Shown here piece by piece: positions 1 to 64,000 of a stretch of DNA of 64,000 bases. The notes beneath the pieces are model-generated. The model did not search any database. It had not been told where the DNA came from and worked only from the letters and a program-made list of their open reading frames with translations. A program made the translations under genes and the position numbers. Source of the DNA: Nitrosopumilus sp. K4 (GTDB lineage: Archaea; Thermoproteota; Nitrososphaeria; Nitrososphaerales; Nitrosopumilaceae); NCBI RefSeq assembly GCF_018128925.1, contig NZ_CP067007.1:248001-312000 (forward strand), read 5' to 3'. How positions within the stretch are numbered: position 1 is the first letter of the stretch; each line of letters begins with the position of its first letter.

Positions 1-302
1 TCAACTGATACATCTTCTGTACATCCGAATTGACCATATCCTGCATTATTTACAACAACATCTATCCTCCCACCTTCTGTTATGGTTTTTTTAATTGCAG
101 ATGTGATGGATTCTTCTTTATCTACGTCGAGTTCTATAATGTCTATTGGAATGTTTTCCTTTTCTGCAATTTCTCGCAATTTTCCCCCTTTGTTGACATC
201 CCTCATACTTGCAAATGTATGGTACCCGTCTCTTGCAAGAGCAAGTGATGTTTCAAATCCTATTCCTGATGAACTGCCTGTTACAAGAGCTACTTTTTCC
301 AT
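1..302 (-). CDS. Short-chain dehydrogenase/reductase, N-terminal part (cut by window edge)
   Basis: The gene starts with ATG at 302 and runs off the left edge, so only about the first 100 residues are visible. They form a Rossmann start with the SDR cofactor motif TGSSSGIG (residues 8-15), an acidic position after beta-strand 3 (ELDV, about 57-60) and the NNAG motif (85-88). This is a classical NAD(P)(H)-dependent SDR. The catalytic Tyr-x-x-x-Lys lies outside the window, so the substrate cannot be guessed. The next gene, a helicase, is on the same strand and ends about 40 bases before this start, so the two may be co-transcribed. Confidence 0.9.
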   Translation of the reverse strand, partial: MEKVALVTGSSSGIGFETSLALARDGYHTFASMRDVNKGGKLREIAEKENIPIDIIELDVDKEESITSAIKKTITEGGRIDVVVNNAGYGQFGCTEDVSV

Positions 303-340
303 AATGTTTCTAAATTCTTGTCATATTTATCCCATTTTGA

Positions 341-2851
341 TTAAACAAGAGGCCTGTCTCCCTCTGTAGGATCAATTAGTTCTGTTTTTTCTCCGTCATT
401 AATTCTTGATAATACTTCAAGTGCTGAATATTTGTGGAGAAATTCATTGTTGTTTCCACATCTATATGAAAATGTACATCGAGGACATCCTGATTCATTT
501 TTGCATGGACATTCTTTTACAATAAACATGCTCCTTTCAATTGCTTTTTCAAATCTGTCGTAAAGTGCTTTACTTGCACCATTTCCTCCTATGGCACCAT
601 CGTATATGAAAATCAAACCTGATGTACCAAGCGAAATTCCTCCCAAATCTTGGGACACTCCACCAGTTATCATATTGCTTCCTTCAATAACTACGTGTTC
701 AGTTGCATGGTATCCGCTAGCCTCTGTATAGTCCTCATCTTCTGCCTTTTGGATTTCCTTTAATGGTCTTGGGGCATGAAATACAATGCCTTTTGTTACA
801 AAATCATACTCTAATGGATAATCAAGCAATATTTTTTCCCCCTGAGTGACCTCTTGACCTAGCTCAATGTTGACATAACCATAGACCTTTTTCTGAATGT
901 GGAGTTTACAAAATGCAACTTCCACTCCAAATGCTTTTCTTCTATCATATACTGTTTCAATAGTTGGCCATTCTTCAGTAAGTGCTTTTGTATAGTATGG
1001 ATAGTCTCTTGGAATTCTTTCTAATTTTGCATAATTTTTTTTTGGATATCCAAATTCCTTTACTTTGTATCTTGTTCCTGCAAGAAAATAAATTGCATCT
1101 TTGTGAAGTTCTTCTAGTGCAATTGGGAGGATTCTGTCACCTACCTTTTTGTCATTTAAGAAAATATCTATTGACTTTCCAATACCTCTGATGCTATAAT
1201 CATTTAACATTGAACCAATTTTGTCAAAGTTTGGAATTATTCTATTATTGAATTCAACTACATTACCTTCATTGATGTGATAATTGATGACTTCTTGATG
1301 TTCTTTTAACTCATGTTTGGAAATTGGTTTGTCACATGCCATTGCTAACACTTGAAATTCTTCTACAAATGGATTCTTTGGATCAATGTATGTTCTTTCA
1401 ACATCTTCAAAATAATCGTCTGGATGATTCTTATAGTATTGTGAAATTGGATCATTTCCAAGTGCTAAAAACGCATAACCCCTCTGACCTTTTCTTGCAG
1501 CTCTTCCAATCCTCTGAACTAATCTATTGACTGGGATTGTTGATGAAATAACACAATCTACATTTCCAATGTCTATGCCAAGTTCAAGTGTAGGTGTACA
1601 TGATATAGCTGCGAGTTTGTCTTCTTTGAAATCTCTTTCAACTGATTTTCTGTAATTTACCATCAATCCTGCTCTGTGAACTTTGATGTTGACTTTTTGT
1701 TTTTTAGCTTGTATTGCTAAAAGTTCAGAGTTTAAATGAGAATTGTTAAAGACCATCGTCTTGTGATTTTCTTCAGTCATTCGTTTTGTCAAATCTACCA
1801 TCAATGCTCTTTGTGTTCTAAGTGAAGGAAAAAGCATAACAAAATCTGTTTGTCCTTTTCTGCCAGAACCGTGAATTAGGCTCATTTTTTCTCCAAATAA
1901 TTGCTGACAAAAGTCTTTTGCATCTTTAAGAGTAGCTGATGCTGCGACAAACTGAATCTTTTTTGAGCATATTCTCTTGAGCCTCTTTATGATATAGTGT
2001 ATATTTGAGCCAAAAATTCCAGAATAAACATGTGTCTCATCAACTACTAGTATTTTGATTGTAGACAGAAGCGATGCAAACTTTGTTTGATGCCACAAGT
2101 GATAATGTATGACATCGAAATTTGTCACAATGATTTGTGGTGGGTTTTCAATTATTTCGCGCCTTTCAGATTGTTCTGTGTCTCCATCAAATACGCTTAC
2201 TCTGATCCCTATCTTTTTTGCAAATTTCTGAATTTTTGGATATTGATCTCGTGACAAAGCCTTTGTGGGGTATACAAACACCGCAAAAACATTTGATGTT
2301 TGGTCTGCATTTTTTTTGATCTTTTGAATAACTGGAATCAAAAATGCCTCTGTTTTACCTGAAGCAGTAGGAGCTTCAATGATTATGTTTTCTCCAAATG
2401 ATATTTCTTGAATTGCGTCTTCCTGAAATTTGTAAAACTGTTCTATTCCTATTTCCTTGAGATAACTTGTAATTGATTCATCCAGTCCAACCTCTTCTAC
2501 TATAGAGCCCATTTCTGGCTCTGGATTTTTAAGAATCTTGTACTGAGATACATAATCTTTTTTTGAATAAAGAATTGACTCTGTTATTTTGTCTGGATTT
2601 TGCTTTCCGATCATCTCTTTGATCTCATTTTCTGCCCTTACAATTCCCTCTTCCTTTAGATCATCTGAGATTCCTTTTTCTGATACTGAACCTTCATCAA
2701 ATCTTGCTAAAAATTCTAAATAAACTTCGTCGATATTTTTCTTAAATTCTAACAGATCTTCTATTCCACAACTGCATGAGATGTGCATTTTTTTGTTGAA
2801 TGTTTTTTGAATCTCTAATTTTGCTTTGCATTTTGGACATGAAAATTTCAA
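341..2851 (-). CDS. MrfA/Hrq1-type superfamily 2 DEAD/DEAH-box helicase with C-terminal cysteine cluster
   Basis: An 836-residue SF2 helicase. It shows a Q-motif-like FQ (142-143), Walker A TASGKT (162-167), Walker B DETH (271-274), SAT motif (304-306) and an arginine-finger motif QRIGRAARKG in the second RecA domain. The C-terminal third ends in a DUF1998/MZB-type cysteine cluster (CPCKNESGCPRC, then YRCGNNN, about 781-798), which is the hallmark of the MrfA/Hrq1/YprA group. Known members act in repair of DNA crosslinks such as mitomycin damage. An extra N-terminal zinc finger (C5-x2-C8, C26-x-C28) is present. The substrate in this organism is inferred. The gene is divergent from the methyltransferase at 2952. 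Confidence 0.88.
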   Translation of the reverse strand: MKFSCPKCKAKLEIQKTFNKKMHISCSCGIEDLLEFKKNIDEVYLEFLARFDEGSVSEKGISDDLKEEGIVRAENEIKEMIGKQNPDKITESILYSKKDYVSQYKILKNPEPEMGSIVEEVGLDESITSYLKEIGIEQFYKFQEDAIQEISFGENIIIEAPTASGKTEAFLIPVIQKIKKNADQTSNVFAVFVYPTKALSRDQYPKIQKFAKKIGIRVSVFDGDTEQSERREIIENPPQIIVTNFDVIHYHLWHQTKFASLLSTIKILVVDETHVYSGIFGSNIHYIIKRLKRICSKKIQFVAASATLKDAKDFCQQLFGEKMSLIHGSGRKGQTDFVMLFPSLRTQRALMVDLTKRMTEENHKTMVFNNSHLNSELLAIQAKKQKVNIKVHRAGLMVNYRKSVERDFKEDKLAAISCTPTLELGIDIGNVDCVISSTIPVNRLVQRIGRAARKGQRGYAFLALGNDPISQYYKNHPDDYFEDVERTYIDPKNPFVEEFQVLAMACDKPISKHELKEHQEVINYHINEGNVVEFNNRIIPNFDKIGSMLNDYSIRGIGKSIDIFLNDKKVGDRILPIALEELHKDAIYFLAGTRYKVKEFGYPKKNYAKLERIPRDYPYYTKALTEEWPTIETVYDRRKAFGVEVAFCKLHIQKKVYGYVNIELGQEVTQGEKILLDYPLEYDFVTKGIVFHAPRPLKEIQKAEDEDYTEASGYHATEHVVIEGSNMITGGVSQDLGGISLGTSGLIFIYDGAIGGNGASKALYDRFEKAIERSMFIVKECPCKNESGCPRCTFSYRCGNNNEFLHKYSALEVLSRINDGEKTELIDPTEGDRPLV

Positions 2852-2951
2852 CTATATCACTTATGATGTGTGAAGTTCATGATTTATTGTTTGAGTGTAT
2901 TTTTCAACTTTCACGACATTATTAAACGAGGATGTAGTCTTTTTGTTAAAA

Positions 2952-3725
2952 ATGAAAAAAATCCAAATCAACAATATCTACAATTCTAATTGTATGGAGG
3001 GAATGCTGAGTATTCCAAAAAATAAGGTTGATTTGGTAATTACTGATCCTCCTTTTGCCATAAATTTCAAGGCTAAAAAAGCAAATTATAACCGGTTGTC
3101 CTCAAGAGTCATGTCTGGTTATAATGAAATTTTAGCCAAAGATTACTATGATTTTACTTATGAATGGATGAGTCAAGTATATCGAATTCTAAAAAATTCT
3201 GGAAGCATGTATGTGTTCTCAGGATGGAATAATCTCAAAGATATTCTTAGGGCTTTAGATGATGTGGGATTCACAACTGTGAATCATATTATTTGGAAAT
3301 ATCAGTTTGGAGTTGTGACAAGAAAAAAGTTTGTCACTTCTCACTATCACTGTCTTTATGTGTGTAAGGATGATAAGAAAAGAAAATTCTTTCCGTTTTC
3401 AAGATTCAAAAAAGATTCTAAAACCAAGGAAGGTCGTAGTTTACACTATAAAGACAAAGAAGATGTTTGGGAAATTAAAAGAGAATATTGGACTGGTGAT
3501 GAAAAAACTCCAACAAAACTACCTGCAGAACTAATAGAAAAATTATTGCAATACTCTAGTCAAAAAAATGATATTGTCTTAGACCCATTTCTTGGATCTG
3601 GTCAAGTTGCTGTTGTAAGTAAATCCATGAATAGGAGATTTTTAGGTTTTGAAATTGTTCCTGAATATTACAAATTTGCAAAAAAAAGATTAGACATGAA
3701 TCTCTACCGAATTAAATCTGATTAA
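2952..3725 (+). CDS. Orphan beta-class DNA adenine-N6 or N4/N6 methyltransferase
   Basis: A 257-residue S-adenosylmethionine-dependent DNA methyltransferase. The catalytic motif IV DPPF (residues 32-35) comes first. The AdoMet-binding motif I DPFLGSGQ (about 211-218) is near the C-terminus, which is the beta-class order seen in HinfI and CcrM-type enzymes. DPPF rather than SPPY favours adenine N6 as target. An in-frame ATG exists at 2895, but the start at 2952 gives the usual family N-terminus and has an AT-rich box about 25 bases upstream. No restriction nuclease is adjacent, so it is probably a solitary methylase. Its stop overlaps that of the convergent TatA gene. The recognition site cannot be read from sequence. 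Confidence 0.85.
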   Translation: MKKIQINNIYNSNCMEGMLSIPKNKVDLVITDPPFAINFKAKKANYNRLSSRVMSGYNEILAKDYYDFTYEWMSQVYRILKNSGSMYVFSGWNNLKDILRALDDVGFTTVNHIIWKYQFGVVTRKKFVTSHYHCLYVCKDDKKRKFFPFSRFKKDSKTKEGRSLHYKDKEDVWEIKREYWTGDEKTPTKLPAELIEKLLQYSSQKNDIVLDPFLGSGQVAVVSKSMNRRFLGFEIVPEYYKFAKKRLDMNLYRIKSD

Positions 3726-4087
3726 TTATTTGATTTATTTTTTGACTTATTCTCTGCTTCGTTTATCTTTTTCTGTCCTATTTTATTTGAGATAATTTTT
3801 CTCAGCTCATCATCTGATTTTTCTTCCACCCTTATCCCTAATGATTTTGCAATCATCTCAAGCTTTTGTCTTTCATTTTCTACAGGGCCTGAAACATCCA
3901 CATTATGGTTTGTAATGTCTTTCATGTGGTTTTGAACATCGTTTTTTGCTTTGTTGTACTCATTGACTGCTTTTCCAATTTTCCTTGCAGCGCCTGGAAG
4001 CTGGTTTGTTCCTAAAATCAACACTAGGGCTACAAAAATTATGATTATCCATTCACTCCCTACTATGTTCAATGAATAATCAATCAT
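3722..4087 (-). CDS. tatA: Sec-independent (Tat) protein translocase subunit TatA/TatB
   Basis: 121 residues: a short outside segment, one hydrophobic helix (about 12-27), the hinge TNQLPGAARKIG and an amphipathic helix, followed by a charged lysine-rich tail. This is the TatA/TatB/Hcf106 architecture. TatA oligomers form the pore for folded proteins carrying twin-arginine signals. TatC is not in this window. The stop codon overlaps the stop of the convergent methyltransferase, leaving no room for a separate terminator. Confidence 0.88.
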   Translation of the reverse strand: MIDYSLNIVGSEWIIIIFVALVLILGTNQLPGAARKIGKAVNEYNKAKNDVQNHMKDITNHNVDVSGPVENERQKLEMIAKSLGIRVEEKSDDELRKIISNKIGQKKINEAENKSKNKSNN

Positions 4088-4191
4088 ATCCTAGAATACC
4101 TTGATTTGAAATTAAATCTAATGTTGGATTTTTGTGCCTATTTTTCAGTAAACCGCATTGTTGCTGAAAATCACACACGAGAATATCCGTA

Positions 4192-4202
4192 TTTATTTAA
4201 AG
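4192..4202 (+). promoter_or_regulatory. TATA box of the PII-like gene
   Basis: TTTATTTAAAG is centred 28 bases before the ATG at 4225, the spacing expected for a leaderless archaeal transcript. Confidence 0.55.
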
Positions 4203-4224
4203 AACATCTTCATAAATTCTAAAC

Positions 4225-4539
4225 ATGAAGAAAATCGAAGTGATAGTTCGACCTGAGCTCAGAGACAAAACTGTCGCTGCAATCAAGAAAAATGGGGTTG
4301 GAGGAGTTACCATTCATCATGTACAAGGTCAAGGTTCTGAGGATCCGCCACTTGTTGGTCAGTATTTCTCAAAAGACATGATAATCTGTGTAGTCGATGA
4401 TCCTAAGTTAGATGATATACTTGATTCAATTGCAAAAGTAGCTTGTACCGGGGAAAAAGGAGACGGTAAAGTCTTTGTAATGGCTGTAGAAGATGCACTT
4501 GACATCTGTACTAAAAAACGTGGAACTACATCCATCTAA
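4225..4539 (+). CDS. PII-family signal-transduction protein (GlnB/GlnK-like) with non-canonical T-loop
   Basis: A 104-residue PII-fold protein. It has the N-terminal strand KKIEVIVRPE, a B-loop TGEKGDGKVFV (about 75-85) for nucleotide phosphates and a C-terminal strand. PII proteins sense ATP/ADP and 2-oxoglutarate and control ammonium uptake and assimilation. The T-loop (about 34-50) reads QGQGSEDPPLVGQYFSKD. It is short and lacks the usual tyrosine or serine modification site at its tip, so regulation by uridylylation is unlikely. No amt gene is adjacent. Family assignment is solid; the partner is unknown. Confidence 0.88.
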   Translation: MKKIEVIVRPELRDKTVAAIKKNGVGGVTIHHVQGQGSEDPPLVGQYFSKDMIICVVDDPKLDDILDSIAKVACTGEKGDGKVFVMAVEDALDICTKKRGTTSI

Positions 4540-4552
4540 TTTTCTTTTTGCT

Positions 4553-5710
4553 CTAGATATTTTGAATTCTTTTTGGCTCTAATTTTTTTCTGAATGTTAT
4601 TGCAATGGCTGTAATTCCTATTCCTATAATTCCAAATACTATGTATGGGGACTGATCTCCAAATGATTGAGTAATCGGCCCCCCTATGGTTGGTCCTATG
4701 GCCCATCCTATTCCAAACACAGTTTCATATGCTCCAATAATTTTTCCCGATATTCCTTTTTTTGTTTTACTTAAAATTATTTCAAGTGTTAATGGGAAGA
4801 ATATGCTAAATCCAAACCCCATCAATACTAATGCAATTCCATATGTTATGATAGACTCTGATACAACTGACAAACCTAATCCTAATGATACTGACATTGC
4901 AGCTGCAATCAAAGTATGGCTTGTTTTCCTTGAAAGTTTTCCTGCAAATGCAAGTGACACAACTCTTGATATTCCGAATACAAAATACAAATAGAGAATA
5001 TCTCTATCTGACATACCATTGTCATTTAGAAATGCTGGATAGATTGTTAAGATAATTCCAAATGATGATGTGAAAAAAACCAATAATATGATGGCTATTG
5101 GAAATCTCTTCATTTCTTTGATTGATGCAATTGAAATTTTTTCATGATGGTTTGTAATGCTCTTTCTTGAGGCTAAAATGGCTGAAATTATTGCTGTAGA
5201 TAAAATAAATCCTGTTATCTGAAATAGTATTCTATATGTGACATCTGCTCCTTCAAGAAATGCATTTCCAATCAATGGGCCTATCATAAAACCAATTACA
5301 AAAAACATGGTAAACCAAGAAATGTTCTTGACTCTGTCCTTTTCTTTACTGTGATTTGATATGATTGATTCACATGGTGGCCAGAAAAATGCATGAGCCA
5401 CCCCTGTCATAATCCTAAACCCCATTATTTCTGGCACTGATTGTGCAATGGATAACAAGTAAATTGATACTGAATTTATTGTGGCACCTAATGCAAGTAG
5501 ATATCCATTGTTGAATCGGTCTAAAAGAATTCCGACAAATATTGGGATGAACATGTATGGGATGAAATTTGCAAGCCCAATTAGTCCCAGTTCTGAATAT
5601 GAAGCTCCGATGATATTTTTTGCAAATACTGGGAGGATTGGACCGTGTAATCCATATGAAATTCCTATGATTAATCCTGTAATATTGACAAGAATTAGTA
5701 TTCTCTTCAT
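4553..5710 (-). CDS. Major facilitator superfamily transporter
   Basis: A 385-residue protein with about 12 hydrophobic segments. The motif between helices 2 and 3 is MFS-like (GILLDRFNNGY) and the cytoplasmic tail is short and basic. This indicates a secondary drug, sugar or metabolite exporter of the MFS. The substrate cannot be assigned. Its ATG overlaps the TGA of the upstream methyltransferase (ATGA), so the two are translationally coupled. Confidence 0.85.
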   Translation of the reverse strand: MKRILILVNITGLIIGISYGLHGPILPVFAKNIIGASYSELGLIGLANFIPYMFIPIFVGILLDRFNNGYLLALGATINSVSIYLLSIAQSVPEIMGFRIMTGVAHAFFWPPCESIISNHSKEKDRVKNISWFTMFFVIGFMIGPLIGNAFLEGADVTYRILFQITGFILSTAIISAILASRKSITNHHEKISIASIKEMKRFPIAIILLVFFTSSFGIILTIYPAFLNDNGMSDRDILYLYFVFGISRVVSLAFAGKLSRKTSHTLIAAAMSVSLGLGLSVVSESIITYGIALVLMGFGFSIFFPLTLEIILSKTKKGISGKIIGAYETVFGIGWAIGPTIGGPITQSFGDQSPYIVFGIIGIGITAIAITFRKKLEPKRIQNI

Positions 5711-6396
5711 TTGTATGCGGCAACCATTATTGCGCCACCCATAAGATCTTTCTCAAACTCTACTTTGGAAAATTTTTCAAGCAGTAATTCTTCAAGTTTT
5801 TTATTTTTTGGCCATCTTCTGTAAGTTCCATACAATGTACCAAATTTCAAACCTAGTTTACCTCCTGCAAAGAATGCAAGAATTGGCAAAATACATCTGA
5901 GGTAAAATGAAACTCCTAATCTAATAAAACCCTCATCTGGTTTACCTAAATCTACAATGACAAATCTTCCGTCTTTTTTTAGAACTCTATGAATTTCTGA
6001 AATTGCTATTCGTAAATTTATTGCATCTCTTAGTGAATACCCGCATAGTACTGCATCAAACTCTTCGTCTCTAAATGGAATGTGCTCAAAAACCCCATTT
6101 GCCATATCTGGAGTTTTCTCAAAAAATGTACTTGTATTTTTTAACATTGGTACAAGAGGATCATAAAGGGTGATTGATATTTTACCATCACAAATGTTTA
6201 GTGCCGTTTTTGACATATTTCCAAATCCGGATCCTGCATCAAGAATTTTGTTTCCTGGGAACACTCTTCCTGAAATTCCTCTGTTTCTATACTCTATATC
6301 TTTTCCAAGAGAAATGTATGAATTGACTTTGTCATAAATTGGGATAATTTCACGTAGTACTTCTATTACTTCACCCCAATAACTTCCTAAACCCAT
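5707..6396 (-). CDS. Class I SAM methyltransferase, UbiE/MenG-like
   Basis: A 229-residue methyltransferase. Residues near the N-terminus (PIYDKVNSYISLG) match the UbiE-type start, motif I is LDAGSGFGN (about 52-60), and the post-core contains ISEIHRVLKKDGRFVIVDLG. The UbiE/MenG family methylates the demethylmenaquinone ring; ammonia-oxidising archaea use menaquinones, so that role is plausible. The gene is coupled by ATGA overlap to the MFS transporter downstream. Other small-molecule methylation is possible. Confidence 0.75.
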   Translation of the reverse strand: MGLGSYWGEVIEVLREIIPIYDKVNSYISLGKDIEYRNRGISGRVFPGNKILDAGSGFGNMSKTALNICDGKISITLYDPLVPMLKNTSTFFEKTPDMANGVFEHIPFRDEEFDAVLCGYSLRDAINLRIAISEIHRVLKKDGRFVIVDLGKPDEGFIRLGVSFYLRCILPILAFFAGGKLGLKFGTLYGTYRRWPKNKKLEELLLEKFSKVEFEKDLMGGAIMVAAYK

Positions 6397-6443
6397 TGTT
6401 TATCGACTCTATGAACTAGTTTGAATAGTTTTCAAAATCTTGA

Positions 6444-7169
6444 TTATGCTGTAGAAAATTTGGATACATTTTTTGCATAAGATTCCAACTCTGACTCTGA
6501 AATTTTTTCAAAGATTTTCTTTTCAGATGTCACCTTTGCCATTTTAACATGATTCAACCCTTCTTTTTGTTCTGCCTTTAGATTAATTGATGCAATTGCT
6601 AATGCTGCAGCATCTTCTAGACTCATTTCTGAATCATAATGTTTTTCCAAAAATGCATTAACTTCATCAGAACCTGCACCAATTGCAATTGCTGCATATT
6701 GAACAAAAGTTCCACTTGGATCAGTAACATAGATTTTTTCACCTTGTTGATCAACTCCTGCAATAATCAATGCAACACCGTTTGGACGAACTCCTGAATA
6801 TTGAGTATATTGATGTGATTGATCTGCCAAGTGCTTTGCAACTGTTGCAACCTCAACTGATTCATCATAAGTCATTTTGTTACCTTGAGAGAATAATCTT
6901 GCATTGTCAACTTGTACTCTGGCATCTGGAATGTATCCTGCAGCTGCCACTCCGATATGGAAATCTACTTGGAATATTTTTTGAGTTATATTTGAAGTCT
7001 GTAATGCTCTTGGTTTTTCTTCTACTGCCATAATGACTCCCTGTTTTGTCTTGATTCCTAATGCTAGGGTTCCTCTTTTTACAGTCTCCATAGCATACTC
7101 TACTTGGTAAATTCTACCATCTGGCGAATACATTGTAGGTGTCATATCATAACCGCGTGATGCCATCAT
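6444..7169 (-). CDS. psmA: 20S proteasome alpha subunit
   Basis: 241 residues. It has the alpha-type signature GYDMTPTMYSPDGRIYQVEYA near the N-terminus, the helix H0 region, and the internal KRGTLALGIK strand of the Ntn-hydrolase fold without a catalytic N-terminal threonine. Alpha rings gate the core particle. Two in-frame Met codons open the gene; the second (MASRGYD) may be used. It is divergent from the HTH gene at 7274. Confidence 0.95.
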   Translation of the reverse strand: MMASRGYDMTPTMYSPDGRIYQVEYAMETVKRGTLALGIKTKQGVIMAVEEKPRALQTSNITQKIFQVDFHIGVAAAGYIPDARVQVDNARLFSQGNKMTYDESVEVATVAKHLADQSHQYTQYSGVRPNGVALIIAGVDQQGEKIYVTDPSGTFVQYAAIAIGAGSDEVNAFLEKHYDSEMSLEDAAALAIASINLKAEQKEGLNHVKMAKVTSEKKIFEKISESELESYAKNVSKFSTA

Positions 7170-7273
7170 GTCATCACGAGTTCCTCCTCAGTCAATTTAA
7201 GGGTAATTATCTTGTCTCTGGATGTGAATTGGATAGGATCTGGAAATAATGTTTTAAGTGATTTCAGCAAATT

Positions 7274-7672
7274 ATGCGTAAGAGCATGACTAATACTCAA
7301 TTACTTGAATTCAAACAGATGTTAAATTGTAGATCTCAGCCTGAGCATAGAAAACCAGACAAACAGACTAGAAAATTATTGCTTTACTTATTTACAAGCA
7401 CTAGAGGTGGTTTTACTAGGATGAGAATAATTATGAATTTACTAGAAAAGCCATACAACACACATCAACTTGCCCAAGAATTGGATTTAGATTACAAGGC
7501 TGTTCAGCACCATCTCAAAGTTTTAGAAAAAAACAACATGGTAACAAAAATTGGCGAAAAATATGGTGCCCTTTTTCATTTGTCCAACTTCCTTGAAATC
7601 AACATTCGTGCACTAGACGAGGCAATTGACAAACTAGACCGAAAAATGAATCACAAGAAAGTTTATCATTAA
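7274..7672 (+). CDS. ArsR-like winged-helix transcriptional regulator
   Basis: 132 residues with a winged helix-turn-helix at about 52-105 (STHQLAQ-type helix: NTHQLAQELDLDYKAVQHHLKVLEKNNMV), followed by a helical C-terminus. It resembles archaeal ArsR/GntR-like single-domain regulators. No metal-binding cysteine motif is visible; a lone Cys is near residue 19. It lies 70 bases upstream of gdhA on the same strand and could regulate it or itself; that is inference. Confidence 0.8.
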   Translation: MRKSMTNTQLLEFKQMLNCRSQPEHRKPDKQTRKLLLYLFTSTRGGFTRMRIIMNLLEKPYNTHQLAQELDLDYKAVQHHLKVLEKNNMVTKIGEKYGALFHLSNFLEINIRALDEAIDKLDRKMNHKKVYH

Positions 7673-7708
7673 TTCATAATTTATGCGATCTAACTTTCTG
7701 AACCAAAC

Positions 7709-7718
7709 TTAAATATAA
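7709..7718 (+). promoter_or_regulatory. TATA box of glutamate dehydrogenase
   Basis: TTAAATATAA is centred 28 bases before the TTG start at 7742. This spacing supports the TTG as the start of a leaderless mRNA. Confidence 0.6.
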
Positions 7719-7741
7719 TATGAACAATTCTGAAAAATATC

Positions 7742-9016
7742 TTGGTCAAGAACGATCCTTTTGAAAATGCAACAAAACAAGTAAATGATGCATGTGATGT
7801 TCTTGGCATAAAAGACAAAGGACTGCGTGAATATCTTGCAATGCCTAACAGACTTTTGAGAGTTAAAATTCCAGTTAAAATGGACAACGGAAAAATTAGA
7901 GTTTTCACAGGTTTTCGAAGTCAACATAACAATGACAGAGGTCCATACAAAGGTGGTATCAGGTACTTTGATCCAAAAGGTGGAGTTGAATACATGGAAC
8001 GTGAAGTTATGGCACTTTCATCTTGGATGACTTGGAAATGTGCAATTGTCGATGTTCCTCTTGGAGGTGGAAAAGGTGGAATTTTTGTAAATCCAAAAAC
8101 TGAAAAACTCAGCGACGGTGAAATGGAAAGACTCACCAGAGGTTTTGCTTACAAAATAGCTGAGGTTATTGGACCAAGAAAAGACATTCCAGCTCCGGAT
8201 GTTTATACAACTGGAAGAGAAATGACCCAAATTATGGATACATTTAGCAAACTTAACGATAATCAATATTCACCAGGCGTAATTACTGGTAAACCTATCT
8301 CAATGGGCGGTTCACTTGCAAGAAATGTTGCAACTGGATTGGGAACTGCTTATTGTGTAAGAGAGGCTGCAAAAGCTCTCAAGATTAAACTAAAAGGTGC
8401 CAAAGTTGTATTACAAGGATTTGGAAATGCATCCACCTTTGCAGGAATATATCTTGAGAAGATGGGCGCAAAAATAATTGGTGCAAGTGATTCTAAAGGC
8501 TCTATAATTGTCCCAAATGGATTCAAGACTGAAAAACTCATAGCCCATAAAGAAAAGACAGGTTCCGTTGTTAACTTCCCAGGGAGCAAAACAGTCTCTA
8601 CTGAAGAATTGCTTACAACAAAATGTGATATTCTAATTCCAGGTGCTCTGGAAAATCAGATTGATGCAAAGATTGCAAAAAATCTGAAATGTAAAATTAT
8701 TGGTGAGGCCGCAAATGGTCCAACTTTGCCAGAGGCAGATCCTATTCTATACAAGAATAAGATATTGGTAATTCCTGATATCTTGGCAAACTCTGGTGGT
8801 GTATGTATTTCTTACTTGGAGTGGGTACAAAATAACATGGGTTACTATTGGACCTTTGATGAAGTTGCAAACAAGATGGAAGCAAACATCACAAAAGGAT
8901 TCAGAGATGCATATGAAATGTCAAAGAAACACAAGATTGACATGAGAAAGGCTGCAATGGCACTTGCAGTTCAAAGAGTTGTAGAAGCATTTGAACAAAA
9001 AGGCATTTGGCCATAA
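7742..9016 (+). CDS. gdhA: Glutamate dehydrogenase
   Basis: A 424-residue hexameric-type Glu/Leu/Phe/Val dehydrogenase, which interconverts 2-oxoglutarate plus ammonium and glutamate using NAD(P)H. It shows the substrate-binding KGGIRY stretch (about 61-66), the catalytic-lysine segment PLGGGKGG (about 103-110) and the cofactor motif GFGNAS in the Rossmann domain. Start is TTG at 7742, supported by the TATA box; the ATG at 7720 is out of frame. It is an entry point for ammonium into biomass in an ammonia oxidiser. Confidence 0.95.
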   Translation: MVKNDPFENATKQVNDACDVLGIKDKGLREYLAMPNRLLRVKIPVKMDNGKIRVFTGFRSQHNNDRGPYKGGIRYFDPKGGVEYMEREVMALSSWMTWKCAIVDVPLGGGKGGIFVNPKTEKLSDGEMERLTRGFAYKIAEVIGPRKDIPAPDVYTTGREMTQIMDTFSKLNDNQYSPGVITGKPISMGGSLARNVATGLGTAYCVREAAKALKIKLKGAKVVLQGFGNASTFAGIYLEKMGAKIIGASDSKGSIIVPNGFKTEKLIAHKEKTGSVVNFPGSKTVSTEELLTTKCDILIPGALENQIDAKIAKNLKCKIIGEAANGPTLPEADPILYKNKILVIPDILANSGGVCISYLEWVQNNMGYYWTFDEVANKMEANITKGFRDAYEMSKKHKIDMRKAAMALAVQRVVEAFEQKGIWP

Positions 9017-9394
9017 CTAAAACAGATATGATTCATAACAAACCAGCTGTTCTACAAATACTATTTTTCCTTTAGTTATACTACGTAGCTTTCTTTTGAA
9101 AGAAAGATCAATTCTTGTTCTACGTTGTAACAACTGGATTGTTTTTCCTGTTAATGTTCTTCCTTTTCTATCTCTATCAAAAAGAATAATCAGTCTTTCA
9201 TACTTTGCAACAGAGTCTGCAAAATTTACCATTCCGCCAAACTTGTGAAATTCTAAAATTTTTCCAGAAAAACCCATTTTTCTCAGAGCTCTTACATCTC
9301 TTTTTCCTTCAACAACAACTACACTTTCATTCATAGTGTTTAACTGTGATACAAAATCCTTTATTTCTTGAATTTCTTGCTCGGTTACAAGCAC
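9017..9394 (-). CDS. Small stand-alone TOPRIM-domain protein
   Basis: A 125-residue TOPRIM fold. It has the conserved glutamate in VVVEGKRDVRALRKMG (about 26-41) and the DxD pair in LFDRDRKG. It resembles archaeal UPF0292 / RNase M5-like small TOPRIM proteins. They are thought to cut or bind nucleic acid, but no reaction is established. It converges on gdhA, ending one base after its stop, and is divergent from the amidotransferase at 9444. Confidence 0.8.
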   Translation of the reverse strand: MLVTEQEIQEIKDFVSQLNTMNESVVVVEGKRDVRALRKMGFSGKILEFHKFGGMVNFADSVAKYERLIILFDRDRKGRTLTGKTIQLLQRRTRIDLSFKRKLRSITKGKIVFVEQLVCYESYLF

Positions 9395-9443
9395 ATGATA
9401 TTTTTCACTTTAACATATTAAGCACTTTTGCTAAAAATTAACT

Positions 9444-10124
9444 GTGAGTGATGTCTTACTTGTTCAAAACACTCGAATTGAAGGTTCTGGATTTTTAGGC
9501 GAACTATTGCAACAAGACGGTTTTGAAATTCACTCCGTTCATGCAAAAACTGAAAAACTTCCTGATAGAAAATATTCTCTTGTTGTAATTTTAGGTGCAC
9601 CTGAAAGCGCAAATGATGATCTTCCTTATCTTTTAGAAGAACAGAATCTTATCAAAAAAAGCGTTGATGCTAACATTCCTGTTTTAGGCATATGTTTAGG
9701 CTCACAATTAATTGCAAAAACTTTTGGAGCTAAAGTTTACAGTGGTCTAAAAAAAGAGATTGGATTTTACAGCGATTTAATTCCTGATGATCCCAAATTA
9801 TTTTCAGGCTTTGAAAACCCTTTTACTGTTTTTCATTGGCATGGTGATACATTTGATTTACCTGAAGGTGCTACTAGGTTAGCACATTCAGAAATTTATC
9901 AAAATCAGGCATTTCAATACAAAAGTGCAGTTGGATTACAATTCCATATGGAAGTAAATGAGAATATGATAAATCTTTGGCTTGATAAAACCCAGGAAAA
10001 GTTGGAACAGATTCCTTACATTGACCCAGAAAAAATTAGATCGGATATTGATGAAAATATCTCACTTGTAAAAAACAATATGAAGAATTTTTACAAGAAT
10101 TTCAAATCATCATTTGATCTTTGA
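9444..10124 (+). CDS. Class I glutamine amidotransferase-like protein
   Basis: 226 residues with the nucleophile elbow GICLGSQ (Cys at about 79), HWHGDTF in the middle and a catalytic histidine in LQFHMEV near 172. This is the class I GATase triad layout, like the GMP synthase glutaminase domain. No synthase domain is attached, so it either works with a partner or acts as a stand-alone peptidase or amidohydrolase of that fold. Start is GTG at 9444. It precedes the 3-hydroxypropionyl-CoA synthetase gene, which has its own promoter. Confidence 0.82.
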   Translation: MSDVLLVQNTRIEGSGFLGELLQQDGFEIHSVHAKTEKLPDRKYSLVVILGAPESANDDLPYLLEEQNLIKKSVDANIPVLGICLGSQLIAKTFGAKVYSGLKKEIGFYSDLIPDDPKLFSGFENPFTVFHWHGDTFDLPEGATRLAHSEIYQNQAFQYKSAVGLQFHMEVNENMINLWLDKTQEKLEQIPYIDPEKIRSDIDENISLVKNNMKNFYKNFKSSFDL

Positions 10125-13082
<2,958 letters not shown>

Positions 13083-13140
13083 GCTATTCCTAATTTCCTT
13101 CTTATTTTCTTGAATTACTAGTATGTTGGGTGTGAAAAGC

Positions 13141-13150
13141 TTATTATAAT
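13141..13150 (+). promoter_or_regulatory. TATA box of the A-type carrier gene
   Basis: TTATTATAAT is centred 28 bases before the ATG at 13174. Confidence 0.5.
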
Positions 13151-13173
13151 TTGAAACGACTTTTTTTATCAAT

Positions 13174-13524
13174 ATGGCATCTGAACAAACACAAAAGATG
13201 ATCACTGTTACTCCCAAGGCAGCTGAAAAAATCAAAGAATTCATGAAAGAAGAAGCCGAAAAACCAGAATACCTTAGAGTATATGTTCAAGGCGGAGGTT
13301 GCTCTGGTCTGTCATACGGAATGGGCTTTGAAAAAGCACCAGAAGAAGATGACTTGGTAATGGAGGAAAATGGTGTCAAACTATTAGTTGACAGCTATAG
13401 TGTAGACCATCTACAAGGTGCAAACGTAGACTATATTGAAAGCCTTATGGGCTCTGGATTTAAAATCAACAATCCTAATGTTGTGAAATCTTGTTCATGT
13501 GGTCACTCATTTAGCACTGAATAA
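13174..13524 (+). CDS. A-type iron-sulfur cluster carrier (HesB/IscA/ErpA family)
   Basis: 116 residues with the three invariant cysteines: GGGCSGLSYG (about 45) and CSCG near the C-terminus (about 109-111). These bind and hand over [4Fe-4S] or [2Fe-2S] clusters. The N-terminal segment MITVTPKAAEKIKEFM is typical. No isc or suf operon is adjacent. The gene has its own TATA box. Confidence 0.93.
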   Translation: MASEQTQKMITVTPKAAEKIKEFMKEEAEKPEYLRVYVQGGGCSGLSYGMGFEKAPEEDDLVMEENGVKLLVDSYSVDHLQGANVDYIESLMGSGFKINNPNVVKSCSCGHSFSTE

Positions 13525-13653
13525 ACAACAATATTTTTTCATTTTTAGATGCTCTTCTAGTGTAAACTATGCTTTTCTGCTTGATATCTCATTTATTTCG
13601 ATTCTGCGATACCCTCATATATCGAAACTAGAGAGTCAAAATATGATAATTAA

Positions 13654-13660
13654 GGAGATG
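13654..13660 (+). promoter_or_regulatory. Shine-Dalgarno site of dnaG
   Basis: GGAGATG lies 8 bases before the ATG at 13669. It stands out because most genes here look leaderless. A possible TATA element (CATATAT, about 13615-13621) would give a leader of about 25 bases containing this site. Confidence 0.5.
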
Positions 13661-13668
13661 AATAATTT

Positions 13669-14811
13669 ATGCCTCAATCAGGAATTGTCAAATATCATGT
13701 TAAACTTTCCTTTGAAGTTGATGGGCTCGTTGAAAGAGCAGACATAATCGGAGCCATCTTTGGCCAAACAGAAGGACTGTTGGGCCCAGAGATGAATCTG
13801 AATGAACTGCAACGAGTATCAAAAGTAGGACGTATTGAAGTCAATTCAAAATCTACCGCAAATACAACTGCTGGAGATGCTCTGCTTCCGATGAGTACTG
13901 ATATTGATACTTGTGCATTAATTGCAGCCGGAATTGAGAGCATTGACAAAGTCGGTCCTTTTGACTGTTCATTCAAACTAGAATCAATTGATGATGTTAG
14001 AGCAGCAAAGAAGGATGATATTGTAAAACGTGCCAAAGAAATCAAGCAACGTTGGGCTACGAAAACTGTTAGTGAAGGAGAAAGCATGTTGAAAGATGTA
14101 CATGCTGGAGACTCTGGAAAACTCACAACTTATGGCCCATCCAAACTAACATGTAGTTCTGGAGTGTTTGATGCAAATTGGATTATTCTTGTTGAAGGAA
14201 GAGCTGATGTGATCAATCTTCTAAGATCAGGATACGATAATGCTCTTGCAATTGAAGGTGCAAAAATAGATGAATCAATTAAGGAATTATGTTCCTCAAA
14301 AGATACTATTGTTGCATTCACTGATGGTGACAGAGCAGGCGGATTTATCCTAAAAGAACTAAAATCAGTTGTGCCAATTGATTATGAACTTAGAGCTGAT
14401 ACAGGAATTGAAGTTGAAGAACTATCTCCTGAAAGAATTGATGAAATTCTTAGACCTATTGCTGATCAAATTAAATCTGGTGGCGAAGCTCCTGTTCTAA
14501 AAAGTGAAGACGATAAACCACTAGCTGATATGGCTGCAAAGGTTTTCCCAGATCTTAATGAAACACTTGAAGCAGTTGCATTAGATGCAGACCAAAAAGA
14601 GATTTTCAAAGTTCCAATCAGTGAAGTTGTTAGTAAACTATCAACACAGTCTGGAATAAAATATCTCTTCTTAGACGGAATTATTACACAGAGGCTCTTA
14701 GAGGGTGCCAAAAACGCTGGCATTGAATGTGTAATCGGTCACAGAGTTGCAAAATTAACAAACTCTGATGGAATGACTCTAAAAACATTCGGTGACCTAG
14801 GCGTAGCATAG
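13669..14811 (+). CDS. dnaG: Archaeal DnaG-like primase / exosome-associated TOPRIM protein
   Basis: 380 residues. The TOPRIM domain spans about 165-255 with the catalytic glutamate in WIILVEGRADVINLLRSGY and the DGDRAGG acidic motif. The N-terminal region starts GIVKYHVKLSFEVDGLVERADIIGAIFGQTEGLLG, diagnostic of archaeal DnaG. Archaeal DnaG is best known as an exosome subunit that helps degrade poly(A)-rich RNA, with weak primase activity reported in some species. The gene ends 9 bases before ribK. Confidence 0.93.
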   Translation: MPQSGIVKYHVKLSFEVDGLVERADIIGAIFGQTEGLLGPEMNLNELQRVSKVGRIEVNSKSTANTTAGDALLPMSTDIDTCALIAAGIESIDKVGPFDCSFKLESIDDVRAAKKDDIVKRAKEIKQRWATKTVSEGESMLKDVHAGDSGKLTTYGPSKLTCSSGVFDANWIILVEGRADVINLLRSGYDNALAIEGAKIDESIKELCSSKDTIVAFTDGDRAGGFILKELKSVVPIDYELRADTGIEVEELSPERIDEILRPIADQIKSGGEAPVLKSEDDKPLADMAAKVFPDLNETLEAVALDADQKEIFKVPISEVVSKLSTQSGIKYLFLDGIITQRLLEGAKNAGIECVIGHRVAKLTNSDGMTLKTFGDLGVA

Positions 14812-14820
14812 GATTTCTAG

Positions 14821-15504
14821 ATGACTGAACTAAAAATTCAGCACATCTTAACCCTCGCATATCTTTTATCTAAAGGAGCAAAACACAACTTTGTCACAAT
14901 CACCACGTCCTCTCTTGGCAAGAACATAGACAAGTCTCAACAAGCAGCATCCAAACATTTACTGGAATTAGAAAATAACCAATTCATTGAGAGAATAATT
15001 AGCGGCAGAAATATTTCAGTCAAAATCACTCCAAAGGGATTCTCTGAAATGGTAAAACTCTCAACAATCTTGCAAAAAAGCCTGAATTCCTCACCCTCTC
15101 ATGTAGAGCTCAAGGGGGTGCTGGTATCTGGGATGGGTGAAGGCGCATACTATATGTCGCTAAAAGGATACACAAAACAGTTCAAATCTAAAATTGGGTT
15201 TGTCCCATTTCCAGGAACTTTAAATGTTAGGTTGGACAAAAAAGTTCACCAAGAGGCAATCAAGCAATTTGAGACTCTTGATGGAATTAAGATTAAGAGT
15301 TTTTCAGATGGCAAAAGAACTTATGGTTGGGTAAAATGTTTTCCTGCCAAGCTAAACAACTCAATTGATTGCCAGCTAATTATTTTGGAAAGGACTCATC
15401 ATGATGATTCTATTGTGGAATTAATTTCAAAGATATGCATTAGAAAATCTGGAAAACTAAAAGATGGATCTAAAGTCACTATAAAAATCCCCATAACCCC
15501 TTAA
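14821..15504 (+). CDS. ribK: CTP-dependent riboflavin kinase with N-terminal winged helix (RbkR type)
   Basis: 227 residues. The N-terminal 85 residues are a winged helix (SLGKNIDKSQQAASKHLLELENNQF). The C-terminal domain is the archaeal riboflavin kinase: GMGEGAYYMSLKGY, the FPGTLNVRL motif (about 132-140) and HHDDSIVELIS. It phosphorylates riboflavin to FMN using CTP. Fusion of this kinase to a DNA-binding domain is the known RbkR regulator of riboflavin genes in archaea. RibL is 0.5 kb away, convergent. Confidence 0.92.
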   Translation: MTELKIQHILTLAYLLSKGAKHNFVTITTSSLGKNIDKSQQAASKHLLELENNQFIERIISGRNISVKITPKGFSEMVKLSTILQKSLNSSPSHVELKGVLVSGMGEGAYYMSLKGYTKQFKSKIGFVPFPGTLNVRLDKKVHQEAIKQFETLDGIKIKSFSDGKRTYGWVKCFPAKLNNSIDCQLIILERTHHDDSIVELISKICIRKSGKLKDGSKVTIKIPITP

Positions 15505-15542
15505 CAAAATATTGATTAACTTACAATTACTAGTATTACTAA

Positions 15543-15977
15543 TTGTTCAAACAAATCACTGTTGCGATAATTACGCCTACTCATGACAAAAAGTCTTTTG
15601 AATTAGGGCTACAATTGGCAAAGAAATTAGAATGTCCTTTGTCTATTATTGAATGCTTTTATCAAAAACCACCTATGTTTCATTTTTTTGAGACAAAAGC
15701 AGACAAGATAGCATTGCAAAAAAGAAAGGAGAAAATCAAGTCTGAATTGATAAAATGGGAAAAAATTGCTGAAAAAGAAAATATACCAATAAAAACAAAA
15801 TTTGCTTTAACTGACTCTATTGCCCATTGGGTAATTGATTATGTAAAAGAAAACAAAGTCGGTCTGTTAATTGTTGACTATCCAAAATTGTCCATGACTG
15901 AATCTACTCATTATGACGATATCATCAACACAATTCATCACAAAGCAAAATGCTATGTCCTAACCGCTAAACAATAA
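15543..15977 (+). CDS. Universal stress protein-like protein lacking the ATP motif
   Basis: 144 residues with the USP alpha/beta order: ITVAIITPTHDKKSFELGLQLAKKL at the start, then a LLIVDYP strand near 115. The usual ATP-binding G-x2-G-x9-G(S/T) is absent (the region reads PKLSMTESTHYDD), so it belongs to the non-ATP-binding USP type. Start is TTG at 15543. Role unknown. Confidence 0.72.
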   Translation: MFKQITVAIITPTHDKKSFELGLQLAKKLECPLSIIECFYQKPPMFHFFETKADKIALQKRKEKIKSELIKWEKIAEKENIPIKTKFALTDSIAHWVIDYVKENKVGLLIVDYPKLSMTESTHYDDIINTIHHKAKCYVLTAKQ

Positions 15978-15982
15978 TTTTT

Positions 15983-16603
15983 TTAAATTCCGTGAATCGA
16001 TTCACCATATTCTTTTTCAATCTTTGAACTTGAACTATCTGGAATGGGAGATTGAAGCCTTGCTACTTGTGCATCTAGGTTGATCCTTTTGCATCCTTCG
16101 GTGATGAATTTCTCTTGGTGGATTTGATCATATCCCAATGCGATAACTTGTGGCCTAACTAGATTGACTGTTTTGAAAATATCGTCTTCTTGACCAATCA
16201 AACAAAGATCTACCATTTTCAATGAATTTACTAACTCTTGACGTTGTTCCTGATTGTGAAGTGGTTTTCTTTTTTTCATTCTAATGGCTGTATTGTCTGT
16301 TGCAACAACTACTACCAAAACATCACCTAATGCACGTGCTGCATTTAGTGTGTAAATATGCCCTGGATGAATAATATCAAAAACCCCTCCTGCTAAAACA
16401 ACTTTGAGTGATTCTCGTCCCAGTTCAGTTAATGTAGTTCTGTCTTCATTTACAATCTGATTTTTTATGAGTTCATCAATTTTTGAATTGATGAATCCTT
16501 TTGTTAATTTGCTGTTTTCCTGAATGATCTCTGTACCTGATTTTGCAATTATTTGACCAATGTACATTGCCCTCAAAATTGCTTTCTCAGTTATGTCCAT
16601 CAT
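15983..16603 (-). CDS. ribL: FAD synthetase-type cytidylyltransferase (RibL-like) with N-terminal HTH
   Basis: 206 residues. The nucleotidyltransferase core (about 69-200) carries GGVFDIIHPGH, giving the HxGH motif, and SSSSKIEK in place of the ISSTKI motif. Archaeal RibL adenylylates FMN to FAD. Residues 1-66 look like a winged helix (ILRAMYIGQIIAKSG ... LTELGRESL), which is not part of the basic family. RibK at 14821 catalyses the previous step, so flavin synthesis genes sit together. Confidence 0.85.
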   Translation of the reverse strand: MMDITEKAILRAMYIGQIIAKSGTEIIQENSKLTKGFINSKIDELIKNQIVNEDRTTLTELGRESLKVVLAGGVFDIIHPGHIYTLNAARALGDVLVVVVATDNTAIRMKKRKPLHNQEQRQELVNSLKMVDLCLIGQEDDIFKTVNLVRPQVIALGYDQIHQEKFITEGCKRINLDAQVARLQSPIPDSSSSKIEKEYGESIHGI

Positions 16604-16642
16604 AGTTTCTTCTCAAACCCCTCTCTTTAATTCATCTATTAA

Positions 16643-17680
16643 CTACATCTTTGGATCCAGACCTTTTGCAAGTCTAAGTGCATCCACTAACCCATCAGCA
16701 TATCCTATGCTAAGAATTGCCACTTCTTCTTGACCATCTTCTAGAAATTTCTCTGCGTCTTGAATGTATAACTCAGCGTTTTCTAAAATTACTTGGTATT
16801 CTTTTTTGCCCCTGTAATGAGGCTCTATTTCTTCAAGTGCTTCTCTTACCATCGGTACATATTTTTCCATCATTTGTTTTGAAATCTTTTTTGTTTTCTC
16901 TGAATTATCTATGGGCTCATCTAGGCATTGACCTAAAATCTTTAATGCATCTGACTCTGTGAAATGTAGTTTGCCCGTGATGATGATTGTGTGTGGTGGT
17001 TTTCCAAAATCTTTTTTCTTTAAACTTGAGATTTTCCCAGAAATGATTGCCTGATCTTTGAATCCTATTCTTGATGCTACAATCACATAGCTTGACTCGC
17101 TAATGACTTTTCTTTTTTGCCCCTTTTCTGTATCTATTAATCCTGCTAATGCGTCTTTTGGATCCAAGAAAAAATCTTTATCTTGATTATATTCTAAAAG
17201 TAAAACAGTATGGTTACCTTCAATGATATTTTTGTATATCACGTAGTAGGGAGTTGTTAGCGATTTCATTTCACTCATGATGGTTGCTATTCTTCCAACT
17301 TTGTAAAAATGGAGACCGCATTCACCTATCATTGATGTTAGAGACGATGATGCATGGATAGAAAATGTTTTAATTTTTTCCTCAATAGCTCTTGTTCTTA
17401 ATTCAATATGAGTTGTTGCAATGTATGGATCTCCATAAGATAACAAGACAACTTTTTTCTTTTTTGCGTTTTGTAAAATTTCATTTCCGTCTTCAACAAG
17501 CCATCTCTTTGCAGGCTTGAATTCTCCTTTGGTCATTTTTTTGATTTTTATAAAATCTGATTTTGAAATTGGACTGGTAAATTGCTCAAGATATACAATG
17601 TCTGCTTTTGCTAAAACATCCATTGCTTCACTAGGAATGGATTTTGAACCCGAAATTCCTAGTCCTATAAACCAGAGCAT
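16643..17680 (-). CDS. dphB: Diphthine synthase fused to a DUF357 domain
   Basis: 345 residues. Residues 1 to about 260 are the SAM-dependent tetrapyrrole-methylase-fold enzyme that methylates the modified histidine of elongation factor 2 (MLWFIGLGISG, LLSYGDPYIATTH, FKDQAIISGKI). Known archaeal DphB enzymes are about 260 residues. The extra 80 residues (YVPMVREALEEIEPHYRGKKEYQ ... LSIGYADGLVDALRLAKG) match the small archaeal helical DUF357 family. LysK's TAA overlaps this ATG (TAATG), tying it to the lysine operon. Confidence 0.9.
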   Translation of the reverse strand: MLWFIGLGISGSKSIPSEAMDVLAKADIVYLEQFTSPISKSDFIKIKKMTKGEFKPAKRWLVEDGNEILQNAKKKKVVLLSYGDPYIATTHIELRTRAIEEKIKTFSIHASSSLTSMIGECGLHFYKVGRIATIMSEMKSLTTPYYVIYKNIIEGNHTVLLLEYNQDKDFFLDPKDALAGLIDTEKGQKRKVISESSYVIVASRIGFKDQAIISGKISSLKKKDFGKPPHTIIITGKLHFTESDALKILGQCLDEPIDNSEKTKKISKQMMEKYVPMVREALEEIEPHYRGKKEYQVILENAELYIQDAEKFLEDGQEEVAILSIGYADGLVDALRLAKGLDPKM

Positions 17681-18807
17681 TACTTCATCTTTCTATCATG
17701 GAGTCTTTTTAAATGCTGTAGAGTCTTTTTTAGAATTTCAATTCCTCTTAGATACTCATCAATTGAAACCTTTTCGTCGATTGTGTGTGCTTCATGAGGA
17801 TCCCCTGGACCATATGTGACCACTGGGATATCCCATTGATTCCCAATAACATTCATGTCCCCTGTACCTGTTTTTCTAATTAGGGTGGGTCGTGAATGCT
17901 CTACTTCCATTACTCCCAAAGTAAATGCTCTTACAAGTGGAGAATTATGTGGTGCCTCAAATGGTTCTGTTTCATCAAGAATTGAGTAAAAAGCTTCAAC
18001 TTTTCTTTCTTGGGCAATATCTTTGACAAGAGTTGCAATTTTTTGTTCCACTGATTTGCAATCCATGTCTACTGGAATTCTAATATCAAATGTGGTTTCA
18101 CAGTCTTTTGGTGTAACATTATGACTAGTACCGCCCTTGATTTCAGTCATTGTTGCAGTAAGCATCATTCCTTTGGATTTTTCTTCTTGTCCATGCTCTA
18201 GCTTTTCTTTGAGTTCTCTTACAAAGATCATTGATTCATGAATGGCATTTTTTGAGAGCCATGGCGCACTTGCATGAGAACTATCTTCAACACTGATCTT
18301 TAGATTTATGGCTAGTCTTCCTTTGTATGCTATGGTAACTTGCTTAATCCCACTTGGTTCTCCAAAAATCGCATAATCGATATCCATGTTCTCTTTAACT
18401 AAATTCTTAATTCCTGTTGCATTTCCCTCTTCATCAACAGCTCCTACAAATGTTACTGTGCCATTGTTGTTTTGAATTGCAGCTGCTGCAAAAAGCATTG
18501 CCATTAGTGGTGCTTTTGCATCTGATGCACCTCTCCCATAAAGGGCATCTCCTTCTTTTCTGACCTTGACTTTTCCTGGAACAACATCCATATGTCCACA
18601 CAATAAGATTTTTGGAGATCCTGAACCTTTCTTTGCAATAATGTTTCCAACCTCGTCTATGTGAATATCTTCAAATCCTAAATCATCACATTTGTCGGCA
18701 AGAAATTCTGCCATTGGCTTTTCGCTAAGAGATGGTGTGTAAAGTCTAAGTGCTTTCTCAAGCATCTTTACTGCAAATCTTGGTGTAACCGTAAATGTAG
18801 TGTCCAA
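17680..18807 (-). CDS. lysK: [LysW]-lysine/ornithine hydrolase
   Basis: A 375-residue M20 metallopeptidase. Zinc-ligand segments are GHMDVVPG (about 72-79), GRGASDAKAP (about 93-102) and VDEEGNATG (about 124-132), with a final His in HEAHTIDEKV. LysK releases lysine (or ornithine) from the LysW carrier in the last step. Start is TTG at 18807, three bases after the LysX stop. Confidence 0.9.
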   Translation of the reverse strand: MDTTFTVTPRFAVKMLEKALRLYTPSLSEKPMAEFLADKCDDLGFEDIHIDEVGNIIAKKGSGSPKILLCGHMDVVPGKVKVRKEGDALYGRGASDAKAPLMAMLFAAAAIQNNNGTVTFVGAVDEEGNATGIKNLVKENMDIDYAIFGEPSGIKQVTIAYKGRLAINLKISVEDSSHASAPWLSKNAIHESMIFVRELKEKLEHGQEEKSKGMMLTATMTEIKGGTSHNVTPKDCETTFDIRIPVDMDCKSVEQKIATLVKDIAQERKVEAFYSILDETEPFEAPHNSPLVRAFTLGVMEVEHSRPTLIRKTGTGDMNVIGNQWDIPVVTYGPGDPHEAHTIDEKVSIDEYLRGIEILKKTLQHLKRLHDRKMK

Positions 18808-18810
18808 TTC

Positions 18811-19656
18811 TTACTTTGATTTTATTGCGTAATCTAGCATTAGAGATGGAATGTCAACCCCACAGACTCTTACTGTGTTTTTGTATTCCGTTGTATTGTT
18901 AACTTCATGAACTACTAGTCCTTTATCATCACTTTCCATCAAATCTACACCTACTATATCTCCATAAACTGCATTTTTTGCCTTAATACACATTTCTTCC
19001 ATCTCTGGTGTTACTTTGCATTCTTCTGCAACGCCTCCCAATGCCATGTTTGTCTTCCAATTTCCATTACCTGATGTTCTATAGATTGCTGCAACAATTT
19101 TATCTCCCACCATAATTGCCCTGATATCTCTTGGTGGGCGTTTTACAAATTCTTCTAGATAATGAATTTGGTAAATGGGATACATGGTTTCTCTACTTTC
19201 GATAACCCCTTCTGCAGAATCTTTATCATTTAATTTTGAAATTAACCTTCCCCAACTTCCAACAGTTGGTTTGATTACTTTGGGAAATCCTTGTGTTTCA
19301 AGTGCTTGAAGAGCTGCATCTTTTGAAAATGCAACTGTTGCATCTGGTGTTGGTACTCCTGCTTTTTTCAAAAGCATATGGGTGAAAAGTTTGTTTCCTG
19401 CAAAAACTCCTGTATTGAGACAATTGATTACTTTGACACCTAATCCTTCAAGTGCAGCTGTAGAATGCAAGTTTCTGTAATAGCTTACGCATCTTTGAAT
19501 CACTACTCCGTAATCATCTGGCTTTTTTTCTAAATCTATAGCTAATTTCTTACAATCTACCATCTGAATGTTGATATTTTTTTTCTTTCCAGCTTCTAAG
19601 AGAGCTTTTTCTTCCCAACGGATGGTATCGTAAAGAATTGTAACGTCTGGGCTCAC
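18811..19656 (-). CDS. lysX: [LysW]-2-aminoadipate ligase LysX (RimK-like ATP-grasp)
   Basis: About 281 residues. ATP-grasp motifs are visible: KPTVGSWGRLISK (about 133-145), PPRDIRAIMVGD and VGVDLMES, with VHEVNNTTEYKNT near the C-terminus. LysX joins alpha-aminoadipate to the C-terminal residue of LysW by an ATP-dependent isopeptide bond. A TTG at 19665 is in frame, but GTG 19656 overlaps the LysW TGA (GTGA) and gives the family N-terminus, so I prefer it. The adjacent homocitrate synthase argues for lysine specificity. Confidence 0.88.
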   Translation of the reverse strand: MSPDVTILYDTIRWEEKALLEAGKKKNINIQMVDCKKLAIDLEKKPDDYGVVIQRCVSYYRNLHSTAALEGLGVKVINCLNTGVFAGNKLFTHMLLKKAGVPTPDATVAFSKDAALQALETQGFPKVIKPTVGSWGRLISKLNDKDSAEGVIESRETMYPIYQIHYLEEFVKRPPRDIRAIMVGDKIVAAIYRTSGNGNWKTNMALGGVAEECKVTPEMEEMCIKAKNAVYGDIVGVDLMESDDKGLVVHEVNNTTEYKNTVRVCGVDIPSLMLDYAIKSK

Positions 19657-19820
19657 TGTCCCCAATCCTCGCCAACCGTTTGGGCAGGCTTAAGATCGAA
19701 ACCGTCTGAACCTTTTGCTAATTCAAAACTTGCGCCACATTCCGGACATGTTACGATTTCCCCTTCCAATGCATCGCTTGGAATCGAGATATCTGCATCA
19801 CATTCTTCACATTTTGACAT
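19653..19820 (-). CDS. lysW: LysW amino-group carrier protein, copy 1 (C-terminal Gln)
   Basis: 55 residues with a zinc ribbon (C4-x2-C7, C25-x2-C28), an acidic surface and the tail GEDWG followed by Gln and TGA. Carrier LysW normally ends EDWGE, and the gamma-carboxyl of that last Glu is the attachment point. Here the last codon is CAG, so the paired LysX would need either a processed or a different acceptor. Copy 2 at 25445 ends in Glu. The gene lies 22 bases after lysS and overlaps lysX. Confidence 0.92.
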   Translation of the reverse strand: MSKCEECDADISIPSDALEGEIVTCPECGASFELAKGSDGFDLKPAQTVGEDWGQ

Positions 19821-19842
19821 ATTTTTTCCTCACATTCCTTCC

Positions 19843-21009
19843 TTATTTGTCATTAATTATCTTTTTTTCAAGTCTGTCCTCTAATGGGATTTCGATTAGA
19901 TCTCCCATTCTGAGACCTTTTAGTCCTGCAGCTACTGCTTTTGCATGTTCATCGTCTTTTTCTAGTCCTAAAAGGGACATTAGATAGGCAGCCCCTGTTT
20001 TTCCTGCTAATTCTCCAAATACGATTCTTCTTCTATTTCCTACTGCACGAGGTGGAATTGGCTCATATGCTGCGGGATTTCTAAGAATTGCTGCAAGGTG
20101 AGTTCCTGCCTTGTGTTTGTATGCTGATGAACCTACGATGGGTTTTGAGTCATATGGCTTGATTGAAGTATATTCTTCAATCAATCTTGAGAGATCTAGA
20201 AGCATATCTAGTCTAAAATCATTTGGTGATTTGTACAAGTACGTTAATGCAACTGCAACTTCTGCAAGTGGTGGAATTCCTGTTCTTTCACCAATGCCGT
20301 CAATTGTTGTATGAATTTGATCTACCCCTGCATCACATGCAGAAAATGCATTTGCTACTGCAAGTCCTATGTCATTGTGAACATGTGCATCAAGTGGAAC
20401 ATCTACCACCTCTCTTACTTTTTTAACAAAATTGTACATGCCAATAGGACGCATAATTCCTACAGTGTCAGGTAGGCTAATTCTGTCAACCCCTGCATCT
20501 TCAATTGCCTTACACATTTTGAGTAAGAATTCAGGCTCTGCCCTGCTTCCATCTTCTACTGTGAATCTAATTTTTAATCCATGGGATTTTGCATATTCTA
20601 CTGTTTCAACAGCTCTGTTCATTGCCTCCTCTCTTGAAATTCTTAATTTGTCTTTTAGATGAATATCTGAAATTCCTAGATAAGCAGCACACCATTTTGC
20701 ATCACAACTAAGTGAAATATCGATGTCTTCTTTGAGTGCTCTACCATGTGCAACAATGTCTGCCTTCAAACCTTGCTTGATGATTGTCTTTGTTGCTTCT
20801 TTATGATCATTTGATACGACAGGAGAAATTTCAATTTGGTCTACTCCAAAATAATCTAACATCCATGCAATTTGGATTCTTTGTTTGTTTGTAAATGAAA
20901 CACCTGGGTGTTGCTCACCTTCTCTTAGGGTGCTGTCTAACACTCTGATCTTTTTTGGATTCTTTTCATATGCATTGTACAAGTTTGCATAGTGATTCGG
21001 ATCTTTCAT
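19843..21009 (-). CDS. lysS: Homocitrate synthase LysS
   Basis: 388 residues of the HMG-CoA-lyase-like TIM barrel: RVLDSTLREGEQHPGVSF (about 22-39), metal-binding HVHNDIGLAVAN (about 200-211) and GIGERTG. It belongs to the homocitrate/citramalate/isopropylmalate synthase family. Its place at the head of the LysW-LysX-LysK operon points to homocitrate synthase, the first step of the aminoadipate route (acetyl-CoA plus 2-oxoglutarate). A promoter and Lrp-like operator lie just upstream. Confidence 0.88.
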   Translation of the reverse strand: MKDPNHYANLYNAYEKNPKKIRVLDSTLREGEQHPGVSFTNKQRIQIAWMLDYFGVDQIEISPVVSNDHKEATKTIIKQGLKADIVAHGRALKEDIDISLSCDAKWCAAYLGISDIHLKDKLRISREEAMNRAVETVEYAKSHGLKIRFTVEDGSRAEPEFLLKMCKAIEDAGVDRISLPDTVGIMRPIGMYNFVKKVREVVDVPLDAHVHNDIGLAVANAFSACDAGVDQIHTTIDGIGERTGIPPLAEVAVALTYLYKSPNDFRLDMLLDLSRLIEEYTSIKPYDSKPIVGSSAYKHKAGTHLAAILRNPAAYEPIPPRAVGNRRRIVFGELAGKTGAAYLMSLLGLEKDDEHAKAVAAGLKGLRMGDLIEIPLEDRLEKKIINDK

Positions 21010-21035
21010 TATAGAAATCGCTAGCCTTATTTGAG

Positions 21036-21044
21036 AATATAAAG
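21036..21044 (-). promoter_or_regulatory. TATA box of lysS
   Basis: On the minus strand CTTTATATT is centred about 31 bases before the lysS ATG at 21009. The operator-like repeat at 21050-21062 lies directly upstream. Confidence 0.5.
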
Positions 21045-21049
21045 ATATT

Positions 21050-21097
21050 CGTACTAAGTTCGTTTGATTTTGTTAAAAGTGATCCTAACTTAGTTCG
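21050..21097 (-). promoter_or_regulatory. Two-copy operator upstream of lysS, probable Lrp/LysM site
   Basis: Plus-strand CGTACTAAGTTCG (21050-21062) is an imperfect 13-bp palindrome (CGWACTWAGTWCG). A second copy, CTAACTTAGTTCG (21085-21097), matches 10 of 13 bases. The copies are 35 bases apart start to start, roughly on one face of the helix, and sit just upstream of the TATA box. Lrp-family proteins bind such sites; LysM of Sulfolobus acts upstream of the lysW operon. An Lrp gene ends at 21127, next to this site. Confidence 0.5.
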
Positions 21098-21126
21098 TAT
21101 CGTTTTGTAAATGCACGAAAGTCGTT

Positions 21127-21546
21127 TTAGACTACTTTTCTTAAAATAATGACAGTGTTTGTGTCAATCACACCTGGAATTTTTCTCAAGGCATCGATGC
21201 TATTGTTTATCTCTGAAATATTTGATGCGCTAATGATTGTTGTAATGTCGTATTGGCCAGTAATTTCGTATACTGTTTTTACGCCATCTAGATTTTTGAG
21301 TTTGGTTGAAACTTTAGACGTGTCTGTTGCAGAATCTACAGAAACTAGTACAATTGCACTTGTTGCATTTTCTTCTCCTAATTCAAGTGTAAATCTTTTA
21401 ATTGTTCCATTATCTACTAATTGCTTTACTCTTCGCCTAACAGCTGATTCAGAAAGCTTTAGTTTTTTTCCAATATCTACAAAAGATTCTCTAGAATCCT
21501 CCTTTAGATATTCTATAATCTTCTCATCAACTTTATCCTTGAACAT
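21127..21546 (-). CDS. Lrp/AsnC-family regulator, LysM-like
   Basis: 139 residues: an N-terminal HTH (VDIGKKLKLSESAVRRRVKQLVDNGTIK, about 24-51) and a C-terminal RAM ligand-binding domain (about 65-139, with GQYDITTII). It starts inside the end of the aminotransferase gene (14-base overlap), so it is co-translated with the arginine/lysine genes. It is likely to sense lysine or arginine and act on the operator before lysS. Confidence 0.85.
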   Translation of the reverse strand: MFKDKVDEKIIEYLKEDSRESFVDIGKKLKLSESAVRRRVKQLVDNGTIKRFTLELGEENATSAIVLVSVDSATDTSKVSTKLKNLDGVKTVYEITGQYDITTIISASNISEINNSIDALRKIPGVIDTNTVIILRKVV

Positions 21547-22720
21547 TCAGATTTTCTTCCTCTTTGGTTAGTACTGTATCTAGAGTTTGTAAAACTTTTG
21601 CTATGTCTTCTTCGGTAATTACAAGTGGTGGCAAAATTCTTAGAATGTTTCTTCCCGAATACAACATCAATACACCTTCTTTTATTAGGTTCATGAGTAT
21701 ATTTCGTACTTCGAATTTCAACTCAACTCCTATCATCAATCCCTTGCCCCTGATCTCTCTGATGATGGTGTGCTTTTCTTTTAACTGCTCAAGCCCTTCT
21801 CTGAAAACCTTTCCCATTTTCTCGGAGTTTTCAATTAATCCATCTTCAGTAATTGCAGTAAGTGCTGCAATTCCTGCAGCACATGATAATGGATTTCCTC
21901 CAAATGTTGAAGAATGTTCTCCCTTGCTCATTGCAGATAAAATATCTTCTCTCACAAGTGTAGCTCCCATTGGAACTCCGCCTGCAATACCTTTTGCAAG
22001 ACACAAAATATCTGGAGCAGTATTCCAATGATCACATGCCCATAATCGTCCTGTTCTCCCTAATCCTGCTTGAATTTCGTCAAATATTAGCAAAATTCCT
22101 TTTTCATCACATAGTTTTCTTACATCTTGCAAGAATCCATCTGGTGCAACATTAATTCCACTTTCTCCTTGAATTGGTTCTAAAATTATAAACGCAGTGT
22201 CTTCATCTACTACTGAGCGAAGATCATTGATATCTCCAAATGATGCATAAGATACTTTTTCTACAAGTGGTGCAAATGCTTTTTTGTATTTTGGATTAAA
22301 TGTTAGTGATAATGCCCCAAATGATTTTCCATGATATGACCCTTTCATTGCAACCATTCCTTTCTTTCCTGTGAATTTCCTTGCAAATTTCATTGCAGCT
22401 TCAACTGCCTCTGCACCGCTGTTGTTGAGATGAACTTGTGTCAGTCCTTTTGGTGCAAGACCCATCAATTTTTTAAGAAACTCTTCTCTTGTTTTGTTGT
22501 ACAATGAACTGTGAACTGTAATTATTTTGTTGATTTGTTCTTTGATTGCAGTGTTTACTCTTTGGTTTTGGTGTCCAACAAGTGCAACGCCATAACCGCC
22601 CATACAATCAATGTATTCTTTTCCATTAATGTCCCATACATGTGCCCCTTCTCCTTTTTCAATTGTTACTGGAAATCTTTGGTACAGACTTCCCATAAAT
22701 TGATCTTCACTCATGCTCAA
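21533..22720 (-). CDS. lysJ: [LysW]-aminoadipate/glutamate semialdehyde aminotransferase
   Basis: A 395-residue class III PLP aminotransferase. The PLP lysine lies in CLAKGIAGGVPMGATL (about 239-254), with IFDEIQAGLGRTG about 25-30 residues before it. It aminates the LysW-bound semialdehyde, giving LysW-lysine or LysW-ornithine. Only one copy exists in the window, so it probably serves both pathways (LysJ/ArgD). Its start overlaps the end of the kinase gene by 14 bases. Confidence 0.9.
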   Translation of the reverse strand: MSMSEDQFMGSLYQRFPVTIEKGEGAHVWDINGKEYIDCMGGYGVALVGHQNQRVNTAIKEQINKIITVHSSLYNKTREEFLKKLMGLAPKGLTQVHLNNSGAEAVEAAMKFARKFTGKKGMVAMKGSYHGKSFGALSLTFNPKYKKAFAPLVEKVSYASFGDINDLRSVVDEDTAFIILEPIQGESGINVAPDGFLQDVRKLCDEKGILLIFDEIQAGLGRTGRLWACDHWNTAPDILCLAKGIAGGVPMGATLVREDILSAMSKGEHSSTFGGNPLSCAAGIAALTAITEDGLIENSEKMGKVFREGLEQLKEKHTIIREIRGKGLMIGVELKFEVRNILMNLIKEGVLMLYSGRNILRILPPLVITEEDIAKVLQTLDTVLTKEEENLNVQG

Positions 22721-23510
22721 TCACAGTACAGTTATCGTGAGCAATTGCTGATGATATAGGGTTTTCTTTTTTGCCGTTTGCAATTAGCGCTTCTTTTACT
22801 CCCATGTCTAGTGCCTCAGTCGAAGCTAGAATTTTTTTCTCCATGCCTGGACCTATCTTTGGCCTAATTTCTTTTGCTTCTGCCAAAGTAAGTTTTGGAA
22901 CAAGTTTGTCATCCATAAGCAAGCCATCGACATTTGTGATGAATAGAACCTTATCTGTTCCTACCTTTCCTGCTACATAAGCTGCGGCTCTATCTCCGTC
23001 AACATTGAGGAAATCTGATTCTTCGCTAATTGCAATTGGTGATATTACTGGAACAAGTCCTTGGTCAAGTAGTGATTTGATGAAACTCGCATTAACATTG
23101 GTTATTTTACCTGTATATCCACCATCTATTGCCTGCTTTCGGCCTTTTTCGTTAACAATTAGTAATTTCTTTTTTCTATCTGCCTGAATGACTTTGGCAT
23201 CTACTCCTGATAACCCTATTGCATTAATTCCATTTTTCTGAAGCATCTGAACAATCGTTTTGTTTATTCGTCCTGACATCACCATTGTAAAAATCTCTGC
23301 AGTTTCTTTGTCAGTGTATCTACTCTTTATTCCACTTGGTGATGTGACAAACTTTGGTTCTTTCCCTAATTGTTCACATACTTTGGTAACTTCTTTTCCT
23401 CCTCCATGAACAAGAATCAATCCTTCCGTCTCTGCAACTTTTTTGATATCTGAAATTATTGATGGATGTAAATTGTCTACTACACTTCCACCGATTTTGA
23501 TTGTGATCAT
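22707..23510 (-). CDS. lysZ: [LysW]-aminoadipate/glutamate 6-kinase
   Basis: A 267-residue amino acid kinase of the NAGK family: MITIKIGGSVVDN at the start, LVHGGGKEVTKVCE (about 34-47), VNVDGDRAAAYVA and FITNVDGLLMD. It phosphorylates the LysW-linked aminoadipate or glutamate side chain. A single copy suggests dual use (LysZ/ArgB). It starts two bases after the reductase gene. Confidence 0.9.
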   Translation of the reverse strand: MITIKIGGSVVDNLHPSIISDIKKVAETEGLILVHGGGKEVTKVCEQLGKEPKFVTSPSGIKSRYTDKETAEIFTMVMSGRINKTIVQMLQKNGINAIGLSGVDAKVIQADRKKKLLIVNEKGRKQAIDGGYTGKITNVNASFIKSLLDQGLVPVISPIAISEESDFLNVDGDRAAAYVAGKVGTDKVLFITNVDGLLMDDKLVPKLTLAEAKEIRPKIGPGMEKKILASTEALDMGVKEALIANGKKENPISSAIAHDNCTVIEHE

Positions 23511-23512
23511 TT

Positions 23513-24559
23513 CTATACTGGTGTAAGTGGGGTGTATCTTAGACCATCCATTTCATCAAAGCCACACATTACATTCATGTTTTGAATGGCCGAACCAGCT
23601 GCACCTTTCATTAGGTTATCTGATGCAGAGATTGCAATCAATCTGTGATTGTCCTCATCAAGATCAAAACCAATATCACAAAAGTTTGAACCTACTAGGA
23701 ATTTTGGATCTGGGAACTTGTAAAGACCTTTCTTGTCACGAATTAATCTTACAAATCTTTCTTCACCATAAGCTTGGCGATACAATTTCCACAATTCTTT
23801 TTCTTCTATGTCTTTTTTCATGAATGTGTGGTTTGTACATAAAATTCCACGAACTACATCTACTGCATGTGGACTCATTGATACGCGAATCTTTCTTCCT
23901 GCAATTTCGCTTAATTCTTGTTCGATCTCACCGGTATGTCTGTGCTTTGCTGGTTTGTATGGTCGAATGACACCTGCTCTCATTGCATGTGCTGTTCCTG
24001 AACCTGAACCAGCTCCTGATGAACCAATCTTTGAATCAACAACTATGTGATCTGTATCAATTAGATCATTTCTGATTAATGGTGCAAGTGCAAGCATTGA
24101 TGTCACTGCCATGCATCCTGGACATGAAACTAGTTGTGCGTTTTTGATTTGCTCTCTGTGAAGTTCTGGCACTCCAAATACTGATTTTGAAAGATAATCT
24201 GGATGTGGGTGTTCCCATCCATACCATTTCCCATAATCTTCTGGATTATGTAATCTATAATCTGCACTCAAATCGATAATTTTGATTCCTCTATCATACA
24301 ATGCTTTTACGATTTCAGTTGCTGTTCCGTGTGGAACTGCAGTAAATACTAGATCACATTTGTCAGAAATTTTATCATAATCTAGTTCAGAAAATGTCAG
24401 ATCTGTAAAACCCTTCAAACTTGGTTGAACTCTGTGAAGATACTCTCCAACATGTTGCCTTGATGTAACCATTGAGATCTCTACATCTGGATGATTTACT
24501 AATAGACGGAGTGTTTCTCCACCAACATAACCTGATGCTCCTACAACACCTACTTTCAT
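23513..24559 (-). CDS. lysY: [LysW]-aminoadipyl/glutamyl-phosphate reductase
   Basis: A 348-residue NADP-dependent semialdehyde dehydrogenase of the ArgC family: cofactor motif GASGYVGGETLRLL (about 6-19) and catalytic cysteine in VSCPGCMAVTS (about 146). It reduces the acyl phosphate made by LysZ to the semialdehyde. It is 28 bases downstream of the ArgX gene, too little for a normal promoter, so it is read from the argG side. Confidence 0.9.
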   Translation of the reverse strand: MKVGVVGASGYVGGETLRLLVNHPDVEISMVTSRQHVGEYLHRVQPSLKGFTDLTFSELDYDKISDKCDLVFTAVPHGTATEIVKALYDRGIKIIDLSADYRLHNPEDYGKWYGWEHPHPDYLSKSVFGVPELHREQIKNAQLVSCPGCMAVTSMLALAPLIRNDLIDTDHIVVDSKIGSSGAGSGSGTAHAMRAGVIRPYKPAKHRHTGEIEQELSEIAGRKIRVSMSPHAVDVVRGILCTNHTFMKKDIEEKELWKLYRQAYGEERFVRLIRDKKGLYKFPDPKFLVGSNFCDIGFDLDEDNHRLIAISASDNLMKGAAGSAIQNMNVMCGFDEMDGLRYTPLTPV

Positions 24560-24587
24560 GATAAATCTCCTCGTAAAGGAGTATAAT

Positions 24588-25445
24588 TTATTTCCTAACG
24601 TAGTTTAGGGCAAATTCTACCATTTCTTTTGGTATATTCTGGGTTGCAACTCTAGCTAATCCCTTGAATTCTACAGTATTGTTTACTTCGTGAACAACAA
24701 GACCGTTTTTCTCATCTTCCATCATGTCTACTCCTAATATTCCACCACCCATTGCTTTTGATGCCTTTACTGCCATATCTTCCATCTCTTTTGTGATCTC
24801 ACAAAGCTCTGGATCTGCTCCTAATGCAATGTTTGTCTTAAAACCTCCACTTGACTTTCTGTACATTGCAGCAATTGGTCTGTCCCCTACTGTAATTACT
24901 CTGATGTCTCTTGGTGGTCTTTGAATCATTTCTTGAAGATAGTAAATTCTGTCATGAGGGCTGTCGGTAATCTCTCTTATCTCAAATACTGCATCAACTG
25001 TATCTCTGTCTTTTAGAGGCATAACTCCTCGTCCCCAACTTCCAATTACTGGCTTTATTACAAGTGGATATCCAACTTCTTCAATATTTTCTGCAGCACT
25101 TTGACTTGAAAATGAAAAATATGTTTTAGGTGTTGGAACATTGTGTTTTTTTAGTAACAAAGTCATGAACATTTTATTTCCGCATAAACTTGCAACATCG
25201 AATTTGTTGAGAACTGGAACATCCATGAATTCTAAACATGAAGTAAAATGAAGACCTCTGAAATAGCTGACACATCTTTCTAAAACAACATCCCCAAAGT
25301 CATAGTCTGTTCTTTTACTGTCTGTGTTGACTTGAGTGATCTTTGCATCTAGCATAACTGCATCATGTCCAAGATCTGATGCCTCCTTTTGGAGCATCTT
25401 TTCTTCCGCTCGTAAGCGGTCAAACACGATACAAACTTTTGACAT
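24588..25445 (-). CDS. argX: [LysW]-glutamate ligase ArgX (LysX paralogue)
   Basis: A 285-residue RimK-like ATP-grasp ligase paralogous to the protein at 18811: KPVIGSWGRGVMPLK, PPRDIRVITVGD, ILGVDMMED and VHEVNNTVEFKGL line up directly. It is placed between argG, a LysW and argC, so its role is most likely glutamate attachment for arginine synthesis (ArgX). Substrate choice cannot be read with certainty; the call is by context. ATG overlaps the LysW stop (TAATG). Confidence 0.82.
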   Translation of the reverse strand: MSKVCIVFDRLRAEEKMLQKEASDLGHDAVMLDAKITQVNTDSKRTDYDFGDVVLERCVSYFRGLHFTSCLEFMDVPVLNKFDVASLCGNKMFMTLLLKKHNVPTPKTYFSFSSQSAAENIEEVGYPLVIKPVIGSWGRGVMPLKDRDTVDAVFEIREITDSPHDRIYYLQEMIQRPPRDIRVITVGDRPIAAMYRKSSGGFKTNIALGADPELCEITKEMEDMAVKASKAMGGGILGVDMMEDEKNGLVVHEVNNTVEFKGLARVATQNIPKEMVEFALNYVRK

Positions 25446-25612
25446 TACTCTCCCCAGTCTTCGCCTACGCTTTCTGCTTGTTTTAGCTCAACATTTGATC
25501 CGTCTTTCTTTGCGATTTCAAAGTCAGCACCACAATCAGGACAGGAGATGATTTCTCCCACTGAGGCATCGTCTGGGATGTTTAGTGTTGCGTCACATTC
25601 TGGGCAGTTCAT
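25445..25612 (-). CDS. lysW: LysW amino-group carrier protein, copy 2 (C-terminal Glu)
   Basis: 55 residues with a zinc ribbon (C3-x2-C6, C24-x2-C27) and the canonical tail GEDWGE, whose last Glu carries the growing amino acid on its side chain. It is coupled on both sides: ATGA overlap with argG upstream and TAATG with ArgX downstream. It is probably the carrier of the arginine branch, or of both branches if copy 1 is not functional. Confidence 0.93.
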   Translation of the reverse strand: MNCPECDATLNIPDDASVGEIISCPDCGADFEIAKKDGSNVELKQAESVGEDWGE

Positions 25613-26808
25613 GTTTTTGATGACCTCTTCTTTTGTAATTTATTAGCTTCTGTTGTCTGAATTCCCCACAATTCGACAAATCCTTTGGCTAATCTCTGAT
25701 CAAATGTGGATTCAGTACCATACGTGGCAATTTCATGACTGTACAGAGAATTCTTTGATTTTCTTCCAACTACCCTTATGCTTCCTTTGTACAGCTTGAG
25801 TTTTACTGTTCCTGAAACTGCATTTTGTGAATTTTCGATAAACCCATCAAGATTTTGTTTTAGTGGATCTTGCCATAACCCAGAATACACCAAATATGAC
25901 CATTCATCATCGATAATTGATTTGAACTTGTTTTGGTGTTTTGTATGAACCATTTTTTCTAAATCCGTATGGGCCTCAATTAGGCATGTTGCAGCTGGGG
26001 TCTCATAAACTTCGCGAGATTTTATTCCAACTACTCTGTCTTCTATATGATCAACAATTCCTACTCCTGCATTTCCTGCTTTTTTGTTAAGATACTCGAT
26101 TAATTTTACTGGTTCTAGTTTTTTTCCATCAACTTCTATTGGTATGCCTCTCTCAAATTTTATCTCAATGTATGTTGGTTTTTCTGGAAGATTTTTTGTT
26201 TTAACCCAAATGAATGCATCATCTGGTGGTTCGTTGTAAGGATCTTCTAGAACACCTCCTTCTATTGCACGACCCCACAAGTTTTGATCAATACTGAATC
26301 TTTTTGCAACATTATCAATTTCGATTCCATGTTTTTTTGCAAACTTTAATTCTGTAACCCTGTCTAGGTTTTTGTCACGTATTGGAGCAATGATTGGTAA
26401 GTTAGACCCTGAACGTAATGTAATGTCAAACCTTACTTGATCATTTCCTTTACCTGAACATCCATGAGCTAATGATGTAACTTTTTCTTTTTTTGCAATC
26501 TCTAAAACTTTTTCAGCAATTAATGGTCTTGCAAGTGCAGTAGCAAGACAATATTTTTTTTGATATAGTGCATTTGCTTTAATTGATGGGAAGATGTAGT
26601 CTTTGACAAATTCTTTTCTTGCATCAACATTGTAATGCTTTTTTACTCCGAGCTTTTTTGCTTTGGCTGCAATTTTTTTGTGATCATCTCCTTGCCCAAC
26701 ATCTACTGTTACTGTGATAACATCCATGTCATGCTCTTCTTGTAGATACTTTACAACAACTGATGTGTCTAATCCGCCAGAGAATGCAAGAATTCCTTTT
26801 TGAGTCAT
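25609..26808 (-). CDS. argG: Argininosuccinate synthase
   Basis: About 399 residues with the N-type ATP pyrophosphatase P-loop LAFSGGLDTSV near the start, the segment AHGCSGKGNDQVRFD (about 117-131) and AIEGGVLEDP. It joins citrulline and aspartate. An in-frame ATG at 26817 exists, but MTQKGILAFSGG at 26808 is the family N-terminus. It heads a seven-gene run to 21127. argH is not in the window. Confidence 0.93.
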   Translation of the reverse strand: MTQKGILAFSGGLDTSVVVKYLQEEHDMDVITVTVDVGQGDDHKKIAAKAKKLGVKKHYNVDARKEFVKDYIFPSIKANALYQKKYCLATALARPLIAEKVLEIAKKEKVTSLAHGCSGKGNDQVRFDITLRSGSNLPIIAPIRDKNLDRVTELKFAKKHGIEIDNVAKRFSIDQNLWGRAIEGGVLEDPYNEPPDDAFIWVKTKNLPEKPTYIEIKFERGIPIEVDGKKLEPVKLIEYLNKKAGNAGVGIVDHIEDRVVGIKSREVYETPAATCLIEAHTDLEKMVHTKHQNKFKSIIDDEWSYLVYSGLWQDPLKQNLDGFIENSQNAVSGTVKLKLYKGSIRVVGRKSKNSLYSHEIATYGTESTFDQRLAKGFVELWGIQTTEANKLQKKRSSKT

Positions 26809-26903
26809 AAAACACAATTTGGGTCGTATTTTGGAATTTATCTTTTGTGATAGCCTGAAAAACTGTAAAAATTTTCTGACTAGCTTGAGCTAAAATTCGG
26901 TGA

Positions 26904-26913
26904 TTATTTAAGC
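26904..26913 (+). promoter_or_regulatory. TATA box of the ABC substrate-binding gene
   Basis: TTATTTAAGC lies about 25 bases before the ATG at 26934, within the divergent argG/ABC intergenic region. Confidence 0.45.
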
Positions 26914-26933
26914 TGCCAATATAACGCTGTTTT

Positions 26934-27968
26934 ATGAAAATTGGATCTGCAATTTTGGCTGGAATTGTGGTAATTGTCGTCATATCCATAACTGGAATTG
27001 TCGTTGATTCTGCCGAAAACACGCATGAAAACAAGATTAGGGTCGCATATTTTCCAAACATCGGACATGCGATTCCAATCATTGGAATGGAAAAAGGGAT
27101 CTTTGAAAATAGTCTGGGCGAAACAAAAATTGAATCAAAGTTATTTGATAGTGGGCCTCAGGTAATTGAATCATTATTTGCAGGTTCTATTGATATTGCT
27201 TATGTTGGCCCTGGACCTGCAATCAATGGATTTTTAAAATCTGAAAATAAGAGTGTAAAGATTTTGTCAGGTGCTGCAAGCGGTGGTGCAAGTTTTGTTG
27301 TTCATCCAAACTCTGAAATAAATTCTGCCGGAGACTTTGAAGGAAAAAGAATTGCAGCACCTCAAATCGGAAACACACAAGACATTTCCTTGAGAACTTT
27401 TCTCTCTGAAAACGGACTAAAACCTGCTGAAAAAGGAGGTTCGGTAGTTGTGTTGAATATACCTAATCCTGACATTTACACACTATTTACAAAAGGTGAG
27501 ATTGATGCAGCATGGGTTCCAGAACCTTGGGCATCCATTCTTGTTTTAGAACTTGAAGGAAAAAGACTCTTCTTTGAGGAAGATCTTTGGCCTGAAAAGA
27601 AATTTGCGTCCGTGTTGTTGATTGGACGTGCAGAATACATTGAAGAAAACCAACAAGTTATACGAAACTGGATTGAATCTCATAAACAATCAATCAAATG
27701 GATAAATGAAAATCCTCAGGAGACTAGAATTATCTTTAATCAATTCATGAAAAACACAATGGGACAATCCTTATCTGATGCTGTAATTGACGAGTCACTG
27801 TCTAATTTAGAAATCACATCTGATCCTGTTAAAGATTCGATTGCAACTATTGCACAAAGAGCAGATGCTTTAGGATATCTTGGAAGAAATGGATATGAAC
27901 TAAATGGCATATTTCTTGACATAAATTCAAATGCCTTGACACAGGAGGTTTTGACAACACATGGCTAA
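26934..27968 (+). CDS. NitT/TauT-type ABC transporter substrate-binding protein
   Basis: 344 residues. One N-terminal hydrophobic helix (about 4-24) acts as anchor or signal. Then comes an NMT1/SsuA-like fold: RVAYFPNIGHAIPIIGMEKG, FAGSIDIAYVGPGPAINGF, GKRIAAPQIGNTQDISLRTF and DAAWVPEPWAS. This family binds nitrate, taurine, alkanesulfonates, thiamine precursors or related ligands. Which applies here is not readable. It overlaps the ATPase gene by 8 bases. Confidence 0.87.
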   Translation: MKIGSAILAGIVVIVVISITGIVVDSAENTHENKIRVAYFPNIGHAIPIIGMEKGIFENSLGETKIESKLFDSGPQVIESLFAGSIDIAYVGPGPAINGFLKSENKSVKILSGAASGGASFVVHPNSEINSAGDFEGKRIAAPQIGNTQDISLRTFLSENGLKPAEKGGSVVVLNIPNPDIYTLFTKGEIDAAWVPEPWASILVLELEGKRLFFEEDLWPEKKFASVLLIGRAEYIEENQQVIRNWIESHKQSIKWINENPQETRIIFNQFMKNTMGQSLSDAVIDESLSNLEITSDPVKDSIATIAQRADALGYLGRNGYELNGIFLDINSNALTQEVLTTHG

Positions 27969-28719
27969 ATTAGAGGCAAAAGACATTGTGAAATACTTCA
28001 AGCATGACAGCCATAATCTAAAAGCACTTGGTGGTATTAATTTGCAAATCGAAGACGGTGAATTTGTCTGCCTTGTAGGTCCATCAGGATGTGGAAAATC
28101 TACTTTTTTGAGAATTGTGGCTGGCCTTGAAAGCCCTGATGGTGGACAAATTTTGTTTGATGGTAAGCCTGTTACCGCTACTGGTCCTGAAAGAATAATG
28201 GTATTTCAGGAAGGTGCCTTGTTTCCATGGCTTAAGGTACAAGATAATGTTGAATTTGGTCTAAAGATGGCTGGAATTCCAAAAGATGAGAGAGCACAAA
28301 TCTCAAAGAGGTATCTTGACATGATGCAGCTTACAAAATTTGCCGATTCATATACTTACCAACTTTCAACTGGAATGAAGCAAAGAGTAGCTATAGCCAG
28401 AGCACTTGTGATGGATCCTGATGTGTTGTTGATGGATGAACCTTTTGCTGCCCTTGATGCACAGACAAGAGATTTACTTTTAGTTGAAATGCAACTAATT
28501 TGGGAAAAAACAAAGAAAACAATCTTGTTTGTAACACACAATGTTGCAGAAGCTGCTGTTCTTGGAACCAAGGTTGCAGTATTTAGCAACAGGCCTTCAT
28601 CGATAAAAAAACTAATTCCTGTTGATTACAAAAGACCACGACTTGCAGAAGATGAAAACCTTTTGCCATTACAACAAGAGATTCTCTCAGAGCTACGACC
28701 AGAGGTAAAAAAGAGTTAG
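27961..28719 (+). CDS. NitT/TauT-type ABC transporter ATPase
   Basis: 252 residues with Walker A GPSGCGKST (about 40-48), Q-loop VFQEGALFPW, a signature loop reading LSTGMKQR (in place of the consensus LSGGMxQR), Walker B DVLLMDEPFAALD and switch His in FVTHNVAEA. It energises uptake by the surrounding genes. Signature Gly2 replaced by Thr is a small deviation. Confidence 0.93.
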   Translation: MAKLEAKDIVKYFKHDSHNLKALGGINLQIEDGEFVCLVGPSGCGKSTFLRIVAGLESPDGGQILFDGKPVTATGPERIMVFQEGALFPWLKVQDNVEFGLKMAGIPKDERAQISKRYLDMMQLTKFADSYTYQLSTGMKQRVAIARALVMDPDVLLMDEPFAALDAQTRDLLLVEMQLIWEKTKKTILFVTHNVAEAAVLGTKVAVFSNRPSSIKKLIPVDYKRPRLAEDENLLPLQQEILSELRPEVKKS

Positions 28720-28726
28720 TGATATT

Positions 28727-29485
28727 ATGAAGAAAAATATTTTCTTAAAGAAAATTACATTTTATCTTATCATTGTAGTTGTATGGCAACTTGTTTCAAT
28801 GTCTAATGTATGGCCAAACAACATCTTTCCGTCTCCATATGAGGTTGGAGAGGATTTAGTTTACACTGCAGCTGATGGAAGTTTGTTCTTTGGAATTGGA
28901 ACAAGTGTTTTGAGATTGCTAGTTGGTCTTGCAATTGCAATTGGTGGTGGTGTTGTACTTGGAATCTTTATGGCAAGAGTTGAAATTGTTAATCAGACGA
29001 TTGGTTCTTTGGTTTTGGGTTTGCAGTCAATTCCATCTGTAGCTTGGGTTCCACTTGGGATTCTTTGGTTTGGGTTAACTGATGCTGGAATTATCTTTGT
29101 AACTGCCATTGGTGCAATATTTGCAGTAACCATCAATACATACACCGGTGTCAAAAACATCAATCCTCATTTTGTGGAGGCTGCTCGAAATATGGGTGCA
29201 AAGGGAACTCAACTGGTAACTGCTGTTTTGATTCCTGCAGCATTTCCATACATGATTACAGGTTTTAAGCAAGGATGGGCCTTTGCATGGAGGGGTGTAA
29301 TAGGTGCTGAATTGCTATTTTCATTCCTAGGACTGGGGTTTTTGCTTAATGTTGGACGTCAGCTAAATGACGTGTCTCAAGTAATTGCGATCATGTTGGT
29401 GATTATGATTATTGGCGTAGTAATTGATGGTGTCATCTTCAAGAGGCTTGAAGACAAGGTAATGTCTCGCTGGGGCCTAAGATAA
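28727..29485 (+). CDS. NitT/TauT-type ABC transporter permease
   Basis: 252 residues with about six membrane helices and the permease EAA-type loop EAARNMGAKGTQLVTAVLIPAAFPYM (about 146-171). It resembles SsuC/TauC/NrtB. It starts 7 bases after the ATPase gene, completing the operon. The giant copper protein gene follows 125 bases later with its own AT-rich promoter. Confidence 0.92.
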   Translation: MKKNIFLKKITFYLIIVVVWQLVSMSNVWPNNIFPSPYEVGEDLVYTAADGSLFFGIGTSVLRLLVGLAIAIGGGVVLGIFMARVEIVNQTIGSLVLGLQSIPSVAWVPLGILWFGLTDAGIIFVTAIGAIFAVTINTYTGVKNINPHFVEAARNMGAKGTQLVTAVLIPAAFPYMITGFKQGWAFAWRGVIGAELLFSFLGLGFLLNVGRQLNDVSQVIAIMLVIMIIGVVIDGVIFKRLEDKVMSRWGLR

Positions 29486-29609
29486 GAACTTCACCTTAGT
29501 GATAATCATATAAGTTTATGTTATTCTGATGTAATATTGCGATCATCATATTTTTGTATGAATTTCAGAATTACTTAAATTTCCCATGTTTTAGATTTGT
29601 ACCAATAAC

Positions 29610-32600
29610 TTGAAACGAACACAAATAACGTTACTAACAACTGTTATACTTTCAATTGCATTAACATCTGTTTTTGCAGTTGACTTTAACACAACACAAA
29701 CAACATCTATCGATACTCAACTTCCATTTGAAGCACAGGCTGATGAACACACAATCCATAACATAGTGATGGAAGCAGTGGCAATGCCTGATGGAATGTA
29801 TGCATACAGAATGGTCTCATACAACATTGATGGTGGTGATGATTTAGTTGGTACTCAGTATTCAGGCAAACCCTCAATCCCTGGTCCAACTATAATTATG
29901 ACCGAAGGAGATGAAGCAAATGTCACTTTGATCAACAATGCATGTGATACCAACTTTGTTGACGGTCCTTCACACCCTCTAGGCGTTCCTACTTTTTCTG
30001 AAACTTCTATGTTAGGAATTCATGTACATGGTGTACATTATGATATCCATGATGATGCAACATATTCTAGAGTGAATATGGCAGAAAGTTCAGGAGCTAC
30101 ATGTGGTGATACAATTGAATACAATTGGGTTGCTGCACCAGGAACTGCAGGTGCATGGCCATACCATGATCATATGTTCTCTATCAACGAAGTTGGTGCT
30201 GAAGAACTTGGTCTATTTGGAACTGTAATTATCAATCCAGCTGATGGTGAAGTAAATGGCCTTGTTGACGATAACACTGGAGCAATTCAATCAGTTGGTG
30301 TAGAAGACATCGAAAAAGAATTTGTTCTATGGATGGTATCTTCTGAAACATTAGGAAGAAGTATTTTCTATGGAAATGAAATTGACTATTCTACAACTGA
30401 TTATGATGGTGAAAGTGGAATTCGAGAAACAGCATTATGGACAAATCCTAATCTTGTTACCTCTGAGGGTGGAATCTACAGAATTCACGTCCTTGGTTTA
30501 GGTGATGAAGTACATGCATTCCACCTCCATGGTCATAGATGGACTGAAGATATTCATGAAACTGCTACATCTGAAGATGTCATTGATGTAAAGGAGATTT
30601 CTCCATTACAACGTCACACTTTTGTCATAAAGGCTAGTGACAATGTGGCAGCAGACAGCACTCATGATGATCCAGAAGGTTGGATGTATCATTGTCATGT
30701 AACTGACCATATGAAACAAGGAATGTCTGGTATGATGACTGTCTTGCCTGAATTTCAGGATGACGATCTACCTGTAATTGGCGCCACCTTTACTCTAAGT
30801 GACGAACCAGGTCTCTGGATGAAAACACTTGATGCAGGTGTAGCTGATGAATTAGATAACACTCTTGCTTCTTTAGGTTTGATTGATGCAAGAAATGGAA
30901 CTGGATTCCCACTTTCATACATCAGTGATGCCTTAGAAGCAAGTCCTGCTCATGGTGGTACTGATTTCTCTAATTCACAGGGACGTTCATTGGCTGTGAT
31001 AAATCCTGGTGAAACAGTTCTGTTTGGAATGAAAGATTCACAAACAAAACATACAATCACCACATTGATCTATCCAACAGATGCTGAACGTTTAGGTGGA
31101 AATGGAATTCTTTCTGCTGCTGATTCTGTCCTTGAAACTGACATGAGTCACTTTGATCATCAATTGGGAATAAGAGGATCTACTTTGTTGACTGACAAAG
31201 CTGGTGTTCCTGCAGGACTTGATACTCCAGGATTGTACGTCTTTGTTTGTAAGATACATCCTTACATGTTCAGTGCAGTAATTGTAGATGATCCTGAAAC
31301 ACATCTCCAATTGTTTGGAAACCCTGACTTGGATTTCCCACTATTGGATCTCTCTGATGATCTTACAGTTCTAACAAGAACTGGAAGTGATATTGGATTT
31401 GGTGATGCAGGAACTACATTCCCAACAACTATTCCACCTACTCATGATTTGGCAAAAACTCTTCTCACAACATTCTATGTCATAACTGATCCAAACAACT
31501 GGCGAGACTACCAAGAACCAACTTGGAATGTTAGCTTGCCTCCAGTATTGGTTACAACGAATACTGAAGATCTTGTTGCTGGATTAGCATATGATGATGC
31601 TACTACAAATGCTGCAGCTGTTGCTCTTGGATTGACAAACTCTACTTTGGGAACTCCTGCAACTATTACTGGTCTTGCAGTTGGCGTTTTCGATGCACCA
31701 AACCCAGAAATATCTAATCCAAGCACAGATGGAATTGGTGAGGTTTGGGTAAATACTCAATTTGAGAGAACTGTCAACAAGAATCATGATGGCACTCCAT
31801 ATGACAAACCTGGAACAATCACTGTTATTGACACAGACAAATGGAATATCGAACGAAAGATTGCACTTCCAGACATCAACTTGAACCACCCACACAACAT
31901 GTGGACTGATACAAAGAACGAAGTAGTTTATCAGACTGAATGGTTTGGAAATGAAATGGCAATTATTGATAGGGAAAGCGGTGAACTAATCAAAGAAGTG
32001 TTCACTGGTCAATCTCCATCACATGTCATGACATCTCCTGCAACTGATAAAATTTACATCGCAGTAAATGGCGAAGAAACCGTAAATGAATTTGACCCTG
32101 TCACATATGAAATGACAAGACAACTTTCAACTGGTTTCCGTTCCCATCCTCATGGTCATTGGGTAAGCAGTTCTGGTCAATACATTGTCACGCCTGACTT
32201 TGTTGGACTAAAAGCATCAATTCTTGATCTTGACTCCAACACTGCAGATAATTCAGGTGTACTCTTTGGACCAATTGCAACTGGTATGAAAGGTGATGAA
32301 TCTATCTTCTACACTGCAGACTTCTTAGGAAACTCTATGACTGCAATTGATCCATCAGATGGTTCAATTGTTGGTGGAATAAATTTCCTTGATGCAGGTT
32401 TGGTAGCAGAACATGGATTGTTAGGCCTTCCAATTCAAACACCAATCAGCCCAGATGACAAATGGATGGTTACAGCTTTGACACTTGGTGGCAAGGTTGC
32501 AGTCATTGATGTCACTTCGACACCTGGAACTATTGAGGCAATCTTGCCTTGTGATCCTGGATGCCATGGTGTACAATGGGGTGCAAAAGAAGGTGGCGGA

Positions 32601-32909
32601 TACTATGCATATGTATCTAGCAAATTCTCAAATGTCATGACAATAGTTGATCCTGAAGGTGAAGATGGCCCTGAGATTGCTGGAAGAATTCTTCTTGCAG
32701 ACAGAGATGCAGAAAATGATGACAGTATCATAGGATATGATGGATTTGGAGGACAAGGTGTTCTTGCAATTCCAAATGTCTATGAGGGCTGGATTCAAAA
32801 TACTGTAGATGTGTGTGACAAGCCAGGCAAAGGAAATGGTCCTTGTGGTAAAGAAATCAAGGATTATGTCAAGAGTCTGACTGAAGAACAACAAGATCCT
32901 TTGGATTAG
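29610..32909 (+). CDS. Exported multicopper oxidase-cupredoxin-beta-propeller protein
   Basis: 1099 residues with a signal peptide (about 1-23). Residues 45-380 form a two-domain multicopper oxidase: H138/H140, H186/H188, HAFHLHGH at 302-309, and H361-C362-H363 with H367 and M372. Type 1 copper is only in domain 2. A plastocyanin-like domain follows (about 460-560, FVCKIHPYM). The rest (about 690-1075) has YVTN/NHL-like propeller repeats (ITVIDTDKWNIERKI, MAIIDRESGELIKEV, VAVIDVTS). It ends with a Cys-containing tail. Start is TTG. The substrate is unknown; it could be an electron-transfer or oxidase protein outside the membrane. Confidence 0.88.
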   Translation: MKRTQITLLTTVILSIALTSVFAVDFNTTQTTSIDTQLPFEAQADEHTIHNIVMEAVAMPDGMYAYRMVSYNIDGGDDLVGTQYSGKPSIPGPTIIMTEGDEANVTLINNACDTNFVDGPSHPLGVPTFSETSMLGIHVHGVHYDIHDDATYSRVNMAESSGATCGDTIEYNWVAAPGTAGAWPYHDHMFSINEVGAEELGLFGTVIINPADGEVNGLVDDNTGAIQSVGVEDIEKEFVLWMVSSETLGRSIFYGNEIDYSTTDYDGESGIRETALWTNPNLVTSEGGIYRIHVLGLGDEVHAFHLHGHRWTEDIHETATSEDVIDVKEISPLQRHTFVIKASDNVAADSTHDDPEGWMYHCHVTDHMKQGMSGMMTVLPEFQDDDLPVIGATFTLSDEPGLWMKTLDAGVADELDNTLASLGLIDARNGTGFPLSYISDALEASPAHGGTDFSNSQGRSLAVINPGETVLFGMKDSQTKHTITTLIYPTDAERLGGNGILSAADSVLETDMSHFDHQLGIRGSTLLTDKAGVPAGLDTPGLYVFVCKIHPYMFSAVIVDDPETHLQLFGNPDLDFPLLDLSDDLTVLTRTGSDIGFGDAGTTFPTTIPPTHDLAKTLLTTFYVITDPNNWRDYQEPTWNVSLPPVLVTTNTEDLVAGLAYDDATTNAAAVALGLTNSTLGTPATITGLAVGVFDAPNPEISNPSTDGIGEVWVNTQFERTVNKNHDGTPYDKPGTITVIDTDKWNIERKIALPDINLNHPHNMWTDTKNEVVYQTEWFGNEMAIIDRESGELIKEVFTGQSPSHVMTSPATDKIYIAVNGEETVNEFDPVTYEMTRQLSTGFRSHPHGHWVSSSGQYIVTPDFVGLKASILDLDSNTADNSGVLFGPIATGMKGDESIFYTADFLGNSMTAIDPSDGSIVGGINFLDAGLVAEHGLLGLPIQTPISPDDKWMVTALTLGGKVAVIDVTSTPGTIEAILPCDPGCHGVQWGAKEGGGYYAYVSSKFSNVMTIVDPEGEDGPEIAGRILLADRDAENDDSIIGYDGFGGQGVLAIPNVYEGWIQNTVDVCDKPGKGNGPCGKEIKDYVKSLTEEQQDPLD

Positions 32910-32925
32910 ACATTAGTATAACAAC

Positions 32926-32952
32926 AAATCTCTTTTTTCTTTTTTTATTTTC
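32926..32952 (+). terminator. T-rich terminator after the multicopper oxidase gene
   Basis: A run of CTTTTTTCTTTTTTTATTTT-type sequence follows the stop at 32909, as expected for archaeal T-tract termination. It also covers the end of the convergent MFS gene. Confidence 0.5.
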
Positions 32953-34045
32953 TAATCTTTAGTGATACTACAAACGCACATACAATAACTGCAATTGCAA
33001 AGTACATTACTGCAACATAGTCAAATGCAAATGCAATTCCTCCTGCAATAACTGGGCCTACTACTGTTGCAATTGAAATAGTTGAACTAAAGATCCCAGT
33101 AGATGTGGAACGTGGATTGTTTTCCATCAAATGGAAATTTCCTCCAATAAACAAAAATGCCCAAGTTCCTCCAACAAGTGACATAAATGGCATTGCCATC
33201 CACCACTCAGAAATAAATGACAATCCTACAAAAACAAATGCAGTACACCCTATGCCTATTTTGAATTTTGTGACATTTGATATGTTTATTCGAACTGCCA
33301 TTAAATTCATCAGGACAAATGCCGTTAGTGTATTTGCAACATAAACAATTGAAACCTGGTAAAGCTCAGCACCCATCTGTTCCATTAGCATTATTGGAAG
33401 AATCGTCCAAACAGACGTTGCACCAATGTGTCTTAGAAGCAAAGACATGAAAAGAAATTTGTTTTTTGTAATGACTTTTTTTGTTGTTCCTACGCCTAAT
33501 TCTTTTTCTTGTTCTGGATTTGGCATCTTCAAAGTGAACAAAAACCCTATAGCAAAAGATGCTGCACTAATTAAGAATATTAATTTCAAATCGTTTGCAA
33601 AACCAGCCGCTGCAATTCCTGCAAGCCATCCTAAGGCATGAAATGAGATTACTGTTGCTGCTCTCTTCTTCTCTACGTTTGCCTCATATGCATATGCTAT
33701 CATTGCAGGAATCATGATCCCGCTTGCAATTCCTGCACCGATTCTTGCAAGAAACAACAATCCTATATCATCTGCAAAATAATGTAGACCAAAAGTAACT
33801 GCACATCCAATGAACCCTATTCTGATGAATTTGAGCCTAGTTCCTTTCTTATCTGAGTGCCTTCCAAAATAGATTTCAGATAAGATCTGCGCAAAGCTAA
33901 ATGACGCAACAATCAATCCAATTTCAAAAATAGAATCTGTTACTCCTTTTGCAATAATGGGCATGAAAACAAATACTATGGAAATTCCTGCATGTTGAAA
34001 AAAGGTGGCACTACGAACTAGGTTGTTTACTTGTAATTTTTGCAT
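32945..34045 (-). CDS. Major facilitator superfamily transporter
   Basis: 366 residues with about 11-12 membrane helices and the MFS loop EIYFGRHSDKKGTRLKFIRIG (about 57-77, matching G-x3-DR-x-GRR loosely). Substrate unknown. It is convergent with the copper oxidase gene and divergent from the methionine operon; a role in copper or metabolite export is only a guess from location. Confidence 0.84.
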   Translation of the reverse strand: MQKLQVNNLVRSATFFQHAGISIVFVFMPIIAKGVTDSIFEIGLIVASFSFAQILSEIYFGRHSDKKGTRLKFIRIGFIGCAVTFGLHYFADDIGLLFLARIGAGIASGIMIPAMIAYAYEANVEKKRAATVISFHALGWLAGIAAAGFANDLKLIFLISAASFAIGFLFTLKMPNPEQEKELGVGTTKKVITKNKFLFMSLLLRHIGATSVWTILPIMLMEQMGAELYQVSIVYVANTLTAFVLMNLMAVRINISNVTKFKIGIGCTAFVFVGLSFISEWWMAMPFMSLVGGTWAFLFIGGNFHLMENNPRSTSTGIFSSTISIATVVGPVIAGGIAFAFDYVAVMYFAIAVIVCAFVVSLKIRK

Positions 34046-34158
34046 AAATGTACCTAAGATTGGGCCTAACCTAATTTCAATATACGTTTAATCAATCTGG
34101 TTGAAATTGTGATCTTTCTCAAAAGAGTTAAACTGCCTAAGACATCTTCAAAAATTAA

Positions 34159-35127
34159 TTGACTCAAAAAGAACCCTTCTTAGATGCTCTCAAAAACCGT
34201 GTTTTGCTTTTCGATGGAGCAATGGGAACTGAAATTCAAAAAAATAACCCAAAACCAGAAGACTTTCCAAATAATCAAGACGGATTTAACGATGGTCTTG
34301 TTTTGACACATCCTGAATGGATAAAACAAATTCACAGAAATTACCTTGATGCAGGTGCCGATTGTATTGAGACAAATTCTTTTGGCTCAAACAAAATCAA
34401 ATTAGATGAATATGGGTTTGGGGATCAAACAGTAGAGTTTAACAAAAAAATTGCACAGATTGCAGTTGATGTTACATCAGAATACTCTGACAAGCCACGA
34501 TATGTGATTGGTTCTATGGGGCCCTCTGGATTCCTTCCAAGCTCCAATGATCCTGATTTGGGACAAAAACCTCTAGATGAAATCAAAGAAGCATTTGAAC
34601 TGCAAGCAGAAGGACTGATCCTTGGTGGTGTTGATGCCTTACTAATTGAAACAAGTCAGGATATTTTAGAAGTAAAGTTAGTTATTGAAGCATGTCATGA
34701 TGCAATGAAAAAAACTGGAAAAAAAGTTCCTATCATTGCAAACACTACTCTTGACCAATATGGAAAAATGCTTCTTGGGACAAACATCCAGGCTGCATAT
34801 ACAACAGTATCTGATATGGGAATTGATGTTTTTGGATTGAATTGTTCTACTGGTCCTATTGAGATGACCCCAAGTGTAAGATGGCTTGATGAGCAAAATG
34901 AGCATAACCTTTTGGTAGTCCCAAATGCCGGAATGCCTGAAAATGAAGGTGGTCAAGCAGTTTACAAGATGACTCCTGAAAAAATGGGTGATGCATTACG
35001 TGATTTTCTTAATCAATACAAAAAAGTTCGAATTATTGGTGGCTGTTGCGGAACAAACCCACAACACATAGCAGCCCTACGCAAAGTAATTGACGAAAAA
35101 GACAACTCTCGAGGGTTAAGTATTTAG
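34159..35127 (+). CDS. Homocysteine S-methyltransferase (N-terminal half of split MetH)
   Basis: 322 residues of the homocysteine-binding barrel. It starts with LLFDGAMGTEI and has zinc ligands Cys in GLNCSTGP (about 236) and the pair in GGCCGTNPQHI (about 300). This corresponds to module 1 of MetH. Start is TTG at 34159. The gene for the remaining MetH modules follows 18 bases later, so the enzyme is split into two chains. Confidence 0.9.
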   Translation: MTQKEPFLDALKNRVLLFDGAMGTEIQKNNPKPEDFPNNQDGFNDGLVLTHPEWIKQIHRNYLDAGADCIETNSFGSNKIKLDEYGFGDQTVEFNKKIAQIAVDVTSEYSDKPRYVIGSMGPSGFLPSSNDPDLGQKPLDEIKEAFELQAEGLILGGVDALLIETSQDILEVKLVIEACHDAMKKTGKKVPIIANTTLDQYGKMLLGTNIQAAYTTVSDMGIDVFGLNCSTGPIEMTPSVRWLDEQNEHNLLVVPNAGMPENEGGQAVYKMTPEKMGDALRDFLNQYKKVRIIGGCCGTNPQHIAALRKVIDEKDNSRGLSI

Positions 35128-35145
35128 AAAAACTCTGGATATTTT

Positions 35146-37647
35146 ATGACATTGACTATTCCTAGAGTAAGCTCTGCATTAAAGGCAGTTGAACTAAAAC
35201 AACTTCCAGCTCCTCTGATTATTGGAGAGAGAATTAATACTCAAGGTTCTAGAAAAGCCAAGAAATTAGTTTTAGATGATGATTATGATGGTTTAGTAGA
35301 TTTAGCTAGAACTCAAGTTGAAGATGGGGCCCATTGTCTTGATGTCTGCGTTGCAACAACTGAACGTTCTGATGAAAAAGAATTCATGTTAAATCTTGTA
35401 AAACGACTAAGTCTTGAAATTGATGCTCCTCTTGTAATTGACTCTACAGATCCTGATGTTATTGAGGCTGCAGTAAAACAAATTCCAGGAAAACCAATCA
35501 TAAACTCTATCAACTTGGAAGGTGATGGGAGTAGATTTGAAAAACTTGCACCTTTGATGGCAAAATATGGATTACCTGCAATTGCATTGTGTATTGGACC
35601 AAAAGGAATGGCAAAAACCCCTCAGGAAAAATTAGAAACTGCTGAATTACTTTATGAAACTGGAAAAAAATATGGATTAAAAATTGAACAGTTTATTTTT
35701 GATGTTCTAACATTTACTCTTGCTACAGGTGAGGATGAATTCCTTGATGCTGGCAAAAACACTCTTGAAGGAATTAGATTGGTAAAAGAAAAATTTCCAA
35801 ATTCCTTTACCACGTTAGGACTAAGTAACATTAGTTTTGGTCTTGTTCCATATGCTAGAAAAGTTCTCAACTCTGTGTTTTTGTATCATGCAGTAAAATC
35901 TGGATTGGACGCTGCAATTGTTAATGCAAAAGAGATTATCCCATATGGGGAAATAGATGAAAAGGAACGAAAACTTGCAGAAGATCTTATTTTCAACTCC
36001 CATCCAAACGCTCTCTCTGAACTTATCTCATACTTTGAAAAAGCTGGACCTCAGGGCACGACTGAAACTAAAAAAGTTGATGTTGACCCTTCATGGCCTC
36101 CTGGAAAAAGAGCAAACTTTAGAATTGTAAATCGACTCAAAGATGGGATTCAAAATGATGTTGTAGAATCAATTGCAGAAAAAATAAACAAAAAAGAAAT
36201 AATTGTTGAAACTGACGGTGTGTTGTCACTAAATGCACCTCCAGAAGTAACTCATGATGGTGCAATTAGAACTCTAAACGAAGATCTTCTTCCTGCAATG
36301 AAAGAAGTTGGAGACAAGTTTGGTTCTGGAGAATTGATTCTTCCTTTTGTCTTAAAATCTGCTGAGTGTATGAAAGCTGCAGTAGGTGGGCTTGAAAAAT
36401 ACCTTGTAAAAGAAGAGGGCTCTAGTAAAGGAAAACTCGTTCTTGGAACCGTTTATGGGGATGTCCATGATATTGGAAAGAATCTGGTAAAGACAATTTT
36501 TCAAAATAATGGCTACACAGTCTATGATTTAGGAAAACAGGTCCCATTGCAGAAGTTTCTTGATAAAATCGATGAAGTACATCCTGACGCAATAGGCTTG
36601 TCTGCACTATTGGTATCTACATCAAAACAGATGCAGTTCTTTGTAGAGCATGCTAGAAAAAATAATTTGAGTATTCCTATTTTGTGTGGTGGGGCTGCCA
36701 TCAATAGTAATTACATCAACCGCATTGCCAAAGAAGGTGGAATCTATGAGTCTGGTGTGTTTTATTGCAATACTATGTTTGAAGGATTAAAGACAATGGA
36801 TGCATTGATTTCAGACAAGCCAAAACTATTGTCTCAATGGAAAGAAAAACTAGAAAACTGGAAAGAAAAATCTGCACCACAAATAGATACCGCAAATCTT
36901 CCAAAAAGTGATGTAAAGCCAGTTACACCTCCTCTTGCCACTTCGTTGGGTGAACCTATTAGATTGAGATCCAATCAAATCAAAATGGATGAAGTTTGGG
37001 AAATGATTGACAAAAAATCTCTTTTCAAATTGTCTTGGGGTTTGAGAGGTAAAGCAGGTTCGGAATCTGAGGCTGATCATGAAATACTGCTAAATGAGTG
37101 GAAGATTAGAATAATTCGTGAAAAACTCTTTGAGCCTGAAATTGTATATGGATACTTCAAATGCCACAATAAAAACGGAAAACTTGTAGTAGAAAATAGA
37201 ACTGGTGACCTAATTGAATTTGATTTTCCTCGCTCCACAAAAGCTCATCATCTATGTTTGACAGATTATTTTGGTAAAGACGATGTAGTTGCATTTCAAT
37301 CAGTTACTGTGGGAAACAAAGTTGCAGAAATTATTGAAAAGTGGAATAAGGAAGACAAATACACTGATGCGTATTATTTGCATGGGCTAGCTGTGGAAGT
37401 TGCTGAAGCGCTTGCAGAGTGGACAAACAGAAGAATAAAATCAGAATTAAAACTTGATGCTGGTGGATTAAGATATAGCTGGGGCTTTCCAAGCTGTCCT
37501 GATGTAGGTCAACATCATCTTGTGTGGAAACTATTGGAGCCTGAGAAATCTGGAATGACTCTTACTGAATCTGGACAAATTATTCCAGAACAATCTACTG
37601 CTGCAATAGTTGTACATCATCCAAAAGCGGAGTATTTTGTGCTCTAG
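35146..37647 (+). CDS. metH: Cobalamin-dependent methionine synthase, modules 2-4
   Basis: 833 residues. A pterin-binding barrel (about 20-290, IIGERINTQGSRKAKK) comes first, then a helical cap (about 325-420). The B12 domain has GDVHDIGKNLV (about 436) with the lower-ligand histidine. The activation domain (about 600-833) has GLRYSWGFPSCPDVGQH and ends VVHHPKAEYFVL. It transfers methyl from methyltetrahydrofolate to homocysteine. Its stop overlaps the stop of the convergent MetF-like gene. Confidence 0.93.
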   Translation: MTLTIPRVSSALKAVELKQLPAPLIIGERINTQGSRKAKKLVLDDDYDGLVDLARTQVEDGAHCLDVCVATTERSDEKEFMLNLVKRLSLEIDAPLVIDSTDPDVIEAAVKQIPGKPIINSINLEGDGSRFEKLAPLMAKYGLPAIALCIGPKGMAKTPQEKLETAELLYETGKKYGLKIEQFIFDVLTFTLATGEDEFLDAGKNTLEGIRLVKEKFPNSFTTLGLSNISFGLVPYARKVLNSVFLYHAVKSGLDAAIVNAKEIIPYGEIDEKERKLAEDLIFNSHPNALSELISYFEKAGPQGTTETKKVDVDPSWPPGKRANFRIVNRLKDGIQNDVVESIAEKINKKEIIVETDGVLSLNAPPEVTHDGAIRTLNEDLLPAMKEVGDKFGSGELILPFVLKSAECMKAAVGGLEKYLVKEEGSSKGKLVLGTVYGDVHDIGKNLVKTIFQNNGYTVYDLGKQVPLQKFLDKIDEVHPDAIGLSALLVSTSKQMQFFVEHARKNNLSIPILCGGAAINSNYINRIAKEGGIYESGVFYCNTMFEGLKTMDALISDKPKLLSQWKEKLENWKEKSAPQIDTANLPKSDVKPVTPPLATSLGEPIRLRSNQIKMDEVWEMIDKKSLFKLSWGLRGKAGSESEADHEILLNEWKIRIIREKLFEPEIVYGYFKCHNKNGKLVVENRTGDLIEFDFPRSTKAHHLCLTDYFGKDDVVAFQSVTVGNKVAEIIEKWNKEDKYTDAYYLHGLAVEVAEALAEWTNRRIKSELKLDAGGLRYSWGFPSCPDVGQHHLVWKLLEPEKSGMTLTESGQIIPEQSTAAIVVHHPKAEYFVL

Positions 37648-38393
37648 ATTTTTTCTAATGTTTCTTTAGCAAATGTAAAATCACTTGGTGATGTAATTAA
37701 TACATCTCCTGCTATTTGATGGATTTGCTTGATAAAACTTGCAGGGTCTTTTTTGTATTCAGACCAGTCCAGTTTCAAAAATTTTGCTGAATTTTCATTC
37801 TTCTCCGAAGGCAATAAAATACAAGGCATTATTCTAAATCCCTGCAGTCTGAGTTTTTCAGAAATTCTCTCTACTTGTTTTGATGAGTGAATCACCTGAG
37901 TAATGAATCCTATAGGCACCGCTGCAATCTTTTTTTGAATTTTTTCAAAATTTGGATTACTTGGCAGTGATAAGAAAAAATCAATTTTCTCTGCAAACTC
38001 TTTGTTTAACTCTTTTACAACTTGACTTGGAACCAATCCTGATTCGTAAGGGTTGGTTTTTGATGGATCACCCATTAGTACCAGTATTCCGTCTAATCCT
38101 AAACCAATTGATTTTCTTACGATGTCTTTTATCTCATCCATGTCTCTATCCCTGACTCGTAAGCTAATTGTGATTTTTAGATGAGGGTGATTGTTCTTGA
38201 GAATTTCTCCTGTAGTTAGCGCTGAAACTCTTTTGGTACCTAAAACTGAATCTGTAATGTGAATGCCATCACATAATGTACTGATGGAGGACACTCTTTG
38301 CTGTAATTTTTCCAATGATTCATTAACTTCTTTACTTGATTCATCCAACCCTGTTGGGATTTTAGGTGGATTAACCTCGTAAATTATGGACAT
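37644..38393 (-). CDS. MetF-like methylenetetrahydrofolate reductase-family protein
   Basis: 249 residues, a TIM barrel: IIYEVNPPK at the start, LDGILVLMGDPSKT (about 101-114) and GFITQVIH (about 158). This is the MTHFR superfamily, shorter than the usual 290 residues. It sits against metH in the genome, so supply of methyltetrahydrofolate is the likely role. FAD binding in full cannot be confirmed by eye. Confidence 0.78.
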   Translation of the reverse strand: MSIIYEVNPPKIPTGLDESSKEVNESLEKLQQRVSSISTLCDGIHITDSVLGTKRVSALTTGEILKNNHPHLKITISLRVRDRDMDEIKDIVRKSIGLGLDGILVLMGDPSKTNPYESGLVPSQVVKELNKEFAEKIDFFLSLPSNPNFEKIQKKIAAVPIGFITQVIHSSKQVERISEKLRLQGFRIMPCILLPSEKNENSAKFLKLDWSEYKKDPASFIKQIHQIAGDVLITSPSDFTFAKETLEKI

Positions 38394-38469
38394 AAAGAAT
38401 CTCCAAATTAACTTAGTTAAAACCTTTGAATGATTAAATTCAATAACAATAATTTATTTTATAAAAATA

Positions 38470-39036
38470 ATGCTTCTTGAAAAAATCTCTTCTGTATTGT
38501 CTTCCGAATTCCAATTATTCCCAACAGATGAAAAAAATCGAATTGCATCAGTGCTGATCGTAATTTATGGTGGAGAACCAAATGTGTTAATGACAAAAAA
38601 ATCAGAGATTCTAAAAATACACGCTGGTGAAATTGCGTTTCCTGGTGGAAAACATGATCCAGGAGATAAAGACTTGCTAGATACTGCCCTGAGGGAGACA
38701 AGAGAAGAAATTAATCTAAGTATTAGAGAGGAGCATGTTGTAGGACAATTAGAACCTGTTACAACTTTGAATTCTAAATTTACTATCTATCCCTTTGTTG
38801 CAGTTGTAAAGAGACTTCCTAGATTGAAAGACAATGTTGAAGTTGAAAGTATTTTGAGTATGCCATTACTGCCTCTGCTCAGAACAATGTCTGAGGATAA
38901 GGATCCTGCCCATCAATCTATCCAAGAAATGTATACTTTCACTTTTGAAGGGCATTTGATTTGGGGTGCATCAGCTAGAATGCTAAAACAAATTTTCGAA
39001 ATTTTTTCAAAAAACAATATTTTAGAAATAAAATGA
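38470..39036 (+). CDS. Nudix hydrolase, CoA-pyrophosphatase-like
   Basis: 188 residues. A complete Nudix box lies at about 57-79 (GGKHDPGDKDLLDTALRETREE), preceded by AGEIAFPGG, the layout of the NudL/CoAse group. It hydrolyses nucleoside diphosphates linked to another moiety, here possibly CoA or its derivatives. The ATG at 38470 is preceded by an AT-rich divergent promoter region. Confidence 0.86.
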   Translation: MLLEKISSVLSSEFQLFPTDEKNRIASVLIVIYGGEPNVLMTKKSEILKIHAGEIAFPGGKHDPGDKDLLDTALRETREEINLSIREEHVVGQLEPVTTLNSKFTIYPFVAVVKRLPRLKDNVEVESILSMPLLPLLRTMSEDKDPAHQSIQEMYTFTFEGHLIWGASARMLKQIFEIFSKNNILEIK

Positions 39037-39097
39037 AGGCTCTCTTTGCCCCGATATTGAGATTCATTTAAAAAGAGCTCTTCGTGCCTGAAAACTT

Positions 39098-39256
39098 ATG
39101 GCTGCACGTAAGTCATCTCCAAGAAAGATCCGTCTACTGAAGAAGACCAGACAGACCTCACCAGTACCGGCATGGGTTATTCTTAAGACAAAAAGAACTG
39201 TAAGAACCAATCCAAAACGTAGAGCTTGGAGATCAACAGATGTGGAGGTAGGATAG
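39098..39256 (+). CDS. rpl39e: 50S ribosomal protein L39e
   Basis: 52 residues, very basic: [20 protein letters not shown], then VPAWVILKT and [15 protein letters not shown]. This is the complete short L39e, which lines the peptide exit tunnel. Its TAG abuts the ATG of L31e (39257), as in other archaeal L39e-L31e operons. Confidence 0.95.
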
Positions 39257-39910
39257 ATGTCTCAAGAATTAGAGAGAGTGTATACTATCAATTTGGGGAA
39301 GGTATTGCTTTCACAAAGTCAACACAGAGCAGTCCGAGCAATTAATATGATTAAAGAATTTGCTCGTCATCACATGAAAGTTGAAGATATCAAAATTGAA
39401 GAAGATTTAGCTCATCAAATTTGGTCAAAAGGAGTTAGAAGTCCTCCAAGAAAAATTAGAGTACGAATGAGTAAGACTGACGAAGGATATGTTCTTGTTT
39501 CTCCATATGAGGAAGAAGAAACTGAAACTAAGGTTTCTCCAAAGCAAGAGACTCAAAAAATTGAAGATAAAGTAGAGGAACCAGCTAAAGAAGCACCAAA
39601 GAAAGAAGAACCAGCTAAAGAAGCACCAAAGAAAGAAGAACCAACTAAAGAAGCACCAAAGAAAGAAGAACCAACTAAAGAAGCACCAAAGAAAGAAGAA
39701 CCAACTAAAGAAGCACCAAAGAAAGAAGAACCAGCTAAAGAAGCACCAAAGAAAGAAGAACCAACTAAAGAAGCACCAAAGAAAGAAGAACCAACTAAAG
39801 AAGCACCAAAGAAAGAAGAACCAGCTAAAGAAGCACCAAAGAAAGAAGAACCAGCTAAAGAAGCACCAAAGAAAGAAGAACCAGCTAAAGAAGCACCAAA
39901 GAAAGAATAA
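39257..39910 (+). CDS. rpl31e: 50S ribosomal protein L31e with a long repeat tail
   Basis: 217 residues. The first about 88 are ordinary L31e (RVYTINLGKVLLSQSQHRAVRAI, ARHHMKVEDIKIEEDLAHQIW, KIRVRMSKTDEGYVLVSPY). A linker and 11 tandem decapeptides EP(A/T)KEAPKKE follow to the end. The tail is charged and probably disordered. It doubles the protein's size. The tail keeps the frame to its last unit, so it is translated if the gene is. Confidence 0.93.
   Translation: MSQELERVYTINLGKVLLSQSQHRAVRAINMIKEFARHHMKVEDIKIEEDLAHQIWSKGVRSPPRKIRVRMSKTDEGYVLVSPYEEEETETKVSPKQETQKIEDKVEEPAKEAPKKEEPAKEAPKKEEPTKEAPKKEEPTKEAPKKEEPTKEAPKKEEPAKEAPKKEEPTKEAPKKEEPTKEAPKKEEPAKEAPKKEEPAKEAPKKEEPAKEAPKKE
39579..39907 (+). 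repeat. Eleven 30-bp tandem repeats inside the L31e gene
   Basis: Units start at 39581 and every 30 bases to 39881. Essentially the only variation is one G/A change turning the Ala codon (GCT) into Thr (ACT), in the order A A T T T A T T A A A. Near identity at DNA level means recent expansion by slippage or unequal recombination. Confidence 0.95.
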
Positions 39911-39921
39911 GAAACCTTACT

Positions 39922-39957
39922 GTTCTAAAAAATTTAAAATTTTAAAAAAATAGTTTT
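39922..39957. terminator. Bidirectional A/T-tract terminator between L31e and the FtsZ-like gene
   Basis: The 47-base convergent gap holds TTTAAAATTTTAAA and ends in a plus-strand T-run. The reverse strand also presents T-runs, so both transcripts can stop here. Confidence 0.5.
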
Positions 39958-40908
39958 TTACTCTAATTGATACAAATCTAATTTGCAATCAATACTGCAA
40001 TCAGGAGTTGACCAATCTAATGTATCTTCTTTTGGAATCATTCCAAGTGGATCATATCTATCAAACTTTGTCATTCCTTGAATTGAAGATAGCATTACGA
40101 CTTTGGATTCCTCTGATGTGTTTGAACTCATATTCATTTGTGATTCTTCATTAATTACACTGCTAGTTAGATTTGTAATTGAACTAAGAACCCCTACTGG
40201 GATGTTTTCTCCTCCTACAACATAAAGCATTGAACGCTTTACAGAATTTGGTGGTGCATTTTCATATAGCATCTTTAATGAGTCTCTGAGTGATTCCTCA
40301 ATATTTTGACCGTCTTTACTTGTGGATAAAACACTGGTTTCTGCTGCAATTCCAGATGTGTTTAGAGATTTAACTACGTGCATTATGGCACTGTTTGCAA
40401 TCCCATAGCATTGTTTTGGGCTCAAATCTGGATTGCTTTCAAGAAGTGAATCATTATCTAAAACTATGGTGCAGTGGGAATCTTCCCTGATTCTTTTTAA
40501 TGAAATACCAGAGTTGAAAATTCTGTCTTTTTCATACTTGAAAGGCATGATTGCAAAGGAAATCAACCCTTTGTCTGATTCTTTACAAATCTCTGAAACT
40601 ACTGGTGATATGGCTGAACCTGCTTTGCCGGCCATGTTTGTCATTAGAATTACTGTTGAATAGTTTGCAATCTTTGCTTTAATCTCATCAGCTGCATTGT
40701 ATGCTGAGCCTCTGATTAATTGAACTGAAGGGTTAATCACTGAATCTGTTGACACTTTGATTGATGAACAGTCTTGGACAAAGTCTGTCTGATCATTGCT
40801 GATAATTAGACACTCTGAGTTTAGGGTTTCTTTGGCCTGAACTGCCAGTCTTGAGCCTACGCCGCCCAAACCTACAATTAAGATCGGTTCTTTGACTTGA
40901 AAACTCAT
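39958..40908 (-). CDS. Divergent FtsZ/tubulin-superfamily protein of Thaumarchaeota
   Basis: 316 residues. The start ILIVGLGGVGSRL (9-21) matches the FtsZ strand 1/loop 1. The tubulin signature region reads NMAGKAGSAISPVVSE (91-106) where FtsZ has GMGGGTGTGAAPVVAE. Most glycines of the GTPase loop are thus replaced. Thaumarchaeota are known to carry one such FtsZ homologue and divide mainly with Cdv proteins. Conventional GTP-driven polymerisation is doubtful; role unknown. Confidence 0.78.
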   Translation of the reverse strand: MSFQVKEPILIVGLGGVGSRLAVQAKETLNSECLIISNDQTDFVQDCSSIKVSTDSVINPSVQLIRGSAYNAADEIKAKIANYSTVILMTNMAGKAGSAISPVVSEICKESDKGLISFAIMPFKYEKDRIFNSGISLKRIREDSHCTIVLDNDSLLESNPDLSPKQCYGIANSAIMHVVKSLNTSGIAAETSVLSTSKDGQNIEESLRDSLKMLYENAPPNSVKRSMLYVVGGENIPVGVLSSITNLTSSVINEESQMNMSSNTSEESKVVMLSSIQGMTKFDRYDPLGMIPKEDTLDWSTPDCSIDCKLDLYQLE

Positions 40909-40981
40909 TTCAAGTCTTATTCTCAGATTTGGATAAAAAACCTTCTTACGTTATTTTAATCAAATTTTCGATCTAAAAAAA

Positions 40982-42250
40982 TTAGCTAGCGATCTTACCT
41001 AGTAAACTGTGAGTAGATACGTCAATGATCTCTACTTTGTGTGTTTCACCGATATTCACATTGTCTCTCACAAAGATCGGCTTGTAGGCAAAATTCCTCC
41101 CTTTGATGCCTTCTTCTGTCTTTTCATTGAATAATACGTCTCCTTTCCACCCTATCCATTTCTGATTGTTCTCAATTGAAATCTTGTTTATCAAATCAAA
41201 TACTATCTTGCTTCTTTTCTTAACTTCAGCAACATCCATCTGCTCCCATCCTGCTGCTTCTGTTCCTGGTCTTGCACTGTATCTGGAGAGATTCACAACA
41301 TCTGGCCTTGTATCTTCTAACAATCTTATCGTCTTTTCAAAGTCTTCTTTTGTTTCTGATGGAAATCCAACAATAATGTCTGTGGAAATTGTAAATTTCT
41401 CAAATTTTTCCTTTATTCTTTTGATAATTTCACGATAAGTCCTTTCTGTATGCCCTCTTTTCATATCGTGCAGTATTTTGTCACTTCCGCTTTGCACTGG
41501 AACATGAAGGAATTTGTAGACTTTGTCATTGTCAAATGACTCTATCAGTTCTTCTTTTATTCTTGGCATGTACATGGGATTCATCATTCCAACGCGAATC
41601 ATAAACTCTTGTGGTATTTCCGAAACTGAATTTACAAGTGATGGTAAATCTGTTCCAATGTCAAATCCATAACAACCATTATCAGTTGATGTCAGCCAGA
41701 TTTCTCTACATCCTTCACTGATCTCATTTTCAACCTGTCTTACGATGTCTCCTAGTCTATAACTGGTAAGATCTCCTTTTGATAATTTTGTTTGACAGAA
41801 CGTACATTCACTCATACACCCACTGGCAATCTCTACAATTCCGATTACTGGATTGAGTCTTACTTTTGGTAATCCTACCTTTGATAAATCAGAATCTTCT
41901 AACGCTACAAATCTTGTTCCTTTCAATGTAGAGTCTATTACTTGAAGTGTCTTTCCAAGAGAGTTTGGACCAAGCAAACTTGCACTCTCTGTGAATTTCT
42001 CAACTGTTTCTTTTTCTGCTTTTGGAAGACATCCTGCAACCACTAGGGGTTTTTCCTTTAATGATTTTATTCTATGTATCATCTTGTTTGCAGTTGCGTC
42101 CTTTACAGAGCATGTAACAACAATGTTTAGATCTGATTGTGATGCATCATCTACTAGTGTATGGCCTCCATTCACAATTAACCCTGAAATCATTTCAGAG
42201 TCTGAAAAACTTGCAGAACATCCGTATGCTTCTACGAAAATCTTTGCCAT
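40982..42250 (-). CDS. tRNA N6-threonylcarbamoyladenosine methylthiotransferase (MtaB/CDKAL1 type)
   Basis: 422 residues. An N-terminal MTTase domain (VEAYGCSASFSDSEM, VVTCSVKDAT, VVAGCLPK) supplies three Cys for one cluster. The radical SAM CxxxCxxC lies in GCMSECTFCQTKLSKG (about 147-162). A TRAM-like domain is at the end (GETHKVEIIDVSTHSLLGKI). It converts t6A to ms2t6A at tRNA position 37. It starts 3 bases after fumC. Confidence 0.92.
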   Translation of the reverse strand: MAKIFVEAYGCSASFSDSEMISGLIVNGGHTLVDDASQSDLNIVVTCSVKDATANKMIHRIKSLKEKPLVVAGCLPKAEKETVEKFTESASLLGPNSLGKTLQVIDSTLKGTRFVALEDSDLSKVGLPKVRLNPVIGIVEIASGCMSECTFCQTKLSKGDLTSYRLGDIVRQVENEISEGCREIWLTSTDNGCYGFDIGTDLPSLVNSVSEIPQEFMIRVGMMNPMYMPRIKEELIESFDNDKVYKFLHVPVQSGSDKILHDMKRGHTERTYREIIKRIKEKFEKFTISTDIIVGFPSETKEDFEKTIRLLEDTRPDVVNLSRYSARPGTEAAGWEQMDVAEVKKRSKIVFDLINKISIENNQKWIGWKGDVLFNEKTEEGIKGRNFAYKPIFVRDNVNIGETHKVEIIDVSTHSLLGKIAS

Positions 42251-42253
42251 GAT

Positions 42254-43615
42254 TTATCCAAATAGAGCATCGATTTCTTTATTGCTCATCAGATTCTTAG
42301 ACACGACCAATTCCCTGATTGTTTTCCCAGTCTTCAAAGACTCTTTGAACAATTCTGCTGATTTTAGATATCCTATCTTTGGAGTCAACAGTGTTACTAT
42401 TACTGGGCTGTTTTCAATATCTGCTCTTAGTTTTTCTTTATTTGCAGTTAATCCGTCAATTAAGTTTGCAGAGAATATTGGAAAGAAATTCTTAACCATG
42501 TCTGTTGATTCTAGTACGCATTTTAGCATTCCTGGTAACATCACGTTTAGCTCAAACTGCCCGCTTTGAGCTGCATAAGACACTGCAGTATCATTTCCGA
42601 TTATGTTAAAGCAAATCATGTTCATACATTCGGCCAAAGATGGATTTACTTTTCCTGGCATAATTGATGACCCTGCATGTACTGCAGGAATTCCTAATTC
42701 TGATAATCCTGCAATTGGACCTGATGCCATTAATCTGATATCGTTTGCAAGTTTTCCAACTTCAAGTGCTAAACTTCTTAGTGCGCCTGAAAGATTTGCA
42801 ACTGCAAATTTACTTTGTAAACCATGTTGCATGTCTTTTTCTGGTCTTAACTGAAGTTTTGAAATTTTTGCAAGTTCTGCAATTGCAATTTTCCTGTATC
42901 CTTTCGGTGTATTTGCCCCTGTTCCTACTGCTGTTCCGCCAAGTGCAACATTTTGTAGTTCTTTTTGTGCTAACACAATTGCATTACGTGCTTTGGTGAT
43001 TGAAGTAACATGTGCTGCAAATTCACTTCCTAAAGTTACAGGAAGTGCATCCATCAAATGAGTTCTTCCAATCTTCTTAAATGAAGAAAATTGTTTTGCT
43101 TTCTTGTTAAGTGATTTTATGAGAACATCTACACCGGCAAGGGTTTCTTTAAGATTCATCAAAATTGCAACATGCATTGCAGTTGGATATGTGTCATTAC
43201 TTGATTGTGACATATTTACATGATCATTTGGATGAAGATGTTGGTATTGTCCCCTCTTTTTGTGAAGAACCTCCAAAGCTACATTTGCGATGACTTCATT
43301 TGAATTCATGTTAAATGCAGTACCTGCTCCGGAATTTATCATGTCTACAACAAACTGATCAACATGTTTTCCAGCCAAGATTTTATCACAAGCAGATACT
43401 ATTGCCTTTCCTCGTTTTGCATCAATTGCCTTTGTTTTCATATTTGCAATTGCAGCAGATCTTTTGATCATTACAAATGCCTTGATTAGATTTTCGTGTG
43501 CCTTGTGACCTGTTACATGGTATTGCTTGATCGCTCTTCCAGTAAATGCTCCATAATATGCGTCAGATGGAATTTTGACTTTGCCTAGTGAATCTTCATC
43601 TAATCTAAATTTCAA
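42254..43615 (-). CDS. fumC: Class II fumarate hydratase
   Basis: 453 residues of the fumarase/aspartase superfamily, with the substrate loop GSSIMPGKVNPSLAE (about 316-330), SQSSNDTYPTAMHVA and GRTHLMDALPVTLG. Glycine after MP (MPGK) favours fumarase over aspartase, which usually has MPAK. It links fumarate and malate in the TCA cycle. No iron-sulfur cysteines are needed in this class. Confidence 0.9.
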   Translation of the reverse strand: MKFRLDEDSLGKVKIPSDAYYGAFTGRAIKQYHVTGHKAHENLIKAFVMIKRSAAIANMKTKAIDAKRGKAIVSACDKILAGKHVDQFVVDMINSGAGTAFNMNSNEVIANVALEVLHKKRGQYQHLHPNDHVNMSQSSNDTYPTAMHVAILMNLKETLAGVDVLIKSLNKKAKQFSSFKKIGRTHLMDALPVTLGSEFAAHVTSITKARNAIVLAQKELQNVALGGTAVGTGANTPKGYRKIAIAELAKISKLQLRPEKDMQHGLQSKFAVANLSGALRSLALEVGKLANDIRLMASGPIAGLSELGIPAVHAGSSIMPGKVNPSLAECMNMICFNIIGNDTAVSYAAQSGQFELNVMLPGMLKCVLESTDMVKNFFPIFSANLIDGLTANKEKLRADIENSPVIVTLLTPKIGYLKSAELFKESLKTGKTIRELVVSKNLMSNKEIDALFG

Positions 43616-43696
43616 TCTGAAACAACTTGATTTTTCCCATTATTCATTGTTTTTTACAAGAAATAATATTTTCACATCTGCATCGCAATGGTAATT

Positions 43697-43704
43697 ATTA
43701 TATA
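43697..43704 (+). promoter_or_regulatory. TATA box of nirK
   Basis: ATTATATA is centred 27 bases before the ATG at 43728, consistent with a strong leaderless promoter. Confidence 0.6.
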
Positions 43705-43727
43705 GGATTTGACAACCAGCGTGCTTA

Positions 43728-45143
43728 ATGAATAAGCGTGTTAGTATGCTCTTTACCATCGCAGCAGTAGCTGTCATGGGAGCAACCTTATTCGGAAGCA
43801 CATACACACAAACCCAGATTGCAGGTCAATCACTTGACGCCAGTAAAATGGATGTCAACGTATATGACCAAATCCGCAATATGGGCGGTTTACAGCTTGT
43901 AATGCCTGAAGCATTTGCAGAAACTGATTGTGGCGTACTATCAAACTCTGGACGCAAAGTCGTAGAGTTTAATCTAACTGGTGAAAGTGTTACTCTCCCA
44001 ATTATGGGCGGTAAAACTTACAACGCAATGACCTTCAGCGGTCAGGTCCCAGGACCAACACTAAGAGTTACTCAAGGTGATGTTGTAAAGATGACACTTG
44101 AAATCCCAGCAGATGAAGTTACTGGACACGGTAACGATATGCACGCTTCACAAATGTCAGCTGGCAACTTTGAGTCAGTTAATCCTGGCGAAACAAGTCA
44201 GTATTGTTACATTGCTGAATCTGCTGGTGTCTTCAAATACCACTGTTCTGGTGTCAAACTAGTTGGTATGGACCAACACGTTCTTTCCGGCATGTACGGA
44301 ATTGCAATCGTTGATCCAATCAATGGATACAAGAAACTCATGGTAGAGAAGACAAAAGTAGAGAATGGCAAAGTTTCACTTGACAGAAAGTTCTACGATG
44401 CAGACGCATTAGAATTCCAACTCCAATACAATCAGTTGTACTTAACACCTGAAGGCAACTATGATGCAGGAGCAATGTTCCAACATCATAACACTGCAAC
44501 AGTTGTTAATGGCATGCAATTTGGTTATGTACCAAACATGGCACACAACTTACTTGTAAAAGGTGATACCAACAAGAACATCTTTGTTGCACAACCATGG
44601 AATGGACTTGAACACAAGCAATACCAATCACAACTCTTGTTTGTTGAAAATGATCAACACGTGAGACTCTTCATAGAAAACCACGGTAACGAACCACTAT
44701 TCTTCCACATTGTTGGAGAAATCTTGGACAGAGTTACACAAGGTAACAGAGTACAATCCGCAGCAACTGAAACATGGTTACTCGGTGGCTCACAAAACAT
44801 GATTGTTGACTTGGTATTTGATGAGCCAGGTGCTTACGCAGCAGTTAATCACGACTATGCAGCAATTTACACAGGTGCAGCTACAGTATTTGTAGCAGGT
44901 GATCCATTCGGATTAAACCCAGTTCTCGTAGAGAAAGGAGTAATTCCAGCACCAGTTGCCTCTTATGCTTATGCATTAGGTAACCCAAGTGATGCTGTCC
45001 CACCAATGGGAAAGAACAGTATTGCACATCCTGCAATCAACATTCATGGTCTATACACTGATGAAGTAGCTTCTGAATTACAAGAAAACGGTGCAATTGC
45101 ATTATGGGAAGTAATCCCAGTAGTTGCAGAGATGCTTTCTTGA
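43728..45143 (+). CDS. nirK: Copper-containing nitrite reductase-like multicopper oxidase NirK
   Basis: 471 residues with a hydrophobic signal (about 6-24). The copper ligands of NirK are all present: H134-x2-D137-x-H139, H172-C173, H184 and M189, H327 and H375. Type 1 and type 2 sites and the catalytic Asp and His are therefore intact. The protein is among the most expressed in marine ammonia oxidisers and is thought to act on nitrite/NO in ammonia oxidation. It has a C-terminal extension beyond the second cupredoxin (about 395-471). Confidence 0.93.
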   Translation: MNKRVSMLFTIAAVAVMGATLFGSTYTQTQIAGQSLDASKMDVNVYDQIRNMGGLQLVMPEAFAETDCGVLSNSGRKVVEFNLTGESVTLPIMGGKTYNAMTFSGQVPGPTLRVTQGDVVKMTLEIPADEVTGHGNDMHASQMSAGNFESVNPGETSQYCYIAESAGVFKYHCSGVKLVGMDQHVLSGMYGIAIVDPINGYKKLMVEKTKVENGKVSLDRKFYDADALEFQLQYNQLYLTPEGNYDAGAMFQHHNTATVVNGMQFGYVPNMAHNLLVKGDTNKNIFVAQPWNGLEHKQYQSQLLFVENDQHVRLFIENHGNEPLFFHIVGEILDRVTQGNRVQSAATETWLLGGSQNMIVDLVFDEPGAYAAVNHDYAAIYTGAATVFVAGDPFGLNPVLVEKGVIPAPVASYAYALGNPSDAVPPMGKNSIAHPAINIHGLYTDEVASELQENGAIALWEVIPVVAEMLS

Positions 45144-45151
45144 TCATTTAA

Positions 45152-45175
45152 CATCTTTTTTTCTTTTTATTATTC
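45152..45175 (+). terminator. T-rich terminator after nirK
   Basis: CTTTTTTTCTTTTTATTATT follows the nirK stop within 30 bases; an archaeal T-tract terminator suited to a highly expressed monocistronic gene. Confidence 0.5.
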
Positions 45176-45212
45176 TGAATGAATTATATGATGTGATTTT
45201 TTTTCTACCTGT

Positions 45213-46145
45213 ATGGGATTTGATGATTCAGTTTTGATTTGCGATGAAGTAGATCCTGTTTTAAATAAAATTCTTGAAGAAAATGGCTTAAAGATTTCAT
45301 ATGAGCCAGAAATTACTCCTGAACAGATTCTGGAAAAAATTTCTAATTTCAATATTGTAATTGTACGAAGTCGAACTACTATCACAAAAGAAATGATTGA
45401 CAGAGCAGATACCTGCAAAATCATTGCACGTGTGGGTGTTGGTCTTGATAATGTAGATCAAGAAGCTGCAAAGGCAAAAAATATCCGTGTTATCAATGCT
45501 GTTGAAGGAGCTATGAATGCAGTTGCCGAACTAGTTCTTGGGTTAATGTTGTCACTTGCAAGACAAACAACACGTGGTGATAGAGGAATTAGAAATGGTA
45601 AGTGGCTCAAAAAAGAATTGAAAGGAACAGAACTCAAAGGAAAATATCTTGGTATCATTGGCATGGGAAACATTGGAAAAAGATTGGGTAGGCTTGCAAG
45701 AGCACTTAACATGAACATTATTGGCTATGATGTGATTCCAATTGATGAAGAATTTTCAAAAGAGGTAGGATTAATGAAAGCTGATTTGGGTACTTTGTTG
45801 CAAAGTTCAGACTATGTCTCAATTCATGTTCCATTACTTGATTCAACATATCATTTACTCGATGCTGAAAAAATGAGTACTATGAAAAATACTGCAAAAA
45901 TAATCAACACCTCTAGAGGTGGTGTTGTTGACGAGGATGCCCTCTATGAAGCATTAAAGAATGGTAGTTTAGGTGGAGCAGCTTTGGATGTTTTTGAAAA
46001 TGAACCTGCAATTGGAACCAAATTGGCAGAATTGGACAATGTAATTTTAACTCCTCATATTGGTGCACAAACAAAAGAAGCACAATCTTTGGCTGCAAAT
46101 GTAATTGCTGAAAAAATCATTCAAATTCTTAGAGGCGTAATCTGA
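45213..46145 (+). CDS. serA: D-3-phosphoglycerate dehydrogenase-like 2-hydroxyacid dehydrogenase
   Basis: 310 residues. NAD-binding motif GIIGMGNIGKRLGR (about 147-160), catalytic Arg in NTSRGGVVDEDAL, Glu in DVFENEP and His in LTPHIGAQT. It lacks the C-terminal ACT domain, so it is the short form. Oxidation of 3-phosphoglycerate in serine synthesis is the likely role; another 2-hydroxyacid is possible. Confidence 0.84.
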   Translation: MGFDDSVLICDEVDPVLNKILEENGLKISYEPEITPEQILEKISNFNIVIVRSRTTITKEMIDRADTCKIIARVGVGLDNVDQEAAKAKNIRVINAVEGAMNAVAELVLGLMLSLARQTTRGDRGIRNGKWLKKELKGTELKGKYLGIIGMGNIGKRLGRLARALNMNIIGYDVIPIDEEFSKEVGLMKADLGTLLQSSDYVSIHVPLLDSTYHLLDAEKMSTMKNTAKIINTSRGGVVDEDALYEALKNGSLGGAALDVFENEPAIGTKLAELDNVILTPHIGAQTKEAQSLAANVIAEKIIQILRGVI

Positions 46146-46253
46146 AACCTTAAGCAATTCTGCTCTATCTTTAAAAATAACTAAAAAAGCTTGACTCTTA
46201 CGTGATTAATTCTCGTCTAATTCTTTTTAAGGGGAATTTCGAGGTTATCATTC

Positions 46254-47126
46254 GTGTTGAAAAATCGAGGAACGGAGAAAATACAATCTGAGAAAATTAA
46301 GAATTTGCCAAACGTTAACACTTTACTCAAAATTTCTATAGGTTTGATGATTGTCGCAATAATCTCATCTGCATTTGTCTATGCTGAAACTGTTTCAGTA
46401 ACCGTTGATGGAACTTCTTATGATATTGATTATACGGGAACTGGAGTATCTGTCACAAGTGTTGAAGCTGACCTGGATTTACCTACACTGATTTTGTCTG
46501 TTGATGTAACTGCTGATGATGTGGGAATTTTAGAAATTTCTCTTGAACGAAGTTTTTTTGATTCTAAATATCAAGGTGATGATGACCTCTTTTTTGTAGT
46601 TGTAGATGGTCTAGATGTTGAATTTATTGAAGAAAAAACATCTACTATGAGAACGTTAACAATTGAATTACCTTCTGGAACTCAGGATGTTGAAATAATT
46701 GGTTCTGTATTTGGCTCTCCTGTTGAAGAACCCCCTACTGAACCAGAAACCCCCGTTGAAGAACCCCCTACTGAACCAGAAACCCCCGTTGAAGAACCCA
46801 CTGCTGAACCCGAAACCCCCGTTGAAGAACCCAAAGTAGTTCCACCAACTACAACCAAACCTCCTGTAACTAAACCAAAAACTGAATGTGGTCCTGGAAC
46901 TATTCTGAAGGACGGTGTTTGTGTACTTGATCAAAGATGTGGTCCTGGAACCGTTCTAAAGGACGGTGCATGTGTTTTGGAACCTGAACCAAAGACGGCA
47001 CCCTCAACTGATGTAAAAGGAATTGGTAAAGAGTTGGTTATTGGACTAATTGCAGCATTTGTTGTTGCAGGTGCAGTTGGAATAATTCTTGGATTGATAT
47101 CTAAAGCCAGTAAAAGTCGAGATTAA
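46254..47126 (+). CDS. Membrane-anchored surface protein with Pro/Glu repeats and paired Cys motifs
   Basis: 290 residues of unrecognised function. A signal or anchor helix is at about 24-43. A beta-rich domain follows (about 44-155). Then come three PVEEP(P/T)xEPET-type 12-residue repeats, a Thr/Pro linker and two copies of CGPGT(I/V)LKDG(V/A)CVL (about 211-243). A C-terminal membrane helix precedes a basic end (SKASKSRD). The layout is of a surface protein with N- and C-terminal anchors. Start is GTG 46254 or TTG 46257. Confidence 0.75.
   Translation: MLKNRGTEKIQSEKIKNLPNVNTLLKISIGLMIVAIISSAFVYAETVSVTVDGTSYDIDYTGTGVSVTSVEADLDLPTLILSVDVTADDVGILEISLERSFFDSKYQGDDDLFFVVVDGLDVEFIEEKTSTMRTLTIELPSGTQDVEIIGSVFGSPVEEPPTEPETPVEEPPTEPETPVEEPTAEPETPVEEPKVVPPTTTKPPVTKPKTECGPGTILKDGVCVLDQRCGPGTVLKDGACVLEPEPKTAPSTDVKGIGKELVIGLIAAFVVAGAVGIILGLISKASKSRD
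46719..46838 (+). repeat. 36-bp tandem repeats coding a Pro/Glu-rich spacer
   Basis: About three near-identical units of GTTGAAGAACCC plus CTACTGAACCAGAAACC occur, with small changes in the third. They encode PVEEPPTEPET and variants. Confidence 0.85.
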
Positions 47127-47632
47127 CATTCAAAGTCTTGATTCATCAATTGATCAAACTCAAATCCTGAATACTGTGTTGTTGTAGTGTGTGGTATTAT
47201 TCCTATAATTGGTGTATCGATGCTTACAATAACGAATAGTTTTGCAGGATCTACTCTCATATCTCCACCGTCAAATTGAAAATCCATTGTCATAAACATA
47301 TGCTGTGATTCTATAAAATTATCTGCAACAAATTTTCCTTTTTCAATTTTAGAACCAGAACCATCTAATCTGATATTGTCTATTGTATATGTTCCTAGAT
47401 TCTCATCTCTGTAAAGTATGTCTATGCTCAATCTTTTAAAATCTGCAGCATATTGAGCTGTATTGCATAGTTCTATCACGTTGCTATTTGATAATTCAAA
47501 GAAACTAAATTTTCCTGGTTCATCCCACTTGTACCTTAACTGATCTGCTGCATGGACATTCATTAATGAATAAGCAAAAGGTATGATTATTGCGATGATT
47601 GCAATTGCTGTTATTGCTGAATGTTTGTTCAT
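47123..47632 (-). CDS. Secreted hypothetical protein
   Basis: 169 residues with a signal peptide (about 5-28, ending SLMNVHAAD). The mature part is beta-rich with two cysteines, one (ELCN, about 56) and one C-terminal. It looks like a thaumarchaeal secreted protein; no family recognised. It lies 12 bases downstream of the next gene and probably shares its transcript. Confidence 0.65.
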   Translation of the reverse strand: MNKHSAITAIAIIAIIIPFAYSLMNVHAADQLRYKWDEPGKFSFFELSNSNVIELCNTAQYAADFKRLSIDILYRDENLGTYTIDNIRLDGSGSKIEKGKFVADNFIESQHMFMTMDFQFDGGDMRVDPAKLFVIVSIDTPIIGIIPHTTTTQYSGFEFDQLMNQDFEC

Positions 47633-47644
47633 TTAACCACCTTT

Positions 47645-48277
47645 CTAAATTACAATAATGCCTTTTTTGATTAGATATTGTAAAGCTTGCGCAAAGTCAC
47701 TATCTGATATTTTTTCTTCAATCCACCATCCAGCGTTGATCTTTACCCAATCAGGAATGTCTGTTTCTGTTGAACTACTTTCAGTTTTTGTTTCTGGAAT
47801 AATTATGAATTCTTTTTCAATCAAAAATTTAATTCCATCTGCAAAAGAGACATCAGAAATTTGGTCCGTGACCCAATAGTATGCTAATTGTTTAATCCAT
47901 GCTGGAATGCAAACATTGCCAGAATCTACTAATTCAAACTCTGCAGTTTGTTTTGTCCCTGCATACTCCACATCGATATAGTATTTTCCCAATGGGAAGA
48001 CTTCTTCTTCAAATGGCACTAATGATGGAACTGGGTTCTCTAATTTTGAAATTTGTATTGGAATGGCGCTACTTCCTTTTCCTGTTTCATCTCTAATGTG
48101 TATGATTGCTGGGTCACCTGTGACCTCTGAGACCTTGATTGTATAGAATAATTTTTCACAATAACTGTATGTTGTTTTTTCTATTATGACATCTACTGTT
48201 GTTTCTGCATATGATGCAGGTAAAAATGCAAAGGCCAAAACCAAAGATAGAAGCATACTGAAAATTTTGATTTGCAT
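47645..48277 (-). CDS. Secreted protein with two IPxWI-type thaumarchaeal C-terminal repeats
   Basis: 210 residues: a signal peptide (about 1-24), a beta-sandwich-like domain (about 25-118) and two copies of a roughly 40-residue module. The modules are IPAWIKQLAYYWVTDQISD ... FLIEKEFIIIP and IPDWVKINAGWWIEEKISD ... YLIKKGIIVI. This module recurs at the ends of exported proteins of ammonia-oxidising archaea; its job is unknown. A TATA-like TTTTTATAAAG lies about 26 bases before the ATG. Confidence 0.72.
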   Translation of the reverse strand: MQIKIFSMLLSLVLAFAFLPASYAETTVDVIIEKTTYSYCEKLFYTIKVSEVTGDPAIIHIRDETGKGSSAIPIQISKLENPVPSLVPFEEEVFPLGKYYIDVEYAGTKQTAEFELVDSGNVCIPAWIKQLAYYWVTDQISDVSFADGIKFLIEKEFIIIPETKTESSSTETDIPDWVKINAGWWIEEKISDSDFAQALQYLIKKGIIVI

Positions 48278-48355
48278 CTTTGGGAGTGAATTGTTTACTT
48301 TATAAAAATCTCAAATTATTCCTCAGGAATGCTTTTTAACTATTGAATTCAACTC

Positions 48356-48527
48356 TTGATATCGAGTTTTCTGCGGAAGCAACTCTTTGAGTGTGTGGTT
48401 TGTGAAGCCCACCTCATAGAGCAATTTAACAAACTAGATTTGCCCGTAAATGTCGATTTACAGTTAGAATATAGTCATTTTTGACCATTTTATGCCTGAG
48501 CAAATCGGATGGGTAGTTGCACCATGA
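48356..48527 (+). pseudogene. Possible remnant of a small CxxC (glutaredoxin-like) gene, frameshifted
   Basis: From TTG 48356 a 42-codon frame reads MISSFLRKQLFECVVCEAHL and goes on to EYSHF, then TGA at 48482. The T5 run at 48478-48482 breaks it: with one T fewer the frame would continue as DHFMPEQIGWVVAP to a stop at 48525. Thiol motif CVVC followed by a helix and a strand resembles the start of glutaredoxin-like proteins. It could be a pseudogene, a sequencing error, or chance. Confidence 0.35.
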
Positions 48528-48536
48528 TGTTCTTTT

Positions 48537-50069
48537 CTATGTTCTATTTTTGAATGGATTGTAAAAAGTTAAAACTTTTTCTATATATAATAAAAATATC
48601 AAAAACAATACTGGACTAATCCATACAAGAATCCATATTGTGGGATCAGAATTTTTTGCCATTCCAAACCATATTTTTGTATGGTATAACACAGTACTTT
48701 TTGAAATTTGAGTTTCTAGGTAAATAGGTAAATTTACAAAATTATTCAAAACTGCATTATTGAAACTAAATTCCCATCTATCACGAATCAATCTCTCCCA
48801 GAAAAATACTAAAACAAAATAAAAATTCCAGAAGATTAAAACAAATATGCTCAGACTAATTATTGTCTTATATCTTGATTGAATCCATTTTTCAAACAAA
48901 TATGCTAATCCTATTGCCAAAAAAGGAGTAATATCTGCAATTCTTCTTTGTCCAAAAGATGAACCTCCTGCAGTGGCTGCATCCCACGATGATGCATGTA
49001 TGAAAAAAATTATTGCAGTCATGATGCTAATTAAAATTCCTGTTCTGTCTTTTCTACAAAGAAAATAGACACCTATGATTGAAAATAAATAAACTGGATG
49101 CCAAGTGAACACGCCTCTGTTTTCAGAAAATAAAAATTCAAGTATGTGTGTATTGGAAAAATCATAAAATTTTGTTCTGGGCTCTTCGTCTCCGGGAAGT
49201 AAATATACTTGATTTTTTTGAATAGCTTGTTCATAATACTGTTCAATTGGAGATGGAATTGGTATTGGCACACCATACAAAAAATTCCAGTACATCATTT
49301 GTGGGCTGAAAACCACAATGATGAAAAATACAAAAATAGCTAAATTTCCAATCAAAAGTTTTTTGTTTTTTTGTCTTTTGAAAAATATCACGTCCAATAT
49401 AGGGAGTAAAACAAAAACAAAACTAGTCAATCGTACAAGGATCGATAATCCTGTTGCAATTCCCATTAATCCCCAATATTTCTTAGAACTTGTTTCTCTT
49501 AATCTGAGATAGAAATAAACCAACAAAGATGAAGCAAAATAAGAATGTGCATGGGACATGCTAGGCTCCAAAAAAGAATAATAAAAGATTGAAGATGAGA
49601 AAAAAATTGTGATTGTTGTTAAGAATGCAATTTTGTTTCTGAATTTTCCAGACAGTGCATAAAATAGTAAAATATTTCCAAAAAATGAATAGACAACAGA
49701 ACCTAGATTAAAAAATCCTGTATAAATCTGAGAATATCCTCCCTCTTGAGGAACCTCATTAACGGTTGTAATTGTATGTGCAATTAAAAAAAATGGTGCA
49801 TTTAGTAATGAACTCCCAATAGTTTGAATTCCATGCGCCAATCCTGTAGGGGTTTTTAATTCAGTATCGAATCTGTAAAAGGGTCTTTCTTCCAGTTGGT
49901 TTGTAAGATCTAAATCATTATCAAAAAACATCGTATGCAAATTTGCAAAATATAAAATTCCATCGCTGTTTACTCTTTCATTAAAAAAAACACTAAAAAA
50001 CACTAGGTGTAGAATTAATAAAGTTAGAAGATATTTTGATTTGTTATTCCCATTAATCGTTTTCAACAT
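48537..50069 (-). CDS. Multi-spanning membrane protein, GT-C glycosyltransferase-like
   Basis: 510 residues with about 11-12 membrane helices. After the first helix a loop carries FFNERVNSDGILYF, an acidic pair in the place where GT-C enzymes have their catalytic Asp. A further loop has FLEPSMSHAHSYFASS. This fits a lipid-linked-sugar-dependent mannosyl/arabinosyltransferase-like protein, but no exact family was recognised. It marks the left side of the accessory region. Confidence 0.6.
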   Translation of the reverse strand: MLKTINGNNKSKYLLTLLILHLVFFSVFFNERVNSDGILYFANLHTMFFDNDLDLTNQLEERPFYRFDTELKTPTGLAHGIQTIGSSLLNAPFFLIAHTITTVNEVPQEGGYSQIYTGFFNLGSVVYSFFGNILLFYALSGKFRNKIAFLTTITIFFSSSIFYYSFLEPSMSHAHSYFASSLLVYFYLRLRETSSKKYWGLMGIATGLSILVRLTSFVFVLLPILDVIFFKRQKNKKLLIGNLAIFVFFIIVVFSPQMMYWNFLYGVPIPIPSPIEQYYEQAIQKNQVYLLPGDEEPRTKFYDFSNTHILEFLFSENRGVFTWHPVYLFSIIGVYFLCRKDRTGILISIMTAIIFFIHASSWDAATAGGSSFGQRRIADITPFLAIGLAYLFEKWIQSRYKTIISLSIFVLIFWNFYFVLVFFWERLIRDRWEFSFNNAVLNNFVNLPIYLETQISKSTVLYHTKIWFGMAKNSDPTIWILVWISPVLFLIFLLYIEKVLTFYNPFKNRT

Positions 50070-50386
50070 TGCATATTTTCATATCATATCATATCTAGGT
50101 ATATGCTTTAGGTAGATTGCAAGACAATTACTAACTGGCTGAGAGTGATAGGGATTAATCTAAACGATACGTCATCAATCCCGTACAAAATGCATAATGG
50201 CCTTTAAAGATTTGTTATTGGATATTTTCATTTTAAACTCGTACCTGATGTACGTAAATCATTTATCTCCTTACCTATGGTGTTTAAAAAAACATTAATT
50301 TTATTCGGTCAACCACGTAACCCCCGTTAATTTCCGAAAACTGCCCATTTTTTGAAATCAGTTAGAAAGTGGTTAATCTTGACCTG
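50070..50386. other. Gene-free stretch of 317 bases with hairpins
   Basis: No convincing reading frame. It contains the tandem TATCATATCATATCATATC-like start (about 50081-50095), an imperfect stem GGGATT/AATCCC (about 50150-50182) and the perfect hairpin CGTAC-CTGAT-GTACG (50240-50254). It separates the membrane protein's promoter side from the end of the nuclease-TPR gene. An RNA or regulatory role cannot be shown. Confidence 0.5.
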
Positions 50387-52069
50387 TTAACCGAGTCTAT
50401 TCAATAAATCGATGGCATTTTGATAATTAGGATCTATTTCTAAACACTGTAAGGCACATCTTTTTGCATTTTCAAAATCTGCCATGTGTGCATACATTCC
50501 AGCTTTATTGTACCAAGTCTGTGCATGTTTTGGCTCAAATTCTAATATTTTATCTAGTGTTTCAATTGAGGTGCCATTCATTCTTAAACGCGCATAAGAA
50601 TCAGACAGTCCGGTATATGCAGGGATTAGTTTTTTATCCAATTCTATTGCCTTTTGAAAGCTTTGAATTGATTCAACCACCAATCCAGAATCTCTTTGGG
50701 AAATAGCCAAATTCATCCATCCTTCTTTGATTTTTGGTTGTAATTTGGTAGATTTTTCAAAATACGGTATGGATTCTTTTACTTTACCTTCACTTGCTAA
50801 CTTCATTCCCATGTCAAAATTTGTTTTATGTTCGTGATATGCTGGATACAAAAAATATTTAGAAATTGGTTTGATTGATTTTGCATTTACTATGAGTTCA
50901 GGTTTGAACATCGCTCCTAATTGATTAGGCTGTATACTTGTCAATGTATATGATAAAATAATTCCTCCTAATTTTGAGTAATGACCTTTTTCAAAAATAT
51001 CCATAATGAATCTTTTACATGACTCAATAATATTTTCATGTTCATTTTTAGCTTTAACATATACGACATTGACATATTCTGAAATATCAATACACAAAAC
51101 ACGGTAAAATTCATCTGATACATTTTTCAGTTGTTTGTATGCTTTTGCTATTTGGTGTTTTATTGATGTAAGTGGTGTTGGGATGTCATCACTATGAATT
51201 GTTACTGCACGTGGTTCTCTCCAAATTATTCCTTCATTTGTTTTTTGAAATTGAATTCCACTTATCATATATTCAAAAGGTTGATCATTTGGAAAAAACA
51301 TTTTTTCACCAATTGTTTTTTGTTCTAAAGCGGTAAACGTTACTGTGATCCCTTCTTCTGCGAGTTTTGTTTTTTCTGATTTGAGTATTACCTCAACTAA
51401 CTTTGAAATTATTTCTATTTGATCTGGTTTGCTTGGGAATTTTTTTGAACTTATGTTGACAATTCCATTTTTTTGAAATTTATTTAATTGTTTTACAATA
51501 TTGTTTGCTATCTGAATCTTGAATATGTGATCAGGTCCTTCCAATTTTTTACATTCTACATATGTTGTTTCAACATTCCCTGTTTTTAGATCAGGCCATT
51601 TTTTGTCCATATTGTGTTCAAAATCTGCCTTTTCGCCTAGTCTCCTCATCATTCCTGCAATTTTAAATTCATACATTAAACGTCGATATGCTTCTAAATC
51701 TTTGAATCTTGATCTTGCTTCTTTTAGGTAACTGGGGTTTAGAAATTTGTTAAGATCGCCCTTAGTATATGCCCATGCATCCTTTGTTACAAATGACAAA
51801 TCCATTAAATCAGGAATTCTATTTTGAAATTTCTCATCAATTGTTTCAGGATTTTTTTGAATCAGATACTGAATAAACTCTAGAATTGGTATTATGGGGT
51901 GGATCTTTTTGGGAATATCAATTTGTGCAAATTGTTTATTCTTAATTTTATCATATAGGACAGTTTGTGTTTTGATATATTCCTCAGATAGAAAAAATTC
52001 TATGAATTTTTTTATTTCGTCTACATTATCCAAAGATTCTGAACAGCATAACTTCCTCATGTACGACAT
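50387..52069 (-). CDS. PD-(D/E)XK nuclease-fold protein fused to TPR repeats
   Basis: 560 residues. An N-terminal helical part (1-130) is followed by a nuclease-like core: E134 in YEFKIAGM, P159-D160 and then E172-C-K174 (strand TTYVECKK). PD-x11-ExK is the catalytic spacing of restriction-type nucleases. A middle domain (about 210-410) has no recognised fold. Four TPR units end the protein (about 415-560, ESIPYFEKSTKLQPKIKEGWMNLA and following). Not a known named family to me. It is likely to cut nucleic acid and bind a partner through TPRs. It lies 78 bases downstream of the membrane protein on the same strand. Confidence 0.7.
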   Translation of the reverse strand: MSYMRKLCCSESLDNVDEIKKFIEFFLSEEYIKTQTVLYDKIKNKQFAQIDIPKKIHPIIPILEFIQYLIQKNPETIDEKFQNRIPDLMDLSFVTKDAWAYTKGDLNKFLNPSYLKEARSRFKDLEAYRRLMYEFKIAGMMRRLGEKADFEHNMDKKWPDLKTGNVETTYVECKKLEGPDHIFKIQIANNIVKQLNKFQKNGIVNISSKKFPSKPDQIEIISKLVEVILKSEKTKLAEEGITVTFTALEQKTIGEKMFFPNDQPFEYMISGIQFQKTNEGIIWREPRAVTIHSDDIPTPLTSIKHQIAKAYKQLKNVSDEFYRVLCIDISEYVNVVYVKAKNEHENIIESCKRFIMDIFEKGHYSKLGGIILSYTLTSIQPNQLGAMFKPELIVNAKSIKPISKYFLYPAYHEHKTNFDMGMKLASEGKVKESIPYFEKSTKLQPKIKEGWMNLAISQRDSGLVVESIQSFQKAIELDKKLIPAYTGLSDSYARLRMNGTSIETLDKILEFEPKHAQTWYNKAGMYAHMADFENAKRCALQCLEIDPNYQNAIDLLNRLG

Positions 52070-52147
52070 CTTGTTATTTGAAACTTAAGTATTGTTTAGT
52101 GCCTAATGTCTTCTTTGTCTCTTCTCAAATGTATAGTTGACAATCTT

Positions 52148-53278
52148 CTAGTTTGTGTATGCTGTTCTACTCCAATTTTCATCAATACGTGGTGGCATGT
52201 TCTTTTCCATTAAAACAGATTGGATTTTGTCTACAATTCTATATTCTAATAGATGTGCACTATACCAATCTCTAGAATCAATATATTTTCTAATCTGAGA
52301 TTCTGATTCGTATAATTCCTCATTTTTAAAAAAATTCTCATTACAAAACCATGATAATGCTTCTGAAAAAGATATTTCATATCTTGCACTGATTTCTTTT
52401 ACAATTCTATAATTTTCATATAATTCTCCAATTACTGTTAGATTTTCATCTAGTCTCATACCAACTTCTTTGAACTGTTCTGTCCTGAATAACGTTTGAA
52501 ACTCATGTAGGCTGATAGTAATTTCAGGCGAATATTTTTTGTCTATTTCATTGTTTACTCTATTCATTTCACGAAATAACATGTCGATTGCTTTACTTGT
52601 TCGTAATCCTATGACCTTCCATTTCATTCCATCATTAGTCAAATTTGCAAAATCAATTGCAAGATTTGCTATTGTTACTGTACAAATTCTATCCAATTGT
52701 GATAGTTGACTTTGATAAGGAATTAGAAAAGATATGTTTGCAAAAATCTTCACTGATCTTGTTTTAAAATTGTACCCATAAACATGATGAATTAACACCA
52801 TCATGACTCCAACAATACCGATACTTGCAAAAATTCTAATTCCAATTAATGCCAATTCATTTTTTTCAAAAATTTGTGAAAAATCTCCCATGAATGAACG
52901 AATTATGGTTATAACTAAAATAAATGAAAAATATATCATTGCAATAATTTTATCTGTTTCAAATGATATAGATGGTGAAGATAATGCTGCGTTAAAATTT
53001 TTTACAGTTATCTTTTCAATTAATCTGTTATGTTTGAGAATCAAATCGGGCAAAATAATATTACTAATTGTGTTTGAATATTCTCTTCGATAATGCCATT
53101 TTGATAAAAGGGCCAATGGATTGATGATTGTTAAAAGACTTCCAAACATTCCTCCGATAAGTAAAACTCCGATAATTGAAGCATCTGAACCAGTTAAGAT
53201 ATTTGGAAAAAATAATGCAGTAATTGAAAAGGCAAAAGGAAAATCTTTGATATTTAGACCTGTTTTACCTTCTATCAT
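52148..53278 (-). CDS. Four-helix membrane protein with large cytoplasmic C-terminal domain
   Basis: 376 residues. Hydrophobic helices at about 12-28, 33-58, 111-130 and 141-167; the last 200 residues are helical and soluble. No family recognised. It is the first gene of a two-gene minus-strand unit with the nuclease-TPR gene and is divergent from the RHH regulator. This arrangement resembles sensor/effector units of defence systems, but function is inference only. Confidence 0.62.
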   Translation of the reverse strand: MIEGKTGLNIKDFPFAFSITALFFPNILTGSDASIIGVLLIGGMFGSLLTIINPLALLSKWHYRREYSNTISNIILPDLILKHNRLIEKITVKNFNAALSSPSISFETDKIIAMIYFSFILVITIIRSFMGDFSQIFEKNELALIGIRIFASIGIVGVMMVLIHHVYGYNFKTRSVKIFANISFLIPYQSQLSQLDRICTVTIANLAIDFANLTNDGMKWKVIGLRTSKAIDMLFREMNRVNNEIDKKYSPEITISLHEFQTLFRTEQFKEVGMRLDENLTVIGELYENYRIVKEISARYEISFSEALSWFCNENFFKNEELYESESQIRKYIDSRDWYSAHLLEYRIVDKIQSVLMEKNMPPRIDENWSRTAYTN

Positions 53279-53351
53279 ATAATGAGAAATTCATAGTATC
53301 TAAAAAATGATAGTTTTAGATTATTTTTTAAGTTGATTCCATTAAATTTTT

Positions 53352-53436
53352 GTAAACTAAGTTTACTTTGTTAACCCGTTAATTTTCGTTAACCGAGTAA
53401 ACCGAGTTGTTTTAATGCTGATTTTACTTGGTTAAC
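53352..53436 (+). promoter_or_regulatory. Three-copy operator in the RHH gene promoter
   Basis: TTTACTTTGTTAAC (53362-53375), its inverse GTTAACCGAGTAAA (53388-53401) and TTTACTTGGTTAAC (53423-53436) are copies of one 14-mer in orientations plus, minus, plus. Next to the first lies the perfect palindrome GTAAACT-A-AGTTTAC (53352-53366). The third copy abuts the ATG at 53440 and the set spans the TATA region (TTTTAATG, 53410-53417). This is an expected autoregulatory site for the RHH protein and could also control the divergent gene at 53278. Confidence 0.72.
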
Positions 53437-53439
53437 TTC

Positions 53440-53628
53440 ATGAAAGTTGTTGGAACAAAACTTGATGACTCTGATTTTGAAAGATTTCAGAAATATTGTA
53501 CCGATGAGGGTATTTCCAAGAGTGAAATGATGCGTGGATTGATCAGACAGTATTGTGATGCTTGTGAAGAAGATTCAGAAACTCCGTCTGAAATTCTAAA
53601 TCCTACAGTCACAGTAATTGATGACTAA
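53440..53628 (+). CDS. Ribbon-helix-helix transcriptional regulator
   Basis: 62 residues: strand KVVGTKLDDSDFERFQKYC, turn EGISKSEMMRGLIRQY, then an acidic tail. This is a MetJ/Arc-type RHH fold, the DNA being read by the strand (VVGTKL). A TTG at 53428 is in frame, but ATG 53440 leaves the operator outside the gene and gives the usual start. RHH proteins act as dimers on repeated sites like those just upstream. Confidence 0.8.
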   Translation: MKVVGTKLDDSDFERFQKYCTDEGISKSEMMRGLIRQYCDACEEDSETPSEILNPTVTVIDD

Positions 53629-53648
53629 ATTTCCCAAATTCTATATGG

Positions 53649-53740
53649 CTTGATGGCAAGATGCCTGCCCAAGTCTGTGGTATGGAGATCTAGGTAGAGA
53701 ACAAATGGTTGACATTAATACAAAATGCCAGTAATGTCAA
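53649..53740. terminator. Two hairpins in the convergent gap after the RHH gene
   Basis: CTTG-AT-GGCA-AGA-TGCC-TGCC-CAAG (53649-53673) is a two-part stem, and TTGACATTA/TAATGTCAA (53709-53717, 53732-53740) is a perfect 9-bp stem with a 14-base loop. The second overlaps the stop of the DUF4760-like gene. Terminator or RNA function is a guess. Confidence 0.4.
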
Positions 53741-54282
53741 GGTTTGATTTTTTCACCAAAGAAATCTTTGGAAATAGGCATATTGGTTTTAGGATCAGCG
53801 ATACTATGTTTATCTTGTAATCCTTTATCATACCAATAATGTAAACAATCTACAGCCAAATTATGAAAATGCATTCTAAAAAATGGCTGTCCTTGAATCC
53901 GTATATTTTTTAATTCATCATACAAAATACGATATGATATTACAGTTGAATGCCCAAATGTAATGTAATATGATTTGTCAGGAATTAATTTCTCATGCAT
54001 TAGTATCCCTATCTGATCATAATTTCTTTCTATGATTACAGCAAATTCCTTATACGCATCAACAATATGATGTAAATTCATTAATCTATTTTCCCTATAC
54101 GCATCACGAATAGACTCTTCTGCATATTTGTGATCTGAATTAACTAACATATGGAAAACATCCATCATCGCAGTTCTTTCATGTTGTTTTTTATTATAAC
54201 GTATAGTAAAATAACCAATTAATCCAATAACAAACACTGTGGTTATAGGTATGATAATTTCAAACAGCATTTCAATTTCCAT
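53737..54282 (-). CDS. DUF4760-like single-helix membrane protein
   Basis: 181 residues with one N-terminal membrane helix (about 7-27, FEIIIPITTVFVIGLIGYF). A helical cytoplasmic domain follows (MMDVFHMLVNSDHKYAEESIRDAYRENRLM ... NYDQIGILMHEKLI ... YELYDELKN-like stretch and FHNLAVDCLHYW). It resembles DUF4760-type proteins, whose function is unknown but which are frequent in accessory regions. It is convergent with the RHH gene and divergent from the zinc-ribbon gene. Confidence 0.6.
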   Translation of the reverse strand: MEIEMLFEIIIPITTVFVIGLIGYFTIRYNKKQHERTAMMDVFHMLVNSDHKYAEESIRDAYRENRLMNLHHIVDAYKEFAVIIERNYDQIGILMHEKLIPDKSYYITFGHSTVISYRILYDELKNIRIQGQPFFRMHFHNLAVDCLHYWYDKGLQDKHSIADPKTNMPISKDFFGEKIKP

Positions 54283-54346
54283 AAATCATGAATTTCATAC
54301 TAGTTTAAAAGAACTATTTTTTAATCAGTTAATAATTTAAGAATTA

Positions 54347-54688
54347 ATGTCAGTGAAACCAAAACACTTCTCAGAAATTTTTCAAGATGCACCGTCATTG
54401 GCAAAGGCAATAACTAAAGTTTCAAACCACGAGTTGATAGCATGTGGAAAATGTAATGAACCTATAAGAATAATTAGAGAACAAGAACACATTCAACACC
54501 CAACATGGGATGACATAGTAGTAAAATTTTGTACAAAATGTGGAACTGAAATAGATTGGTCAAAATCAGAAAACAATCAAAAAGAATGTAAAAAGTGTAG
54601 CCTGAATTTTGATGTGAATGAATCTTTTTGTATTCACTGTGGCGATACACTAACAATAGTTCCTGAAAGAAAAGACGGAGAATTCTAG
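54347..54688 (+). CDS. Small double zinc-ribbon protein
   Basis: 113 residues with four CxxC knuckles in the C-terminal two thirds: CGKC, CTKC, CKKC and CIHC. These would form two zinc ribbons. The N-terminal third (KHFSEIFQDAPSLAKAITKVSNHELIA) is helical. It probably binds nucleic acid or protein. Adjacent to the integrase; role unknown. Confidence 0.68.
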   Translation: MSVKPKHFSEIFQDAPSLAKAITKVSNHELIACGKCNEPIRIIREQEHIQHPTWDDIVVKFCTKCGTEIDWSKSENNQKECKKCSLNFDVNESFCIHCGDTLTIVPERKDGEF

Positions 54689-54794
54689 TACGGTACTGCC
54701 TAATATTCTACCCGACGAAATTTGACACCTAGAATATCTGACGAAGAGTTTACAGAACCCAAAATAGCAATGCATAATAAAATGCGGTACCGTA
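54689..54794. repeat. Nested inverted repeats next to the integrase gene
   Basis: Outer arms TACGGTACTGC (54689-54699) and GCGGTACCGTA (54784-54794) pair with one mismatch. Inside, ATATTCTA (54703-54710) pairs perfectly with TAGAATAT (54730-54737). GACGAA occurs twice (about 54713 and 54740). The block starts right at the zinc-ribbon stop and ends before the integrase stop. It could be a recombination or arm site of the integrase, a small non-autonomous insertion, or a structured RNA. Confidence 0.5.
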
Positions 54795-54849
54795 TTTGCA
54801 AAATTAATACAAATAATTTCAAAAACATATGTTCAGAATTCACTAATCT

Positions 54850-56193
54850 CTAAAACACATCTAACATTTTCTCTAGTTGTTCAATCATTCCAGATGTGTC
54901 TCCTTGTTTTTTCAATCTCTTTATGATGTCTTTGATTTCTCTTTTTTCCTTAGAATCTCTTAGCATCTCTTGAGATTTTGTACCTGTTGGAATGGTCCAA
55001 TCCTGTTCTCTTTGAACTAATGGAATGAATCTGTTCCAGTCTTCAATCTCTTCATTTGACATTATTTTTGATAACTTTTGGATGTCTGGCTTTTTGCCTC
55101 CAAAACACTCTGTATATCTTGTTTCATATGCAAATACTTTGGCAGTAGCTAACTCTGACAACATTCTCTGCATCAATTCATCTTGTTGTTCTAACTTTTC
55201 CTTTAGTGCTCCATCAAATTCCTCTTTGATTATCCTGATTTCTTTTTCTTTTTCGGCTTCGATTTTAGTTGATTTGTCTAACGTTAAAGCTGGAATTGCT
55301 CTCTTGAACTGTGCATAAAGTTGTTCATCTGACACTCCGTTAAAGTACGCTTTTGAGTTTCCTGAAAAATGTCCTTGCATGTAATCAATGAATCTTTGCT
55401 GTAGATCACAAGATGCAAGGGTAATCTCAAAGCGTTTCCTAAAAGCATGGTTCTGTGACTTTCCTCTCCTTGATTTCCTACCATTATCAATTGAAAGTTT
55501 TGCCTGTTTTCTTACATTTCTAACAACATCTTGAGCTGACGTTGGTGTCAATGGAGTGAGATTGTTTTTTCTTGTAAATAGTACTGAATCAGGCTCTCTT
55601 TCAATTCTTTGTTCAAGGTATCTCTTCAATGCAGTATAAGCTTCTGGTGTCAAACATGTTCTGTATTCTTCTGTAGTATCACGATAAATTGTAACTACTG
55701 CACCATCTTCTATTTCTTTTACATCTTCAATTCTTATGTCAGGTGTAGCTCCAACTCTAACTCCTGTTGAAGACAGAAAATGGATAAACGCCTTGTTTCT
55801 TAGACTTGTTGTGGCACCTAACAATTCTCTAATATCGTCATCTGTGTATGGTAATTGATTTGACGTAGGAATTCTTTGAGGGTATAGATTTTTGATGGTT
55901 TTCCAACTAAACTCAATTTCATTCATTTCTAAAAATGACTGGATTGGAGTCATTATGGCATTGTATGAATTCGGACTTGGAATGCCTGTTTTTCTGGTAA
56001 GTTCTTTTTTGTGAATTACATAATCTTTGATTATCTGTTTAATTTTCTCAGGTTCCAGTTTTATGATACTGTCGTAATCCTGATGTGCATACTCGAAGAA
56101 CTTTTCCAACCAAAGTTTGTACACTTTCTTGGTAGCTTTGGTCTTTAGTGACTCGTAGAATATCTGAGAGGGTGTAGCCATTTGGCATATCAT
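54850..56193 (-). CDS. Tyrosine recombinase (integrase)
   Basis: 447 residues. An N-terminal SAM-like DNA-binding domain (about 8-110) is followed by a catalytic domain with R146 (SSTGVRVGA), H249-x2-R252 (NHAFRKRFE), H275 and nucleophile Y283 (GNSKAYFNG). A lysine strand is likely between. A long C-terminal coiled coil (about 300-450) is unusual for XerC/D. All catalytic residues are present. It is the mark of an integrated element; no tRNA target is adjacent. Start is ATG 56193, or 56181 (MATPSQIFY). Confidence 0.88.
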   Translation of the reverse strand: MICQMATPSQIFYESLKTKATKKVYKLWLEKFFEYAHQDYDSIIKLEPEKIKQIIKDYVIHKKELTRKTGIPSPNSYNAIMTPIQSFLEMNEIEFSWKTIKNLYPQRIPTSNQLPYTDDDIRELLGATTSLRNKAFIHFLSSTGVRVGATPDIRIEDVKEIEDGAVVTIYRDTTEEYRTCLTPEAYTALKRYLEQRIEREPDSVLFTRKNNLTPLTPTSAQDVVRNVRKQAKLSIDNGRKSRRGKSQNHAFRKRFEITLASCDLQQRFIDYMQGHFSGNSKAYFNGVSDEQLYAQFKRAIPALTLDKSTKIEAEKEKEIRIIKEEFDGALKEKLEQQDELMQRMLSELATAKVFAYETRYTECFGGKKPDIQKLSKIMSNEEIEDWNRFIPLVQREQDWTIPTGTKSQEMLRDSKEKREIKDIIKRLKKQGDTSGMIEQLEKMLDVF

Positions 56194-56216
56194 TCCACAG
56201 CATATCTATTAAACGG

Positions 56217-56230
56217 AGTAGGATCCTACT
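56217..56230. promoter_or_regulatory. Perfect 14-bp palindrome between integrase and L15e genes
   Basis: AGTAGGATCCTACT is fully self-complementary and lies just upstream of the L15e TATA box and 23 bases upstream of the integrase start. It suits a dimeric DNA-binding protein or a recombination core. Confidence 0.5.
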
Positions 56231-56236
56231 TTTACA

Positions 56237-56246
56237 GTTATTAAAG
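56237..56246 (+). promoter_or_regulatory. TATA box of L15e
   Basis: GTTATTAAAG is centred about 25 bases before the ATG at 56267. Confidence 0.55.
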
Positions 56247-56266
56247 GGGATTTAATTAATGCCGAT

Positions 56267-56722
56267 ATGCCTAGTCGACAAGACCAAATTTGGATCCAAC
56301 TATGGAAGGAAAATGCTCCAGAACTTAGAGAAAGAGTGGTTGGTTGGCGTAAACAAAACGCAATAACTAGAATTGAAAAACCAAGTAGAATTCAAAGAGC
56401 TAGAAGGTTAGGCTACAAGGCAAAACAGGGAATCATTGTTGTTAGAATGAGAGTGGGAACCGGTGGTATGAGAAAACAACGACCAACCGGTGGTAGAAGA
56501 CCAAAACATTTGGGTGTTCTTAGAATTAAGGCAGATGACAACATGCAAAAAGTTGCTGAAAGAAGAGTACTTGAAAGGTATCCAAACTTGAAACTTTTGG
56601 GTTCTTATTTTATCTACAAAGATGGCATGCATTACTGGTATGAAGTAATATTGGCAGATCCTGTACATCCTAGAATTATTCAAGACAAAGAACTAAAAAA
56701 AAGACTAGATACTACAGCATAA
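56267..56722 (+). CDS. rpl15e: 50S ribosomal protein L15e
   Basis: 151 residues, basic, with RARRLGYKAKQGIIVVRMRVGTGGMRKQ and RPKHLGVLRIKADDN, diagnostic of L15e. Its stop is followed directly by the CFI-box gene on the same strand. It marks the return to core genome right of the integrase. Confidence 0.95.
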   Translation: MPSRQDQIWIQLWKENAPELRERVVGWRKQNAITRIEKPSRIQRARRLGYKAKQGIIVVRMRVGTGGMRKQRPTGGRRPKHLGVLRIKADDNMQKVAERRVLERYPNLKLLGSYFIYKDGMHYWYEVILADPVHPRIIQDKELKKRLDTTA

Positions 56723-56723
56723 A

Positions 56724-57536
56724 TTGAAAACCACATTATTCATTCCATTTCTGATGATTTTAGTTATGACTCCTGCATTTGGGCAGTTGTTATCAGATAA
56801 AACCGGTCTTGTAACCAGACTTGATGTTGAATCAGGTGGACATACTTTTGAAGTTGAAACTGTTTCAAATTTTGATGTAGTTGATCATGAATTTAACAAA
56901 AATGAAAAACGACTGACTCTTTTTGTAAATAGTGGAATAGAAAATAATTTAGGTGAAGTGATTGTTCCTCAAACCTTGTTAAGTGGAAACTTTGCTTTTT
57001 TCCTAAATGATGAACCGTATAATCCAAAAATAAAATCAAATGATAAAATTTCATTTATTACATTAAATTTTACAGGAATAGGTAATAACAAAATTGACAT
57101 AATTGGAACTGAGACATTACAAGGTGTTGAAGAAAACTCATATCCTACTCCTATAGATGATACTAAAAATGGTGGTGGGTGTTTGATTGCCACTGCCACT
57201 TATGGAACAGAACTTGCACCTCAAGTACAACATCTAAGAGAAATACGTGATCAAAAACTAATGCAGACAGATTCTGGAAAATATTTTATAAATTCATTTA
57301 ATCATGTCTACTATTCTTTTAGTCCTTTAATTTCTGATTATGAAAGAGAAAACTCTTTTTTCAAAGAATCTGTGAGGATTTTAATTACTCCATTACTTTC
57401 CTCACTCATGATTTTGAATTATGCCTCTATGGATAATGATGTTGAAACAATTGGAGTGGGAATTGGTATAATCACACTGAATGTAGGTATGTATTTTGTT
57501 GCACCTGCAATCTTGATTACGAGGCTAAAGAAATGA
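56724..57536 (+). CDS. Exported/membrane protein with CFI-box C-terminal domain
   Basis: 270 residues: signal peptide (about 1-20), beta-rich outer domain (about 21-145), then GGGCLIATATYGTELAPQVQHLREIRD (about 150-176). The last is the CFI-box-type domain that starts CxIATAxYG. Two membrane helices follow (about 213-232 and 240-265). The conserved Cys may be lipid-modified or cleaved. Start is TTG one base after the L15e stop. Function unknown. Confidence 0.75.
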   Translation: MKTTLFIPFLMILVMTPAFGQLLSDKTGLVTRLDVESGGHTFEVETVSNFDVVDHEFNKNEKRLTLFVNSGIENNLGEVIVPQTLLSGNFAFFLNDEPYNPKIKSNDKISFITLNFTGIGNNKIDIIGTETLQGVEENSYPTPIDDTKNGGGCLIATATYGTELAPQVQHLREIRDQKLMQTDSGKYFINSFNHVYYSFSPLISDYERENSFFKESVRILITPLLSSLMILNYASMDNDVETIGVGIGIITLNVGMYFVAPAILITRLKK

Positions 57537-57619
57537 AAAAATCTCTAATTGGTGTTATTGCAATTATTGCAAGTGTGATAATCTATTACTCTGTAATGAG
57601 TTTTTTATTTAGCATGTAG
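57533..57619 (+). CDS. 28-residue single-helix membrane protein
   Basis: MKKSLIGVIAIIASVIIYYS followed by VMSFLFSM: one hydrophobic helix after two lysines. Its ATG overlaps the TGA of the CFI-box gene (ATGA), a strong sign that it is translated. Too short for homology assignment. Confidence 0.55.
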   Translation: MKKSLIGVIAIIASVIIYYSVMSFLFSM

Positions 57620-57662
57620 TTTTTCAGGAATTATTTTTATTTTATTTTGATAACTTCTCTCT

Positions 57663-57743
57663 ATGAATAATGCAAAGATTGCACTAGTTGGCGGATTTTG
57701 TATCGTTGTTGCATTATCTGTTGCCTTGGTGATGATTGGATAA
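57663..57743 (+). CDS. 26-residue single-helix membrane protein
   Basis: MNNAKIALVGGFCIVVALSV followed by ALVMIG: one helix with glycines. It is the second tiny membrane protein in a row. It could be a subunit of a membrane complex; evidence is only the clean open frame and composition. Confidence 0.4.
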   Translation: MNNAKIALVGGFCIVVALSVALVMIG

Positions 57744-57785
57744 TTTTTGCTAATTCCTAAAATATTAGAACCGGAATTTTGTATT

Positions 57786-58025
57786 ATGGGGAAAAAAGAA
57801 GCATTAGCATTTTTGAAAAAAAGTAATAAATCAATTATCAAAGCGTGGGAAAATTACAAACAAGAGCTTGGAAGAGAAGAGAATACTAAACTTGATGATG
57901 TTTTTAAACAGATGTTTAAGGCATGGACTTTATCTAATCAAAAAGCAATAGATCTGTTGGAAAACAAACCTAAGAAAACTAAAAAAACCACGGTCAAAAA
58001 AACCACTAAACCAAAAAAGAATTAA
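57786..58025 (+). CDS. Small basic protein with Lys-rich tail
   Basis: 79 residues from ATG 57786 (a TTG at 57747 is also in frame). An amphipathic helical part (KKEALAFLKKSNKSIIKAW, then FKQMFKAWTLSNQKAIDLL) is followed by a tail of KKTKKTT-type repeats. The tail resembles DNA- or RNA-binding basic tails. No family recognised. Confidence 0.6.
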   Translation: MGKKEALAFLKKSNKSIIKAWENYKQELGREENTKLDDVFKQMFKAWTLSNQKAIDLLENKPKKTKKTTVKKTTKPKKN

Positions 58026-58723
58026 TCTTCATCAACTAATTTTTGAATCATTGCCTCAATGTTGGATGACTGTCCAAATGATACATCTCTTAGGATTCCC
58101 TTTCTGTCTACTAAAATAGTAGATGGAGTTCCTTGCAAGGCAAATTTCTCAAATGTTTCTGCTGCGTATTCTTTTGATTTCATGTAATCTTTTACTCTTT
58201 GAATAATTTGCTTTTTGTATTCTTCAGGCTGTGAATCAAAATCTGGTATTTGAGGATAGATAAACTGGAGGATTTTTTCCTGACTGATTTCGCCTGTTGT
58301 CTTTGTTAATTTGTCCATTGCTAGTGGGAATGGTATTTTGTAAGGCAGTTTGCCACCTTGGCCTTGACCATACGTTGTTAAGGCTTTTTTTGTTTCACCT
58401 ACAGTCTCACCAGTTTCAGCAAGCATCTTTAGATTCTCTAACGTGTTTAAATCAAAATCTTCAAAGGCAGTTGCAATTCCAATGACCCGAACTCCGTCAT
58501 CTTTGTATTTGTTATAGATGTTGATTGCTTCTGGAATACCATACAAAAAACAACCTGGACAATTTACTTGAAAAACTTCTACTAATACAACATGATCTTT
58601 TTCCTGATCAAAATTTGTTGGCGCACCTTGAACCCACTCTGAAACCCCAAAATTTGGCGCTTTTTGGCCAATCACTGCACTCATGATTTTGCTGCCTTTT
58701 TTTCCATTAAATACATAACTCAT
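58022..58723 (-). CDS. TlpA/AhpC-like thioredoxin-fold protein
   Basis: 233 residues. Redoxin fold with APNFGVSEWVQG, the VEVFQVNCPGCFLYG motif (CPGC, about 54-57) and cis-Pro region LQGTPSTILVDRKGIL. A two-cysteine active site like TlpA/ResA indicates thiol-disulfide exchange or peroxide reduction. No signal peptide is visible, so it appears cytoplasmic. MSAVIGQKAP at codon 14 is a likely alternative start. Confidence 0.82.
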   Translation of the reverse strand: MSYVFNGKKGSKIMSAVIGQKAPNFGVSEWVQGAPTNFDQEKDHVVLVEVFQVNCPGCFLYGIPEAINIYNKYKDDGVRVIGIATAFEDFDLNTLENLKMLAETGETVGETKKALTTYGQGQGGKLPYKIPFPLAMDKLTKTTGEISQEKILQFIYPQIPDFDSQPEEYKKQIIQRVKDYMKSKEYAAETFEKFALQGTPSTILVDRKGILRDVSFGQSSNIEAMIQKLVDED

Positions 58724-58781
58724 GTATTGAAATTCTCCTCTTCGATTAACCTAATATATGACTCAGAAAGACTGAAACCAA

Positions 58782-59270
58782 ATGCAGGTAGTTACTAATG
58801 ATAGACTTCAATTGTTTGCTGAAATGGAGTCCAAATATGAACAAAAGGATACAGAATATTTTGTAAAACTTTTAGATCATCCTGACTATGTAGTGAGAAC
58901 TAGAGCCACTTGTATTTTAGTTGATTTTGGAGGAGAGGATAAAGTACCTTACATCGCTAAAGTTCTAAAAAATGATGAGAATGAATTGGTAAGACATGAG
59001 GCCGCATTCTCTCTAGGTCAAATGTGCTATTCTAGCGCTATTCCGCCTCTAACTGATGCAACTCTTAATGATCCTAGTATGTTTGTAAGACATGAGGCTG
59101 CAATTGCTCTTGGTGTTGTTGGCTCAAAAGATGCAAAAGAAGCATTAGAAAAAGCTCTCAATGATCCTGATAAACCTGTTGTTGAATCGGCAATTGTAGC
59201 GTTGTCAAACATTCAGTTTATGGAGAAATTGAGCAAAAACGAAAAATTTGCAAAGTTGACAGGTGGATAA
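58782..59270 (+). CDS. HEAT-repeat (PBS lyase-type) protein
   Basis: 162 residues with four short helical repeats: DYVVRTRATCILVDFG, ENELVRHEAAFSLGQM, PSMFVRHEAAIALGVVG and DKPVVESAIVALSNI. Such HEAT/PBS modules are scaffolds; related eukaryotic proteins (deoxyhypusine hydroxylase) have His-Glu metal motifs. HE pairs occur here in two repeats (RHEAA), but not the full metal set. Its TAA abuts the next ATG. Confidence 0.8.
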   Translation: MQVVTNDRLQLFAEMESKYEQKDTEYFVKLLDHPDYVVRTRATCILVDFGGEDKVPYIAKVLKNDENELVRHEAAFSLGQMCYSSAIPPLTDATLNDPSMFVRHEAAIALGVVGSKDAKEALEKALNDPDKPVVESAIVALSNIQFMEKLSKNEKFAKLTGG

Positions 59271-60278
59271 ATGAATTTCTCTTATGGTATTATAGCAGCA
59301 GTTGGTATTTTAGTTGCAATTTCTATTGGACTTATTGCCGAATCCCCTGATTCAATCATTGAACCAAGAACCATGTCTCTAGAAAAACCCACTGTTTGTA
59401 CTATGGAATATGCTCCTGTTTGTGGTGTAGATGGAATCACATATGGAAATCAATGTATGTTAAATGCTGCTGAAATTAAACTAGATTACAAGGGTGAATG
59501 TGTAGTTGAAGAACCTATTATTCCAGAACCAGAACCTGAACCAATTCCAGAACCAAAATCTGTTCCTGTATCTTCTTCAATGCCTGCAATTCAAGTTCAT
59601 AAAGTAACAACTGCAGAAGGATCTGGATCTCCGGGATGTGAAGAAACCAACGAATGCTATCTTCCATCCTCACTGAAAGTTTTTGTTGGTGATACTGTTC
59701 AGTGGGATAACATTGACACTGCAGCACACACTGTAACTAGTGGAATAGTGGTTGAAGGTCCAGACGGATTATTTGATTCTGGTTTGTTTATGTCTGGTAA
59801 TATGTTTGAATTTACATTTGATGAAGCAGGAACTTATCCTTACTTTTGTATGGTTCATCCTTGGATGATTGGTGAAATTATTGTAAGTGAAGTTGATGAA
59901 ATGATTGTTGTTGAAGAACCTCGAAATGAACCCATATTAGTTGAGCCTCAATCATTACCAGAACCAATTCCTGAACCAATTGATGTGGTTGTTTCAATTC
60001 CTCCAGGCTCTGGAGCTCCGGGATGTGAAGAAACCAACGAATGCTATGTTCCATATGAGGTAACAATTAGAGTTGGTGGTACGGTTGCTTGGAATAATGA
60101 TGACACTGCCGCACATACTGTAACCAGTGGAACAATTGAAGCAGGCTCTACTGGGGTATTTGATTCAAGTCTGTTTATGGCAGGAACGACATATGATTTC
60201 ACATTTGACAAACCAGGAAAATATGATTACTTTTGTATGGTTCACCCTTGGATGACCGGCGTCGTTATTGTTGAATAA
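59271..60278 (+). CDS. Exported Kazal-domain protein with two cupredoxin domains
   Basis: 335 residues: signal/anchor helix (about 5-24), a Kazal-type module (about 41-76, [20 protein letters not shown]) and a Pro/Glu linker. Then two blue-copper domains, about 118-205 and 247-335. Each has GCEETNECY near its start, His in AAHTVTSG and ligands in YFCMVHPWM. Both type 1 sites are complete. Copper electron carriers of this sort replace cytochromes c in ammonia-oxidising archaea. The two domains are near-identical in places, suggesting recent duplication. Confidence 0.85.
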
Positions 60279-60280
60279 TT

Positions 60281-62359
60281 CTATAATGCAGTAACTTTAC
60301 TGCCTTGCTCTGTTGACTCAAACTTGTAAATTCTTTCAACATTAGAGTCCTCAAAAATCTCTGCATCGTGTGTAATTATGATAAATTGCATTGGTGTTCC
60401 GGAATTTGCAATATTTGATAACTGTGATAATACTCCTACTAGTGATTTCTTCCTTTCTGCATCAAGATGAGTTGTGGGTTCATCTAAAATCATTAAATTT
60501 AGGTTAGATGCTCCCAAAAGACTAGCCATTCCTAATCTTAAGGCTAAAGCTACGCTGACTTGTTCTCCTCCACTTAATGATTCAATATCTAACATCTCTG
60601 TTTTTGAATAACAGATAATGGATATGTCTCTTGATTTTTCTGATAGCTGTATTCTTTGAATCTTTGTGTTTAACAATGTAAGATATTCTGATGCCTTTGC
60701 AGAAATTGTATTTAATGCCCATGAACGAAGACTGGTTGCTACTGGACCGTCTCTGCTAAATATATTGGCTTGTATATTGTCAAGTCCTTGCACATAATCT
60801 TTGACCGTTTTTAATTCCTTTACAGCAGATTGAATTTTTTCAATTTGTTCTTGATCTTTTGAAATTTTTTCTGTAATTGCCCCTATCTGATGATCATATT
60901 GTGATAGCGTTATTTGTTTTTCATCAATTGTGTTTTTTAATTTTTGAAATTCTTTTTCATTAAAATCTTTAGTTTCTGATTCGAGTTTTGATATGTTTTC
61001 AAAAATCATTTTTGTATGAGAATCTATTTCTGAAATTGCTACCAGATTACTATTTGTTGACGGTGGGATTCTCTGAACATTTTGTTTTTTTATCTGAATT
61101 TCTTCTTGAATTTTCTTGATGTCTTCCAAATTGTTTATTGAATGAGCTCTTAATGTTGCTTCTGCTTCTCTTGCACTTTGTAATTTTTCTAAAAATTCAT
61201 TTCTTTTTTGATTGTACATCTTTTGTTCTTTTTCTACATTCAAAATATGCTGTTGAATGTTTTCCAACTCTTGTTTGAGATGTTCTTGTTGAAACAATGG
61301 ATTTAGCTTTTCTACCTTTGAATCACATACTGGGCATTTGTTATCTTTTAGCTGAAGTTTTTCGGCAAGAGACTGTTTTTCTCTTAAAGAGCCCACTTGA
61401 CTTGTCATCTCTTTGATTTTTTTCTGTGTGTCTTCCACTGCCTGTTCTACTTTTTTGATCTTTGCCTCCAAGTCGTTTTTAAGCCCAGCATACTCAAAAC
61501 ACCCTTCACATTCACGCACTTTTCTCTCTTTTTCGGTAATTTCACGTTGAATCTCATGTATTGCTTCCTTAGCATATGCCTGAAGCTCTTGTTTTCTTTG
61601 TTCAAGTTGATTAATTTTGTCTATTTTTGGAGCATCTATCTCTAATTTTACTTTTAATTCTAAAAGTTCCTCTTGAAGTGCTTTTTGCTCTCTGATGAGT
61701 TTTTCTTTTTGAGGTCTTACCTCTTCTAATTCCTTTTGAAATTTTTCTAAATCTCTTTGTAAGATATCAATATGTGTATCATCATACCCAATCTTGTCTC
61801 TTATTTTTTCACGAAATTCTTTGTTGACTATTTTCATTGATTCAGCTGCAAAATCAAGCTTGTCTATGCCTATTATTGCATTCAATAACTCTTTGAATTC
61901 TTTTGGTTTTGCCTTGATTATTGCACTTAATTCCCCTTGTTGAACAATTGACGCAATCTTTAATTTTTCAAAATCTAATCCTATTGTTTTTTCAATTTCA
62001 TTTGTCATGGATTCGCCAAATTGTTTTCGTTCTCCTGCTGCAATTTCTGTTCTCTCTCCATTTGTCACCTCTGAAAATGTTGCTACTAATCCCCCTTTTG
62101 TGTCGATTTTTCTTACGGCCTGGTAATTCCTATTGTTTACTGTGAACTCTATTTTTGCAAATCCTTGATTGGAGCCTCGTTTGATCAACCCTTTATTTGA
62201 TTTTCTTGTATGTGAACCAAACAATGAAAATGTTATTGCATCAATTATGCTTGATTTTCCTGCACCATTGTGTCCTACAAATACTGTAACACCATTATCA
62301 AAATCAAGTTTTGTTTCTGAATGTGATAAAAAATCTCCTAATTCAATTGATGTAATCAT
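60281..62359 (-). CDS. rad50: DNA double-strand break repair ATPase Rad50
   Basis: 692 residues: Walker A GHNGAGKSS (about 29-37), a coiled coil interrupted by zinc hook C342-P-V-C345, signature LSGGEQVSVALALR and Walker B LMILDEPTTHLD. The hook sits at mid-length. The protein is shorter than most archaeal Rad50 (about 850-880), so the coiled coils are short. A second CEGC pair lies upstream of the hook. The start overlaps the end of mre11 (4 bases). Confidence 0.95.
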   Translation of the reverse strand: MITSIELGDFLSHSETKLDFDNGVTVFVGHNGAGKSSIIDAITFSLFGSHTRKSNKGLIKRGSNQGFAKIEFTVNNRNYQAVRKIDTKGGLVATFSEVTNGERTEIAAGERKQFGESMTNEIEKTIGLDFEKLKIASIVQQGELSAIIKAKPKEFKELLNAIIGIDKLDFAAESMKIVNKEFREKIRDKIGYDDTHIDILQRDLEKFQKELEEVRPQKEKLIREQKALQEELLELKVKLEIDAPKIDKINQLEQRKQELQAYAKEAIHEIQREITEKERKVRECEGCFEYAGLKNDLEAKIKKVEQAVEDTQKKIKEMTSQVGSLREKQSLAEKLQLKDNKCPVCDSKVEKLNPLFQQEHLKQELENIQQHILNVEKEQKMYNQKRNEFLEKLQSAREAEATLRAHSINNLEDIKKIQEEIQIKKQNVQRIPPSTNSNLVAISEIDSHTKMIFENISKLESETKDFNEKEFQKLKNTIDEKQITLSQYDHQIGAITEKISKDQEQIEKIQSAVKELKTVKDYVQGLDNIQANIFSRDGPVATSLRSWALNTISAKASEYLTLLNTKIQRIQLSEKSRDISIICYSKTEMLDIESLSGGEQVSVALALRLGMASLLGASNLNLMILDEPTTHLDAERKKSLVGVLSQLSNIANSGTPMQFIIITHDAEIFEDSNVERIYKFESTEQGSKVTAL

Positions 62360-63498
62360 TTTTGTTTCTCCTTTTTGAATTTCTCAAAATTTTCCACAAT
62401 AATTTGTGATGCCTCTTTAATCTGACCTGTTGATAATAGCGGAAGTAATTCCTTTACTGCAAAATTTGCATTCTCTTCAGATCCTAATGCATCAACTGAT
62501 AATCGAAACATCTCATCATCGATAACATTTGGTCTGTCTAAAAATACTGATGATTCTGATATTTCCTTTGTCGTAATTCTCCAGAAACACCTCAAAGTTA
62601 GTGCCTGTAGGCGTGAAATCTGAGCCTGAATATAGTCTGTTTCGATTTTCTCTCCTTGGATTTTTATTTCTAAAATTGGCTTTCTTTGAATATCTGAAAT
62701 TTTCTTTGAAATTTCATCAATTGTTTCTGACAGTTTTTCATATTCTGTTTTGAATGAAAACTGTTGTCTTGTATCCAACTCTATCCAGTTTGGATTGGCT
62801 TCTTGAGTTGAAATGTCTACTTCAAAAAACCCTTTTCTTGCTTCTTTAATTCCTTCACTTGTTGTTAATTCGATAGACCCTGGATATGCTACAGGTCCAT
62901 TTAGATGATTAAATTGTTGAATATCTTTATCATGTAAATGTCCCATTGCATAATATGTGAAATCCTTTGGCAAGTCAGTTGATAATAACTCTCCTGCAAA
63001 TTTGTTAAATTCTGAAATTCCTTGATGCATTACCAAAATTTTGTGGCCTGAATGATCTTTTGCTATGCTATTGACTTCTGCAAACTTTTTTTCAAATTGA
63101 GGAATTTCTGCTTTTCTAATCTTGTCAAATCCTGCCAATAGAATTTTTTTGTATTCGATTGGTTTTCCTTGTCCTATGTATCTTGAAAATTCTAAGTTGT
63201 GATAAACATATGGAATTGGTGTGGTACGAATTCTACTGATATCGTGCTCTCCTAAAATAAAAAATGAATCGATATTGTTTTGTTTTAGTCTCTTTAGTGC
63301 ATTTGCCATTTGAACAATTGCTGTTCCATTTGGATTTGGAACGTGAAAAATATCTCCTGCAAATATTACAAAATCCACATGATCTTTTATTGAAGTATCA
63401 ATTGCCTGATTAAAAACATGATACACATCTTGTTCTCGCTCTTCAGAGCCATACTGGACTAAACCTAAATGCGTGTCTGAAATATGTGAAAATAACAT
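62356..63498 (-). CDS. mre11: DNA double-strand break repair nuclease Mre11
   Basis: 380 residues with phosphoesterase motifs HISDTHLG (5-12), FAGDIFH (about 45-51), LGEHDISR, MHQG and GHLHDKD. The motif usually GNHD reads GEHD. It works with Rad50 to process DNA ends. It begins one base after herA's stop and is coupled to rad50. Confidence 0.95.
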   Translation of the reverse strand: MLFSHISDTHLGLVQYGSEEREQDVYHVFNQAIDTSIKDHVDFVIFAGDIFHVPNPNGTAIVQMANALKRLKQNNIDSFFILGEHDISRIRTTPIPYVYHNLEFSRYIGQGKPIEYKKILLAGFDKIRKAEIPQFEKKFAEVNSIAKDHSGHKILVMHQGISEFNKFAGELLSTDLPKDFTYYAMGHLHDKDIQQFNHLNGPVAYPGSIELTTSEGIKEARKGFFEVDISTQEANPNWIELDTRQQFSFKTEYEKLSETIDEISKKISDIQRKPILEIKIQGEKIETDYIQAQISRLQALTLRCFWRITTKEISESSVFLDRPNVIDDEMFRLSVDALGSEENANFAVKELLPLLSTGQIKEASQIIVENFEKFKKEKQK

Positions 63499-64000
63499 TT
63501 AATCTAACAACAAATCTTTCTGTACTAATCCTTGCGTGGATTCTACTGCTACTTCTGCCATCTTCTCTGCATTAGCCCATGCACTGACTGCACTTTGATC
63601 TGCTCCCATTGTCTTCTCTTTTACCTCATCTACGTGTACAAGTGATGGCAAATTCGTCCATTGACCAACAAGTACTGCATCTCCTACGTTTAGAGATGTT
63701 AATTGAGAGATTAATTCACGACTAGTGGACTCTGTTGCAGAGGCAATTTGCCTTTGATCGTCTTCTTGAATGATTTTCATGATTGCAAATGATCCTAATT
63801 GGCTTAGTACATTAAGATCAACACTTCTTGGTCTTTGTGAGACTATTCCCAGACCTAATCCAAACTTTCTTCCTTCCCTAGCGATTTTAGCAGCCCAGTA
63901 TTTTGCACTGGTGTCGTGATCTTTTGGAATAAAAACATGTGCTTCTTCTATTATTACAAATATTGGAGAATTAAATCTGAACACTCTTTCTTTTTTTGAT
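63499..64000 (-). CDS. herA: HerA-type bipolar DNA translocase, C-terminal part (cut by window edge)
   Basis: About 167 residues are visible; the gene continues off the right edge. Walker B-like IFVIIEEAHVFIP and SQRPRSVDLNVLSQLG (sensor/arginine region) with a C-terminal brace identify HerA of the FtsK-HerA ATPases. It forms a hexamer that drives NurA in DNA end resection together with Mre11-Rad50. NurA probably lies beyond the window. Confidence 0.9.
   Translation of the reverse strand, partial: SKKERVFRFNSPIFVIIEEAHVFIPKDHDTSAKYWAAKIAREGRKFGLGLGIVSQRPRSVDLNVLSQLGSFAIMKIIQEDDQRQIASATESTSRELISQLTSLNVGDAVLVGQWTNLPSLVHVDEVKEKTMGADQSAVSAWANAEKMAEVAVESTQGLVQKDLLLD

Follow-up and report, generated by a model that had tools for sequence, protein, structure and literature searches.

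What purpose do repeated sequences packed against the start of a small regulatory gene serve, and for which genes? This question was raised by the 85 bp preceding a gene for a 62-residue RHH protein in a 64,000-nt stretch of the Nitrosopumilus sp. K4 genome, hereafter the window, where an initial annotation had noticed three related 14-mers and a palindrome and had proposed an operator switching both the RHH gene and a divergent nuclease operon.

A regular array of symmetric boxes precedes the RHH gene

All the quoted copies were in place, namely, TTTACTTTGTTAAC on the plus strand at 53362-53375, TTTACTCGGTTAAC on the minus strand at 53388-53401, and TTTACTTGGTTAAC on the plus strand at 53423-53436, and so was the palindrome GTAAACTAAGTTTAC at 53352-53366. 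The three 14-mers, like the palindrome, belong to a single array of GTWWAC hexamers, a pattern identical to its own reverse complement, with six exact boxes and two boxes carrying one mismatch in steps of 8 to 10 bp; the 14-mer is better described as two hexamer boxes lying 9 bp apart. The array and its gene comprise the following features.

53352..53402, plus strand: upstream part of the array, six GTWWAC-type boxes (sequence; kept in seven of seven species)
53410..53416, plus strand: TATA-like TTTTAAT, 30 bp upstream of the ATG (sequence and alignment; predicted function)
53422..53436, plus strand: downstream box pair between TATA and ATG (recognizable in four of seven species)
53440..53628, plus strand: RHH gene, 62 aa, presumed binder and target (Pfam RHH_1, E 1.3e-5, 25.4 bits against a curated cut-off of 20.5)

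The boxes start at 53352, 53361, 53370, 53378 (GTTAAT, one mismatch), 53388, 53397, 53422 (TTTTAC, one mismatch), and 53431 (GTTAAC), giving steps of 9, 9, 8, 10, and 9 bp, then 25 bp across the TATA-like box, and finally 9 bp. This TATA-like box is the only interruption of the array, and the repeated symmetric boxes sit at the core promoter of the RHH gene itself. The last copy, said to touch the ATG, nearly does so but ends 3 nt upstream of the start codon at 53440.

Exact GTWWAC hexamers occur 44 times in the 64-kb window, corresponding to 0.065 expected per 95 bp against the 6 found within the array, and 60 simulated first-order Markov windows never contained more than 3 per 95 bp. The whole array also forms a 21-bp inverted repeat, and a profile built from the window copy and two relatives matched both the array site (E 3.6e-20) and its own reverse strand in a whole-genome search. 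The same search returned one decayed second copy, outside the training set, at window positions 50303-50343 (E 4.9e-4), while TTTACTNNGTTAAC had no further exact match within the 64-kb window. A bacterial promoter and terminator scan of this archaeal region was uninformative.

The array is conserved with the RHH gene and a recombinase

A search of 250 genomes identified a close relative of the RHH protein (MKVVG[TA]K start) in six further species, giving seven Nitrosopumilaceae species with this RHH type, and the array was in place before the gene in all seven. The initial annotation had held that a conserved gene lacking the motif would speak against the operator; the motif was retained in every case. 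Within the array, the seven species shared a mean pairwise identity of 0.77, compared with 0.30 over the 212 columns on its left side, 0.54 from TATA to ATG, and 0.65 for third codon positions of the RHH gene. The most constant part of the array reads GTTAACCCCGTTAATTTTyGTwAAC, then GTwAAC, then GTTgTTTTA, the last of these lying at the TATA-like box and being common to all seven species. Between TATA and ATG, the box pair was recognizable in four species (the window, G159, G204, and G101), while two had a weak version and one had none. Every full array found preceded a gene of this RHH type, apart from the one in G034, which precedes a truncated RHH start.

Gene order was the same in all seven species: variable cargo, array, RHH gene, none to a few more genes, a tyrosine recombinase on the reverse strand, and rpl15e. 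Among the 250 genomes, a close recombinase (51 to 87% identity) was present in exactly the seven genomes with this RHH gene, the others reaching about 41% or less. In the window, the cargo to the left of the array consists of two genes.

52148..53278, minus strand: divergent 376-aa gene, cargo, not a conserved neighbor of the array (no Pfam match; neighborhood comparison)
50387..52069, minus strand: 560-aa gene, cargo, with C-terminal TPR repeats (domain and homolog search)

The 560-aa gene is the one that had been labeled a nuclease, but its library matches included no nuclease domain and pointed to TPR repeats instead; no homolog of the protein was found at E 1e-20 in the 250 family genomes. 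A two-gene cargo block, encoding a winged-helix-like protein of ~114 aa and a protein of ~100 aa, was observed in three species, left of the array or at the insertion hotspot described below (L067 6554-7556, L071 5259-6268, and L232 4887-5817, all reverse complement), with its order inverted between L067 and L071.

The array lies inside an integrative element at rpl15e

The array belongs to an integrative element that carries a tyrosine recombinase, a context that the initial annotation had missed. The island in the window comprises two elements, E1 and E2, in tandem.

48457..48466, plus strand: att core TTTACAGTTA, left end of the island and of E1, followed by a left-end motif at 48467-48486
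50299..50342, plus strand: decayed half array closing E1 on its right side, with 17 nt separating it from the CAGTTA core (profile search and sequence)
50359..50364, plus strand: CAGTTA core at the E1/E2 junction, left end of E2, followed by the left-end motif GAAAGTGGTTAATCTTGACC at 50365-50384
50365..56230, no strand: body of E2, with the 560-aa gene, the 376-aa gene, the array, the RHH gene, two further genes, and the recombinase (end motifs and att cores)
54850..56193, minus strand: tyrosine recombinase of the element (Phage_integrase, E 5.5e-13; PHROG integrase match)
56217..56230, no strand: palindrome AGTAGGATCCTACT in the recombinase-rpl15e gap, forming the right-end motif of the element (predicted function)
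56231..56240, plus strand: att core TTTACAGTTA bounding E2 on the right, within the rpl15e promoter region

E1 spans 48467-50358 with a gene at 48537-50069, while E2 is about 5.9 kb long and adjoins rpl15e, the 10-bp att core standing in direct repeat at both island ends. In the element-free genomes G047, G032, G034, G017, and G049, the neighbor gene P210 (47645-48277 in the window) lies directly beside rpl15e, and the empty site of G047 is GATTTACAGTTATTAAAGGGG, with nearly identical sequences in the other four. Left ends continue as GAAAGTGGTTATTTTTGACC or a variant of it at ten junctions in seven genomes, and a junction model recovered copies outside its building set at the P210-rpl15e place in G216, G197, G241, and G177. 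Joined ends would give CTACTTTTACAGTTAGAAAGTGG, in which imperfect inverted arms flank a common core, an arrangement to be expected of a tyrosine recombinase site. Tandem elements were seen in several genomes including the window, with internal junctions also in G201, G101, and G204. The located ends mark a hotspot for integration at the promoter of a ribosomal protein gene, with elements building up in tandem.

The P210-rpl15e interval (48457-56240 in the window) was empty in several relatives and filled with tandem site-specific elements in others. In G197 (L231 2093-3235), an element of ~1.1 kb, flanked by P210-side synteny on one side and rpl15e on the other, retained only both ends and a decayed recombinase. 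Neither a tRNA target nor an RNA gene was found nearby, and no free or viral copies were found. No GTWWAC box lies just upstream of the recombinase gene, which has the different palindrome AGTAGGATCCTACT there, probably part of the recombinase promoter or of an att arm. This perfect palindrome was conserved in the window, G159, G177, and G101 and nearly conserved in G204.

By type, the locus combines an RHH autoregulatory operator with the thaumarchaeal cryptic integrated element that contains it, and both kinds are known (PMC6563490, PMC8371274). Like the cryptic integrated elements described earlier, it is small, bears a recombinase, carries variable cargo, and has very short att sites (PMC6563490); the tyrosine recombinase lies inside it, att repeats are direct, and empty sites exist in G047 and G032. 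RHH proteins (arCOG08805) are listed among the commonest iMGE families, with a count of 9 (PMC6563490). Unlike in those elements, insertion here is in the rpl15e promoter region and elements occur in tandem, and the text of that paper mentions neither L15e nor an RHH operator (PMC6563490). A limited literature search found no description of the GTWWAC box, the 9-bp step, the rpl15e site, or the tandem elements.

Half arrays occur apart from the RHH gene

Strong half arrays, consisting of GTTAACnnnGTTAACCCCGTTAATTTTTGTAAAC followed by unrelated DNA, were found in five genomes lacking this RHH gene and the recombinase (G214:C36:16899, G157:C103:9839, G216:C96:26182, G201:C1:812594, and G003:C3:244550), indicating that the left half has, or had, a use apart from the RHH promoter. 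In two cases a half array closes a recombinase-less element, lying 8 nt ahead of the CAGTTA core in G201 and 17 nt ahead of it in E1 of the window, whereas in G216 a CAGTTA follows 24 nt further on, away from rpl15e. Among the five strong copies, only that of G201 is clearly at an element end. Ordinary promoter operators of other genes were considered and rejected, since the orphan copies were not consistently at gene starts. No pair of half arrays flanking a segment within one genome, as attL and attR would, was found.

In G034 (C1:1021954-1022070; L129 3954-4070), a full array and the first RHH codons are fused to recombinase-upstream sequence at a shared 6-bp stretch, GTAGTT, away from rpl15e. 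This array is a relic of a former element.

Self-repression is the best-supported role of the array

The array, which is real, conserved, and of a known general kind, is very probably an autoregulatory operator of the element-encoded RHH protein, its putative binder, and would serve as a docking strip for self-control. RHH dimers would sit side by side on GTWWAC boxes that have two-fold symmetry and follow one another at about 9 bp, next to the TATA-like box; in the window genome, they would also cover the presumed leaderless transcript start. As the RHH level rises, TBP/TFB and RNA polymerase would be excluded and the gene shut down. We infer RHH binding of the boxes, repression as its effect, and the leaderless transcript, whereas the array, its conservation, its co-occurrence with the RHH gene and recombinase, and the element ends were observed directly. 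Together, the RHH gene, the array, and the tyrosine recombinase make up a conserved unit of this small integrative element. The operator assignment made initially for the RHH gene is supported by the retention of array and gene together in all seven species and by the analogous arrays of sister RHH genes. As for the blocking of a leaderless start, also proposed initially, it is plausible for the window but not universal, the box between TATA and ATG being recognizable in only four of seven species. Indeed, the missing or weak state of the ATG-nearest box pair in the other three counts against the operator reading, as do the strong half arrays of the five genomes that lack this RHH gene.

Self-repression appears to be the best-supported mode because the array flanks the TATA-like box on both sides, by analogy with known archaeal viral RHH repressors. 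Such repressors bind the promoters of their own genes, one of them at tandem repeats that overlap the BRE and the start, and are thought to spread cooperatively, excluding TBP and TFB (PMC5569661). Like SvtR, AvtR, and F55 (PMC5569661), the protein studied here is a small mobile-element RHH protein with putative sites in its own promoter, but it has GTWWAC every 9 bp rather than the ATAGATAG tandem repeats or long inverted repeats of those repressors, and its host belongs to the Nitrosopumilaceae. The protein also resembles the aCcr1 family of RHH cell-cycle regulators of Sulfolobales in being a putative archaeal RHH repressor, but its weak profile match of 21.9 bits is far below the curated cut-off of 60, and its gene lies in a mobile element. 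Among bacteria, tandem-box RHH operators include the 8-bp boxes of MetJ, the 7-bp heptads of omega, and CopG. With these the array shares short, regularly spaced, two-fold symmetric boxes at an own or target promoter and, as proposed here, serial RHH dimers; it differs in its 9-bp step and archaeal core promoter, and beyond the RHH fold there is no recognizable sequence relation. The array offers a precise and testable candidate operator, with box, spacing, and promoter position, for a mobile-element regulator in ammonia-oxidizing archaea.

Other roles have to be weighed against self-repression. Joint control of the leftward 376-aa/560-aa pair together with the RHH gene is improbable: although 73 bp separate the array from the leftward start codon, so that bound RHH could affect that promoter, the array hugs the TATA-like box of the RHH gene and stays constant while its left neighbor is a different gene in every other species and runs toward the array in four of the six relatives. 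A neighbor so variable and mostly not divergent indicates that the divergent pair in the window is interchangeable cargo, and the initially proposed control of a divergent operon was therefore not borne out. On bacterial plasmids, RHH proteins bound to repeats before their own gene serve partition or copy control, and ParG and CopG were among the nearest, albeit weak, structural matches of the RHH model. A plasmid-type centromere or copy-control site of the excised element, as for ParG, omega, and CopG, is nevertheless highly unlikely, given that the Foldseek matches were RHH folds without significance (best E 0.48), that neither a partition ATPase nor a replication gene was recognized in the element, and that no free or viral copy turned up.

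The array could additionally be an accessory site for recombination, where bound RHH or recombinase aids excision or integration and RHH acts as a directionality factor. Its strict co-occurrence with one recombinase subfamily, its inverted symmetry, and the half arrays 8 nt (G201), 17 nt (E1), and 24 nt (G216) before a CAGTTA at or resembling an element end are in favor of this role; it is still unlikely, as crossover occurs at TTTACAGTTA, which in E2 is 2.8 to 3 kb distant from the array, and as arrays also accompany sister RHH genes that have no such recombinase nearby. Moreover, archaeal integrases characterized so far need no directionality factor (PMC8371274). The array as the crossover junction itself was rejected, the element-host junctions carrying TTTACAGTTA and not the array. 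There is a slim chance that RHH has two jobs on the same boxes, repressing itself and moving or marking recombinase-less neighbor elements through half arrays near att cores, in which case a single RHH protein would govern the rpl15e site as an archaeal platform for cassette accretion.

A second box type accompanies more distant RHH genes

Eight more distant RHH genes (MKTVSTK start) were preceded by arrays of another box, GTmTAC, in ~10-bp steps, with 12 GT[CT]TAC boxes observed upstream of the eight against 0.9 expected and the variant box CTATTCG upstream of all eight. The order box, box, variant box, box in these arrays resembles GTTAACnnnGTTAACCCCGTTAATTTTyG, and the recombinase was absent within about 4.5 kb of these genes.

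Strand positions 3 and 5, which face DNA in other RHH proteins, are V and G in the GTWWAC-type proteins as opposed to T and S in the GTmTAC type. Two subfamilies with different residues at these positions and different boxes fit a co-changed protein-operator pair, and between them the box seems to have changed in step with the protein, possibly in a single event, which lends the pairing support rather than proof. The AlphaFold model of the RHH protein (pLDDT 63, single chain, strand unformed) was too weak to place DNA-facing side chains, and a sequence search of solved structures gave no real relative. The two natural box-protein pairs, GTWWAC with V3/G5 and GTmTAC with T3/S5, would make DNA specificity testable through an exchange of two residues.
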